Positions 1 through 64,000 of a DNA stretch of 64,000 nt are shown here, in pieces. A program made the position numbers and the translations under genes. This DNA comes from Umbilicaria muhlenbergii (lineage: Eukaryota > Ascomycota > Lecanoromycetes > Umbilicariales > Umbilicariaceae). Within the stretch, counting starts at the first letter, position 1. Each line of letters begins with the position of its first letter. The notes beneath the pieces were generated by a model. That model was given only the letters and a program-made list of their open reading frames with translations, was not told where the DNA came from and did not search any database. The DNA is taken from contig KK106983.1 of the NCBI GenBank assembly GCA_000611775.1, positions 2,662,808 through 2,726,807 of the forward strand. The letters are read 5' to 3'.

Positions 1-2031
1 CAAATTGGTGAACAACGAAATTTCCTGGAAAGTGAGGTCGTGTACTGTTGACAATCAGCGGACGTGGACAAGCTTTAGGGGATACCTGTCAAGGTAACTG
101 CCTGGATCTGAAGGATCACGTGAAGGATCACGTACATGATTGCCTCTTCTCCAAATTCTTGAGTGGCTGGAAGAGCTTCTTAGCAGACTCTTCATAGAAG
201 CTTGTAACGAAGGACTCCGTTTGAGGGTTTGAGGACGCATTGCTGCGTAGTTTGGAGAGGAAGTCATTGTTTGCTCTACCAAGAGCATCTTGTGAAGGCT
301 GGTTTGTCGATGGATCCAGCAACACCTTGATAGCATCCGCGGCTTGGGCTTTGACACCATGGTCGACTTCCACGAGTAGAAGTTCGATTAGAGTGTCAGT
401 TAAAGGCGTCTTCTTCTCATTGATAGCCTTGAAAATGTAAGCGCGCACCATGCTAGGATCGTGGTCTATCATTGCAACAAGTATATCCGTCCCAGCAACT
501 CGGATTGACGAATCCTTATTTAGCAGGGCGAACGTGATTACGCTGAGGAGACCATTCTGGACAAAATTGGTGTACAATGTTGCCCTGGCAGGTGCTTGCA
601 GATTCTTCGCAATGGCGCAACACTGCTGAATGAAGCATACAGCATCTTTCTTCCGCTTCAGATCCACCTCTGGAGACTCGATAATACCGAACAAATCCTT
701 TAGGAATACGGTGTTTGCTTGCAGATGAGACACTATATCGACTTGATTGAAGAAGATGAGAGAATTGAGCACGGAGAAAGTAGGATCATCGAGTATGCGA
801 GCAAGGACAACATCCTTTAGGTATTGCAATCGCCATGTCGAGTGGATCTTCTTCTTGATGATGGGATCGTCGATGGGGACAACCTCCTTGTACCTTGACT
901 TGTCTCTGAGATATTGTCGATGATTTGCCTTGTAATTGGGGAAATCCGGATCGTCTAAAGGTGGCAGAACCGGTCAGCCACGTTTATAACCCTGCACGTT
1001 GAGTACTTACACTCCAATGCGCCCACCACGCCAAGCACAATATTGTCACTAACAACGTGCTCGATGATTTGCGTGTCGTTAAGCAAGATGAGCGTCTTCA
1101 TGATCCTGCATAGGCGATGCAGCTCTGGCAAAGCTTCTAGATCTTCTGCAATGCTGACCAAGGGTAGCATCTTCTGGATGTAGTTGTCGTTTATCACGAA
1201 CTTCGATAATGAATCTCGACCGGCTGGCGTTGTACTTGCTACATGCATCATCTGTTCGATCTCGCTCAGGTTCCCCATCTCTGGAGGTGGCAGTACCACT
1301 GGGTTTGGGAAGCCGTCCATAGCGTCGTCCGAGAGCGCATCATCTGTAGCATTACACATGTGCTTAGCAAAGTCTCCTAAAATACAAGACCCAGCAACAA
1401 CTTTCAGCCAGAGGTTCTTCAAGAAGGAGTGAGTGTACCTGGACCTCCCAGAGACAGCAGCTGCTGTTGCACCTGATAGACGAAGTCCCTGCGCAACGCA
1501 AATGTCAATTACGATTCCATCACGCAACGCGGCATCACTACAAGAGCCAGCTCTTCAAACAGGAGACACTCACCATATCGCGGCGCAACCTTCAGCTTCT
1601 TGGAAGCTCAAGGCCATGTCGGTCCCACTCGGTTCGGTCCATACAATCAGCGTATCTAGGGCCCATCAGCCGAAATTCTTGCTTCCAGCAACTCTGCCTA
1701 TGATACCTTGCTGTTTCTGGTAGCCGTCATCTTTGCCAATCCTCGTCTCCAACAGCATGCGCTCCGGTTGATCTTCCGACTCAACATATATGCGCGACTC
1801 ATCCTGTACGTTATCATCAGCCCCGTATGCTCGCAAACATAGCGACTGGCAGAAGGGCTCTTAAAAGCGCAATTTGGGATCCATCCTTGGATGTCGCTGG
1901 AGTGAGGCGTGTCTTACATTGACGATCTGACCGGTACAAAAGCCCGTGCCCCGGTCGAACCAGTCATTATTCCGGAGCTCATAGACCTTGACCCTCTTCT
2001 TGTCGTTGGGCGGTGGCACCGCCAATGCCAT
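1..2031 (-). CDS. PSY2: Protein phosphatase 4 regulatory subunit 3 (SMEK/PSY2 family), C-terminus cut by window edge
   Basis: This gene encodes the targeting subunit of protein phosphatase 4, which in fungi and animals directs PP4 to DNA-damage and other phosphoproteins in the nucleus. Seven exons read continuously on the minus strand: 2031-1918, 1803-1707, 1655-1574, 1488-1439, 1376-1011, 954-136 and 44-1. The N-terminus has the EVH1/PH-like domain hallmark [18 protein letters not shown] (residues about 13-30) followed by [12 protein letters not shown]. The central SMEK (DUF625) armadillo-type region contains [18 protein letters not shown] and a run of helices to 136. The last visible exon resumes with the family-typical [13 protein letters not shown], so the protein continues beyond base 1. 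I chose ATG 2031 because it gives the family's N-terminus; an upstream in-frame GTG at 2046 is unlikely. All introns keep frame and have GT-AG ends. Confidence 0.95.
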
Positions 2032-5000
2032 AGCAAGAACCGTCACTTGACCCCTCAGCCCTCCGATTGGGTCTCAACAAGCCCTTTCGGAGGGTGACGA
2101 GGTGTTGTCGTGATGCGCCCGGGGGCAGGTGGGCCGACGTGTGATGTCAAACTTCCACACACACGCCGCGGCTGTTAAGCGCGCAGAGACTTCGTTGCGA
2201 TAGAGCACGCGACCGTGGCAGTCAGCGCGGCGCAGTTGTTCGGGGATCAAGGAGGATGGAGAGGCGCGGGGAGGCCTCGCGATGAGGGATCTCGAATGAT
2301 GAAGGGAGCGACGGCGGGTGTGTTGTTACTTTCGAGGTCGGTATCTCGCGCGATGCATCTGCGGCTCAGGAGGTTAGGTCTAAAGCGGGCTGACGTCTTT
2401 CGCCATCCGGGGTCCGGCCCAATAGCTTTTCCGGAGCGGCGGGGCCGCGGACTCCTCCGGCCACGCGAGCTTACTCATTCAAACCACGGGTCAGATACAT
2501 CTCCCAGTCCGGGGGGATCAGAGTCATCAGGGAATCATTCTTTACTGGTGCTACCATGATGGAAATGGCGTTCATACTTCTATCAAGAGCTTGTCAGAAG
2601 TCGAAAAGAATGGCCCGGCCTTGGAAAGACCAAGAGGTCTGTTCCCTTTTGAAACGGCGGTCGCTGTTTCATCGTGAAGACTCTCTGTTACAAAGAAAAC
2701 GTGCATTCTAAAAATACCTTAAGATGGGTTTCTATGTTAGTATGCCAGCATGCTTCGATAACAATTCATATCTTGATAAATATGCGGATATTGAAAGTGG
2801 TCCAAAGTAGAAGTCAAGTTTGCACAATTGTTAATTATGACATCTACCAGCACCTTCCACAGGAGATAAGAACCCTAAAATTTAATAACAAGACTTACTG
2901 TGCACGGCAGCTCGGCATGTCTCAGATGTTCAACTTGTAATCCTACAAAGGATGCCCATACATACAGCTGAAGCATATGGTAAGGACTGGTCTTCTTCGT
3001 GCTTCAGGACCCTGGTGATCATGGTTTACGATCAGATGTACAGACTCCATTCCAGCCATCGAGTGTGTGGCGGGCGTGTACATAAAATAAGTTGCATCCT
3101 CCGCTGAGGGTCCCCTCGACAATCAACACGGTTTGGGACCGATTAATACAAAGATGGTAGAAGCCATGGATGCCTACAACATTTACGACAACGGTTTAGA
3201 CATACCGCTTTCGCTGTTGTAGCATCGAGAGGGGCCCCAGCTGGAGACTGCCACGTATTTGTACATAGGCCTGGTGCTTGGAATTTCAACATCATCAGCA
3301 GAAGCGTTTCTGAATCAAGGTCAGGATCAGCAGATACGACTACGCCTGACTGTCAATCCGAGCTTCCCGAAGTTGGAAAGGTATAAATACTTTGCGTCAA
3401 AAAGATACTATATATACGATCGAATTGTCCCTCGCCCGACGTTGGCCGATATTAGAGGCAAAGCGACGAGGATAGTCTGTACGGTGAGTTGTTGTCAGTG
3501 TGGCGGGGAGTGGAATCCGTTGGAGCGCATTAAAGAGATCATCCAGCTGAAGGAGCAGTGGACATCAGGGCGTTCTGGGCGAGCGTTTCTCGAACACGTT
3601 CACATCGAACAATGGGAGCCACCTTCTGAAAGATGCATGTCAGCTGAAAGCGCCCAATGCAAGAAGAAAGCTGTTGTTGATGCCGTTAAAGGTTGTGCCT
3701 CGCGACAACGTCCAGTCAGATGCCCGTGCTCGATAGACACAGTACTCCGAAACGGTACGACAGTGTGTTACTCATAGAATATGCAGAGCCTGGTATTCCG
3801 TACCTCCGTACATAGCAGCCTAAGAGACCTGTCGGCTGTCGTTGACTCCGAGTACCTTGGGACTCGGAGTTCCTGGGGGCTCTTGTTCGGTGATAGTCAG
3901 CCTCCAGACGTTACGCCACCACGGAAGGCTCAGGTACCCCAGCCAGCGGCAGGCTGACAACGCATCAACGTGAGACATCACATACGATGAGATGATCTGC
4001 GACTCGTGTAGCCTTATAGATGGCGGTGCCCAACTTCCCAAGGCCCAGGTGCAACCGTGGGGGGATTTGGCTTGCGGACGAACCATCGCGATCCATCGAG
4101 CCAGGGGTCTTGTATTTTGGCCTGCCTTTGGTATGACAAAGATCTTGGTTGTTGGGATGAAGCTATGCGAAAAGGAAAGATATTGAAACACTCTAATCCA
4201 CTGGGTGGTTTTATCTTCCGTGATCCCCGTTCTCGCGAGTCACGACGTAATCTTTAACCTGGAAGATACCTTAGGCTAGTACCTAAGTTTATCGTCGCAC
4301 TCTGCCGGTAGCGTAAAGGATGTACTTGAAATGGGACCGGGACTCCTGCTTCTGATGCTGTTGCCAGGATCTGGTCGTCGCAAGAACATCCAATTATTGT
4401 CTCGGCGTGCATGCCGAGAGGAAGGCAAAGGCAGAGGCATTCCATGATTTCACCACTCTCGCCTTGCCATTTGTACTGTTTCGCTGTTGCAACAATGAAT
4501 GCTCGACTTGGGGTATTGGCTAATCGACCGCTGGCTACCCCTCCGACTTTCCAGCTCGACGACGCCTGTACATAAGGTAGTCGTCCCTCTCTAGCAGAGC
4601 CAGTAGAGGATTAGTACCGCAAGGATTTGCAACGTGGATCTCTCAAACAGGAAGAACCGGGGACGCTTCGTTTTGCTTATGCTTTCCGCTTGGGAGCTAA
4701 ATCCCGTCGCGGATCCGACGATCCCCTGCCTCACTCCCTGCAGGCTTTTACATCTACGTACCTTAGTCCTCCTTATGGCCCATCTCCCTGACCCTCCAGA
4801 GCGCGCGCCCGCGCGCACATGGACTGCACATGGGTGCCAGGCTGGCAGCCTGCCAGAGCCCGGACGCCATCACCTCGCGAACTTTGATCTGCACCGCTAG
4901 CACGATGGGCATTAGGGCCTTGTCTTTGTCACTCCATCCCCTTTGGTCAGTCGAGCAGTATTGCGCGGCCAACGGGCCTTGCGGCTCGACTGTTCGAGTG

Positions 5001-5667
5001 CACCCTAAATCCAAAAAGGGGCATGCCCCAGTCGTTACCGATGGCGCCCCTTGCAAATCTCGATCGTCCTTCGACCGTGGATGGCTCCAGAACCGAGGGC
5101 CGCCCCAGGATGCTTCAGCCTACTCGTATAGGCTGCAGCAGTGGGGATATTCGCAACAGCGGAACGTCTCAGCCAACTGAAGGGTCAGATAAGCTGAGCG
5201 CCGTGCAGCTACATAATCTTTTGAGCGCCAGGCTAGCCACCTCTTACCCCATCCACGACAACACGAGCACCAGCATTACCGCTCTGCTCCCCAACCCTTG
5301 CTTGCCCGCATCCCATTACTGCACCTATTCCACGCTCGCTGAATTACTTGCTGCAGGCAGGGCTGCGACATTCACTTCCGAAGTACTTTTACTTGCAGAT
5401 ATCTCCGTCCCCAGAACATCATCTGCCTCTACCAGAGATCGACCCTTGAGACATCCGACCCCTACCTTCGACACCTTACTTTCATTAACGAACACCACAC
5501 ACAGGCCGTCAAGCGCCGCCAGTATCGTCACACATATACTCGCTTGCTGGGTTTGTGCGGCAAAGTGCTAAAGGGACGAACATATCCCCGGACGGATCCC
5601 TCCTCTTCCTTCCTCTTCACCCGTCTCAGCAATCACCCTCATCCCCACCGCTTTTCTCTACGTCAAC
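2032..5667. other. Intergenic region between PSY2 and the 5668 gene
   Basis: No gene can be supported here. The left part must hold the PSY2 promoter, transcribed leftward. Bases 5200-5667 are pyrimidine-rich and look like the promoter and 5' leader of the rightward gene at 5668. An open frame at 3259-3777 begins only with a non-ATG codon and resembles no family I know. A short GC-rich palindromic run lies near 4798-4816. Confidence 0.5.
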
Positions 5668-6479
5668 ATGTCTATCTTTTCAAAGATCAGGGGTGCAAAG
5701 AAGGCCGCCGAAAAGCACAAGGGAGCCAAGACACAAGAGAAAGTTGCTGAGGAGAAGGCCGCCCCTTACCACCATGTACCAACGCATGCCGCCATCGACG
5801 CCTTGTCGGGTGCTCCTTCGAGTTGGAAGGCCGAAGACAGGAGTGCCATCAAAGCGCATCACAAGAGAAGAAGTGCCTTGAACAGGAATAGCAGCAATCT
5901 ATCTACGGTTCCCGCGATGAACAGGAGCAGCAGCTACAACGGCTCCGAGTGGGGATTGGCCCCGGTGCTAGAGCCAAGGAAGTCTCACCTCGGCCATCCT
6001 GGCCATCAGTCCCATCTAGGCTACCAGGCCGACGCTGGCTCCCCTATTGGCAAGAGCCCCCTCTCCAGCAACGGTATGCACCTACGCCGTGGCGAGCAGA
6101 CAAACAGTTGATGCTGACCAAAAACGCAGAGATCTCGCCCATTCCATCGTCCGGCGTGTCCGCGTCCTCCTCTTCGTCATCACGTAAGTCATCGCTACGG
6201 ATCCGACTCCCTGGTCCCGTTCTGATATTGACCGTCTTTCCAGAAGTGCTTGAGCTTCCTGCTCGTACTCGATCTGCGCGTACCAGACCGGAGAGCAACA
6301 TCTTTGATCATATCCACAAAAGCACCCACCGGAAAGTCGGAGAGGCTCCGATGTGGGATGTGGCACCTACCCGGCCAACGGTACATGGATCCACCACCCC
6401 TGCCGCTGCGGCTCCGGTCTCTCCGAAGAAGAGGAGCTGGGGGTTCAACAAGAAGAACACCGCAGTTGCCGCTCACTAA
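5668..6479 (+). CDS. Small basic conserved fungal protein of unknown function
   Basis: Three exons (5668-6073, 6130-6183, 6244-6479) give a 231-residue protein. The first intron has GTATGC, a GCTGAC branch site and an ACGCAG acceptor; the second is 60 bp with GTAAGT and TTTCCAG. The N-terminus MSIFSKIRGAKKAAEKHK is a basic, amphipathic-looking helix, followed by a VPTHAAIDALSGAPSSWK block that I recall as common in uncharacterised proteins of filamentous ascomycetes. The rest is Ser/His/Pro-rich and probably disordered, ending in a basic SPKKRSWGFNKK tail. I do not recognise a catalytic domain. The 60-bp second intron is a multiple of three and has no stop, so a retained-intron isoform would also be open. 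The function is unknown; a membrane-associated or scaffold role would only be a guess from the basic N-terminus. Confidence 0.8.
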
Positions 6480-8230
6480 ACTTAGCCAGGAGGCTTCAGG
6501 CTGGGCGGAAAGCGCTTTTGTTCAGTCCAATGCCGACGACTTTCTTTAATGTTCTGCTTGAGGTAATTCGGACTTGGGTGGGAAACAACCGCAGGCACTT
6601 GGGCACGGCGGCGTGGAATTTAGATCTCTGGGACGGAACGCTGTCTTTTGGTCGGGCGTTGATTAACATGGCGTCAATTTATACACAGCGGTTTGTTGGC
6701 CGGGCCGGACCCATGTATGGGAGGCAATGGATTAAGGAAGGATACAATGCACGAAGTACTACACAGAAACAGCGCAAGCGTTGGATACAACATGCAAAGC
6801 GACCATACAATCTCGTCTTGCACCCAAATACATTTTGAAGGCGAACTCCCATTGCCCTGCGGGCCTGTTGAAGTTGTTTACATCCAGGTCTTTCACAAGC
6901 CTGTGACGTTGTCCATCTGGGTGGGTCCCATAAGTGTATAAAATCTTTTGCAGCACACAAGGATGAAGCGGCAAGGTATCAATCTCGATAAGCTAAGAGC
7001 AAGTTAACGATGCCGATAAATCAAGGTGCTGGCCGGGAAGGCAAAAGAAGAGGCTCTTGGCACCTTCTCGAATCTCGATTGAGTCGATGCCGCTTGCTGG
7101 ATGCCCACTGTACAGACTTTTAGACTACTTTATCGGTGCGGAGAAAAGAGGATGAAACTGGGAAGCGGGTTAGGTGGCAGCAGTGTGCGTCGCGATTGGG
7201 CACATTGATCGAATGTCAAACGTGCCAATGCTTGGACAGCCCTTTTCGTCAATCGAAGATCGATTCCATGCTTCCTCCGCTGTTGGCGAAGTCACTTGGT
7301 TGCACTGGGTCCTGACAACCTCAATCGTGATGAGGCTACCTTACGTCCTCGCCGACGGTGGGTTTTCTGCCTACCCACCGCATCCAAAGCAGCCGGCCTG
7401 TGGGAATCATATTGATAGCGCACGTGAAAGACGCCGAAGCGATATCGAGATGTGCATACCCTATCACGCCTATGCGGTGGAACATCACCTTCGCTGTTTT
7501 CCGACGTCTTCTGCGTGGTGCCGTTGGGACGGATTGGACATTCCGGACGTGAAGCACGTGGAGGAGGGTGCGCGCCTTACCTTGGGCCAAGCCATCAGGC
7601 TCAACCATTGGGACTCTAGAAGCATTCCACTCAATCCGAATCGACTGCCTTAGCACGTCACGGTCCCGACTCGCAAGCCATGAGCGGGCAGGCGTAGGGT
7701 CACCATCAATGGCACTTTTACCCAGGGAACACTCAGCATCGCAAAGCACCAAGCCAGGCCTTAAGGATATGAATTCTGTCAATCTTTAGAAGCTGTTGAG
7801 CTCTATAATCCGCAGTAGCAAGGTTTCCAGATACGTATTGCAGTCGATTATTAATTCATTGCTGGGGGCCGCCTGGATCCGTTTCCTTGGAACTGCCACT
7901 TGACTCGACGCGACGCCTGGGGGGCGAGACGGAAGATGGGAAAATATCCAGCCGAGCTCGCTTCGCACAGATCCTCTGCGTGCCTTAGCCGCCAAACTGG
8001 ACTGACGAGACATGAGCGAATCCTGCCCCTCCATCCAAAACAGTTAGCGCCAAGCACGCCCTAAAAACGCCCGAAAAACGCCCGAGCTTTCCACATTTTC
8101 ACGCCTGCTCTGATTGCGGAAAACCAGGGCTCTCTGCCCTATCAGAACTCCGCAGCATCTCCCTGTGAGTCCCAATCGATCGAATCGGAGCCGCCCAATA
8201 GCCCTAAGTCGCTACTGCACTCCTCCTGGC
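6480..8230. other. Intergenic region, no supported gene
   Basis: Overlapping open frames on both strands (7174-7653 plus, 7336-7782 minus) have no recognisable domain or splice context and look like chance. Bases 8040-8230 probably carry the promoter and leader of the transporter gene at 8231. Confidence 0.5.
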
Positions 8231-9677
8231 ATGGCAAGCCACCGAGCGCCCTTCCCCGACCCCGGAACCCCCGCCTTCGAGGTCCCAGAGTTCACTTACC
8301 CCGCCACCAAGACCGGTGGCGATAAGACAGCGAGAGGGGCAGCTGCGGCCGTAGACGCTCCCCAGGGGTCGTCGTCGAGTAGTTCGCCGCCGGTGCATGG
8401 GGCGCCGAAATTGGTGGATGCCAACGGTAATGCGGACGGGTATGAGGGGGCCCCGACGACGACTGCTGTGGATGAGATTGACCAGAGTAAGGGAGGCTGG
8501 TTTGCGTATGTGAGGACGAGGGACTTTTATATCGTGCTTACGCTTGGGTGAGGACGCAGATCTCTCCTTTGCGCAATGAAGAGGAGAAGGCGCGTATAGG
8601 GACGGTAGCTGACTGGGTCGACTCCAGACAAATATTGGCCCTGTGCATCACTTCGACCAACACCTTTTCTGGCCTCCTCGCTGGAGAGGGCACCTCCATT
8701 CCGGCGTTCCAGACGTTTTTCAACTATGTTCTGCTCAATCTCATATACACTTCCTATACGATATACCGCTACGGGTTCAAGGGATATGGCAGGTTTCTCC
8801 TTAAAGACGGTTGGAAATGTGCGTCTCGTTTCATTCCTCCATACATTCGGCTTCTCTCGCGCGGTTGCTGACAAACGTGGCAGACATCATCCTCTCGTTC
8901 CTCGACGTGGAAGGCAACTACTTCACCGTGCTGGCGTACCGATACACGACGATCCTATCAGCCCAACTGATCAACTTCTTCGCCATCGTCCTCGTCGTCA
9001 TCATCTCCTTCTCCATCCTCCACGTCCGCTACCACCCGGCTCAAATCACCGGCATCCTCATCTGCGTGGGCGGAATGGGCATCCTCTTAGCCTCCGACCA
9101 CATTACGGGCGCCAACGGCGGCGACATCAGTTCCCACAATCAGATGAAGGGGGACCTGTTCGCGTTGGCGGGAGCGACATTTTACGGCGTGAGCAATGTG
9201 GTCGAGGAGTTCTTGGTCAGCAAGAGGCCGCTTTATGAAGTGGTGGGGCAATTGGGGTTTTGGGGCATGCTGATCAATGGGACGCAAGCGGGGATTTTCG
9301 ATCGGGCGTCGTTCCGTAGCGCTACTTGGAATGGGGCTGTGGGCGGATACATCGTCGGTTATACCCTCTGCCTCTCGATCTTCTACTCTCTCGCACCGCT
9401 CATGTTTCGCCTGGCGAGTGCGGCCTTCTTCAACATCAGTCTGCTGACGGGGAATTTTTGGGGCGTGGTGATTGGGGTTAAGGTGTTCGGGTTGCATATC
9501 CATTGGATGTATCCGATCGCGTTTGTGTGTATTATTGGGGGCTTGGTGGTTTACTTTGTGGGGAAGAAGGTGTTAGGGGAAGCGAGGAAGCCGTGGTTGG
9601 GAAGGAACCAGGAGCGGGGCGTTAGTGGGGTGGGGACCGCGAGGAGGAAGGCGGAGAGGCCGGATGTGATTGTGTAG
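8231..9677 (+). CDS. SLC35F1/F2/F6-type (DUF914) solute carrier family 35 membrane transporter
   Basis: Three exons (8231-8547, 8628-8818, 8884-9677) encode 433 residues. A disordered Ser/Gly/Pro-rich N-terminal segment of about 90 residues is followed by about ten hydrophobic helices. The hallmark stretches of the DUF914 branch of the drug/metabolite transporter superfamily are visible: LALCITSTNTFSGLLA in helix 1, FLDVEGNYFTVLAYRYT after helix 2 and GATFYGVSNVVEEFLV in the second half. The C-terminal tail is short and basic. Family members sit in plasma or endomembranes; substrates are poorly defined (human SLC35F2 imports a small drug; others are orphan), so the substrate here is unknown. 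Introns have GTGAGG and GTGCGT donors with in-frame joins. ATG 8231 is the first methionine in the leader and gives a sensible N-terminus. Confidence 0.93.
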
Positions 9678-12129
9678 ATTTTCGGTGATTGGGGGGTTGA
9701 CGGTGGTGGGAGGTAGAAAGAGGTGGCATTTGCTGTGAATAAATGTCTGGGACGGCTGTATATACATTCTTGCTGTTGAGTATATATACATTCTTGCTGT
9801 TGAGTATATATACACACTTGGAGAAATCTAGGACAGAGTACGAAATCTCTTCACCATCACCTCAGATATCGTAAACTAGTACCAGATCACATCTCCCTAT
9901 CTCCAACATCCATCTCGCCGTATACCGAAAACAAACAATTAAACACGTACACTCAACCAAGTCCTACTCAGGACTTCCCTTTTTACTTATCTCTTAGTCA
10001 TCACCCCCCCCTCCCCATTCCACAACCACCCCCCCCAATCCACTCCCCTACCAGCTACACCACCTTCCCTCCACACAAGTCCCTCCCCTCCCCACCCCAA
10101 CACCACGCCACCACGACGATCCCCGTCCCCGCGCTCGGGCCACACCGTGTGTCAGAAGTGCAGACCGGGCTTCGCTTGGACCCCGTGGCGATCACGCATG
10201 AACCAAACCGCGGATTGAGAAAAGTCTCGGCCTTCCATGACGCCCGTGCCGTTGGGGTTTGTTGCTCGTCTTTGACGGGGGGAACGCACGGCTGGCTTTG
10301 GATGGGAAGGATTGTGGGGGGGGGAAGGATCGGCGGAAGATCGTCCGGGGGAAGGGGGGAGTCGGGATGGTAAAGGGCAGGGGGGTTGGTGTGGTTTGTT
10401 CTCCGTAGATAAGCGGGCTGGGTGGGGGTGGAGGGGAGTTCGAGTGAGGTGCTTGATAGTTTTGCGTTTCTCGATGGGGATCTGTGGAGCTGGCGTGAGT
10501 TGGGGTTTGGTACTGGATGGGGCTTCCTGGGTCGACGGTCGGCGTCTCTGCATTTGGGGAGATGGATGGCGGGGAGGGAAGGCGGAGGTTTTGATGGGTT
10601 GGTGGGAATTTTGTCCACCTGGTTTTACAGTTTTGCTCTCGTGTTTGGCGGTAGTGTAAGGAGGTAAATGACACATCTTTTCGATCTCTGCGTTTGAGTT
10701 GCTGATGATGTGGATCTTGATTCGGTACGATACGATTGCTGATAGTGCAAAGCCCTTGGTGCAGATCCCTACGTTGGTTTCACATAGTGCCGGTTGGAAG
10801 TCCAGGTCAAGTAGATCTGGGCGCCACTTACGGAGGCGCATGTGTGGAACTACCACGCCGATGTATTCTTACACCTGTGGAGTACGCCCCCTGCTTTCTA
10901 TGTGCTCTCCACCCCATGTGCCTATACCGTGCAATGGACCAGCACAAGATCCATCTTTCGCATCAGTCCCGATCATCCCTCCTCTGTTGTCCTCTCGAAT
11001 TTCTGCTCCTACACCCAGACGCCTCTCCTCTCCTTAGCTAATCCTCCCTTCCCCTTTCCCCTCCTCCCACCATCTTCCCTTCCCCTGTCTTCGTCATCCC
11101 TCACTCCCTAGCCTCCATCAAAATCTTCCCATCCACGCCTGCGCTGCATCCGCAGTCGGCCCCGGCCCCTCAAACGCTGCTTGATCTATCGACTCCTGTG
11201 AGGAGGGTAAATGCTCCTATGCGTACCTATCCGGAGAGAAGCTTCACACTGTCAGTACTATATCTTTGATATCATAATGTTCATATGACGTCGCAGAAGA
11301 GAAGAGAACGACGAAGAGGAAAGGACGGAAATGTAGAAAAAAAAAGGATCCTTCCAACCACCAAGCCCGCTTTTCGCTGTATAGTCTTCGAGCACTCTAG
11401 CTAAGAATACACAGTCAATTCAAAGCTATACCAGAGAGCGCCCTCAGAAAACCCAAGCGAAAATTGGTCTCAGTTTCATCGTGCATTTTCATTTTTCATA
11501 TTCATTTCCATGTTCATTCCCTGCCTATCCCTATCAAGGATTTATAAGTACACCACCCCCGGCCCCCAAACCCAGCTCGCCCCATGGACGCATCAAAACC
11601 GCCAGCCGGTCGTTTGCGCTAAAGGTCGCTGGTTGCTCAAGGCAATCCTATAAAAAACCCAGCCCAGCGATGAAAACACGCGGAAGAAAAAAGGTAGAAA
11701 AAGCACCCCCACGACCAAATCCAACCTGTAAGAAAAAACGCCAAGGTGAATTTCATGGGGAACCCTTTCTTTTTTCCCGGCTCTGCAGTAGCTCCCCAAA
11801 AAGGTCATGTTCGCCCTGCCATGCGGTGGCTTTTGTGCGCCGTGTAAGGGAAGAAAACAAGGGAGATGAGCAACGCAGAAATGGTGCGCCGACGAACGGG
11901 TTCTGTCAGAGAACCAATGTTGAAGTGCGGCAAGACCTGACGAAATGCCATAGTAGTCCAAGAAATGCGCACTTGCTAAAGCATGTTTTGAGACCTTGAG
12001 AAGTTTTCACGCGGCAGGCCCCGTGGTGGTTGAGGCTGAAGACAACAAGTCAATGAAGAATGTCGCATAGTGAAGCGAGAACCGACAAACACCGAAGCTG
12101 ATCCAGCAGGCTCGCTGATTGTGTAGAAT
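9678..12129. other. Intergenic region with strand-asymmetric composition
   Basis: The transporter and the nucleotidyltransferase gene converge here, so both 3' untranslated regions must lie within it. Bases 9990-10130 and 10880-11110 are C/T-rich on the plus strand, while 10300-10660 is strongly G-rich. Long open frames through these parts (10055-10856 minus, 10312-10667 plus) are low-complexity by-products of that bias. I see no gene. Confidence 0.5.
9757..9816. repeat. 24-bp tandem repeat, two full units plus a partial
   Basis: The unit is TATATACATTCTTGCTGTTG plus GAG and a flanking TA. It occupies 9757-9780 and 9781-9804, with the start of a third unit to about 9816. It lies about 80 bp after the transporter stop codon, so probably in its 3' untranslated region. 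It is a small minisatellite. Confidence 0.85.
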
Positions 12130-15100
12130 CTATCCTCCCTTCCTTTCCGATTCGCTGGCCGGTAACGGTTCACCCACCACTATGCCGGTCTTTTGCATGG
12201 CAGTGGACTTCGACTTCTTGCTGTTTTTCTTCTTCGTGGTCTGTTGCCACCCATTGCTCTGTGCCTGCGGACCTGCTTTGACATGACTGTTGCTTGGCTG
12301 TCCGTTAGTCTTCGGCGACAGTGGTTCCTTCCACGCCTGCTTCCCACTAGATGCGGTGAGTGTACTCAAAGGCTGTAGCTCCTTCGTACTGTCGTGTGTG
12401 GAGCATCCGTTTAGCGCTGACATCTTTGATTGCTCAAGCACGTCGTCTCTGCGAATCGCTGTCGGTGAAGGCGTTCTGACTTCTCTCACCGGGGAGAGCA
12501 AGGGCAATGGCTTCAGCGGGGCTTCGTGGCGAAGATTGGCTTTATTTGCATCAATGTCAAGCCTTGCAAAGGAAGCTCCATTGCGAACGTTCTCTTGAGC
12601 AGAGTCAATGTCAGCAGCTGAAGACAACCGAGTCGGTAGTGCATCATCATTCGCTACGCTTGAACCTTGGTTAGATAGACCTGGAATTTCAGGGTCTTGC
12701 GATGATTGTAAGACAGGTCTATTTGGATCTAGCACTTCGCTGTCAGAAAGTGGCATTATTATCTTGTTAGGGTTGCCAGCTGATGAAATATTATTTGGCC
12801 ATTGAGACACGGCCTGCGATGGCGCAGGTGGAATTTGCTGAGTTGTATCGAGAAGGAAAACTTCCGGAGGATCCTGTGACATTGTTTCCGATACAGTGGC
12901 AGGAGTATCATACAATTGGTCCTCTGAAGTAGATGTTGTCTCGCTCATTGACGTGGGATGGCACACCATATCAGCTGGAGTCGTGAAGTCAGGCAAATCA
13001 AAACCATCTGAACCATTCGCGATTATGGGGCCATTGCTTCTGGGTGCTAACCCATTAGCAGGTATTCGTTCTTCCCGCACTAGGCGATTGGGCGCAGAAG
13101 CTGCTGAAAGTAGACTGATAGATCGATCTCGCTGTCGGTTTGAAGGTGATGGCGACCGGGACTCATGCCTGAGCTGACTAAAGCCGGGTGAGAAGCCTGC
13201 AAATCGATGAGTGAGGTCATTATACATTGGTATGGGCGCCACCACTGCTTCATTCCGATAAGGCCGAGATGGCTGAGGACCGTGGACATAATACCCAACA
13301 TACTCCTGTGGCATGTTGTCCTCTGGGGGTGACTCGCCGTGCGGTACTCCTAAGCGTGGGCTGGCAGTACCTCTCGCACTTTGTTGCTGCAAATCTATTG
13401 CGGCATAATTTGGAAGTGGGTGGGGTTGCTGATAATTGTGCATTCCCGTAAGGCCAAGACCGGAAAGCTGGAATGGTAAGCCATGAAGGGGCAATGGTGC
13501 AGGCACTGGCCGGGCTGGTTGTGAATGTGATCGCAAGCTCGCGCCGGGAGAGCTTTCTGTGACCGAAGACCGGTGGAGGCTACGTCTGAGCTCTGGCTGG
13601 GCAGATGTCATGGAAGGAGACGAAGGGTTTGTTTGGATGCTTGCGGAGGCATTCATTGGAGAGAATGAGAGAGGGTAAAGGAACGTCCCAGGCCTCAGAG
13701 GCGCTGTAAGAGGAGCTTGGTCTGTCAATCTTCGACGGTTGAAGTTTTCCATACGCGCTTGTTGTGGGATCGGCGTCCCTGTACCCAGGTTCCGACCTTG
13801 GGCCTGCGCTATCGCCTGGGCTTGGAATTGCGCCTGCGCCTGTTGCTGTTGGAGTATTCGCAACTCGTGCTCTTGAGCCTGCAGGAGCTGATAATGATGG
13901 AAAAGCTGGTCATGGAGTTGGTGCTGTGCCTGTTGGGCTTGTATTAAATACTCTCGGGTCGGCATGCTGTGCCAGTTGTTTTGTACGCCGTTGGATTTGT
14001 TGAAGGCTGCCGCGCTGGAAGCTCGGCGGTTACCCTGCTTCATCTGATGCGGGCCGTTAGGATGCCTACCGCCTCGTGTACTATTACCACCGCCTCGCCC
14101 GCCTCTTCCGGACTGAGATGCGCTTCGAGAGAGTACCGGTCGAGGCTGTGGCGGCGGTTTCTCCCATATCTTCTCCTCAATGGCAGGATACACATACTGT
14201 TCACAACACTCTTCGAGTTTGGCTTCGGCAACCAAGTTAAAGGCTCGCCGCAATTCAAGATGAAGACCGCGGAAAGAGATGTCGTCAGCCGTGTTTCCAA
14301 GATTCCTCCCAGTATTGAAAGGTTCTTCGACGCACAAGCGGTTGTTCTGCATCAAGTGCCACTTCTTTTCCTCTTTCGAAATAAGCTTCCCCTCACGGAC
14401 GGACACTACGTTTTTCTCGTAGTCAATCTCATGCCCATATCGCCGGAAAAAGTGGAAGAGTAGTTCCCCAATTGTCTCCTTGTTACTCTGACCGAAACCA
14501 CGTAGAGAATCGATATCATCAGCAAATGCCGCTGAGATACCTTCAGGACTGACTTTCCGCTGATGCGGCCTCTTATGAAGGACTGGCAAGACCGGGGGAT
14601 TCCGCGTTTGCAAGAAGTTGATGATCATGCAAATCCAGGTGTAAGAACTCAGCGTGCCGCCAAGGGCTGCGTTTTTGTATCAGCTAACCCGCATGACTTG
14701 AGAGAGGACAAGAAACACTCACCAGCATCGTTTAGAATCCTTCTCTTCGTCCAATATTTGATAATCATGGCCAGTGGCCGTACTCTCTCGTCGATTTCGA
14801 CGTAGGTCTTGATCATACGCGTGTTCTCAAGCGCCAGGGTATTATTGACATTCATATCACAGGCCAGCTGAAGCTCAGGATCCCATATCTTAACGATCGG
14901 TACCTTGGCATTGGGCACACACACTACCCGTTCCATACCGTCTAGAATGTTTTAGCACGATTGCAAAGAGCTTGGGGATCATCTACTTACGTTCTGCTAA
15001 TGCTTTCGCCAACATACACACCTGAGAAAGTTCTTTCATTGGCGTGGTGATGCAGATATCCACTGAACACATCAGCGTCATGGTAGCTCAGCGATTTGGA

Positions 15101-15915
15101 AAAGAACCACTGACCGTCCGAATCACTCGTGCAAAGCATATTCCCCGAAGACCCAAAAACGTGAACCTTGATGTCATGCCCCGGCCATTGCTTGTTTAGC
15201 AGACTTTCCAGCTTCTGGACAAATTTCGACCTTCTCTCCTCACTCTCGGCGGATGGCAATAATCGATCGTAAAGCTCTCTCATGTCCCCACTCAATTTCT
15301 CCTCTTCTTGTGGATTCAGGTACTTCTTCGGCATACTCGTCGCTCTTTCTAACTTGTCACCACCTACGGAGTACGGGACACGCCTCCGTGAGAAGGCCAT
15401 GCCTGTTTCGTATTTGCATATTGCGAGCGAAGTTCCCTTCCGCAGTGAACCTTTACTGTCAGATTCGGAGTGTACGGATCTTGGAGAGTGGTCGCGGGCT
15501 CCTTTCGCGGGTGACGGAGGCCTGCGGTCGAAGGAGTGTCGTCGTGATTGTTGGTAGGGCGTCGAAGGCAAAGAGCTTGAATGATGAGTGGCGAAGCCAG
15601 GGCGTGAAGCGGAAGGCATTTGCAGCGCAAACTCTTCGAACTCGTGTTTGGACATTGTGGGATTGGCCCCCCGCGTCATCGGCGGGCTACCACCTTCAAT
15701 CCCTGTCCGAGTATAACGCCCATGTGTGTCCTCACCGTTGTATGGTGACCGACGATGCTGGCCACCTATGAGCACTGGGCGGGCTTCGAGGGGAAGGACA
15801 GATGGGGGAGACGTCTCGCAGGATCTTCCAAAAGTTTCTGTGGGTCTGTCCAATCTGATGTCTCTTCCTGCTACTAGAGCTTCAAGTTGGGACCTCAAGC
15901 CCAGTACCGTGGGTA
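12130..15915 (-). CDS. Cid1-family terminal nucleotidyltransferase with PAP-associated domain and long disordered C-terminus; start unresolved
   Basis: This enzyme adds nucleotides to RNA 3' ends (poly(A)/terminal uridylyltransferase superfamily). Exons visible are 15915-15115, 15062-14991, 14941-14723 and 14666-12130, giving at least 1209 residues. After a Ser/Pro-rich N-terminus comes the nucleotidyltransferase core with HVFGSSGNMLCTSDSDVDI, which supplies the G-S motif and the first two catalytic Asp residues; the third is in ACDMNVNN. The substrate-binding helices follow (IIKYWTKRRILNDA), and the PAP-associated domain begins at GGTLSSYTW. About 650 residues rich in Gln, Ser and Pro follow the catalytic part. 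Aspergillus CutA/CutB tail mRNAs with C/U residues, and this protein could be their counterpart, but that is inference. The first exon opens in phase 1 after a CTAAC branch and ACAG acceptor, so an upstream coding exon must exist. No in-frame ATG was found before 15679. Confidence 0.9.
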
Positions 15916-17638
15916 CTGTGTTAGTTGAGTGTCAAGTACGGAGCGACCTCCTGAATTATTCTTGCCGACGGCGTGCTTTCACGATGTGTAAAAAGTAGGA
16001 ACACCCCTCGGTTGGTAGTGTGGTAATCGTCTTGACTTTCCTGCTACGGAAAGAACAGATGCAGTCCCACGCAGATCTCCTGCTTCTGCAAGCCGTTGCA
16101 CTAGTTTCCCTTGTAGTGCAGATGAGCGGTGACTCGAATAATGCAGGGCACTGGAGTAGTGAATGATGAGGTGCCGGGTGATGACGAAGTAGAGGATGAA
16201 GTGATGGAGTGCCAAATATGGAAATGACAGGCTTTGAGAGGCAGTCGACTGCGCCGAAGGATGGATTCGCTGGTGAGAGTCAATAACGAAGGCGAAGTGA
16301 GCCCGTAGTAGAGGCACACTCACGCTTGTTTGGCAAATGCACGCTAGGAGCGAGGCGTGCCTTCCTCGTGGGGTTGGCTCCGCATGTACCTCCGTACGTG
16401 TAGTACTACACCCTTTTTCATACAAACGACACTCAAGACCTGCACCGTAAACCGGAATTATTATACTTCATCTAATCTACGAGTCCATCAGCCGTTGCTT
16501 ATTCGTTGGCCACCTCGAATGTCTTTCGCTTTCACTTTCAGTGCAGTCGGTGTTCCTCGTACAAGGCAAAAGCGCGCGCGCAACGGGCCAAGAACCGCAA
16601 TCAGGTCGGACAAAGAATGCCTTGAACAACTTGACCTTTGAGCAAGTGCACATTCGCATTACTTCAGCTGACCGCTTATACGACCTTGACAGGAGCCCTG
16701 CTGAGCCTCTATTGCCACAAGCCATGAGAACTGCGTAGCGCTTATGTCTCTTAAATGCTGAGACCCGGCTAAGTCATCCTCTGTCGCTGCTGCAAAGTAC
16801 CCACCATCACTGGAACAAAGCGCCCACCTGTATCACTGCCATGCTTGACAAACTTCCCGTTGTCTCCTTCGCATTCGCATGGGCAAGCATTGAAGCCTCG
16901 TAAGGAAGCTGCAGGGACTTACCTCAGGGGCATTGCCTTCGGTATCAGCTTAAATGGTAGTACCCCGGTCCCGACGACACCGGATGCTGATCATCGAGAT
17001 GTACACTACTGTGAACCCGTTTCAATGCGCTCACGGAGGTTTCATTCATTTCACCAAATGTAGTTTGTCAGCATAACGACTCTCAACGATTGTTTTGTCT
17101 CTCATTTCTTTGCTTTGTTCAACCTTGTTCATGGGACCTCAGTCCGTAACACATACAGTGACTAGTCCGATGTCTTATTCCATCTGTTTCAAATTCCTTC
17201 TTTGACCATTGTAGAAGACCTTCTGGATTAATTCGGACAAACAATTTGGTCCGTATCCTATTGCCACCTAGCCCAAGGGCGGGATAGTCATACTACCGAC
17301 TAAAGATGTATAATTCCAAAGGCTGTGGTAAAAGCAATCCAGAGCTTCAATAACTCGTGCCTTCAACGTCCTACAAGATGCGGATGCGATGGAGGCCCGA
17401 GTCTCTGGAGCGTTGAGGGCTAGTCCCTGCTGGAATCGTGACAATGAAGACAATGGGCGCATGGAAACCCCCAGAGCAACTAGGACAATCCCATTCTTCA
17501 TCAGGTGCTTTGGTATGCACACCGCCTGGAAAGGGTGATACTAAGACGTTGTCTGCTCCTTATAGAAGACCATGCGAGCTGTGTTTCCTTTCCTCAGGTC
17601 TCAACGGAAATGCACCGGTCTCTTGAACCGGTGACCCA
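15916..17638. other. Leader of the Cid1-family gene and intergenic sequence
   Basis: Bases 15916 to about 16450, read leftward, probably contain the missing first exon and 5' leader of the nucleotidyltransferase gene. No ATG occurs on that strand between about 15916 and 16380. From 16450 to 17638 nothing recognisable was seen. Confidence 0.45.
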
Positions 17639-18505
17639 CTACTCCCCAAGAGTTAGCAAGCCAGTAGCGCAAACCACCGCTTGAGCCAACATACTTGAGG
17701 CTGTTTCGGCAACAACTAGTGTTCCATCGGTCTCTCGCTCAAAACACCAATTCTCACATTTCTTGTCATCGGTAGCGTAGCGAGTATAGATCCTCACGCG
17801 ACCCAGACCACAAATCTCGCAATGGCATTTACAGGCCTTGCTCGACTGGATCTTTCCGCAGTGCATACACGCATGGCCCTCTTTCTAAGCCAGAGGACAG
17901 ATGTTAGAAACAATCTGAATGGATTGGATCAGGAGTCGGAAAGGTAAAAGACTCACACTGACCCAATGACTCTGGTCCTGCTTATACTTACACCGGATAA
18001 ATGTGTAGTAGTTTTTGGAGCAAAACCGCTCTGATGGTTTCTGTTGCAGCGTACCTCTACCCAAAGAACCCACCCCACCGCTGAGACCGGGCTGTTCGAA
18101 CATCTCGGCGCTATGCCTAGTTTTACACAACGCACATCCATAACGGGGTCCTATGGTTGGACGCCCGCCTTCCTTCCGCTTCTTTTGTTCTTGACGGTTC
18201 TCTCTACCTATGGAGAAGCGGGGACGTGATGAGGCTGATAGCGGCTGAGGGAATGAGTCCTCTTCAAGGTAGCCCATGATGGCATATTTGGCGCAGCGTG
18301 TTAAGTCGCGGTCATAATCGACGTCTATATCGAACCACAGACGCCGACATGTCAGCGATAGAGACACGGCTGCAGCAGGATGCAGGTACAATAAGATCCG
18401 CTCTATCAGCTCGACAGGAAGGCCGCCGAGGGATGCATTGGGGAACGTCTGTGCTTTCTTCCTTTTTCGACGTGTATACATGAGAGCGAGTCTGAATGGG
18501 GCCAT
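17639..18505 (-). CDS. F-box protein with C-terminal Cys cluster
   Basis: Two exons (18505-17957 and 17884-17639) encode 264 residues. The F-box motif lies near residues 25-65 with LGGLPVELIERILLYL and SLTCRRLWFDID, the typical Leu-Pro start and Cys-Arg-x-Leu-W end. F-box proteins recruit substrates to SCF ubiquitin ligases through Skp1. The remainder is Cys-rich: CALCKTRHSAEMF, then FCSKNYYTF, then a cluster HACMHCGKI and CKCHCEICG in exon 2. This arrangement is common in fungal F-box proteins and suggests a zinc-binding module. The intron has GTGAGT and CTTAG ends and joins in phase 0. The start ATG 18505 precedes a basic run. The substrate is unknown. Confidence 0.88.
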
Positions 18506-20641
18506 GAGCGTATGAGAAAGGTGCGTCGGACTTGCCGATGTACTGTCTGGGGTTATGGCACAGGGTCTATATCAGTGGACTGGTTCTTGAGATAAGCAAA
18601 GAAGGCAAGCCAGACAGCTTGAGCCATGCCGAGACAGCCTCGCAAATGCACAACGCATAACGCACAACGCACAACGCCCAATGGACCCAAAATCTCTAGC
18701 CGAGGCGCAAATTGAGATTAGACGCGGTAGAAGCTCCAGTTCATGGCCACCAATCATCGGGTTTGAAGGGCTGTCCGAAAGGGAATCACAAGGAAGAGCG
18801 GGACTGGTGGAAGCATAGGATTTCTGCATGCAGAGGACCACGTCGGGAAGGTATCACCACGAGGCCCAGGCATCCGGGCGCTGTAGGCGAGTTCCTGTCG
18901 AGAGCGTCGCTGGGATTTGGAGTCGCACGCGATGTTATCTGGCATTTGGGTGTGGCATGCTGTAGGGCCGGGAGGTAGACAGGGAGGCGGGCATGTCGTC
19001 ACCAGACGATGTGCCGCTGCAGCGGAGGCCGCATGGCGTGAATCGCGTGCATCGCGTGCATCCGCATCCGCATTTGCATTTTCCTGTCGTGGAAAGGCCG
19101 GCCACCGGCCACCGGCCACGCGGAGTTTTCCATGCAGCGGCAGCATGGACGTGTCGTTCATCCTTCAGCGCCCGTTTCGTTCCTTCCGTCGCTCAACAGC
19201 TTACTCGAGGTACATCGGCGGGGGTGGCACTTTTGGGTTGCAACTCTTTCTCGTATAGTCTCCCGGATGGGTCCAATAATGATACTTATTCTAGACGGTG
19301 CACTTTTCTGTGGTGGTTTTTCCCCCTGCTGCTCTGCTACGACTTACCGAGGTCGGTTCGCCATTGAGTTTCCGATAAATACGATCGACTACGTCCTCAT
19401 GGATGAGACTTCCCATGAAGCAGACGGGACGGGCAGGCCTTGGTCGCACCTTGCACTGGGGAGTCTTGGAAGCTTGAACAGACGAGCCAAGGACTAGCAG
19501 CGCAGGCAGCGGTAGGTGCAGCTTTAAGCTTCTGCGTTTCTGCAGCGTTAATGCAACACTTGCCAGCCGTCGTTGCGTTGGCGTGGTTGGTCACTCTTAC
19601 CCGTGGGCAAGGCGAGGAGGCAGTTGACGGACAGATGGGCAGAGGAAGAGTACTTTGGATCATCCCGATCATTGACGTTAGTCGAGTACCTCTGTGCTGC
19701 TCCCTCGACGGTCAGACGTGTGCGGCGAGCTATGTGGGACTCTGTTCTCTTTTTCCCTTTTTCACTTTTCTCTCTCCAAAGTCAGAGGAAATGAAGTGCG
19801 AATAGAAGTGGGAACGGTCAAACCGGTGCCAACGGCGCTTGAGCTGAAATTGAGCTCCCCACTCTGCGCATTTAATCCCGGCAGCTCGAGCGTAATTTGA
19901 AGCGAATCTTAACTTAATTTACCTTAGCCAGCGTAGCCCCGGCCCATCTCCCGGCTCCAATCCGACGGCCCAAATTCCAATCAGGTAAGCTGGAAGCCTG
20001 GAGGCAGTAGGCCCAATAGGCTCAGTAGGTCCTGTCGGCCCAGTCCAGCCCAAGACCTACCTTAGGTCCGGTCTCATAGGCCAGCTCACCCCAAGAAACC
20101 GCCCACGGTCTGACGAACTCTGTCTCTCCCCTTCAATAATTCTCATTTCACCGTCGCCTTCACCACCACCTTCACCTGCACCACCACCTTCTCTCCACCA
20201 CACAATCCTTCCATCACCCTAACCCAGCTTGATTCGGTGCGCAGACAGACCGTCATTGTTTTTGATACCCAGCTTCACTATCCGCTTTCCTCGTCTGTAA
20301 GTCTACTCGACTGGCAAACATATCCTGCCCATTTGCTTCGCTACTCCGGAAGAACTCCGCTCGCCGAAAAGGAAAAAAGAAAACTTCCAGACTCTGCTCA
20401 TACACTTGTGCCCGGGTGTACCACAACCACCTCGGCTCAGCGCGTTTGTGCTCAAGTCTTTACTGTTGGTTATGAGACGCATCTTCTCTTGATCATGCGC
20501 TGACACTTTTTTTTTAAAATTCAAACAGGCATTGTTTTCCTGATCCACTCCTTCAATACCTCATCCGCAAGCAAACGCTTCACTCCACTCTCGACTACCA
20601 ACCTCACGAACCTCGTCGGAACCAAGCGAATACAGATCGAA
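18506..20641. other. Divergent intergenic region
   Basis: This lies between the leftward F-box gene and the rightward gene at 20642, so it should hold both promoters. Short repeats of CGTGCATC type occur near 19035-19070, and a GGCCACC triplication lies near 19098-19118. From about 20100 the plus strand is C/T-rich, as expected for a fungal 5' leader. No gene is supported; open frames here do not resemble proteins. Confidence 0.5.
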
Positions 20642-22240
20642 ATGTCCTACTACGACACACCATCGTGGCAGAGCCCTGGACGTCAGGCGGCATCATGGGA
20701 GCAACCTCCACCACCGTCGCGCTCTGGTAAGGGAACCACAAGCAAAAGCTGGGAGTGATCCGATAACTGAGAGCATGTCAGGGGCAAGTTCAGCTATGCA
20801 GCGCGAGGAGCCATCTGCGTTCGGGACGCAAATAGAAGGTACGTGTCTGAAGGTCACATTCCTCCCCTCGAAAATTTGCGACTCCGCGACTGTAGCTTTT
20901 TGTCCACCAATGTGCAGATTCTGCATGCACGAATTCTGCATGCGAAGAGCTGCACTTGATATTGGTAATCGTGCGTTACGAAATCTCGGCTGACATCTGT
21001 TCAGAGGTCGACCGCGCCCTCGACAACCTCGTCAATAGCGGTAAACTCTTCAACCCTTCATCGCGGAGAGATTCGATGCCCGTAATGGGTGGACAACGCC
21101 CATACGCCGATTACGGTATTACCAAGCCACTCCACATGCGTGACATGCAATATGTTGACGTACGCGCAGACCCCCGCATGGGCGGACCCCCACCGCGACA
21201 CCACTCCGTGAATGAGTTCGATCCGATGCGCTCACACTCGGCGTCGAACCTTCAAAATTTCTACGCCAACCAGCGCTACCAGCCGCGACCAAGCGAAGCT
21301 GAGCAGATGATGCAAGCCAAGCGTCGGATGGCGGCCCAACGTGAGCGTGAGCTTCGCAACTACCACCAAGAACAGCAGTACAACCGAAGTGCGTTGCTGC
21401 ATGCCCCGGCTCATGGTTATAGCTGACTCACGCATAGGTCTTTTGGCAGAAATATCCACACAGGGCAAATCTGAACGTGCTATCAGCCCCAGCGCCATGA
21501 ACGAAGAGGAGCGCCGGGAACTCATCGCTCGTCAGCACCGCGCTTTGTACGGCAATGATGGACCCACATACTACGGAAGCGACAACGAGAGCCAAACGCC
21601 TCGCCCGATCGGCCAAAGCTCTGGTGGTCCAACAAGCTCTGCAACCGGCCGGGGGCCTTCTCCTCTAGCCTTCGATGCGTTCGGCATGAGCCAGAACCAG
21701 ATGCAGGGTGGACCCGGTGAAAACGCTGCGCAGTACTCCAACAATGAGCAAGGTCAGCAGCAAACCGCTACAAATGGACCTTCGCCAAAGCCTACCCAGC
21801 AGCGCTCTCGTGCCAACAGCACTTCGTCCCCATCGTCGAACAACCAGAGCTTTAGCCTCTTTGAGAGTACCGCGCAGCAATCCAGCCGTACATCTACTTC
21901 TTCTCCTGGTGGATCTCCGCCACGCCAGGCCAAGGCGTCCAACGGCGCCATTGGTACTGGAGTGGCTCCCATCGGGACCCGTCCGGCTCAAAGCCAAGCC
22001 GCCAATCCAGCCCTCAACAAAAGATCGACGACCCCTCTGCCGTCGCCTCTAAGCTACGGCTTCGCACCGAACGAGAACGCAAACGCGAACGCCATATCAA
22101 GCGCCAATGAGCGATCAACATCGGCTGCCTCCAACCCGCAAAGCGGAGCTAAGGATACTGGCATGAGCATGGCCTGGGGAAGTAGTAGCGGAGTCTGGGG
22201 TAAAACCCCGCTGGGTGTTCAGGCATCCGTCTGGGGATAA
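20642..22240 (+). CDS. Conserved disordered fungal protein of unknown function
   Basis: Four exons (20642-20726, 20782-20838, 21005-21388, 21438-22240) encode 442 residues. The N-terminus starts MSYYDTPSWQSPGR. A short segment EEPSAFGTQIEEVDRALDNL spans the exon 2-3 junction and looks like a helix; LVNSGKLFNPSSRRDSMP follows. Further on are MNEEERRELIARQHRALYG and long Ser/Gln/Asn-rich low-complexity sequence. The protein ends WGKTPLGVQASVWG, a Trp-Gly-rich tail that I recall from uncharacterised filamentous-fungal orthologues. No enzyme domain is visible. The third intron joins AAC CGA A to GT CTT, and all joins keep frame. The 166-bp second intron is longer than its neighbours and holds a duplicated ATTCTGCATGC. 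The function is unknown; low complexity and regular helices would fit an RNA-granule or scaffold protein, but that is a guess. Confidence 0.82.
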
Positions 22241-23664
22241 ATAACAATACTTTTTCTTTTTCGTTCCATGGATATGGCGGACGGGAAAACATATAAATCA
22301 TGGTGTAGCGCGCGGGGGGTCGTGGTGTTCTGCATTCTGGGTGTCTGGGTCTCGCATATGCTGTCACAGGCGGGCGTATGCTACGGATATTCCCATGTCG
22401 TCGTACCTGGTGTGTTTTCGGGGTTTTCCCCAAGGTACAACGGCACTAATTCATTCGAGCTGAAGCGTTCGTTTTCCTTTCTGATTCGTCAGTCGGGGGG
22501 CGATTGGTCTTGGTCTTTTCTCACTGCTGGTTCTTTTGCGTCTGGAAATGGGGGTGCGCGTTCCCCTTTTGTGTGAGCTGGAGCCTTTGAGTACAGGTCG
22601 GTGTAGGTGCGGGTTTTCAGTGTTTTTTCGTTGGCCTCGATGCTGTTTTAATAAGTCTGGGGGATGGAAATGTGGAAAATTCATGTTGATTTGGCGGTCG
22701 TTCATACAGGGTGCATTCATTGCGTTTGGCTGTTCGCAGAGGGAGGGGTGCGGGGTTGAAACTTTGTACACAGGTTGCGCTGGGGGTCTTTGGTACTGGC
22801 AACGGCAATGGCAATGGGTTAGGGGAACGGCATGCATATTAAGCTCTTTTGTGTTTTGCATGCGGTGCGCTGTGTGACTCTGGTGGATATGAACAGGGCA
22901 ACCACGCGAAATTAGCTCCTGCAGCAACTTTCTTACCCATTTCCACACGTCCTACCACGCCCAACCACATCACATCACACTACTCTGTCAGACCCATCGT
23001 CGTTATCACTCCCTTCAACAGTGTCGCATGTCTACATCTCCCCATCGCTCACATCTCTCCGTCTCTCACATCTCTCCAACCCGACCCCAACCCAACCCCC
23101 CTTAACCCCTTGACGCCAAGCACCTCTACACGCACGTTGTTCCACCCCATAGCACCGTCACCCCAAACCTAAAACCAACGGCTGATCTGTCCTAGCTAGA
23201 CTATAGAAAGAAGACTCCTATGCGGCGTTGAGACGAGAAGGAAACTGACTCGGATGGTATAGAACCGAGAGTCGGTGAGCCGAGATGGGCTGGAACGCGG
23301 CCGGTGAGCACGCGGTACAGGGAATGATGCCCAGCGTTGGGGTAAGGGAGGAAGTAGTGGGCGGACAATGAGGGTGATTGGAGGTTGAAGGGGTGGGGTT
23401 TCCGAGGATAGTGGGTTTCCGGGGTAGTGCATGGGGTTGGGAAGACGGGGTAGACTTACCAGATGGGTTGGGTGAAGGTTCTTCAGGATTGAAGCGTGGC
23501 ACTGGAAAAGTTTGGGAATGGGGATATGATGAGTCTTGAGGATCGATTGGGTGTCAAATATATTTACGTAGCAAGAGTCTAAATGGGCTCGAAAAGATAC
23601 AGCCCGGAACTCACCAACTTTCAAATATGCTAGGCCCGCCTCAACTCTGCACACTCCCGCTCCA
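22241..23664. other. Convergent intergenic region
   Basis: The 3' ends of the 20642 gene and of the leftward Nudix gene face each other here. The sequence 22960-23170 is C/T-rich. Open frames in 22451-22948 and 23196-23732 have no recognisable domains. I see no gene. Confidence 0.5.
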
Positions 23665-24515
23665 CTACGAGTACAAGTTCCAACGTCTGGCAATCTCCAT
23701 CCCCTCGGCCAGCGTCCCCACCCTCGCATCAATCGCGTACCCCTGCTCTTCCAACTTCTTGCATTCGGCGTACAGGTCTTTCAGCGGGGTGGAGAAGACT
23801 TCGATGAATTCGTTGTCTTCGAGTTCTGGTTTGAGGGTTTGGTTTGCGGGGAGTGAGAGGTCGACGTTGACGTGGACCATGTTGAGGTTTGTGTTGCAGA
23901 AGCCCGGGTCTGGGGTTTGGGGGTGGGGTTAGCTCGTTTGCTTCGGGGTTCATGGCTTGTGGGCGGGCGGGCGGGTTTTGGGAGGCAGAAGTGGCCTTCA
24001 TCGCCATCCCCCACATGTGCCACCCGCGTCTTTAGTTGGCGTACGTAACGTACCGTTGAACATGATCGGGCTGACCTCCGCTGCGACACCATGGTACCCC
24101 GTTTCTTCTCTCAACTCTCTGACCGCGCATTCCGCTGCTGATTCCCCTTCGTCGACTAGTCCTGCGGGTACTTCGATCACAACTTTGTTGAGGGGTGGTC
24201 GGAATTGCTTTTGGAGCAGGAGAGAGGGGCCGTTTTCGGGATGCGAGAGGATGGCCACAATGCCGACGCCGTCGACTTGGGAGGTGGCAGGGCGGGTCTG
24301 CGGGAAGGAGGGGAGGTAGTCAGAAGGTGGTGCGAGACAATGAGTGCGGGAGGAGAGCTCACTGAGCGTTCAGCCGCCTCCCAGGTCCGTTCTTTGCCCA
24401 GTGGATCTTTGTAATTTATCCTGGCGAACGAGTATTAGAAAGAACGCTAGCACAAATGTTCAGCTATAGAAAGAGCGCACTTCACAAGCCTAGTCCAACG
24501 TGCATCTCTGATCAT
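23665..24515 (-). CDS. YSA1-like Nudix hydrolase (ADP-ribose/nucleoside diphosphate-sugar pyrophosphatase)
   Basis: Four exons (24515-24481, 24420-24363, 24297-24054, 23909-23665) give 193 residues. The Nudix box is perfect: G-x5-E-x7-R-E-x-x-E-E-x-G, seen as GLVDEGESAAECAVRELREE. Upstream are the family strand DARWTRLVKINYKDP and KERTWEAAERS, then VDGVGIVAIL and EVPAGL before the box. The end carries the short helix EGMEIARRWNLYS. YSA1-type enzymes cleave ADP-ribose and related sugars to AMP and sugar phosphate in the cytosol. The ATG at 24515 leaves a rather short N-terminus; another small exon upstream is possible. Introns show GTGCGC, GTGAGC and GTACGT donors and all joins keep frame. Confidence 0.92.
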
Positions 24516-26023
24516 CTGGATCCGCGCATTAGTCGTTAATCTACTCCCATGGTTGCTCGAGGAGGTGGCACCAATGGCTCCGTCGACAGCACTTTGGCAT
24601 CCGATGCCTTGGGGTCAGAGCCTGACATCTTGTGGATGCTGTAGGCGCGTCGATACAGACGTTGATGACAATGCTGACGCAGCAAAATGCGGCGGAGCAT
24701 CAGCTTTCAAAGAACGGGATGACGTCTAGGAGGGCCATGGCTGCTTGAATCTATTCGGCACGAGCCGAGTGCCGGGTAAACTATGTGGCTTGAGAACCCT
24801 AGCCGAACTTTCAAACAATTCTACACTGCTAATATATCTTGAACCATTGGTATCATTTTCTACCCTTTACACAATGTTGGATCTTTTGAAAATGGCTTCT
24901 GTTGTTTCAGCTCATGGCCAGTTTGTCATGTAGTTAAGAGCGTTTTGGACTTGTGACAACGTCTATGGACGTGTCATCGAACCGTCGTGCCATGGCGCTA
25001 GCAGCTTCTGACAGTGCTGTGACCGACCGAATCGCAGGAGTTTTCTTGGCTGATATACCCGTATGAACTGTGCAATTTCCGAAGGCTATTCATGCTAACT
25101 ACGGGATGATGCGAACCTTCAGTCGAATCATGGGGAATGTGCCTGAAATCCCTTAGGACCTTTAGTGGTATCGCCGTTCCCGGGCAAATCAGACGTGCAT
25201 CACCCTTGGGAACCGGGATTTAGGACTTTGCCGCAACGCATCCTTTTCTAGAATCAGTCTGGATGGCCGAGGCCGATTCAACAAAGACCAATGGCAAGAC
25301 CCTGACGTGCCTGACTATCGGCAGAACGTGTGCGGCTGCAACACCTGGCCAATTGCGCACCACATAACTGCCGCGATCCAGATGAGTCGGGAGCACTGCT
25401 TATCCGCCTTAAAGTATGACTCGGGCCTAACCTCCAATGCAACCAATAATAGTCATAGTGATAGCCCTAGCTTGATACGGTTCACCTACCAGGATCCAAC
25501 GGCCATCCAAATCTGTTTTCGGCAATGCAATGGGGTGGAGATGCAGCATTATGCCCTCATCGGGTCAGGATGATCGGATTTACGCCCATCATGGACTGAG
25601 AAAATCATGCACGGGCGGAGGATGAGCGCCATTAGCACCGGTTAGGCACGCTTTCGAGCTGTTACGCGGTTATCATTTGACTTTAGTATCAATGTCCGTG
25701 CTTTTGTCTTCTTCAAGCCTTCTAGCCGTCTTCGTTTGTATGTTCAGTTCCCCATGGTCAAGGGCCACTTGGATCTATGATTAATACTGAGCGGCTCTTG
25801 CTCCCGTTCTTGGTATCGTCTCGTATCTTCGAACTCATCACGCATCGTGTCTCAGTATCCGGTACCAGGCACCAATATCACGTATTCCGCGTTGGCAGTC
25901 GAGTTCGTAACATTGACTTTGTCACTTCACTACATGGGCTCTCCGTCAGGTGTATCTAAACACTTATAGGTCCATTGCCATAACATTTGCGGGCTACCAA
26001 CATACCCTTGACGCTCTAGCGCG
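24516..26023. other. Intergenic region, no supported gene
   Basis: The left part should hold the promoter of the leftward Nudix gene, and the right part that of the small gene at 26024. A small open frame at 25307-25573 lacks any recognisable feature. Nothing else was seen. Confidence 0.45.
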
Positions 26024-26665
26024 ATGGGTTGGTTTGGATCCCTTCAGCTGGCATACAAATATGCGTACGTTGCGTCACATCTACGAGCGCAAGAGCTTCA
26101 CTCACCAGACCATGGTGTAGTATAGTGTTCGGTTCACTACTCATCACGACGCTTGTGGCAGGCGGCGCCAAGGTTATCTATGATCGAAGGCGGTAAGTGA
26201 CCGCCCTGAGTGGCAGATAGAAACACGAGACTTATTTCGTGATATAGACTCCAAAAGCACATCAAAAGAGAAGCATTGGAGGGAATGGGAGTTCAGGAAG
26301 AGGAACATGAGCTCCATCTACGAGAATTAGATGAGGGAGACCTCTTCGGGATACGTGCCATTGAGTCAGGATATTATGGTGGCGTCGTTCAATCGAGACC
26401 AACCTCAGCAGCTGGATCACATTCCCCATCTGAGTCCCTGTCCGATACCCTTATGGGAAGCCACATCTCGCTCAAAATCCACAGCACTACGCCTACGAGT
26501 AGTGTGCAATCATTGCCTTTCGTGGCCAGACACCCTTCACCACTGGCATCGAATTCTAGCAAGGCGCATGATCCTGGCATTGCTAATAGCTCCGTGGAGG
26601 GAACGCCAGTTGCTATCAACCCCGGGCTACGCCCGCTGCAATCCGATGAGCTGAGTAACGGTTAA
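26024..26665 (+). CDS. Small single-pass membrane protein of fungi, three exons
   Basis: This gene is hidden by two introns. Exons 26024-26064, 26109-26192 and 26248-26665 join in frame to give 180 residues. The donors are GTACGT and GTAAGT, and the acceptors are CACCAG and ATATAG. The N-terminus is MGWFGSLQLAYKYAPW, followed by one hydrophobic span (IVFGSLLITTLVAGGA, about residues 18-33) and a basic stop-transfer run KVIYDRRRLQKHIKR. Next is an acidic helical part, EGMGVQEEEHELHLREL, then DLFGIRAIESGYYGGVVQSR, and a Ser-rich tail. I recall similar uncharacterised fungal proteins with the same order of TM, basic run and FGIRAIE block. The positive-inside rule places the C-terminus on the cytosolic side. 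The function is unknown. It reads toward ERG1 about 1 kb upstream of it, on the same strand. Confidence 0.85.
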
Positions 26666-27638
26666 ATCACGAGCCAGCTGTCTGTAATGGATCTTAGCTT
26701 GCTGCATTCACCACACACGGTCCGCTTTTGGGTTATCAACCTCCGCAGCAGCGCCGACCGGTTTCAGTCTGTTATCGTCTTCAATTCCCCCAATTGTCAC
26801 GTGAGCATACACAAGTCCGTTGATATAGTTTGAAGAATCAATCATCTGACATCGTTCCAATAATCTGGCCTACGAACCGCACGGAAGAGCAAAAGACCTG
26901 GCAGTGCTTGCCCACATCGATTCCTTGCTCCAAGCGAACTGGACACTACGAAAAGTCAGCGCAGTATCCGGAGGCTGCATGACTTCGTTGGATCGTATGC
27001 TCGGGAATTTCGGCGCAGCACTCAGGGTGTGCCAAACAGGACACTGCGCAATCGACGGGCGATCATGTTGTTGCACGGAGATCGCAGCGACTGGGCCTCA
27101 AGGTGGCGATTGCTGCCAAGGTTCAGAGTCTGCTACCGAGTCCGTTGTCTAGCTTGGATGTATAAACTGGAGCAATCACCGATTTAGAGGTTTGGAGAGG
27201 GTGTCCTTCGGCGTTAAGTAATTAGTGTCTTTCATGTCAGAGGGTAGATTGTTATTACGAGTTGAAAGACTTGTACCCCTGTTCTTCAAGGATCAGAAAG
27301 GGTTAGCCAATCGTCATAGCAGGTGTAGGGAACGGGTACGTACCGTCGAAAGCACGGTCAGTGTTGCCCTGATCCGCTGTGTCGGGTAAAATAAGGTTGA
27401 GAACGCTAACGGCTTCCCACTGACAGCCGCTAGTGCCCATGTGGCTTGGTGTCACCCGCTAATCTCAACCGGCATCTTCCAGAAGCTTTTTCCAACTTCG
27501 CCTCTTTATTTCAGCCTTGTCTATGACCACTACATCTCTAGAAAGCTCCATTGCAAAGCAAACCTCATGAATTTCATTGCACCACTGTCATTATCCTTTT
27601 GATCTGACACTTACTCCACTACTCACTCCATTCATACC
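26666..27638. other. Region upstream of squalene epoxidase gene
   Basis: This should contain the 3' end of the 26024 gene and the ERG1 promoter. Fungal ERG genes are commonly controlled by SREBP or Upc2-type factors. I did not find a site I could defend by eye, so no element is called. No gene is visible. Confidence 0.5.
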
Positions 27639-29164
27639 ATGCCCTTCATTCTCGACTCTCCTACACCCTCAACCACCAGCTCCGACTATGACTTCGCCCC
27701 TGACTCCCTAGCTGCCAGGCGACACCTCCACCACGAAGCAGACGTTGTCGTAGTTGGGGCTGGGATCTTCGGCACCGCCATTGCCATTGCCCTCGCTCGC
27801 CAAAATCGCTCCGTCATCCTTCTCGAGAGATCCCTCAAGGAACCCGACCGCATCGTTGGCGAACTTCTACAGCCCGGTGGCGTGGAAGCCCTAGAACAAT
27901 TGGGACTGCGAGACTGTCTAGAGGGCATCGATGCAGTTGTAGTGAAGGGATACGAAGTGATCTATTATGGAGAGGAGGTGGAGATTCCGTATCCGGAGAA
28001 TGCGACGCGAAATGGAATGAGACCCGAGGGCAGAAGTTTCCATCATGGCAGGTTCATAAGGAAGTTGAGGGAGCGCGCGATGATGGAAGAGAATATTATG
28101 GTCGTGGAGACCACGGTGACCGGAACAATTAAGAATGGGTGGACAGGGCAGGTACTGGGAGTGGAGAGTGTGACCAAGGAGGAGAAGGATTACTATTTCG
28201 CGAAATTGACGATCATTGCGGACGGGTACGCGAGCAAATTTCGCAAGGAGTACATCACGCAACAGCCGGTTTCGAAATCGAAGTTCTGGGGCCTCGAGCT
28301 TGTGGATGCGGAATTGCCGCTGCCGCTGCATGGGCATGTTGTCTTGGGGGATGGTGCGCCGGTATTGCTGTATCAGATCGGAACACATGAGACTCGGTGT
28401 TTGGTCGATGTGCCGGAGGGAACGCAGAGCGCCAGCGTGGCGAACGGTGGCATCAAGGGCCATTTGAAGAATGTGGTACTACCAAGCTTGCCGAAGTGCG
28501 TGCAGAGCTCATTTGAGGCTGCGTTGGAGAATGGCAAGTTGAAGAGTATGCCAAACTCGTTCTTGCCGCCCAGTACGAATAAGGTGCCGGGAATGGTTCT
28601 TTTGGGTGACGCCATGAATATGAGACATCCGCTTACTGGCGGGGGAATGACTGTTGCCTTCAACGACGTGGTGTTGCTAAGCGATCTGCTGAGTCCGGAG
28701 AAAGTACCGGACCTTGGTGATACGAAGATGGTGATTAAGCGGATGTCGACCTTCCACTGGAAGAGGAAAAATCTGACCTCGGTTATTAATATCCTCGCGC
28801 AGGCGTTATACTCCCTCTTCGCTGCCAATGGTATGTTTCTGTCATCTCTATGGGCTTTGATGGTCGTGCTAATGAAGTTCCTCTGTAAGACCCTCAACTG
28901 AAAGCTCTTCAATTTGGCTGCTTCCGGTATTTTCAGCGCGGTGGCCAATGTGTTGACGGCCCCGTTGGTCTCCTTGCAGGTATCATACGTCAGCCTTTTG
29001 TGCTGTTCTATCACTTTTTCGCCGTCGCTCTGTTGTCGATATGGCTCTTGATTTCCGAGTCTCCGCTGTACCAAATTCCTTCAGGGCTGTTGTCGAGCAT
29101 CGGCATCTTTTGGAAGGCGTGCCTGGTGTTGTTTCCGTTTATTTTCTCTGAGTTGAAAGTGTAA
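27639..29164 (+). CDS. ERG1: Squalene monooxygenase (squalene epoxidase)
   Basis: Two exons (27639-28830 and 28890-29164) encode 488 residues, a normal length. The enzyme converts squalene to 2,3-oxidosqualene with FAD, NADPH and O2 in the endoplasmic reticulum, the first oxygen-requiring step of ergosterol synthesis and the target of allylamines such as terbinafine. Residues about 36-50 form the Rossmann dinucleotide motif VVVVGAGIFGTAIA. ERSLKEPDRIVGELLQPGG follows as the FAD-binding extension. GDAMNMRHPLTGGGMTVA near residue 325 is the second FAD motif typical of the family. Exon 2 holds CFRYFQRGGQCVDGPVGLLAG and two C-terminal hydrophobic helices (FVLFYHFFAVALLSIWLLI and FWKACLVLFPFIF) for membrane anchoring. 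The intron has GTATGT and TGTAAG ends and joins in phase 1. It is the rightmost ordinary gene before the gene-poor tract. Confidence 0.97.
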
Positions 29165-29434
29165 AAAACAAGCAGCATCGGCTGCGCTTTAGAAACCCGA
29201 CACCATGCCATTGTCTGGGTTTTGGATCATTGTTCTGATAGCGTTTTAGCGTGGCATTGCACTCCCTCAGCGCCATGCATTATTGGCATTATTAATCGTC
29301 CGAATTAGCGCCTTTCTAGAAATGTTTTAGCAGCTGGCGTGACGCGTGTGCAGGTTTCAATCGCACACACCTGAACCAGTGTCTTCGTTCCTCATCATAA
29401 GTTTCGTTCTAAGTTTTGACCAGTCATGCCCGAA

Positions 29435-29907
29435 TCAAATCCTAGAGTTGCCTAGTACAGCTGGATCAATCGGGAGTATGTGCGTGGCCGGGTGCTTACA
29501 TAGACTTACCTCTGTCGTTGTTGTTACCGCTATTTGGTAGCAGACTCTCCCAGTAGGCGGTCCACTCACGAACGTACTGTGCCGCGGCTTGCTGGCTTCT
29601 TCGGGTGACGGCATACTGCGGCAATGCCGAGGTTCCAGTGGCCATATTATCGGATGCTGGGGCTGGCGACTCGTGGAGGGTCCGATATTGTGCAACCGCC
29701 ATTGCCCTGCGGTTGGCAGAAGCCTCGTCTCGTCGTGATGCTCGCGATCTTTCGAAATCTCTGGACGAGTCCGGCAATTCGACGTCTGAAGCAGATGCTG
29801 GACGTTGGGAGCAAAGAAACGCACGATAGCGGTCGACCTCCTGGAGGTGACGCAGAAGCTGGGGAGGTGGTGGAGGGTAGGACCCCGGAGGGTTATTTGC
29901 AGACAGC
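29435..29907 (-). CDS. Paralogous family copy 1 (YLxEVDxYR / WxxxW protein), first exon unresolved
   Basis: Exons visible are 29907-29510 and 29451-29435; with a five-base first exon as in copies 2 and 3 the length would be about 139 residues. The second exon opens in phase 2 after GTTGTTAG. It reads LSANNPPGSYPPPPP and then the first family motif HLQEVDRYRAFLC. After an Arg/Ser/Ala stretch comes AVAQYRTL, which is shared with copy 3. The second motif follows: LPQYAVTRRSQQAAAQYV, then REWTAYWESLL and an Asn-rich end. The canonical PPxY is altered to LPQY. The last intron (29509-29452, GTAAGT to ACTAG) adds a five-residue end; retention would end the protein at once with a similar length. The first exon was not found. 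The function is unknown. It is the nearest copy to ERG1. Confidence 0.65.
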
Positions 29908-31922
29908 CTAACAACCGAACTGAAGGTCCGTTCAGCGTTCTGGTGTTGGTGAGTAGTTACACTATAGAGCGTTGGGAATGAGCAGAGACGCCACGAAGGA
30001 TTTAGGTTGAGGAAAGTAATATAGGGGCAAGGTATAGGATGACAACCCGTGCTCGTGACTGGAATGCCGTCGACATTGGGAGGAAACTTTTAATGAGGGA
30101 TGCAAGATTTCTCAAACGGGGTTGTAGAGACAGTCTTTGGAAGGAAAGTGTTGGGGGCTTGGACGGCGAGTGGCACAGTCGTACCTCTGACGGGTGTTGG
30201 GAAGGTCGTTAGTGCTATATGTGACTGGTGTCAGCGAGCTGTCTTGGATTGACGGCAGTACAAGTAGGAAGACAGAAGAGCCCACTTCATGGTCGACCAA
30301 CGATGTCCAGACATAGACAGCCCCGGAAATGATGTACTTAATTCTAAGATAATATCGAACATGGGCAAGCTTCTTCGATGTTACACTTGTTTGGATAGAG
30401 AGTAGCCCGCCAGAGAAAGAGAGAAACGAGCTGCGGAAAGAGAGGAAAGCCGAGCTTTATCATAACGCTTCCGCAACCAGAGCCGCAATCCACCCGTTCT
30501 TTGCTGGTGGGTCGCGAACCAAATTTGATAAGGCAAATCTAGGCGACCAGTTCCTAATCCCCTAACGAGGTTGGACGATGCATGGAAGGATGACTTCGAG
30601 CATTGGCGCATTGGCGATAGAGGCGAGACGGGGGTCCGGGGAAACGGTCCCGACTCCCAAGCCAGAGTGCCGAGGCTCCAGCGTCTCCGTGCACCTGCAG
30701 GCGCAACCTCCGAGGCCATGGTTCATTGGACATGGCTCCTCGAGAGGGGTATCTCTAGGCCGCAATCCATGGTCATGGCTGACTGCAAGAGGATCAATGT
30801 AAGGGGCTGCACTTGCAGGATGTGGTGATTAATGGAATAATTGGATCCCGCCGAATGCAATATCAGGACCCGGCGAACATGGCGGGGTCAACCTTAAACG
30901 TCCCACCCGGAACTGTGATGGCTCTCTCGCACCTATGGGACAAGATGTCGTATCTGCAAGCATCACACAGACGGGCAGGAGCGACGACACCGCTCGGAAA
31001 AATATACCTTTTCTTCCATGGGAGCGCACAGACGCCCAATCTGAAAACAGCATCGCACTTCAAGCCCGCTCCCAAGATTGATCATCGCGGCGGCTGCAGC
31101 GCTGCATGACTGTCTTGTCTGGCTCGGTATACCGACAGCGCATAGCAGGAACGACGCTACGGCCAAAGTCCCGCCGCTGGGACGAGTCACGCATTGCAGG
31201 CCAGCACCCGACGACACAGCCTATGAGAATCCTCCGCCGCCGAATTGCCTCTCAAGGCAAGCCCGCGCCGCAGGCGAGGCGACGACGATCAAGCCTTAGG
31301 TAGGTTGGTGGCTGAAGTTTACGCTTCCGCTATTACACGCAGAGAGCCCCGCGTTCTTCCGCTGTTGTGGCTGCGGCGGACCGCTCCCGCTGCGGCGCCA
31401 CTTCATATGTCTCAGAGGGCTGAGACATTGACTTTAGTTCGACGACGCCGGTGCTTCACTCGTGGGCGATGCCTTGAGGTTAAAAGCTATGATATGGGCT
31501 GCAGTCTATACAATTTCTCCAGACATCGTAGCCCTGAGATCACGGGGCATATTTGCGCTGCCCATCTTCATAAGGTGGGAGGTTGGGTGTGGGTATCAAT
31601 GATTAGATGGGACACTAGTATCAAAACTATATGGTACCGTCCCGCCAGCAGAACGTCCAACAAAATTGAAGTATCAAGTTCGAGAAGTGAAATGGTTGTC
31701 CCCCCTGGGGCTGTCAACAGTAACCTTTCATTGCCGTACATGGGTTGACCAGAACCATGACGCTCCTGAGGTTCATGCTTGGGCTGTCTCTCGTCCAAGA
31801 AACCAACCTGGTGGCCTGCCAGATGCTGATGTTCGCACTCGACGATTTGTTTCGTACACATCGTACCTTTACGAGAGTCCGTTCGTTCTTTGGTGCTGCG
31901 TGTGCGCGTGCGCTCGCGGTTG
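29908..31922. other. Gene-poor tract between family copies 1 and 2
   Basis: I see no gene. Several open frames of 70-110 codons near 30380-31300 overlap on both strands with no domain. The first exon and promoter of copy 1 should lie within the first few hundred bases. Confidence 0.45.
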
Positions 31923-32719
31923 CTAGTTCCTCCTCCTCCTGCGCTCGCCATTGCTGCTTCTTCGTTCGTTGTTGCTGCTTCTGCGCCCGCTGTGTCTTTG
32001 TCTGCGTTCGTCGTTGCTGCTGCTGTCATCTCGGTCATGAGTTTGTTCTGTACGTTGCCACTGTCTCTCCCAATCGTCCCGGTATTGGAACATCTCTTGG
32101 CTCCTCATGGAGACGTCATATGGCGGTGGTCTATATGGGTCGTCGAGCATTCCGTAAGAAGCCGCTGACAGCCTGCGACTGCGACTCTCATACGGCGGCG
32201 GCGCTTGTCTGGATTGAGAGTGGGTGTAGTGGGTTGGTGTTGGGGAGTTGGTAGAATATCTGGCTGTCGAGTCTTGGTATGGAGTAGGATACTGTGGCAA
32301 CGGCCAGCGATCATCGGGAGGAGGGTACTCTGGTATCGTCGGCACTTGACCGTTGCTTCCACCGTGGCCCCTTGAAGAGGGCTGATATGGGTCAGGAATG
32401 GTCTCATATGGCGGCGCCTGAGGTCCATAACAGCTCCTGGAATAGGACGGCATCTGACTTCTAGAAGGGCTGCTAGGAGCTTGCTGGTTGAGGAAGGCTT
32501 GAAATCGGTCGTCTTCTCCGAGGTACCTTTGTAGCGTGGGGGACGTTGACGGATTAGAACGCGACGAAATCCGCGCAGGACGTGGCGGGGTTTGATTATA
32601 ACGGGAGGAGCTTGGGGTTGGGTCGGAACTGCGGTGATGACGGTTGGTGGGACTGGAGACAGGAGAGTCAGTAAGAAATCAGTAAAGGTTGGGTTCGGAA
32701 GGCAAGTAGCTCACGGCAT
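31923..32719 (-). CDS. Paralogous family copy 2 (YLxEDDRF / PPPY / W-x6-W protein)
   Basis: Exon 1 is five bases, ATGCC (32719-32715), with a GTGAGC donor. A 62-bp intron with a CTGAC branch leads to exon 2 (32652-31923). The product has 244 residues. The N-terminus is MPPTNRHHR, and the first motif is RYLGEDDRFQAFLNQQ (residues about 45-59). A Pro/Tyr/Ser-rich middle contains APPYE, PPPYES and RPPPYDV, three PPxY-type WW ligands. The second motif, VSMRSQEMFQYRDDWERQW, is followed by a tail of charged, Ser/Asn/Arg-rich repeats of the type SSNNERR. No signal peptide or membrane span is present, and the protein should be soluble and largely disordered. It shares splice phase, motif order and tail with copies 1, 3 and 5. 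The exact function is unknown. Confidence 0.75.
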
Positions 32720-35067
32720 CACCGAAGAGTAACTGCGGGGATTGGGAAGACTTGGCGCGTTCAATCGTGGAGATAGGATCGAGTGATTTCCGATGATCGA
32801 TGGCTCCCAAAGATATACTCTCTAAGCTTTAGAAAGTGGATTGGTATAGAGAAGAAACATTATGGAGGTGGCGAGAGGAGGAGGTTATATGTTGCGAGGA
32901 GGGTACGAGGACGAAGCCCCAAGGACCTCTGATCAATCGCCACTTATCAAAACCCTGAGGGCGGTTCGCCTCTTTGTAAGGCAATCATAGCCCATAGTCG
33001 ACCCTCGACGCTAGATGTCCACTCATTCGATATTTGTCCTGCCTTTTCGCCTAAACCGCAACAACCACACACATAATTGCAGCCAATCACCACGTACAGG
33101 CGCATCTGGTATACAACTTTACTCGGGAAGGATTTCATGGTAGCAGTTGATACGCGGACTGGATTTGTAAACAGAACATATTGACAATTTGACATGATAA
33201 AATTTCAGCTGCCGCTCAGGCTGAAGAGCTGAATACAGCCTCAAGAGATTCTACTGCTGCAAAAAGGTTTCGTTGTGCGGGAGGAACCGATGTACCATGC
33301 GCCTATCAACTCTATAGGCTTGCAGAGTCCACGAATGAGCACCATAAGGAGGACTTGTGCAAGAACGATAATGATCCAGCCGTTCCTGATAGGAGATTGG
33401 GCCTGGAGTACGGTCCGTCATTGCAGGCGGCCTTCCCTTTTGAGGCTTGTGGACTCGAGGCATTCGTAACTTTGATAATCTGCATGGTTCCTACATCAGC
33501 CGGGGATCTTACTACGTGTGACAATCTCTTCGACCTCGGGAATCACGGGCGTTTTCCATTCTTTGCGGGCAAATCGTCCTGCTAGCCATTGCCCCGCAGC
33601 TGACCCGCCGGGAACGGATATTTCCCCGAAGCCTCAACAGGCCAACAATGGGCCCCCAGGCCACGGTGCCCGTCCAAAACGGAAACGTTAGCCCTGGCGC
33701 CTTGGACCTTTTCGGACAATTGCTTCGAAGCAAGCATAAGCAAGCATCTTTAGCCTTTTAATTCCTCCAAGGCGCTGCCCAAAACCAGGAAAACACGAGA
33801 CACAGCCACAAACACGTTGTCGATCAGTCGGCCCAGGGCTCCAAGCACGCTGCCTTACGGAGTACCCAGACAGACGGCCCGCATAGCCTAAAAGCTTAGC
33901 GGGCCACTGCGAGCTTGGCGCTCGGCAACTAACGACCACATCGCCGAACAGCAGCACCTATGAAGCCAACGCCTGCCTCCCCATTTGCAAATCTCTCCGC
34001 GCCCTGCGTCGAGTCATTTGTGTACCGCCAGACAGCCTTGGGGATCTTCCCAAAGAGGAACCAAGGTTCAAGCGCAGAGTACCAGGACTGCAGAACCCGC
34101 ATGCAGTGTCGGTCTTGTGATGCCGCATATGACGACACTGGCTGCAAATCGTATCACGAATCACGTTGGGGAAGTGCCTTCCAGCGTCTGGCCTGAAACG
34201 CCAGGAATCCTCAGGATTACGCGCTTTCTTCACTTCCCAAGTCAGCTTTTTCCAGCTCCGTCCCCGCAGGTTCGTGTCCGGGCACGGACGATCCAGCCTT
34301 GCGGCACGACATCTCTCGTGGTTCAGCCTCGTAGGATCCAATGAAAGCCTGGCGAGTAGGAAATAGCGGACATAGCCCCGAGGCCTAATAGTCCTTATCC
34401 ACTACGTTTACTTCCACTTTCTTTCGCATTATCTTCATGTTTCAATTGCGACGTTGCGATGTGCCCATGCTATCGTACCCTGATGTTTGATTTCCAAAGC
34501 TACGTCTGCGATTTTCCAGCAACTCGTCGCATTGTGTGGTAGTTCAGCCTAATGGAGATTTTTGATGCAAGCCAGCTGAGTCCCTTACTTCTTGCTTGAT
34601 TGATTATGGTCATGTTGTCTCCCTTCAAAGGTCACTAACAGGAAGCCTCGCTGCCTCCTAGTACACACATGCGGCTTGGTGACAGGATCACGTCGGCATC
34701 TCGTGTTAAATCATCGGAAGATTTTATAACTGCAAAACCTATTACACAAGCTGTCTACCGGATGCCATTGTCGCGCTGGAATCCCAACAAGGATCAAAGC
34801 AGGCCTAGTCGTTAGGCGCCCACGGAACCCCCTCGTGTCTTCAACGCCGTGGCCATGTGGTTGCAGTGTACAGTTGGAAACCCACCAGGGGCCCGACCCA
34901 GATAGGGGTTTCCCACCACATCCAGACAATTGCAATGTCGCAATAGTGACAAACGTGGACACACAGCATAGCCAAGCAATTCAGATACTGGGGTCTCCTA
35001 AGCCAGAGCTGTTAGCATGGGCACTACATCGGCACGGGCACTACCGCACGCACTTAGACTCCACATT
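32720..35067. other. Gene-poor tract between family copies 2 and 3
   Basis: The first few hundred bases should be the promoter of copy 2. An open frame of 127 codons at 33958-34341 (minus) overlaps others on the plus strand and resembles nothing. No gene, repeat or RNA was recognised. Confidence 0.45.
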
Positions 35068-36166
35068 CTACTCGCCTCGACCGTCGCCACTGTCGTTGCT
35101 GCTGCCCCGCTCCATCCGGTCCCAATTCACGGACCAGTCATGGACATGCTGCGCCATGGCCTGGCTCCTAGCAGCGACTTCATACGGTGGTGGCCCCTGA
35201 CTTCCATCCAGGATCCCATCCTCTATCATTGCCATCGGGTTGTGACGGCTTGTCGCTACCATATGAGGTGGACACACGTTGCCATAGCGTGCTGGGGTTT
35301 GGGACTGAGCAGGGGCCCCATGGACATCATAATGCGTTGAGGCTTGGGCGCTGTTATGGCCACCATGGCGAGATGGGCGGTGGTGCGGATGTCCAGGGAC
35401 ATTGTACTGTGGCGATGCTTCGCTGCTGTTCCAACCATCGCACCGAGTTGGCCTGTGGTGCGGATGTCCGCGAACATTGTACTGTGGCGATGCTTCGCTG
35501 CTGTTCCAACCATCACACCGAGTTGGCCTGTGGTGCGGATGTCCGGGAACATTGTACTGTGGCGATGCTTCGCCGCTGTTCCAATCATCAGACCGTAATG
35601 GCTTGTGGTCTGGAGCTGAGCGGCCATACCACGGCGCTATCAGGCTCTCATCGAGTGTCCCGTACTGTGCCAGCGCCAGCGCACGGCTGTCGCAATGAAG
35701 ATTCTCCGGCTGGTCTTGATGTGCATACGAGCTGCCATTGTGTAATGCTGTGTGGCCGGTACGGTTCCCCTGAGGCCCTTGACAGAGGAGCGCACGATAC
35801 GAGTCGGTCTCTTCGAGGTAGGCCAAGACCTGCTGGGAATGGTCCCTTTCGCGACGTCGAGGACTGTAGCTCGAGGGCAAGGAGCTAGAAACCGTGGCGC
35901 AATCGGAACCCAACTGGGGACGACTGGTTGCACTGTGTAGCATACACGGTCAGCGCCGACCAGGTGGAAGGAGGTGTGAAGAGTATCAGATGTGGTTATC
36001 CACTAGCGATGAATAATGCGGAAAGAGGATGGGCAGAGGGAATAGTGACGAGTACTTTTGATTGTTTTGAGGAGTTTTACTGTTACTGGAATACAAAGTT
36101 GGGGTCAGCAACTGTGTAGGGGACAAACGACAACCTCGAACCCGCCGAGGGGAGGGCTTACGGCAT
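35068..36166 (-). CDS. Paralogous family copy 3, with expanded internal 25-residue repeats
   Basis: Exon 1 is ATGCC (36166-36162) with donor GTAAGC, as in copy 2. A 229-bp intron with a GCTGACC branch ends ACACAG, and exon 2 is 35932-35068. The product has 289 residues. It begins MPATSRPQLG, and the first motif AYLEETDSYRALLC covers about residues 39-52. A segment ALALAQYGTLDES is shared with copy 1. The middle consists of about four units, three of them near-identical, with the core WNSSEASPQYNV and a His/Pro-rich linker. The C-terminus has GPPPYEVAARSQAMAQ, then HDWSVNWDRMERGSSND. One canonical PPxY is present. An alternative start at 35943 (ATG inside the intron end) would replace the first two residues by a few others. 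The large plus-strand frame over the repeats (35187-35888) is a shadow. Confidence 0.75.
35377..35601. repeat. 75-bp in-frame tandem repeat inside family copy 3
   Basis: Three consecutive 75-bp units (35377-35451, 35452-35526, 35527-35601) differ by only a few bases and each encodes 25 residues. A more diverged fourth unit extends toward 35340. The near-identity shows recent expansion by slippage or unequal exchange while keeping the reading frame. Confidence 0.92.
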
Positions 36167-37247
36167 AGCTTAGGAGCGATTAGCGAGGTAGGTTACAACT
36201 CGGACGGTATCACGACTTTGCAAGACGGATGGTATCAACCGATGCTTTGATCTTTGTTGGGTGTTTATCTCAGGAAGAATGGTTTTCATATTTCAAGGAG
36301 GATGCTGGATGCGGGAGAGCCGACCTTAGACAAGAACCCTCGCTTCATTCCCACGTATCCGTCCCATCTCGAATTACCCAGCCGGCCTGCTCGACCTTGG
36401 GTTTTGTTACAGCTCTCGGTAATGTAAACGGGCAGAAACGAAGCTAAATCAAGTCACACTACTATTAACGTGCGAAAGGTCTTGCGATCCTTGTCGTAGA
36501 ATTTAAAACGATTGTCAGGGCCTGCATTCGTATTGTTCGATTAAACAAAGGTTATAGTGTATGAGTGATGGCAGCTGTCAAACGTGCCATGCCGCCATGC
36601 CCCATGCAACAAATGCCGCCATGTCGCCCTGCCGCCATTTCGGCCATTTCAGCAGAGAGGCTATGCCTGCTAGTGGAAAATGCTGAGGACAAAGACCACG
36701 CAGGATGTACTAACTTCGTCCCAGCTGCTTCGATTGCAGGCGGTCGACTGTTCCCCCACTAGATCTGATTGGTTTCTGTCGCTCGACCACCCGGTAAGCT
36801 GTGATGGCAGGTGCTGGTTCGGTCCGCAAAAGCACCCCAGGTCGTAATCTAGTGTTAGGCACAACCATGGTAAGGCAACCACGCTCTATATCCCTTGCAC
36901 TTGCCTTCCTCCGCTGATATCCTATGTCAAAGGATTGATTTAAGGATTGTTGACGACAAGGCTAAAAGGTTAAGTTGCCTGAATAACATTAACGAGGAAG
37001 CCCGCACGGTTACGACAGCAAGGCTAAAACAAATCGGTTGCCTGAAAGTACCACACATTCAATTGTTGCCAACGCACGCTCCCCCGAGCCGAACTGGTGG
37101 CAATTCGAGTCTGTGGTGGTTCACATGACTACATAGACAGCAAGAGAGTAGTGGCAAGGTAGTGACAGCATTTTACACCGCCAGATGCAGCATCTTGATC
37201 TCTATCATTGGATGCTGAATTGAATAAAAACCTTGAGTGTCGCAAGT

Positions 37248-37279
37248 CCCCAGAGCCCCAGAGCCCCAGAGCCCCAGAG
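37248..37279. repeat. 8-bp tandem repeat CCCCAGAG, four units
   Basis: Four exact units of CCCCAGAG in a row lie in non-coding sequence. This is a simple short satellite with no visible function. Confidence 0.92.
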
Positions 37280-39590
37280 CCCCAATGCATCAAACACCTA
37301 CGCCCGAAGCGTTCCTTCAGAAGGTGGGAGATCATCGCTCTAAGAACGCAGTCCCAGATAGCTCCTGCATTCTACACAAGAGAGAAGCGTGAAAAGGCGG
37401 TCAGTGTATACAAGGTAATTAAGTTGCAAACAATGTTCCTTAGGTCGAGAGACGGCGACGAAGGCGGCGCAGTGAGGCCAATAGAAGACTTGAGCAACCC
37501 AGCATACGGCGAATTACCTCGGAATTGCCTAGGCTAATTCATATAGGCACATGGACAGAATTCACCAGTTTCAAGGTTGAAGTGGGTGCTATAGCTATGA
37601 GCACAGTGACATGAGATTAACCTTCACAAGCATGACCCTTGAGGAACTCCTCTGTAAGCCGTGCATTTGCCTGCAGCAGTGCAATCAAGCAAGGTCCCAA
37701 GAGCCCATGCGCTTCTGCCGGCTCGGCGTTCTACCCCTGCGCTTATCACGGATCGGAACCCTAAGTGTTCCCAAGAGAAACTCCAACCAATTACCAAGTA
37801 ACAACACAGCAGCGTACCAACATTTATTACAGATCCTCATTGTCACCTGCCGCGCCTATTGGGCGGATGTGTGAGTATCAAAGCACACCTGCCGTGATTT
37901 CGGGAGCACAGCTCCGGAGTCCGCAACTTCATTGGAAGGCAGCCGCCGGACTACCATGAATGCCGCACGTCTACTGGATGATTCCGGGTGGCGAGCTTAA
38001 AGGGCGGCGAAACGAGGCTGCGGTACCTACGTGGAACACACATGCATGGTCACGTCATGCCTCAAGAAGATGTCAGAAAGGCAAGGCTGATGCATAGTCA
38101 CAGGCCTCGGTTTCGCTACCGACATGGAATGTTTGCCACGAGATAATGGAGACTATCAGGCCAATATATGAGGGGGACAAAGATGCATGCTTGATGTTCC
38201 TGGCCACTCTTCCCTGATACGCCGACCGTAGGATCTTGATGACTCAATGATCTTCGGTATCTGATACGTGCGTGAAATACGGCTTCCCGGAGAAAATGGG
38301 GTCGCATGCAGTTCGTGAGCACAGACGCCTTGAGCGGAAACTTGATCAAGAGGATTCGCTGCACGGTTTTCGGCTGCGGAATGCATTTGTTGGAAGTCAA
38401 TATTCTGGTGTTATGACTGAGTAGCGTTGCCGACGTTGAATAATCAGATCCTCTCAACATGCCGCGTTGCCATTGATGCATAGTTCATAGACGGCTCCTT
38501 GGCATTGGCCGTGGCAATTCCCAACCATGGTTCTTTTCAAAAATGGCTTGTCATCATGAATGGCCGCTGATAGTTTAATCGTTCAGTATAGGCCAGTAAA
38601 ATATCTGGAAGATGATCGTGACTCTTCATCTGCGCGGGAGTGTTGACGTGTTCTTTCAGTGGTGTTTAATGAGGTCTCTCAGCAAAAGGATGGAACTTAG
38701 TGATAGTTTGAAGCTTCAAATATAGACTAATAGTCAGTTTTGTGTTTCAAAATGCTCATGACCATATGTAGCATAGTCTGTTGTTGTTTCAAGAAGCAAT
38801 ATAAAAAGGGGAGACATTCCTCTCTTAAAAGCGTCACGATAACATAAATATGCTTTCGAATCATGACGAAGATAAATGGACAACCTCGACTGCTCAACAG
38901 TTATTTAATTTTAGGGAAGATCGGAGATATATTTACAAGAGAGATGAAATTTTTGTCTTCAACGCGCCGGGAAGTGAATAATAAAAAGGCAAACAAATCG
39001 AATGAAAGAAGGTGTGATATCAGTAGAGAATGAATGAGATCTAAGACATCTTAAGACAGGTACACCATTGATATAAGTGATAGTCTTCAAGTAAGACCAG
39101 CTTGGGAATCCCCGGCAGCAAACGTTGGCGCAATTAGTTTACATCAGGAATTTTAGGGACGTCAGATTACCCTAAGGTCAGATCCTCAGTTAAATCTGAT
39201 CATGCGCCTGATGCTCGTGTTTATGGTGACTTCCAAAGACTGAAACTGTTGCAGTAATTGCCTACGGCATAGTTCTGGGTTGTGTAACATATGCTCTTGG
39301 TTATCCATACAAGGATGGTTAAGCATTGATAGCAGACAATTCGTAGCCTTGACCGTAATTTCTTCTGGAGCTGATGTCGGAAGTGTGTAATAAGTAGTGA
39401 GGAGCTGAGATACCAATAGAAGATACCATGGTTCGAAGTATAGACGAAAGCTTGCACATGATTGAGTGACTCAGAGCTTGACGGCACATATACTCCAGGA
39501 AAGAATGTATACCGTGATGCCACATTCTCGCAGGCATCAAGTACGTAATGGGCTCGTCAACGCATGTTTGCGACCGGATACACTGGAGCG

Positions 39591-39708
39591 AAAAAGAAGT
39601 CGTGTTGCTCATGTAGTAAAGTCCTTCGCAGGGTTCGCAAAGGGATGCTGTGAAGCCAAAAAGAAGTCATGTTGCTCATGCACCTCATGTAGCAGAGTCC
39701 TATGCAGG
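39591..39708. repeat. Imperfect direct duplication of about 45 bp
   Basis: The segments 39591-39632 and 39658-39708 both begin AAAAAGAAGTC and share TGTTGCTCATG and AGAGTCC/AAAGTCC followed by GCAGG. The second copy has an extra short insert. This is a local duplication in non-coding DNA. Confidence 0.8.
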
Positions 39709-42700
39709 ACTGTAAGACTTTTTCACAATTTATCAGTTGGTACGCCCAGCCCGGTATGTTGGCAGTGCTCTCTCCTCAGGAGTGAGAGAAAATTTGCTTC
39801 GTTCTGGCGTCTACGAAACTTGGTTCGGACATGATCATTCCCGCATGTTTAGAAAACTTCCATATCCCTAGTCTCTCGTTGCAGGAGCATCTCGGCGAGA
39901 AAGGTTTGTGAGAGATCCATTATCCTTGCAGATAGTTCGTAAGCCATACCGAAGATCTCAGGAGCAGACATTCAAAGTTTGAAGGGTAGAGTTTGTCGGC
40001 TTCGAGGAGAACGATTGGCAATGTGTTAAAAAATGATGCCTTGCACTGTAGCCAGTTGGCAATTGGAATTAAATCTCAAGTAACAAGGCTGAAGAAGACG
40101 CCACCAAGGGAGAACGTGAACCTCGCTTCTTGTGTTGGTTGATCGTGGGTGTGCAATGAAAGGTCGCAAGTAATCGTGGGCTGACTGACGCTGCAAGCAG
40201 CATAGGTGGGGTACAAGGCGTAAGATGTTTTGTCACGATTCCGGAGGCCCGGAACAGCTTGAGATAGAGCACCGATCGCGAGATGAGCACAATGGGCATG
40301 GACGAACCACAAGCGGCGCAAGTTGGTAGCGTGCATCATTGTATGTTGATTTCTAGAGTTGTGTGACTCTATCGGCTCTCGGTGATCGGTATGACCAGGC
40401 AGGGTTCGACATCATGTCATTCCTGCGATGAGATTAGCAAGTGAAACAAGGCGTTGTCAAGTGTAGAAATCGTATCATGATCTCTGTCACCTCCCCAGAA
40501 TGTGGGCATCGCATCGCCAGCATTCGCAAGATGCGGATACGCCGACTACTTTTATGGGATGAAAGCGGGGTTGGCAGCTGTGCCGGCTTCCCTGGCAGTT
40601 TAGCTCTTCCTCCCTTCGCTTCTTCTTCCAATTGGTGCCTGATGGCGTAAGGTAACGCCCACTGTTCGTTTGGACGGAGTTGTGACGGCTCGTGCATGTG
40701 CTGGCGCTAAACGCATGCTTTTCGGGGACTCCACGCGGTTTGCAGTTGTCATTGCGGTGGGACGGCACGTCCGAACAACCTAATGGATTCACTTTTCCTC
40801 GCGGCCAAATCCGGGAAGAGCCTCAACAACGGAGGAAGATTATGAGTAAGCTTGTCGAGCGAGGAACAAGCTGCTACGTCTCTTGGGACTGTTTCGAAAT
40901 CCTTTCGACCTGGATAGTGGAACGAACTTCGAAAGTCTTAACATTCCAATGCCCGTGTACTTCCCGTGTATGTTGTGAGCTACGTCTGCGATGAATCTTA
41001 ATCAACACTGTCGATGGTCTGTATAGAAAGAAGATGAGACGCTTTGTCCATTACTAGGTACTTTCAGCATTCGACAACGTGCCCAGCAGCAAATCAAACT
41101 TTACCCTCGCTGCTTTGCATCATACGTAAAATTTAGCAATACGTGGGAGCGAGATCGGTTACAAGGCAACGCCGATCTCCCTGATGTCAGTGGGCACATA
41201 TGCCCGTTGGGATGCGTTGGAAGCCGCTAAAAGCGCTGCGTCTGCAGGGTTTCAACTACATCTGTGGTAGGACAAAGGTCGCTTCACGAAGAAGCCAATT
41301 CGTCTCCGGCATGTCAAGACTGTTGCGTATTGTGAAGATGGGTCTGATCATCAGATCATGAGTCTAAAGGACTCGCCGATGATGGTGTAGTAGCAGACAA
41401 AAGAGGAATACTGCTTCATCGTCCAACCGATGCGGCAACGCCGACAGTCAACAATGCAACACCCGCCAGATGGCCGTGCATAAAGTGTTCATGAGTGGGA
41501 TGCGACAAAGCCCACACGTTCGCCCAAGGAATTGATGATTCGTATCGACCACACTGACCAGTAGTTCGTCTATAACCGCTAGGATCTGCTACTTTGCCGG
41601 GATTGCGTATCAAGATCTCGAGATTTGTATCAGGCCATTGGGCAATTTTCTGTGGGCCTCTGGGATAAGTAGTACCGGGGTAGTTGACCTGGCTAGTAAT
41701 CGTCAAGATTGCATGGATATGGGCCACATCTGATGAGACCATACCAAGGGACCAGTCCCAAGAGGAAGTCGCAAGGCTATACAACGTGGTGTGTGTCGCG
41801 TCAGTGCGTGCCCACCAACAGGCGCTCGGTGCCTCGAGCTCGATCTGGCTGCAGGAGTGGCCCTTCCTTCCGAGACCGTTGCCTACCAGCGTTATGGGAC
41901 CATGACAGTCAGAGCATTTGATACGTCGAGCCATAGGCCTGCACAACATTTCGTATCACTGTTGCTCAAATCAGGTACCCACGTCCGTTATTAATCTTCA
42001 CCGCGTATCGGCAAGATTGAGCTTCGGACAGCCACTGGTAGGAGGTCCCGCAGGTAGGGATACCTGTATCATCCTGCCACCTACAACAGAACGTGTCTGC
42101 TGATGCCATACTGGACAACAGTTTATTGATCCGGTTCAAGGCGGCTAGTACAATCAACAAGCGTACACTTGGAATCATGTGAAACATGTGCTCGTACTTA
42201 CTTCAGCAGATATAAAATGCTTGTTATGTCCGTTCTGGTGTTCTCGTCGTCTATTCTAGAGTTAACTCAACACTCACGTGAACACTAGTATCAGCGAAGA
42301 TTCAGCCTACCCGATTCCTGAGAGACCCATCCCTCAAAAGCACGTGTATTTGTTACCTGGTCTCTTTTGCCCAATATGCAGTGAGTCGCTTCCTATATGT
42401 TTTAGCTATCAGCCTCTACCACATTGAAGTCGCTGCTGATACGTGTACCTTTGCAGGGATTCTAAAGAGAACCAGGACGAAAGGTATCCTTCTTTTTCGT
42501 TCAGGCACTCCAACATGCACAAGCCTCAACGCCATCCATGGCAAAGAGCAAGCGAGATAGTTCGAGTTCTTCGAAATGAGACCTTTATTGATGCTCGTCT
42601 TACCAGCAGTGGCATCATCAATGTCGCTTCCCATCTCAAGTATGTTTTCCTATGCTCCGACATCTTGTTTTCTCACTCGTCCATCGCTGATCACGCTGTG

Positions 42701-42724
42701 CTCTAAGTGCCCACAACAGACTGA

Positions 42725-43020
42725 ATGCCAGCCATAGGTAAGCATTGCTAGCTTACCTTTCACATGAACTCATAGCGATCAAAGCCAGTGCTGACTCTTC
42801 TTGCAGCGCCACCAACCATGCTGGTCACTCCCAACCTGCTTTGCAGACTCCCCTGGCTGATCGTTCGGCTAATGATCCTCATCCTCCTCACATCGCTGCG
42901 TACCTTCAAGAGGTCGATCAATACCGGGCCTTCCTCTGTCTTCCACCCTCGGATGTTCCGTCTAGGGGTCAGACGGCGACTGTACACAACGAACAGCACA
43001 GAGAGCGAGGGAAACTCTAG
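42725..43020 (+). pseudogene. Paralogous family copy 4, truncated and probably inactive
   Basis: A splice acceptor after a GCTGAC branch (exon from 42807) opens with C GCC ACC AAC, matching the phase-2 exon start of copies 2, 3 and 5. The frame reads SATNHAGHSQPA, RSANDPHPPHI and the first motif AAYLQEVDQYRAFLC, the closest match to copy 1. The protein then stops about 29 residues later at 43020, and no C-terminal PPxY or Trp motif follows in any nearby frame. The likely first exon (42725-42737, ATGCCAGCCATAG, donor GTAAGC) is eight bases longer than the ATGCC of copies 2 and 3, so it joins out of frame with the motif. The copy is therefore either a relic or uses another start that I did not find. 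Confidence 0.6.
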
Positions 43021-46000
43021 GAGCAGGTCGTGAGATGTGGATATGGCAATAGTCCAGCTGTTTAGGACTTTGTACCTTTCCTTATTCATCTCTTTGAAGA
43101 AAGTCTCGTGCGAATTGGACAAGCCGACGGCTGCGCATTGAGTACCACGCTGGCTATCGTCCCGCCAAGCGGTAGCTCTATACTTCACGTTCTATACTAC
43201 CTGAGCGACGCGGTCTGACTTGACAGCACACATGACTCTAACAGGAAACCTGGAGAGACCCCACTCTTGCATTTAATGTGAGATTATTTAGTCCGACCTG
43301 TTCAAAGGGGAATGACACCTAAGTAGTTATCTTCCTGCAAGTGATCTAAACTGACTGCTCTGACCTTGGGTCCCCATGACTTCACCGGCAATCTCCCTCT
43401 ATTCCCTACACTCGAGTGACCGAGTCAGGCCTTTCCATAGTCAGCTCTACGGCATAACAAATTTCCCGAAAGGACAGAACACGCTTGTTCCTCATGACTT
43501 GGAAAACAATATGCTAGCTACGATAAGACTAATGAAGCTGCGTGTTGAGTGATGTAGGGTTCGATGCATAGCGCGTACGACGCTACAGTATCTGCAGTGG
43601 GCATCAGTGGGCCAGCATTTGTTCTCCAGGCAGCATGTCACGAAAAGGTAAGAAGTAGTCAAAATCCAGAAGATTCTAAAAGAAAAAGAACGAACGCAGA
43701 AAAGCATCGCAGACAGCGCATCGATTGCACCGGATTAGATCAAGTAAATCATTATGCTCACAGCGTGATGGAAGTCTCGTTACTGAACCCTATGGAGACA
43801 TATCCAGGTCCGCTTGAAGGATTCGGGAAGTGTGATTATAGCAATTTTGCGGCTTTAATTGCCACGGTGTTGGAGATAAAAGATTGCTCCGCGATGGCCG
43901 GCCGGCCAATGACCGTCACCGAACCGATGACTAAGATATCAGTAGCCGCACCAGTACGCTTCAAGTGGAACCCCACATCTACCGGAAGAAGTTCTTTCAC
44001 ACTCGACTTTCTATCGAAATCTGAATCTCTGTCCATCAACAATGCATCCTGAACATAATGTAACTGTCTTGAGCACGTGGGGAATGTATGACATGCAGCT
44101 ATTGTCCTGTGCGCGCTTGGAACGCAGTGACTGCTCAACGATCTGCTAGAGTTGGGCAGACTCTTTCCGTTTCTTCTCTACGGTCAACCTGGGCTAAATC
44201 TCATCGAATGCCCTCGAGCTGGGATTGGTCACAATCAACCCACTAGAATCAAGCGAGGCCCACTTTGTTATACACAGCAGTCAGCTTATGTGCTGGCGCG
44301 GCGCAGCCGTGGGGGCAAGTATGAATCTTCCAATTTCTACTCAATCCCTTCCCGGCTACCTTCCCTTGAGCATGATTTACCAGCAAAAGCTTCTTACATT
44401 TCCCTGCGTTGTTTTCATGGAAGCCTTCCATTTTTAGCAAGATGTCGAAACCGGACCTGACTTGTGTTTACGCCTCGATTGGGACCTCCTCTACCGAAAA
44501 GGAGGGCGTGCTAAAGCTGTGCAAGTATTCAACAGCTGCTGGTGGCGCCGGAATCCACAGGGTCCCTAGGTAGCCTTTTGTGTCGCAACATTCTGGGAAC
44601 ATAATCGTGTCAGCACAACCTCGCAAGCCTAATTCGCCAGGTATTGGAAGTGGTGGATGCAGATATGCGATGAAAAAGCCATCCTCAAACCAACAACCTA
44701 CCATGGCCACTAAGCAATCTATGCTGCCGCACACAGGAGGCGACAACATTCCAAATACTCCGGAGCTATAGGATGAACTTCGTCGCGTATAGGTAGGCCA
44801 TGTTGAGGCACTCCTAAGGCGGTGGGAGGCTATGCTTGGCCTTGTCGTAGTTTCCTTGCTGGCGGCTGCTTCCGGGCAAGATGAGCCCTAACCAGCTGTC
44901 GATGGTTTGACAGGTACTCCCAAGGGTCGGACCAAGAATACTGTACATGATTTGAACACGGCAATCGATGGGCAGAGGGCTTGAGACATGGATATGGTAT
45001 GGCGACCACGCACACTGCGGCCGAGAAGATCCCGGCTATTGGCCAGGCGTGTGGCATATCCTTGATAAAACACCATTGCGGTGGATTGTCTACCCTCCAA
45101 CCTCAGCGCAGGGGACGGGATTATCCTTGGCGCCAGGGACGCCGCGCAAATGGAAAGAACTATTGCGTGATCTCGCAAGGATCCTTGCCGGAATAGCTGG
45201 TGAAGGAGTCGGATTTTGTGTGGGGGTTGGTCAAACGGGAAGTCGCATCCCAGGCGCCATTTTTTGAACAACATTTGCTCCGTCATTAGTGGTTCTTAGG
45301 GACATAAGTCACATATCGCCCACATCCTGCAAACAACTCGCGTGGCAGATGCACATTTTTGTAATGGAGTCGTCAAGAGCAAATCGCAAGGGATAATGCG
45401 GGCGGATATAGGTTCTTGGGAGTAAGCGAAGCCACTTCATGGAACAGCGTTTCCTGACCTCACGAAGACTCGTGATCAAAAATTAGGCTATGTGCGCTGT
45501 GCGCGCTTTGCGCGCTTTGTGTATGCAGCATGGGCAATGAGACCTTTGGGCTGCCTTATCCCCCAACTGCGCAGGACGGACGAAAGGAGCAAATGCTTCA
45601 CATACCGCTTGACCCCCGCCGTTCTACGCCGTTCCAAGTCAATAATCCAGGGCCTCATGACAATCTCGCAGAAGCGGTAGGCGCTTTCCAAAGTATTGAG
45701 CTCTAACACCAATCCAACATCAACAACACTGTCTTCGATGATGGGAAGATGCAACATGTGGAGGACGTTCTAGGACGCTGCTGCAAACACCCCACCTTTC
45801 AACCCATGCTATCTGACATGATAGATCTGCGGGTATAGAGCACTGGCGCTGGCGAGTTAACCGTCAAGGCTTCGTCCGTCGCGGTTGGTAAAAGCCAGTC
45901 CCGCACCTCGTGGCAGCCACACACGGCCGCGTAATTGTGTAGCGGGAGTTTTTGTTGCTGGCGAGGCACACTTGCCAATAGATCGCAGCATCTGCTAGTG

Positions 46001-46453
46001 GCAGTGCATGCCCTAGCTTGGCCTCGACCGTTCGGTTGTGACTTGTGACGGTTGTGGCTAATGGTCAGGTTGTACACAATCTAGCCAAGGCCGAAGTAAT
46101 GGACGCCGTTGCGGAGCCCATTGGTTCTCCACTCACTCTTCCATAGTGTGACATCCCTTGTCGTCGAACCGCATCCAGGTTTAAGACCTTCGGTGTTGCG
46201 CTCATTTCGAGTATGCATTGAAGTTCCCATCATGCCCTCCGCGCATGAAAATGTATGTTGCAGGACGCAATCAGACCCAATTGGCTTATGCTCGGTGGAG
46301 ATCTCAGAACATGGCCTATATACGCAAGTCCGAGGAGCCTTCAGACTTGTGCTGCGTTCTTTTGCAACCTGCTCTTCGAGTAATTTTGGCAATTCTGCAC
46401 TATTCAAGCACGGTGAACTTACAAAACTTTGACACTGTATAAGCTCGTCCATG
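43021..46453. other. Gene-poor tract between family copies 4 and 5
   Basis: No gene is supported. Open frames at 43564-44052 (plus, 162 codons), 44468-44749 (minus), 44888-45286 (minus) and 45488-45757 (minus) start with plausible codons but match nothing I recognise and overlap opposite-strand frames. A GGCCGGCCGGCC palindrome lies near 43897-43908. Confidence 0.4.
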
Positions 46454-46878
46454 ATGTCGTCAGTAGCCAGCTGTCTTCTTGTCTCCTTCCACCCGCATCC
46501 TCGCCATCGTCTACCACTTACTCTTTACTTACTTGCCACCTAGGAACATTAGCAACTCGATTCACAACCTTAATAGAAGGTAATCTCTTTCATCAACTCG
46601 ACCCGCGACTCCCAAGATGGCTGATTGTCATCACAACCTTGGAATACTCTTCCTCGTCTTCATCATCGTTGGTATTCTTGCTAATCCATAGTCCCACTTG
46701 CAGAACCTCCAGCAACGTGGGCCAGTCACCGTCCAGCATGTATGCTCACCCCTTTTTGTCACATAGCCTTGCCCGATTCATGCTGGACTGCTCGTCAAGA
46801 TGGGAAATGACGGACCGGCCTCCCTTGTTTCCTTGCCGTTACCTTGAGCAATTTCGCCGACTGACTGCTCGCTCCCAG

Positions 46879-47515
46879 CGCCGAAGAATCCCACCACAAT
46901 GGAGATTCAAGCTCTTCCGGCGATCCTGCATACTCACACCCCTCCTCCCAACTTTCACAATACTCTCAAGAAGTTGACCCTTATCGTTCCTTCCTTTGCC
47001 GGCCGCATCGGTCACCATGGAGCATGCACGTTACCCACGCGATACCGCAGAACGGCACCTCCCTGGCATCTCAAGGAACAGCTCCGACGCATGGGACCGG
47101 CACCCGAAAGGCGATGACCCAGTATCCATCATCCAGCACGCTCCCATTGGCAGCACGAAATGAGAGCCAGGCCAATAGACAGACTGCTACTAGCTACAGC
47201 GGCCAGGAAAGCGACCAGTCAACGGCACGTTGCGATGAAGTGGACTACATTTCAGAACCACCGCAGTTCATGGTTACTGTCAGGAGCCTATCCGTAGCGC
47301 AGTATGTTCAGGCTTGGGACTCAACTTGGGAACAGATGGAAGATCAAACGAGCAGCACCAGCAGCAGTATCAGCAGCAGGAGCATCAGCAGGAGCAACAG
47401 CAACAGCAGTAACAGCAGCAGGAGCAATGGTGATAGAGGCCGAGACCGAAACCATATCAGCGGCAGCAATGGTAACCGAACAGATACTAATCGGCAGTCT
47501 TCTGTCACCGGGTGA
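46879..47515 (+). CDS. Paralogous family copy 5 (exon 2; first exon unresolved)
   Basis: The exon begins at 46879 after a CTGACTG branch and TCCCAG acceptor. It starts in phase 2 with C GCC GAA, like copies 2-4, and with a five-base first exon it would give 213 residues. The first motif is QYSQEVDPYRSFLCRP (about residues 29-44). The middle is Ser/Thr/Gln-rich. The second motif reads EPPQFMVTVRSLSVAQYV then QAWDSTWEQMEDQ, in which the PPxY tyrosine is replaced by Phe. The tail is a run of Ser and Asn encoded by AGC/AAC triplets, ending in Arg/Asn-rich sequence. A candidate first exon, ATGTC at 46454-46458 with donor GTCAGT, would need a 420-bp intron and is weak. The function is unknown. Confidence 0.65.
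47345..47430. repeat. AGC/AAC trinucleotide-type repeat coding the Ser/Asn tail of copy 5
   Basis: The stretch is built of AGC, AAC and AGG triplets (for example AGCAGCAGGAGCATCAGCAG) in frame with family copy 5. It is a coding microsatellite and should vary in length between strains. The opposite strand shows a meaningless Leu run. Confidence 0.85.
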
Positions 47516-49200
47516 TCGTTGCTGATACGACTCCCAATTACCGGACTCCCGGAATCAGAACAGCCGTGGGTAACGAGACTGCTCATGGGCCACTATCAGA
47601 CGAAGGTGACGACACTATCAGACGAAGGTGACGAAGCAGAATGCGGGATCTGCTTCTCTACCTGAACAGTGGGCTGGAAAATTCGGTTCCCAAGCATAAT
47701 GTACATACGCATCTGAATATGCATAGGAAAAGAAAAATCAGCAAACAGGAAAACAATGCCCAGTCAAATAGCATCGACAAAGTACCGACCACGTGCGTCC
47801 TTAAAGAAGCGTGGCTGGAGGATTTGCACTGCGTCTCTCCCTTCTCGATTACTGGCCTGGACACGGCGGCAAATGTTCTATGCCGGTGGTGTTGTCAGAT
47901 ACGGCCCAGAGCGTTGCCTTAAGTTCGTGCCTAATGCCTAACCATCCTCCATCTTTGAACAGAGTCCCCTTTACATGCGCCTTCCTCCACACCTGGCCCA
48001 CGCCACGATCCCCTCATTTCTCCATTCGCATCGAATACCTCTAACGTCCACGACTTCCCGTCCCCGTCCTCGACTAGCCGCATCCTGCGGCAATCCCAGT
48101 CATTGAAAGGGATTCATCTCCTCTCCTCCCTCGCCCTCTCCATCATCTTCGTCGACATACCCCCTTCCTCCCCATAGCTAACGCCATCCATCCTAACATT
48201 CCCACCTCTCTTGACCCATCCGCCATCCTTCTCTTACCGAATCTCCACTTTCCCCTAACCCCATATACACGTACCTCCTGCACTCCGCCAACCCCATTTA
48301 GCATTCCCCTCACCAGATCCCTACCCATTCTCCCATCTTTAACACCAGTTATATGTCCGCGAAGTCCTCCTCGGAATACGGAAGTACTTCAGTCTCATCA
48401 TACTTTGGGGGAGGGGCTATCTTTTGGGGTTAGACGGCGGGGGCGGCGGGGGAGGAGAGCGGATGGGTGGGAAAGAGTGCGGAAGAGTCGGAGTGTAGGG
48501 CGCGATCGGCGCTGGGTGGTAGAGTAGGAGGCGCCGCCCGCTTTGGGAGGCGGAGCGGCGCCGGAGTTGGGGATCGGGTTGTCAGGATAGTGAGGGAGTG
48601 GTGGGGCCAAAGGTTCGTGGGAAGGATTGTTTAGTCAGACGGGAGAAGAGTCTCGGGGGTAAGAGTGGTCTGGAGACGGCTCTCTTGCGTTAGTAGATAT
48701 TTGACAATTGAACTTGGGAGAGGTTTGAAGCGCAGTCATGGTGTTTGGATAAGAAACCTAGTGGTAGTTGATAATACACATCTGTACGTGGGAAAGGTTT
48801 GAAGTGCTTTCATTGTGCTTGGACTGGACTTTTAGCGGTAATTGCTTGTGCTTGAATCAGACTTCTAGTGGTAGTTGACGACCCCTGATCCGTAGTGGTC
48901 TTGACAGCAAAAGAACTTCCGTAGCCGTGTTTACCTGGGTCCCCGTGTTCCTCGACGTGTACCTTCTACCGCCCAAAGTGGTAGTCGGGCAGCATGCGGG
49001 TATTTTCTGTGGTCTCACAGAACGTACGAACAACTGCACGGCGAAAATTCCAGAGGTCTCCACTTGATCCGCCTTGTATCGTCCCCGCGCAGACTGAACA
49101 TGTCCAGGCATGTTGGTCTTCATCCATGTCCCAGGCGCTTCCCGTATGTTCTACGTCCCCAAGATCAGTGCATTCCGTTTCATGCTCGCTTCCACCTGCT
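47516..49200. other. Intergenic region
   Basis: The plus strand is C/T-rich from about 47940 to 48330, and G-rich near 48420-48560. Short repeated phrases such as GAAAGGTTTGAAG and TAGTGGTAGTTGA occur at 48715-48880. The 3' end of the leftward gene at 49201 lies at the right edge. No gene was seen. Confidence 0.45.
47591..47634. repeat. 22-bp perfect tandem duplication
   Basis: CACTATCAGACGAAGGTGAC plus GA is repeated exactly at 47591-47612 and 47613-47634, about 75 bp after the stop codon of family copy 5. Confidence 0.92.
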
Positions 49201-50149
49201 CTATCGCTGCGTTGTGGCGTTAGTCTGGTGTTGATCCATGGCTTTCGCCGCTCCGCAATCGCCTTCGCCAAAGGTGGTGAGAGCGTATCTCTGTGTGCTC
49301 TGAGAAAAGCCTATCATAAAGCTTCAGCTATGGGGCGTATCGAACATAGAAGGTGACTCAACTTACTCCTCGATGTTCAACACATTGAGGGAATTGAAAA
49401 TAGGGGTCAAGCTGCAATTCTAGAGCGGCCACAGCGGCTTCCATCTCGTGGCGCAATCTCTGAACGTCTTCGAAAGTCAGAGCTTGCCCGGTGAACCTGT
49501 AAATTACTTGTGTGCCTGGTATCCAATTGATCTTCGCCCCCCGCCTATAAAGGCCCTCAAAAAAGTGCCCTAAGATCTCTGGACCGAGGAAGTAGGCGAC
49601 TATGGGATCGTCATAGTCATGGGAGAGTGTTTTTGCTGAGGGAAAAAGCCGACTCGATGTATACATCGTGATTTCTCTCGCCTCTTTCGGAAGTTTCGGT
49701 AGAGCAAAAGTCCAGTGGTACATACGAAGAATGAGAAGTTGGATTTCTCCGCTTATGCCCCTTACATCTCCTGGATTAACATCGTCCCATTCTTCTTCTT
49801 GGTGGACATCGTTTTTGGCGAGCGCCGTCCGTTGATGATGTAAATTCGTATGATCCCCATAGAGGACAATCCTAAGATCTCTGACTGTGGCTAGATTAGC
49901 CGCGCCTATTTGAGTACAGAAGTCTTCCAGACGCGATGGCAAGCGGAAAACGAAGGTATTCTTATGATAAAGGAGGTAGACGGCTTCGGTGTAGATCCTT
50001 TTGCACGTAAGAAGGACTTTAGTAGATAAGCTCTTCATTGACCTTGACGAATCGGCCATATACGGTTCGACCACATGCTCGGTGACCACTAGGTGACCCA
50101 GAATTTCCGCGCGAATTTCTAATGGGAGGTTTAGTAGATGTCGCCCCAT
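49201..50149 (-). CDS. F-box-like fungal protein (short Leu-Pro-x-Glu-Ile-Arg domain)
   Basis: Two exons (50149-49367 and 49299-49201) encode about 293 residues. The N-terminal MGRHLLNLPLEIRAEILGHL matches the degenerate F-box-like start seen in large families of fungal proteins. It is followed by LLTCKRIYTEAVYLLYHKNTF, the usual Cys-Lys/Arg-x-Ile/Leu-x-x-Glu-Ala block. The remaining 200 residues include helical and strand segments but no domain I can name. If exon 1 is not spliced, the frame stops two codons after the donor GTAAGT; the intron (TAGCTGAAG branch, TTTTCTCAG acceptor) adds 32 residues in phase 0. Such proteins may be substrate receptors of SCF ligases, but many lack experimental support. 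Confidence 0.82.
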
Positions 50150-50564
50150 CTTCGACGTGGATCAATGTGACTGAACAAGTTCTATGCCGAGTTGAGGTGG
50201 GCGAGGGTCAGTGAGGTTGCAGTAAGTGAAGTCGGTCGCTCAGAGGTTCAAGCTTGGTCGATATACGACAAGAGAAGAGAGGATTAGGGAGGCTGAATCT
50301 TTCATCGAGGCAATGAGCAAGTAGCACGGTGACTTCAGGTGGTTGTCGGTGTTGATAGAATAACCACCCTTGAGATGAGGATACTGAGAATCTGGAATGA
50401 CCGAGTGAATGACGAGTGAATGTTTGCCCAAGACTTTCATTAAGCGAAACGTGAATGCCCAACGGTCTTGCTTATTGGTTACTGGAGTCTCATGTGGACA
50501 TGGAAAGTAGAAGTCCCAGCTTCTTTCCGCATTCTGGCTTCGATATGACTTGCGCAGTGGTGTC
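50150..50564. other. Short intergenic stretch between two leftward genes
   Basis: It should contain the promoter of the F-box-like gene and the 3' untranslated region of the Nudix gene. Nothing else was recognised. Confidence 0.5.
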
Positions 50565-51565
50565 CTAGATCTTTCCCTCCTTTCTCAATCCCTCGTACAG
50601 TGCCCATCCTGCCAACACCTTGCCATCTCTGCCTCCAACCTTCCAGACATCTTCCAACGGACAAAGCATTAGGGTGATCTTTTCCCCGTGATCCCTCAAT
50701 CCTGTCAATTTCCCCTGCCACTCCTTCAAGGTATCCCTCGGCACCCTCTTCTGCCACAAGAAAATCGGAACAAACTCATCACAACCGCCTGGAGATGGAT
50801 ACACTCCCTGTTGTAGCTGCTCATCTTCGTCCGAAGAAGATGCAGGGAGAGCAAGTTTCGTCATGTCAATGAGCTCTTTCTCGGGTATTTCGAGACTTGT
50901 CTCCTCCGAGATTTCTTTCGCGGCACCACCAGAAAAGGTCCCGCTATCATCGAGCATGCCGGCTGGGAGCTCAGGAAGCGAGAGAGAACCGGCGGGTATG
51001 CGCGGCTGGAGCGTGAGTATGACTTGTTTCTCGGTCTCCGTATTCGCTTCGACGTCGTCTGGTTGGAGAACGAGCTGCGTGAAAAAGCGGATGTCAGCAG
51101 TTGCGTCTGAAAGATCATGATAGGACTGGGTTATAGGGACGGGACTGGGCCCGAGCATACCATCATACCAACGCTACCTCCGCGCAGAAAGACGGAGCCA
51201 GGCAAACTCTCCCCATTATCATTTGAGATTTCTGCCTTTAGCTTCACGAACCCCAGGCGCCCTCCGCCAAAGAAGTCGACGGATTGGACATCAATCTTGC
51301 GAAGTTGGTACGGTGATGAATGGAAGGTATGGGATTCATTCTTCTGTAGGGCAAGAGAGTGCTGTAAGGTGGAGATCCAGGTTTTGAAGGCGGGGAAGGA
51401 AAGTAACTGGTCTTTCTTAAGGTCGGATGTGAGATGGACTGACACCTCCGGATGGCTGTCGGGAAGGGTGAAGGTCGACATGGCTGCTGCTGTTGTTGCT
51501 CTCAGAGGAGTCGCGATAGAGCTTATATGGAAGTGCTGAGCTATCAGCCGTAGTCGAGGGAGCAT
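50565..51565 (-). CDS. Nudix hydrolase of the ADP-sugar diphosphatase (NUDT14/AtNUDX14-like) type
   Basis: Two exons (51565-51161 and 51074-50565) give 304 residues. The hallmark LPELPAGMLDD, with the following G-x5-E-like Nudix helix (GGAAKEISEETSLEI), matches plant and fungal ADP-sugar pyrophosphatases. The box is imperfect, since Lys replaces the Arg before Glu and Ser takes the usual Gly position after EET. Upstream residues FFGGGRLGFVKLKAEI and PGSVFLRGG form the N-terminal beta region of the family. These enzymes hydrolyse ADP-glucose, ADP-ribose or related sugars. The first ATG (51565) starts with a basic, Ser-rich presequence, MLPRLRLIAQHFH, that could target mitochondria. A second ATG at 51481 would give a cytosolic form of 276 residues. 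The intron has GTATGC and CACGCAG ends and joins in phase 0. Confidence 0.88.
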
Positions 51566-51842
51566 GTATGGAGAGGTTGGAAGGGTAAATGGAGAATCAA
51601 GCTGTGGGGGTTGATCATGGCTAATTAGGCACTGAAGAGGTCGACTGTCGATGCGGTTGGTTGGCGGGATGACGTTTTCGTAGCTTCTCTTGCCAAGCAA
51701 CAGCCCACGCTCGAGGGGAACGGTACTTTGTAGTAGTGTCTGTGCAGGTGAATTGGCCACATGGAAATGCAGCAAAATGTATGGTTATCTTCATTGTAAG
51801 AGAACTGTTTCAAAAATCAAAGCGGGCGAAAAGCAAAAGATA

Positions 51843-51931
51843 TGACCAAGTTGAGGATCGAACTCAAGACCTTATCCGTGGCAATTGAAATGTTGTTAAG
51901 GATACGTGATAACCACTGATAGTCGATTTAG
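51843..51931 (-). pseudogene. Decayed tRNA-Val (AAC) with intron
   Basis: Read leftward, the sequence has a perfect T-arm (TTGAG TTCGATC CTCAA) and a perfect five-pair anticodon stem (TATCC/GGATA). The loop starts TTAACA and carries an intron of about 14 bases. TGGTTATCAC matches the D-loop side of box A. The 3' acceptor strand CTTGGTC, plus discriminator A, would need GACCAAG at the 5' end, but ACTAAAT-like sequence is present, and the D-stem is also poor. The differences are mostly transitions, as expected for mutational decay. I call it a tRNA relic rather than an active gene. Confidence 0.6.
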
Positions 51932-54174
51932 TAATTGCAAGAAGTAATGTTGAGAGACAAGAGGAATCTTACACTACACCACTCGGCCCTTTCTTGTGCG
52001 AGGAGGCGAAAGTTGTAGGTAGATAGACTGCATAAATTTGCAGCTACTTTTATATCAATAGCAGACTTATCGGTGTGGAGTTTAGCTGCTCTGCAAATCT
52101 GAATCTCCGAATTTCGCAACAACCACTCAATAGAAGCACTAGCTATGATAACGCTCCTTCATTGCTGGCTTCATCTTGAGAGCACTTCATATGTCCTAAA
52201 CAGGCATGAATTTGAACATGTTTAACTTTTCAAAGTTTTTTACTTCTGAAAAATCGCAACAACGTGATTCTCATATTTGAGAATGCTCACCTTCATCATT
52301 CTCAACCTTCAATTTTGATTTCTAGCCGTACAACTTGGTCCTCTGAGAGAATTTGTCGCGCATAGCAGTGCAGATATGGTTCGTGTGAAGGTCAAATTGA
52401 ACAAGAACTGAAGAAAGATTGAGAAGCTTTACAGTATTTCTTGGTATGAAGAATGAATAACTTCCAACCTCAAATCTTTGACGTGAAGTATGCCTGTGAT
52501 GACATCGAACCTTACGAATAACTCCCTTAAGCGTTTCAGATAAAGTCTTCCGTCGTGCACTCCTTGCCGCAGCTTTCTGGGATTTTCGGTGACGAGCCAT
52601 ATTTTGTTCACCCAAACGATGGTCTTCCGAGTCTCAAAGGCCAAAAAATTCGGACAGCTTTGGTACACTCTCGGATCAAAGAGTCATCACACTTGAGAAG
52701 ATCTGAGAATTAAGTCTTTGCCGGTTGCTCAAGTGTGCCAGATTCTTTGGTGGTCAATGTCTACCACAATGGCACTGCAACATTCAAATGGCATCCCGCT
52801 CTTTTCACAAGAGCTCTCTCAGGCAGGTAAGTTTGAAGGTCCCCAGTTGCCAGGGTCTGAAAGATACAGGCACACCACATTTCCAGTAGGTTGAGCACAT
52901 ACAGCCGTATTCCCAGCTCAACAGTTGTCAAATCTGCCAAAATAACCCAGGCACCAGTCAAATCGCCTGATTTGAGAATAAAACAATAAAGGCTAGGACT
53001 CCTTAACTGGTGTAATAGATCTTCATATTGCCTTAATCTTTTAAAGAAACTGATTGTTTGTCCAACATAGAGACAATAAAGCTGAGGATTGGTGTTGTCT
53101 CATATATACACTACAGGGTGTTGTAAATATCGATAAGGACTGACTAACTAGCTAAGAACAATGTGGGAACCAGCTAACTATAAGGCCCCGCCGTGACTGC
53201 CTGGACCCTGAAAACCCTAAACCCTGCCTGTCATCCAACACCGATATTAACCCTGATAAGCGACTGCTGTAAGCCGACAGCGCCTAAATTCAACACAGGG
53301 CTGGTGGATTCAGTGTTTCCTCTATTCTTAGGTAGCCTGTGGAGAAAGAATTAAGGGCTGTAGAGGGCACTGACGACTAACTCCTCAACTTACGCGTTTA
53401 GCATCCAGTCACCATTCTCACAAAAGCTCCGTCCTTCAGGTCTGAGATAGAGAGGAAGTAAGAATCTTTGATCATACTCTTCCAAAAAATTTCCGTACCT
53501 CGGATAATGGAGCTATTTTGTTCGTCTTATAAGATGGTCGAGTAGTATGAACGGTACTACAATTCTAGTAGAGTTCGGGCCGTCACGTTGTTGATGCGCA
53601 TTTCTGATATGATGTTTTCATTCAAGAATGTCCTGTGTCCTTCCTTGCCCAAGCCTGTCGAGTGGCTTTTTCCTTCCACGTTGTAAGGCTCGGTATTTGT
53701 TCCTCGAAATTGCATCAAAGAGGTCGGTGATCAACTGAAACAGCATGTTGTGTCTGAGCCCCTATATCGTATGATTAGCTAAAATACCTCGTAAAATGAA
53801 ATCAGATGTATTCTCACCTGCACAGAAAATAGCCGTGGGAGTAACTGCAGAAACCAACTCTCTTCTATTTGGGCCTATTCCGTAGGATGCTTTTATTTGT
53901 TTTCAGGGCGGCAACGATCGCAGATCCCGCATGAGAAGAGGCGGTTAAACCAGCGTTGCTGGCGTAGTCCGGCCCCACGAAGCTCGCCGCTCTAACGGTG
54001 GTTTCCGCATCACTCGCCACAACCAATCACCTAAATACCTATGATACCTAAAGCCTTACAATACATGTTGTTGGCCTCAGGCTCCTATCACCTACCTTAG
54101 CTTCCTGGTTTCGACGTTCCACCCCGCCCGTCTACGTTTCATCATCTTCTTAACTCCTTAGGTATCGAAAGGCT
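51932..54174. other. AT-rich relic tract
   Basis: Bases 51930-53880 are markedly more AT-rich than the flanks, and all frames are broken into short open pieces (for example 52322-52961 on the minus strand). The sequence near 53108-53165 begins TGTTGTAAATATCGATAAGG and could be an LTR-like end, and 53190-53345 is a moderately GC-rich block. This would fit an old, heavily mutated retroelement, but I cannot name the family or its borders. Bases 53900-54174 are GC-richer and should be the promoter of the RING gene. No host gene was seen. Confidence 0.4.
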
Positions 54175-56427
54175 ATGACCACTCTCACAGCCAACACACC
54201 TTTACTTCCAGAACATTGTTCCCACAAACTGCCAACCTCGTGCCGTCTGACCGCCTTACCAATATGTTGTGCTTGTCAGGATAGAAGGCCACACTCCTCG
54301 TCGTATTCGAAATACGTCGACGGCGTTGGGTTCGTGTTGTGGGGGACGAGGCAGGAACGCTACTGCTGGATGTGTAAAGGTACAACGTCACAGCCTGATC
54401 AGCCATTCACGATGGCGAGGAGCTGCGTCCGCTAATGTCGTGGATAGAGTTCTGGAACGCTCGGATCGCAGCAGCAAATCCTCCAATACGCCAAAGTGAG
54501 ACTCGAATCCCGGAAAGACCAGATCAAACGGACTTCTTACAGAAATGGTATGACTGGCATCGAGGCTACAGAATCATAAAACACGACGATGGCAGGGAGG
54601 AGCGCCAATCTATGATAGGCGAACGCTTAGAAGACGTCGCACCTGGCCATCTACCGCGGACTTTGGATGAGTTAAGAGCCACGAACTATAGCTCGGCGTC
54701 TGTGTCAAATCAGAGAAGCACAGAATCGCCGCAAGTTGGGGATCAGAGTTCGGCTGGGGCTCTGAATGTCAATAGCCATAGCCTCAGCGTCTCTCTTACA
54801 GTACACGAGGAGGATCCGATAGATCCAGAAGATAGGATATTCGATCCACCTGAGATCACCGCACCCACAACATCACCTCCTACCACATTGTTATCGACCA
54901 ATACACTTTCTACAACTTCGCTTCCTATAGCTTCCCCGCCTATACCGTCACCTCCTGCACCGTTACAGACAAACACATCATCCACCACAACCTCTCACGC
55001 CGATAGAGCAAGGCAAGCCGAATACCAAGCACGTCGTGTTGCTGCGTTACGAAGAGAACTCTCGCGCATGAGAAGCGGCATAGAAAGAGTCATGTCAGGT
55101 CTGCAAGAGCTTGGAGAGAACATTCCAGATTCGCAAGACGCTGTCCGGAGATCCGCAAATCTCGATACTCGTCTGCAAGTCCTACAAGAACGACCTACAA
55201 GTACACACGGTCTTGCTAATATCGGTGCTCTTTCGAACCGAACGCCAAACCCGGACACTCGAACTAGTATGGACCTCACGCCTGAACCGTTGCCGCACCT
55301 TCCAGGCATTCTCGATCTCGTTCGAAACGACCCCCATATGAGCATACAACAGCGTTTAGAAGCTGCTCGAGACGCCGAAGGGTGGACTCGCCGGCAACGC
55401 GAATTTGTAGCTACCCGCCTAGAGGAACTTGAAAGCGAAGCTCAAGCCGCAACGGAAAGACGTCGAACACTCGAACTCGAAATTCGTATGCAAGAACAGA
55501 ATGCTCGTATCTTCGGTACACGTGAGGAAGTGGAAAGGCAAGGCGTCGAGTACGAAAGCCCCATCGGAGGTATGTTCAGGAGGGCCAATGCTCGCTATGG
55601 TGAAAGGGAAGAAGAACGGAGGCAGGAACAGCTGTTGCAACAGATCCTCGAGGCTGAGGAGCGAATAATGGCGGATGATGAAGGAGGGGAGACAAGTCAA
55701 CCTGATACACGACGCAATGACGGCCCTACGTCTCCAACCGCTGCCGCTATGGAGCGTACTGTCAGGAACGCAGAGGCTTTCTTTTCAGACGAGATAGAGA
55801 CGCCCGAGGATCGTCGTGAGCGATTCCGAACGCTGGGCTGGACGACGTTGGAACAGTTGCGGCAGCAGCATTTTGTACGGATCGGGGACGATGCAAGCAG
55901 TTCTCACTTGCCGGAACCAGGGAGGGGGCTTGCTGTCAGAAGAAATGGCCATTTCGCAAGTATGAGACGCCGGGCCGCTGCTCCCTTCGATCATCAAGAT
56001 CCGGAGCTCGACATGGATGGCATGGACGAGGACGATAGCTCCGAGAATGTTGAAGAAGAACGCGCGGGGTTGGATAGGAATGATGGCCGGCCTGCTCCTA
56101 AGTCCGACGAGGAGATGATGGTAAAGTCGGAGTGCAAGATCTGCTACGGTCAGCTGGCTACCGTTGCGGTTTTGCCCTGTGGTAGGTTACGCCCTTTTGA
56201 TTAATGGCTAAAGGGGCTACTAATAGGAGAACCTTCAGGTCATTGCGTCATGTGCGAATGGTGTGCGGCGCAGAGCATACCCAGCCACAAGGCCGATAAA
56301 ACTCGTCCTGCAAAACCGAGCAATTGCCCGCTTTGTAGGAAAAGGGTTAAACAGAAGGTGCGTGTTGCTTCACGCTGATAGTCCTATATGCTGACGAACT
56401 CTGTAGGTTACCATCTACCGCGGATGA
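54175..56427 (+). CDS. RING-finger protein with C-terminal C3HC4 domain and N-terminal CxxC pair
   Basis: Four exons (54175-54379, 54448-56181, 56239-56357, 56407-56427) encode 692 residues. The C-terminus is a RING: CKICYGQLATVAVLPCGH, then CVMCEWC, and after a loop NCPLCRKRVKQK, giving the C-x2-C...C-x-H-x2-C...C-x2-C zinc ligands of ubiquitin E3 ligases. The N-terminus has CCAC (31-34) and CWMC (64-67) around YSKYVDGVGFVLWGTR, which may form a second small zinc site and is shared by fungal relatives I recall. The centre is Ser/Thr/Pro-rich, then a long charged helical region (about residues 180-420) likely to be coiled coil. The last exon codes only six residues (VTIYRG) and a stop. The intron in the RING splits Cys-Gly from His. 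It is predicted to act as a cytosolic or nuclear ubiquitin ligase; the target is unknown. Confidence 0.9.
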
Positions 56428-59400
56428 AGGTGCACGAGAACCATAGCTGGATTATACTATCGTCATCCCCTGCACTGGATGGGTTGCCCCTCTGGCGAAT
56501 GTGGCGCAAACATCTAGCAGTCACGCTGGGACAATCTCAGAACCACCCCGTTTTGCATCATAAGACCACGAAGATTGCAGATGCATACAGCTTATTCGAT
56601 TGTACACACGCTTGCAAAGCTAGAAGCACAGCGCCCATTGGCCCCCAAGTCGTCTGGGAACCAAGCGTACACTTGTGCGTTAATGAGCATGTCTCCATCG
56701 TTATCGTTGGGCTTGGGCCAGTTGTAATACTATCCTTTGATCAAATCGCCATCGCCGTTAATTCCAATAACACTGAGCACCCCCTAATACGCGTTCTGGA
56801 TTTGCTGGTCACTGTTTCCCTCGGCTGCGATCGGCGTCGACGTGGAAGTGACGTAGAGTAAGAGTTACGTTTGGCTGCTGGGGGCACACCACGTTATGAG
56901 AGTGGAGACACTGCAGGTTTGAGCTTTGGGGGACTATAGAGAAGCTGGCGTTTTGCTCGGGAGGATTGCCAGCAGGTTTATGTCATATGATCGGAACAAT
57001 GGCAGGATAGGGAGTTCGTGAACCTCCTCGAAGCCTAGATACTGGCTTCATTGGCGCATGTGTGGCTTCGGCAAGAGAGTGGAGTTTGACAGCTAGTATT
57101 ACCAAACTGAGAGCAGCGGACTCGACCAACACCAGGACAACAGAGATGGTAAACGGTTGCATTGATACTCTGGATATTTTCGCGCTTTGGGCGTTTGAAA
57201 TACCCTAGGCTTCTATAACTTGATTTGTCCAGATGGAAATCCTACGAAGACGAAGTGCATCAGTGTGCTGGTTTTGCTTACTGTATGATTCTTATCACTT
57301 CTGCCGAATTCGAATGTTCCGGTCCCATTTACTACCATTCCCCCACCGGCCCCCAAACTGATTACCTCCGCAGCTTCCTCCTCTTCCCATCATCGATCCT
57401 CCAACCTCACTCTTGCATCCCAACAGAATCACCAGTCGATCCCACATCAATCCACCTCGTCCACTCTCCCGCATCACATCATACCGGCTCGTCAGACCTA
57501 GCAGCCTACAGGACCGTTTTGACCTACAAGCGTGCCTTGCCGATTGAATCCATCTGTTCCGCCCCCAAAAATTCTGGAAGGCAACCAGTGGGTTTTATGG
57601 GTTTCATGCGAGCGTAGCCCGCTAAGGCGTTGTTGTGACTGCAGGACGTTTTCGGACGACCGCAGGAGAGCGGTGAGGTGAGTACGGGAGGATTGCGGGA
57701 GTGGGAGTGGGATTGCGACACGGTAGGTGGAACAGTTTGGGACCCCACGAAGGAATCGTGGGAGGATCGTGGGGGTTTGGACAGAGGGTGGTGAGGCCTG
57801 AATCTTGAAGGTAGATGCGCTGTTTCGGGTCGTCTTGGGAGGCTGAGTACATGTGGCGGGTGTTGGGTTGGGGCGCGTATAGGGATGCCTTGTTACTTCG
57901 CCACTTCCTGAAGGATGAGACGATGGGGGCGTGAGGCATCTGTAGTGTGAGGAATTGAAACGAGCAATTTTTTACACGCAGGCACGGTCAAGGCAGGGGT
58001 TGGAAGCGGTCTGGGGTCGAGCGGATAAGATGGATTGCCTGAAACTTCGAAGAGGAGTGCATTGTGTACAACGTCGCAAAGGCAACCTTTCGAAGGATAG
58101 ACGGAAACAGCGGCTGTCATGTTTAGGGAGCCACAGGAATCTGTAATCCCAATGCAGCATCAGAAGGATGAGTTGCGGATCCATTCATTTCCCCTGGGAC
58201 TGTATGTCCAATACCTCCAAAGTCTCGGTTTGTAGGTCGAACTGAGACGTTGTTATCAAAGAGCCCGTATCGTCAAAGCGGAGGACAAGAATTTCCATGA
58301 CTTGTCTTACAACTGATTGCCTGTATCGTCGCTGCCTCCACTGTGGGTACTTCATGGCGAACGTTAGATACTCTTCAGTCAGTATATCTAACTCCATACT
58401 CTGGAGGGTGACGGTACAGCTGTGGTCTCTCGTCCATTGCTGCGCTTTGTAGCTGCGTTAAAATACAAATGCTTGCAGCTTAATTGTGGTGGACGATTCG
58501 GCATAATGATCATTGAGATAGCAAGTCATCCGAGCCTCAACACCATGTCTTCGCTCGGCGTGTTTTGGTTACCTCCCCATTGCCAGCCACTCCCTTGCGG
58601 GCTTTACCGACTTCATTTGTTTGGCGTACGTGGCGAACTGGTAATCGGGGGCGTGTTTTGTAGCTTCATTGATGTTTGTCAGCTCGACTGTTATTGGTAT
58701 ATCTGTGGTAGATGGGTTGAGAGCAATCTCAACCCCGAGCATCAAGCTTTCATCCGCACTCTCGCCATCGCTAGCCTCGCATGATCTAGGAGACAATTCG
58801 TAGCAGAAGCTACAAGGAAGAATGACGGCCTGGCTACGCCAAAAATTGCAAAGATAGTGAGGCTCGAATGTGTTATAAGCGCGACACGTGGGAAAGTGCT
58901 ATTCCCAGCTGAAACTTGTCGGGTCATCGCGAAAGCAAGAAAGTTGCTGTTCGGAAAGGTAAACCTGCTATAGCTTCCAAGGCAATGCGGGCCCCTTGAA
59001 GCACTCCTATGCACTGACAGCACAACTACGGATGTAATGCAATGCAACACGCAAGGACATGGATAGGGCCATGCCATGTCCAGTAACAACGACAATTTCA
59101 CAGGTACAAAGACCGAGAGGTGAGGCGAAACGCATTCTAATTGGTAATCCATCAACCCAGAGCAGTCACACATGGCTTCAATAAGAGCCCCAAAACAAGC
59201 AGAACAAGCTCATTGAATAGCACTGGTTGGATAGGAAAGAAATTTCGATAACTGCCCGCATATCAGGAACTCCATACTTGATTTGGGAATGTAGAACAGT
59301 CGGATACACGTCAGATAGTGGTGCATCTACTGATGCAGAACATTGTAAATCAGTCAATTGGACAGCCTTGGGATGCACGTGTCCTAGGCAGCCTTGCAGG

Positions 59401-62400
59401 ATGAGTTGGGCCTCAACCCTAAGCTAACAACCAACCGAAGATACCACTTGGACCTCTGTAGCAATTGTAGCAGCAAAAGTGCCTTGGTCGATCACAGATG
59501 AGTCAATGCAAGACGGTCTTTCGCAGCTTGAGTATCGGTTGTCGTTGAACTTAGCGTTCCACGCTTAAACGGACTAGCCCCATCTTTACCTAGTTGCCGG
59601 TCCCTTTATCGGCCCTCGCGGACGACTTCTGGATGATGCCACTGAAGGGCAGGATTTCCCCAAACCCCAGTACATATATCTTTATGCCTCGTATGTGGGA
59701 CCTCATGGCGTTTCAACTCTAGGTGGAGTTCGAAGAAAGATTTCGAGCCTCCAGCCCGAAATAGGCTGTCGTCTCACAACCCCTCTATCATCAGGCTAAA
59801 GAGAACAACATAGTAAATACATCTCGATGTCAAAGGTTCAAATGATGTCCAAAAGCACTAGCAGGAGACTTGCTACCATATTTTTCTGCCTATCGGGACC
59901 TGGTCTTAATATTCTCAATGATTTCAAGCCCCCAGCATCTGTCATAACTTTTCCCGCGTGGCTAAATAGTCGCTTTTGGACTAAGTGAATGCTCTCGAGA
60001 GCCTTGTTTCAGTTCTGCGATTCCTCATCTGTTCGTTTGTTCTGCGAATGGTCCAGAGCTGTACTTCTGCAGCTATCGGGGCTTAGCTGACCGCCGTACA
60101 TTCTCAATAGTCGCCTTCTCCATGTGTCAGTTACGTATCACATTCGCGTTTCGTTTGAACACTCTTATGGTTTCTGCGAGCAACGAAGCGTCATTAAAGA
60201 AAGTCCTGCCCAGTGCCTATTGACATACTGCAGCCCACTCCATGATACCGTTCGGGTGTCCATCGTGCCTTCGCCGCAACCAAATCATCGCGGCCATATC
60301 GCAATGAAAGCGCCCAGCTTTTCCTGAAGCGAGAACCAAGGAAAGTAAGCAATGCCACTCCTGTCACGCTAACACCGCGCAGTGTTCTCTTACCGGCACA
60401 TTTGGAGGAGAAGCGCAAGGAACGAGCGAAATCTCCTATATTACTGATTCACGTGGATGAACCCGGGGATTTTCTAGCTGTTCCACATATTCATATCCGC
60501 AATAGAAACTGCAGTCGACAGTCCCATTTAGATCGGCAACGAAGCAGGCGTTCCGCTCAGAACATTCGCAAATTTCGAAGAAAGACATTCCACAGTTACA
60601 ATTGAGCTTCAGCCTTGCGTGAAGCTAAACCATCCCCGCGATAATGATCATGTCAACAAGAAAGCAGAAGTTGAGCTTCCTAGTAGCCAACGAGCAAACG
60701 CGATGGAACGCGGTGAGTAGGAAAAACTAATTCCTAGCAGACTTCCACCCTTTAGAGCTTCATTGCTTGTATTCGAAACTATGACGGAGAAAACATCGAT
60801 TCGTTATATTGGACCTCGAAGCACATTGCTCGGGTCAAGCCTGTCGGAGAAACTCAAAGTGTGTCCTCCATATATTCCCGAAGGACGTCATCTTGCTTCA
60901 ATGGGCACTAGCTCGAAAATAGACCGGATAACGACCGCCAAAGACGGTGATAAAGCAGTCGACGTGCTCCTGGCGGATCGATCAAATGACACTCTGTGCA
61001 CCCCGCCTCTTGGGTAGGAATAGGATGACTTTAGGTTGCAAGAAGGCTTCCCTACTCTCGAGATGGGGTTGTGGGACAATGCAGGAAGCCGTCACTGGTA
61101 GCTTACCAGTCGGTTAGCAGCTTCGACACAAAACAGTAATGTGCACCGATACCAGCCAGGTCGATGATCACCGAGCCTCCTTTGCATCACTGGAGAAATG
61201 AGGCTAGAATGGACATGGTATGGCCCATCTCAGCCGCACTGCGCCTTCAGAAGCGGAAGCGCCTCGCAATAGAAGATGGACCATTGAGAAACCGCTCAAT
61301 CCACCTAGAAGTCCTTCGAGCGCAAGCGGAGACTGTGCAGACTCTGAAAACGAAGAGATGACGTCCTCAGCATATGCAGAGCCTGTTGGAAAAGGTCGGG
61401 CCGCGGGTCGCGAGGGTCTCGTGGTCTTAATCGCAACAGAAAAGGTTGTGTACATACGGATGCGGCGGAGCAGGCCAGCTTAATCTGGGGCGGATCGGGA
61501 TGGCTCGGAGATGTTAGACTAGACTGGTGAGGCTTTTATTCAGCCAGTCAGACATCGTCCAAAATACCCCATTTGGCTGTCCACCCTTTTGTAGATTTAT
61601 AAAACCTCGGACGCCCCCACGTAAACTGTTTCCGCATGGTGTAAGATAGATGCTGACGACAACGACACACATGACCACGACGTCTGAGGCAATATAATGT
61701 GGATGTGATTGGCGGGTGTGGTGTAGGGAGGTGATTGTGTTGCCACATTATCCGGCGTCCTCGGCGTTCGGAGATAGTTATCGGCATCACTTGAGGGCGA
61801 GTTGTAGCGCCTTGTTTTGACGGCTCCAGAAGACAGTCAACTGTATATCACGTCAGTACAGTGACTGCCGTAGCTGTTCCATCATCCCATTACCGGATAT
61901 AAGCGCCAGTACAACCCAAGTCGAGTACCCGATAATACCAATTAGAACGAGCGGGATTACGCGAGCTGTCCATACGTTTGCGGTTTTTTGGTTATAGGCC
62001 ATAGAGTGCTTGGAGTCAAATGTATAGAGATTAGCAAAACATGATAGGGTACTATCTCTCTTCGTTGCTCGAGGATACTAGGTGACCGCAAGAATGAGAA
62101 AGCGTGAGAAGGTTCTAGTCGCAATGATTTCAGGTCACGTGATACAGTCATAGTAAGCCTGTGTAGGTGGTACTGCTTCTCATAGATACCGCCTACTCTT
62201 CTGTATAGACTTATTGTTGAACAGACTTATATTCAAAAAGCAACATGTTGCGTTGATGATGTTTACTCAAAGTAGAATAGTTCCTAAGGTGGGAAGCGAA
62301 GTGTAGCCCTGTTTTAGGTTTAAAGATTGCATACACAGTACCGACATCATCTCACTGAACGGGCCAATATCTGGACGTCATAACCTTCCAGTGCCTTTCA

Positions 62401-64000
62401 CTCAACCGCGAGTAATACCATAATGGCATACCAGGACTCAGCCTTGTTGAATTTATTCAACGGATTGACTAGAGTTCAATTGCTACGAAAAGTGGGGCGA
62501 TATAGAGGGGGGATGCCAAGCCACTAAGCAGGTGACAGTGAAAACTCAATAAGCCTCCGGGCCATAACACTTTCGAGATCACTGCTTGATTCTGTTGCAA
62601 GCACTTCACGAGACGACAAAAAGTCCAATGTTCCTAGAAGATATCGCTTGCTATATAAAGCTGGAAAATAGGGGTTAGCCGGCCACCGCTCTCCTGGCCA
62701 CTATGGAGCCAATACTGCCAGATCCGATGAATTCAAGGGTGACTCAAGGTTCAACAAGGGGGAACGTTCTTAACTGATTTCTGCATTATCTTTAGAGGCA
62801 TCTAGAAGCCCAAGCTGCTTATAGCTCCGTGCTTGGTGCACAACACAACAGCTGCGCAGGAACATGAAGAGAAGCTACCAGCAGTACGTGTAGCCACAGT
62901 TTCATGAGCTTCCGCAATAATTCAGAGAACCGTCAAAGGTAGACGGTATGCAGATGCTTGGGGAAGACTTTAAAAAGGTGATTGAAGCTACGCAAAACCC
63001 AGGGGGCTGAAAGCTCAGAGCTAGTGAACAGATCTCTTTGAGTTTACACCTTTTCACAGCTAGATGTAGGAGAGCAAATGGAGGACAACAAACATACGCA
63101 TCACGTAGATGTTCCAATTTGTAGAGCGCCATTGCACCAGATCATTGTGCAACGCACTTTCACATTACTTCAGGCCTTATTCCCCATCCTTTGGCTCATT
63201 GGGCCGCGGAGAGTAAGAGAGGCACCGAGGCACAGAGGTGCGCTTGAGAGGCAATGGTTCCTAAATCCTCAGCCTCGGGGCTTGCAGATGAAGGCAACAC
63301 GAGAAAGAAGCAATGACACTCATTACTACTCAGAAGATCAAAAAGAACATGCAAGAATTGAGAAGGCTGGGAAGCCACCCGGTAAGCAGTGGGCGATCGC
63401 CGTCCATTATCATAAGATCAAGGCATTACGATTCCACATTGGACTTCTTAATGCAGGAAGGAACGAGGTTAAACAAAGAGCCGTATAAGGAAAGTGGGCT
63501 TCCATGCTCTTGTGCTTAATCGCGGCACGGGCACGGGTACTAGGATCTAGACTTAGACAAGGCGGAGTCGATATAAGTGTTCAGACAATGGCTTAATATT
63601 TAAGTGACTTCAACACATTTGCGGCAAGGCTAGGTTTTTATGTGCAAGGATTGCTGTGGCACACATATTGAGGATGTTCGTTTTCAGCAAAACACTGATC
63701 TACTTATACGAGCCTTGATTTTCGACCTAGATGTAGAATGCACCTCACCGAGTTGCAAAGTTACGCAGTTTGATGTTGGATGGCGTAGATCGAAATCAAG
63801 ATAAGCTCGGAGCTGCAGCCTTGTCTAGCATGTCTATCTTGTAGGTCCAAGCGATTACCAGCCTTTCAGCCTTGTCAGCCCCCAAAGAAATGCATGCAGA
63901 TCAATATCAGAACGAACGATAAAGAGGACTCGTAGAAGGAGGAACTGACGAATTGCCTTCCATGCCCCCCCAGATCGTTGACGTCAAGTCTTCGCAACTC
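56428..64000. other. Gene-poor right end of the window
   Basis: No firm gene was found in 7.5 kb. Open frames such as 57225-57617 (non-ATG start), 58742-59173, 61164-61483 and 63078-63488 lack recognisable motifs. A possible orphan exon at 58185-58452 is listed separately. The minus strand around 56580-56790 reads as a hydrophilic Asp/Asn-rich segment that could be chance. No tRNA, repeat array or transposon was recognised. Confidence 0.4.
58185..58452 (-). other. Possible orphan terminal exon of an unknown protein
   Basis: After a TTTTAACGCAG acceptor-like site the minus strand is open for about 89 codons. It reads SYKAQQWTRDHSCTVTLQS, then MELDILTEEYLTFAMKYPQW and a basic/hydrophobic alternating part, and ends LEVLDIQSQGK. 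Amino-acid composition and a regular helix/strand pattern look more protein-like than neighbouring frames. I could not find a convincing upstream exon (58569-58796 in the same strand is a candidate with a poor donor). It may be a fragment of a lost gene or chance. Confidence 0.3.

What the first reader, a model, noticed from the sequence alone, without database searches (positions are those of the whole stretch)
29435..47515. Undescribed paralogous family of two-motif disordered proteins confined to a gene-poor tract
Five units between 29.4 and 47.5 kb share the same order: an MP[AP]T-like start, a first motif Y-L-x-E-x-D-x-[YF]-[RQ]-[AS]-[FL]-L-[CN], a low-complexity middle, and a second motif with P-P-x-[YF], R-S, A-Q and two Trp residues spaced W-x3-W or W-x4-W, ending in a Ser/Asn/Arg-rich tail. 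I do not recognise this combination. All other parts of the tract appear empty, so the family is its main content. This pattern suggests lineage-specific gene birth and spread, possibly linked to ecology or cell-cycle/ubiquitin control.
Basis: partly seen in the sequence, partly recalled or inferred. Interest (0 to 1): 0.85.

Follow-up and report, generated by a model that had tools for sequence, protein, structure and literature searches.

The report
Scattered fungal small-protein gene family
The five look-alike genes in this fungal window are real, but they belong to a larger, unnamed family of short genes spread over the genome, several of which end in a tiny separate exon that spells what looks like a peroxisome address tag.

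Summary
"Confined to a gene-poor tract" is wrong: I count at least 17 copies at six places on four contigs, 12 of them outside the window. Pfam and PDB give no match below E 0.04.

The genes share a layout. A five-base coding first exon (ATGNN) and a phase-2 intron fit 14 of 17 copies (shuffles: mean 1.4, maximum 7). Exon 2 carries motif 1 (YLxExDxYxAFLC) and motif 2 (Y-x3-W-x3-W). A tiny third exon ends [KR][LI]-stop in 7 of 8 copies with a strong phase-1 donor (shuffles: mean 0.18, maximum 3); 6 of 8 fit [ASPHC][KR][LI], a fungal peroxisomal PTS1 motif.

My best reading: an old duplicated family of short, probably disordered proteins, the common form sent to peroxisomes by a splice-dependent PTS1. 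The window cluster is a derived branch with a long insert and an [LP]Px[YF] block; most of it lost the third exon. Localisation is inferred; lineage restriction could not be tested.

The parts
29435..29919 (-). Copy w1: main exon to 29510 (5' end uncertain, about 29919; open frame runs 29499-30089), motif 1 about 29849-29811, motif 2 about 29600-29550, phase-1 donor GTAAGT at 29509, tiny last exon 29451-29435 giving the ending ..GNSRI-stop. First exon not resolved.
31923..32719 (-). Copy w2: five-base first exon ATGCC (32719-32715), phase-2 intron of 62 nt, main exon 32652-31923 (MPPT start, both motifs, two PPPY), Ser/Asn/Arg tail; no conserved third exon found.
35068..36166 (-). Copy w3: five-base first exon ATGCC (36166-36162), phase-2 intron of 229 nt, main exon 35932-35068 (MPAT start, both motifs, one PPPY, 75-nt tandem repeats in the middle).
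42808..43020 (+). Copy w4: open frame with motif 1 only (42901 on), ending ERGKL-stop; no motif 2; no five-base first exon found upstream. Possibly truncated or decayed.
46865..47515 (+). Copy w5: open frame with motif 1 (about 46958-46999), motif 2 (47258-47329, PPQF) and Ser/Asn/Arg repeat tail; first exon not resolved.

Best explanation
This is an old, duplicated family of short, probably disordered proteins (at least 17 copies at six places in this genome). The common form is about 80-120 residues. Exon 1 gives only M plus two bases. Exon 2 gives a Pro/Ser/Asn-rich leader and two short conserved motifs, perhaps two helices. A mini-exon 3 adds a C-terminal [SP][KR][LI]. Inferred step: this tripeptide is a PTS1, so the spliced product is carried by Pex5 into peroxisomes, while retention of intron 2 would give a cytosolic form. 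Inferred step: the two motifs mediate self-association or binding to a peroxisomal partner. The window copies are a derived branch in which a long low-complexity insert and an [LP]Px[YF] block arose and the third exon was mostly lost. Shown: the family, its dispersal, and the exon layout and C-terminal ending as statistical patterns. Not shown: transcription, splicing, localisation, structure.
For: Profile tests. Genome searches giving 17 copies. ATGNN|GT with a phase-2 joint in 14 of 17, shuffles mean 1.4, max 7 in 500. Endings [KR][LI]-stop in 7 of the 8 copies with a strong phase-1 donor, shuffles mean 0.18, max 3 in 400: PKL, PRL, KKL, SKI, SRL, SKL, SRI. In the other phases the same test gave 1 of 2 (phase 0) and 0 of 2 (phase 2) copies. 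Fit to [ASPHC][KR][LI] in 6 of 8, shuffles mean 0.03, max 1 in 300; with any GT donor in any phase 7 of 17 copies, shuffles mean 0.25, max 3. A Histoplasma study reports that motif for Pex5-dependent proteins, shows PKL to be sufficient and PRL partial, and cites SKI in an Ogataea catalase (PMC13343957, passages seen). Protein-level constraint: in six motif-1 columns of 16 copies, mean identity is 0.74, 0.80 and 0.52 at codon positions 1, 2 and 3.
Against: Two copies, C3:4316 and C3:4318, read EKKL and GKPKL but run on without a stop, so the motif is not always terminal. No such ending was found for six copies: C1:393, C1:396, C2:1744, w2, w3, w5. KKL (C2:1740) and GKL (w4) fall outside the motif; strict [SAC][KRH][LMI] is met in only 4 of 8. 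The exon and ending patterns were noticed in some copies before being tested on all. No RNA evidence. AlphaFold on the five window copies is of low confidence (mean pLDDT 47.9; 6 of 136 residues at 70 or more), so helices are a guess.
Confidence: 0.45

Rival explanations
1. Same family, but the conserved basic-Leu/Ile ending is not a PTS1. It is a C-terminal binding element or simply the conserved end of the protein, which acts in cytosol or nucleus.
For: C3:4316 and C3:4318 keep E/G-K-x-K-L with residues following. KKL and GKL endings fit PTS1 poorly. No peroxisomal enzyme domain is attached.
Against: 6 of 8 strong-donor copies fit a measured fungal PTS1 motif, shuffles mean 0.03. The residue at -3 varies among S, P and K while K/R then L/I is kept, as expected for PTS1.
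Confidence: 0.35
2. The window cluster works as Rsp5/NEDD4-type ubiquitin-ligase adaptors or substrates through [LP]PxY motifs.
For: A block [LP]-P-x-[YF]-x-V-x-x-R-S precedes motif 2 in 4 of 4 window copies that have motif 2; PPPY in w2 (two) and w3 (one), LPQY in w1.
Against: [LP]Px[YF] is in 0 of 12 copies outside the window, w5 has F instead of Y, and PPxY is easy to reach in Pro-rich sequence. That PPxY binds WW domains is recalled, not tested here.
Confidence: 0.12
3. The copies are decaying pseudogenes or mobile-element remnants scattered in gene-poor DNA.
For: w4 lacks motif 2 and a joinable start; C4:491 lacks motif 2; C2:1740 lacks a recognisable motif 1; two copies run past the usual stop.
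Against: Frames, splice positions and motifs are kept across copies with mean core identity of 29% (between places) to 35% (within places). DNA similarity between copies lies within the genes; the only other matches are the overlap of two fetched loci and local repeats (flanks of 7 of the 12 outside copies are under 1 kb). No Rfam match in the window at the gathering score, no inverted repeats of 30 nt or more in the tract.
Confidence: 0.08

Closest known systems
Fungal PTS1 proteins, including those whose PTS1 arises by alternative splicing or stop readthrough
   Same: C-terminal [SP][KR][LI] on 6 of 8 strong-donor copies, carried by its own last exon, so that splicing decides whether the tag is present.
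   Different: Reported readthrough cases are metabolic enzymes (PMC4207609, seen as title and start of abstract in a search listing; the splicing cases are recalled). These are short proteins without a known domain.
PEX20 and the PEX5 N-terminal region (WxxxF/Y motifs)
   Same: Short diaromatic motif; an acidic residue before the second W in 9 of 15 motif-2 copies (0 of 4 in the window).
   Different: W-x3-W rather than W-x3-F/Y; no shared N-terminal Cys; many duplicated copies. PEX20 features from passages of PMC8172628.
Rsp5/NEDD4 adaptors with PPxY (recalled)
   Same: PPPY in w2 and w3.
   Different: Only in the window branch; no Pfam domain found.

Membership tests
PTS1 peroxisomal matrix protein | C-terminal tripeptide of the type [ASPHC][KR][LI] in fungi | tested here: inconclusive
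   6 of 8 copies with a strong phase-1 donor; 7 of 17 copies with any donor; 4 copies end KKL or GKL or run on; gene models unconfirmed
PTS1 peroxisomal matrix protein | Pex5-dependent import | not testable with these tools
   needs microscopy or fractionation
PEX20 co-receptor | WxxxF/Y motif | tested here: not met
   W-x3-W in 15 of 15 copies that have motif 2; W-x3-F/Y in 1 of 17 (C4:496, WDKMF)
PEX20 co-receptor | conserved N-terminal Cys | tested here: not met
   a Cys in the first 25 residues in 3 of 17 predicted proteins, at different places (three of the 17 lack a resolved start)
PEX20 co-receptor | Pex7-binding domain | not tested
   no profile for it was used
Rsp5/NEDD4 PPxY client | [LP]PxY | tested here: inconclusive
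   3 of 5 window copies, 0 of 12 outside
Any Pfam family | match above the curated cut-off | tested here: not met
   17 of 17 members scanned; best E 0.049 (PETase, one member)
Secreted effector | N-terminal signal peptide | not tested
   by eye the predicted N-termini are hydrophilic; no predictor was run

The most novel reading that the evidence does not exclude
A previously unnamed, expanded fungal family of disordered micro-proteins whose peroxisomal address is encoded in its own last mini-exon. Splicing would then switch each such paralogue between cytosol and peroxisome, and one cluster has traded this tag for a long insert bearing a PPxY block.
Probability: 0.35. Interest if true: 0.72.

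Novelty: new variant of a known kind. Interest (0 to 1): 0.52.

Why it matters
Short genes with tiny coding first and last exons are what automatic gene finders tend to miss (general knowledge), so such families could be common and invisible. If the endings work as PTS1, peroxisomes of this fungus import a set of micro-proteins without a known enzyme domain, which would raise a testable question about what they do there.

Tried and rejected
Confinement to the tract: rejected (12 of 17 copies elsewhere). Known domain: Pfam and PDB give nothing convincing; the PETase/polyester-hydrolase match (Pfam E 0.049 in one member, PDB E 0.12 over 22 profile positions) was not followed. Relatives in other collections: genome contigs and viral contigs with one copy (C2:1744) as query, none; these are collections of prokaryote and virus sequence, so this is no evidence on spread among fungi. 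Structure: AlphaFold on the five window copies was too poor to use, so no fold search was run. Clade test: tree of 17 cores unresolved, 0 of 14 inner branches starred, labels of the six places no more clustered on it than shuffled ones (as low in 82 of 200); mean pairwise identity 0.35 within places against 0.29 between, 0 of 2000 permutations as large. Literature: the string YRAFLC is in 0 papers of the library; some searches asked about PTS1 variants, WxxxF/Pex20, short first exons and family expansion and were read as listings only; passages of PMC13343957 and PMC8172628 were read. No copy of the 17 was dropped from the exon counts; C2:1740 has no motif 1, so its anchor there was a stretch just before motif 2, and it was left out of the codon count. 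Other pattern matches were judged chance from their context or, for some rows and most of the 61 rows, not inspected beyond the matched letters.

Full report
Motif 1 is recognisable in all five with small departures in w1 and w5; motif 2 is clear in four and missing in w4.

Searches of the same genome with single copies and with degenerate DNA patterns found 12 further copies: C1 near 380.8, 382.6, 393.6, 396.4 and 8171.6 kb, C2 near 1740.7 and 1744.4 kb, C3 near 4316.2 and 4318.5 kb, and C4 near 487.4, 491.1 and 496.4 kb. With the five in the window that is 17, at six places on four contigs; the count is a lower bound. A profile from the 12 outside copies finds exactly the five window units, E 1.1e-8 to 4.6e-12, next best 0.49. 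In 50 shuffled windows the best score is 11.0 bits against 31.7-42.5. Because five of the 12 had been found through window-derived queries or patterns, I repeated the test with the other seven; all five units are found again, E 9.6e-8 or better, next best 0.33.

The genes share a layout. In 14 of 17 copies an ATG plus two bases is followed at once by GT, and a phase-2 acceptor joins it to a frame that is open up to motif 1 (up to just before motif 2 in C2:1740, which has no motif 1). Shuffled upstream sequences give a mean of 1.4 and at most 7 of 17 in 500 trials. Downstream of motif 2, eight copies have a strong donor (GT[AG]A[GT]) in phase 1 before the stop. In seven of them an acceptor 40-110 nt on leads to a mini-exon of at most 12 residues ending [KR][LI]-stop (mean 0.18, at most 3 in 400 shuffles). 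The eighth is w5. In the other phases the test gave 1 of 2 and 0 of 2 copies. The seven endings are GKPKL, WKPRL, EIKEKKL (or EKKL), VKSKI, AKPSRL, ETSKL and GNSRI.

These endings resemble the type 1 peroxisomal signal. A Histoplasma study (PMC13343957, passages seen) gives [ASPHC][KR][LI] for Pex5-dependent proteins, finds PKL sufficient, PRL only partly efficient, and cites SKI in an Ogataea catalase. Six of the eight strong-donor copies fit (shuffles mean 0.03, at most 1 in 300). Against this, C3:4318 reads GKPKL and then runs on, C3:4316 reads EKKL and runs on, C2:1740 ends KKL, w4 ends GKL unspliced, and six copies (C1:393, C1:396, C2:1744, w2, w3, w5) show no such ending. C1:8171 ends VPKL if unspliced, or QKPRL with a weak donor. 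I therefore rate peroxisomal targeting of the common form as about as likely as not.

The window branch differs from the rest. In the 10 outside copies that have both motifs, these are about 10-20 residues apart. In w1, w2, w3 and w5 they are separated by a long low-complexity stretch, and a block [LP]-P-x-[YF]-x-V-x-x-R-S stands before motif 2. [LP]Px[YF] is in 4 of 5 window copies and in 0 of 12 outside. A-Q' part corresponds to the R-x-Q-A-M of several other copies. The third exon with such an ending was found only in w1 among the window copies.

Copies look old. The core tree is unresolved, although copies at one place are a little more alike than copies at different places (0.35 against 0.29, 0 of 2000 permutations as large). 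DNA similarity between copies lies within the genes, with no shared flanks seen, but the flanks compared are short for seven of the 12 outside copies. Codon positions 1 and 2 are more conserved than position 3 in motif 1 of 16 copies (0.74, 0.80, 0.52). These speak for protein-level constraint and against recent mobile spread.

No known family fits: Pfam, 17 of 17 members scanned, best E 0.049 in one member; PDB best E 0.12. AlphaFold on the window copies is of low confidence. No fungal genome besides this one is held here, so whether the family is young or lineage-specific stays open.

After the checking round I mended these points: motif 2 is W-x3-W in 15 of 15 copies (not 14), four copies rather than three end KKL or GKL or run on, the codon count rests on 16 copies, and two typing slips are told. 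None changes the odds.

Noticed in passing
35324-35623: Tandem repeat of about four 75-nt units inside copy w3 (75-82% alike over 150 nt), encoding a repeated unit of the type CDGWNSSEASPQYNVPGHPHHRPTR.
   Followed up: partly
47350-47426: CAG-rich repeat in the Ser tail of copy w5, read in the Ser frame.
   Followed up: no
27639-28898: A squalene epoxidase gene (PF08491, E 6.6e-78) borders the tract on the left; a DUF7730 gene (49361-50149, E 1e-11) borders it on the right.
   Followed up: no
L081, L023, L082, L085, L062 (first introns): The string CTAACCCTAA, like telomere-type repeat units, stands near the branch-point position of the predicted first intron in five copies outside the window; it may be chance around a CTAAC branch site.
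   Followed up: no
L031 (G000 C1:4683330-4683428): Unrelated tandem repeat encoding SQHGAIWCNCW units, caught by the W-x3-W pattern.
   Followed up: no
L063 (G000 C3:4317000-4321000), positions 2832-2961: Short tandem repeats beside copy C3:4318 (44-53 nt, 79-89% alike).
   Followed up: no
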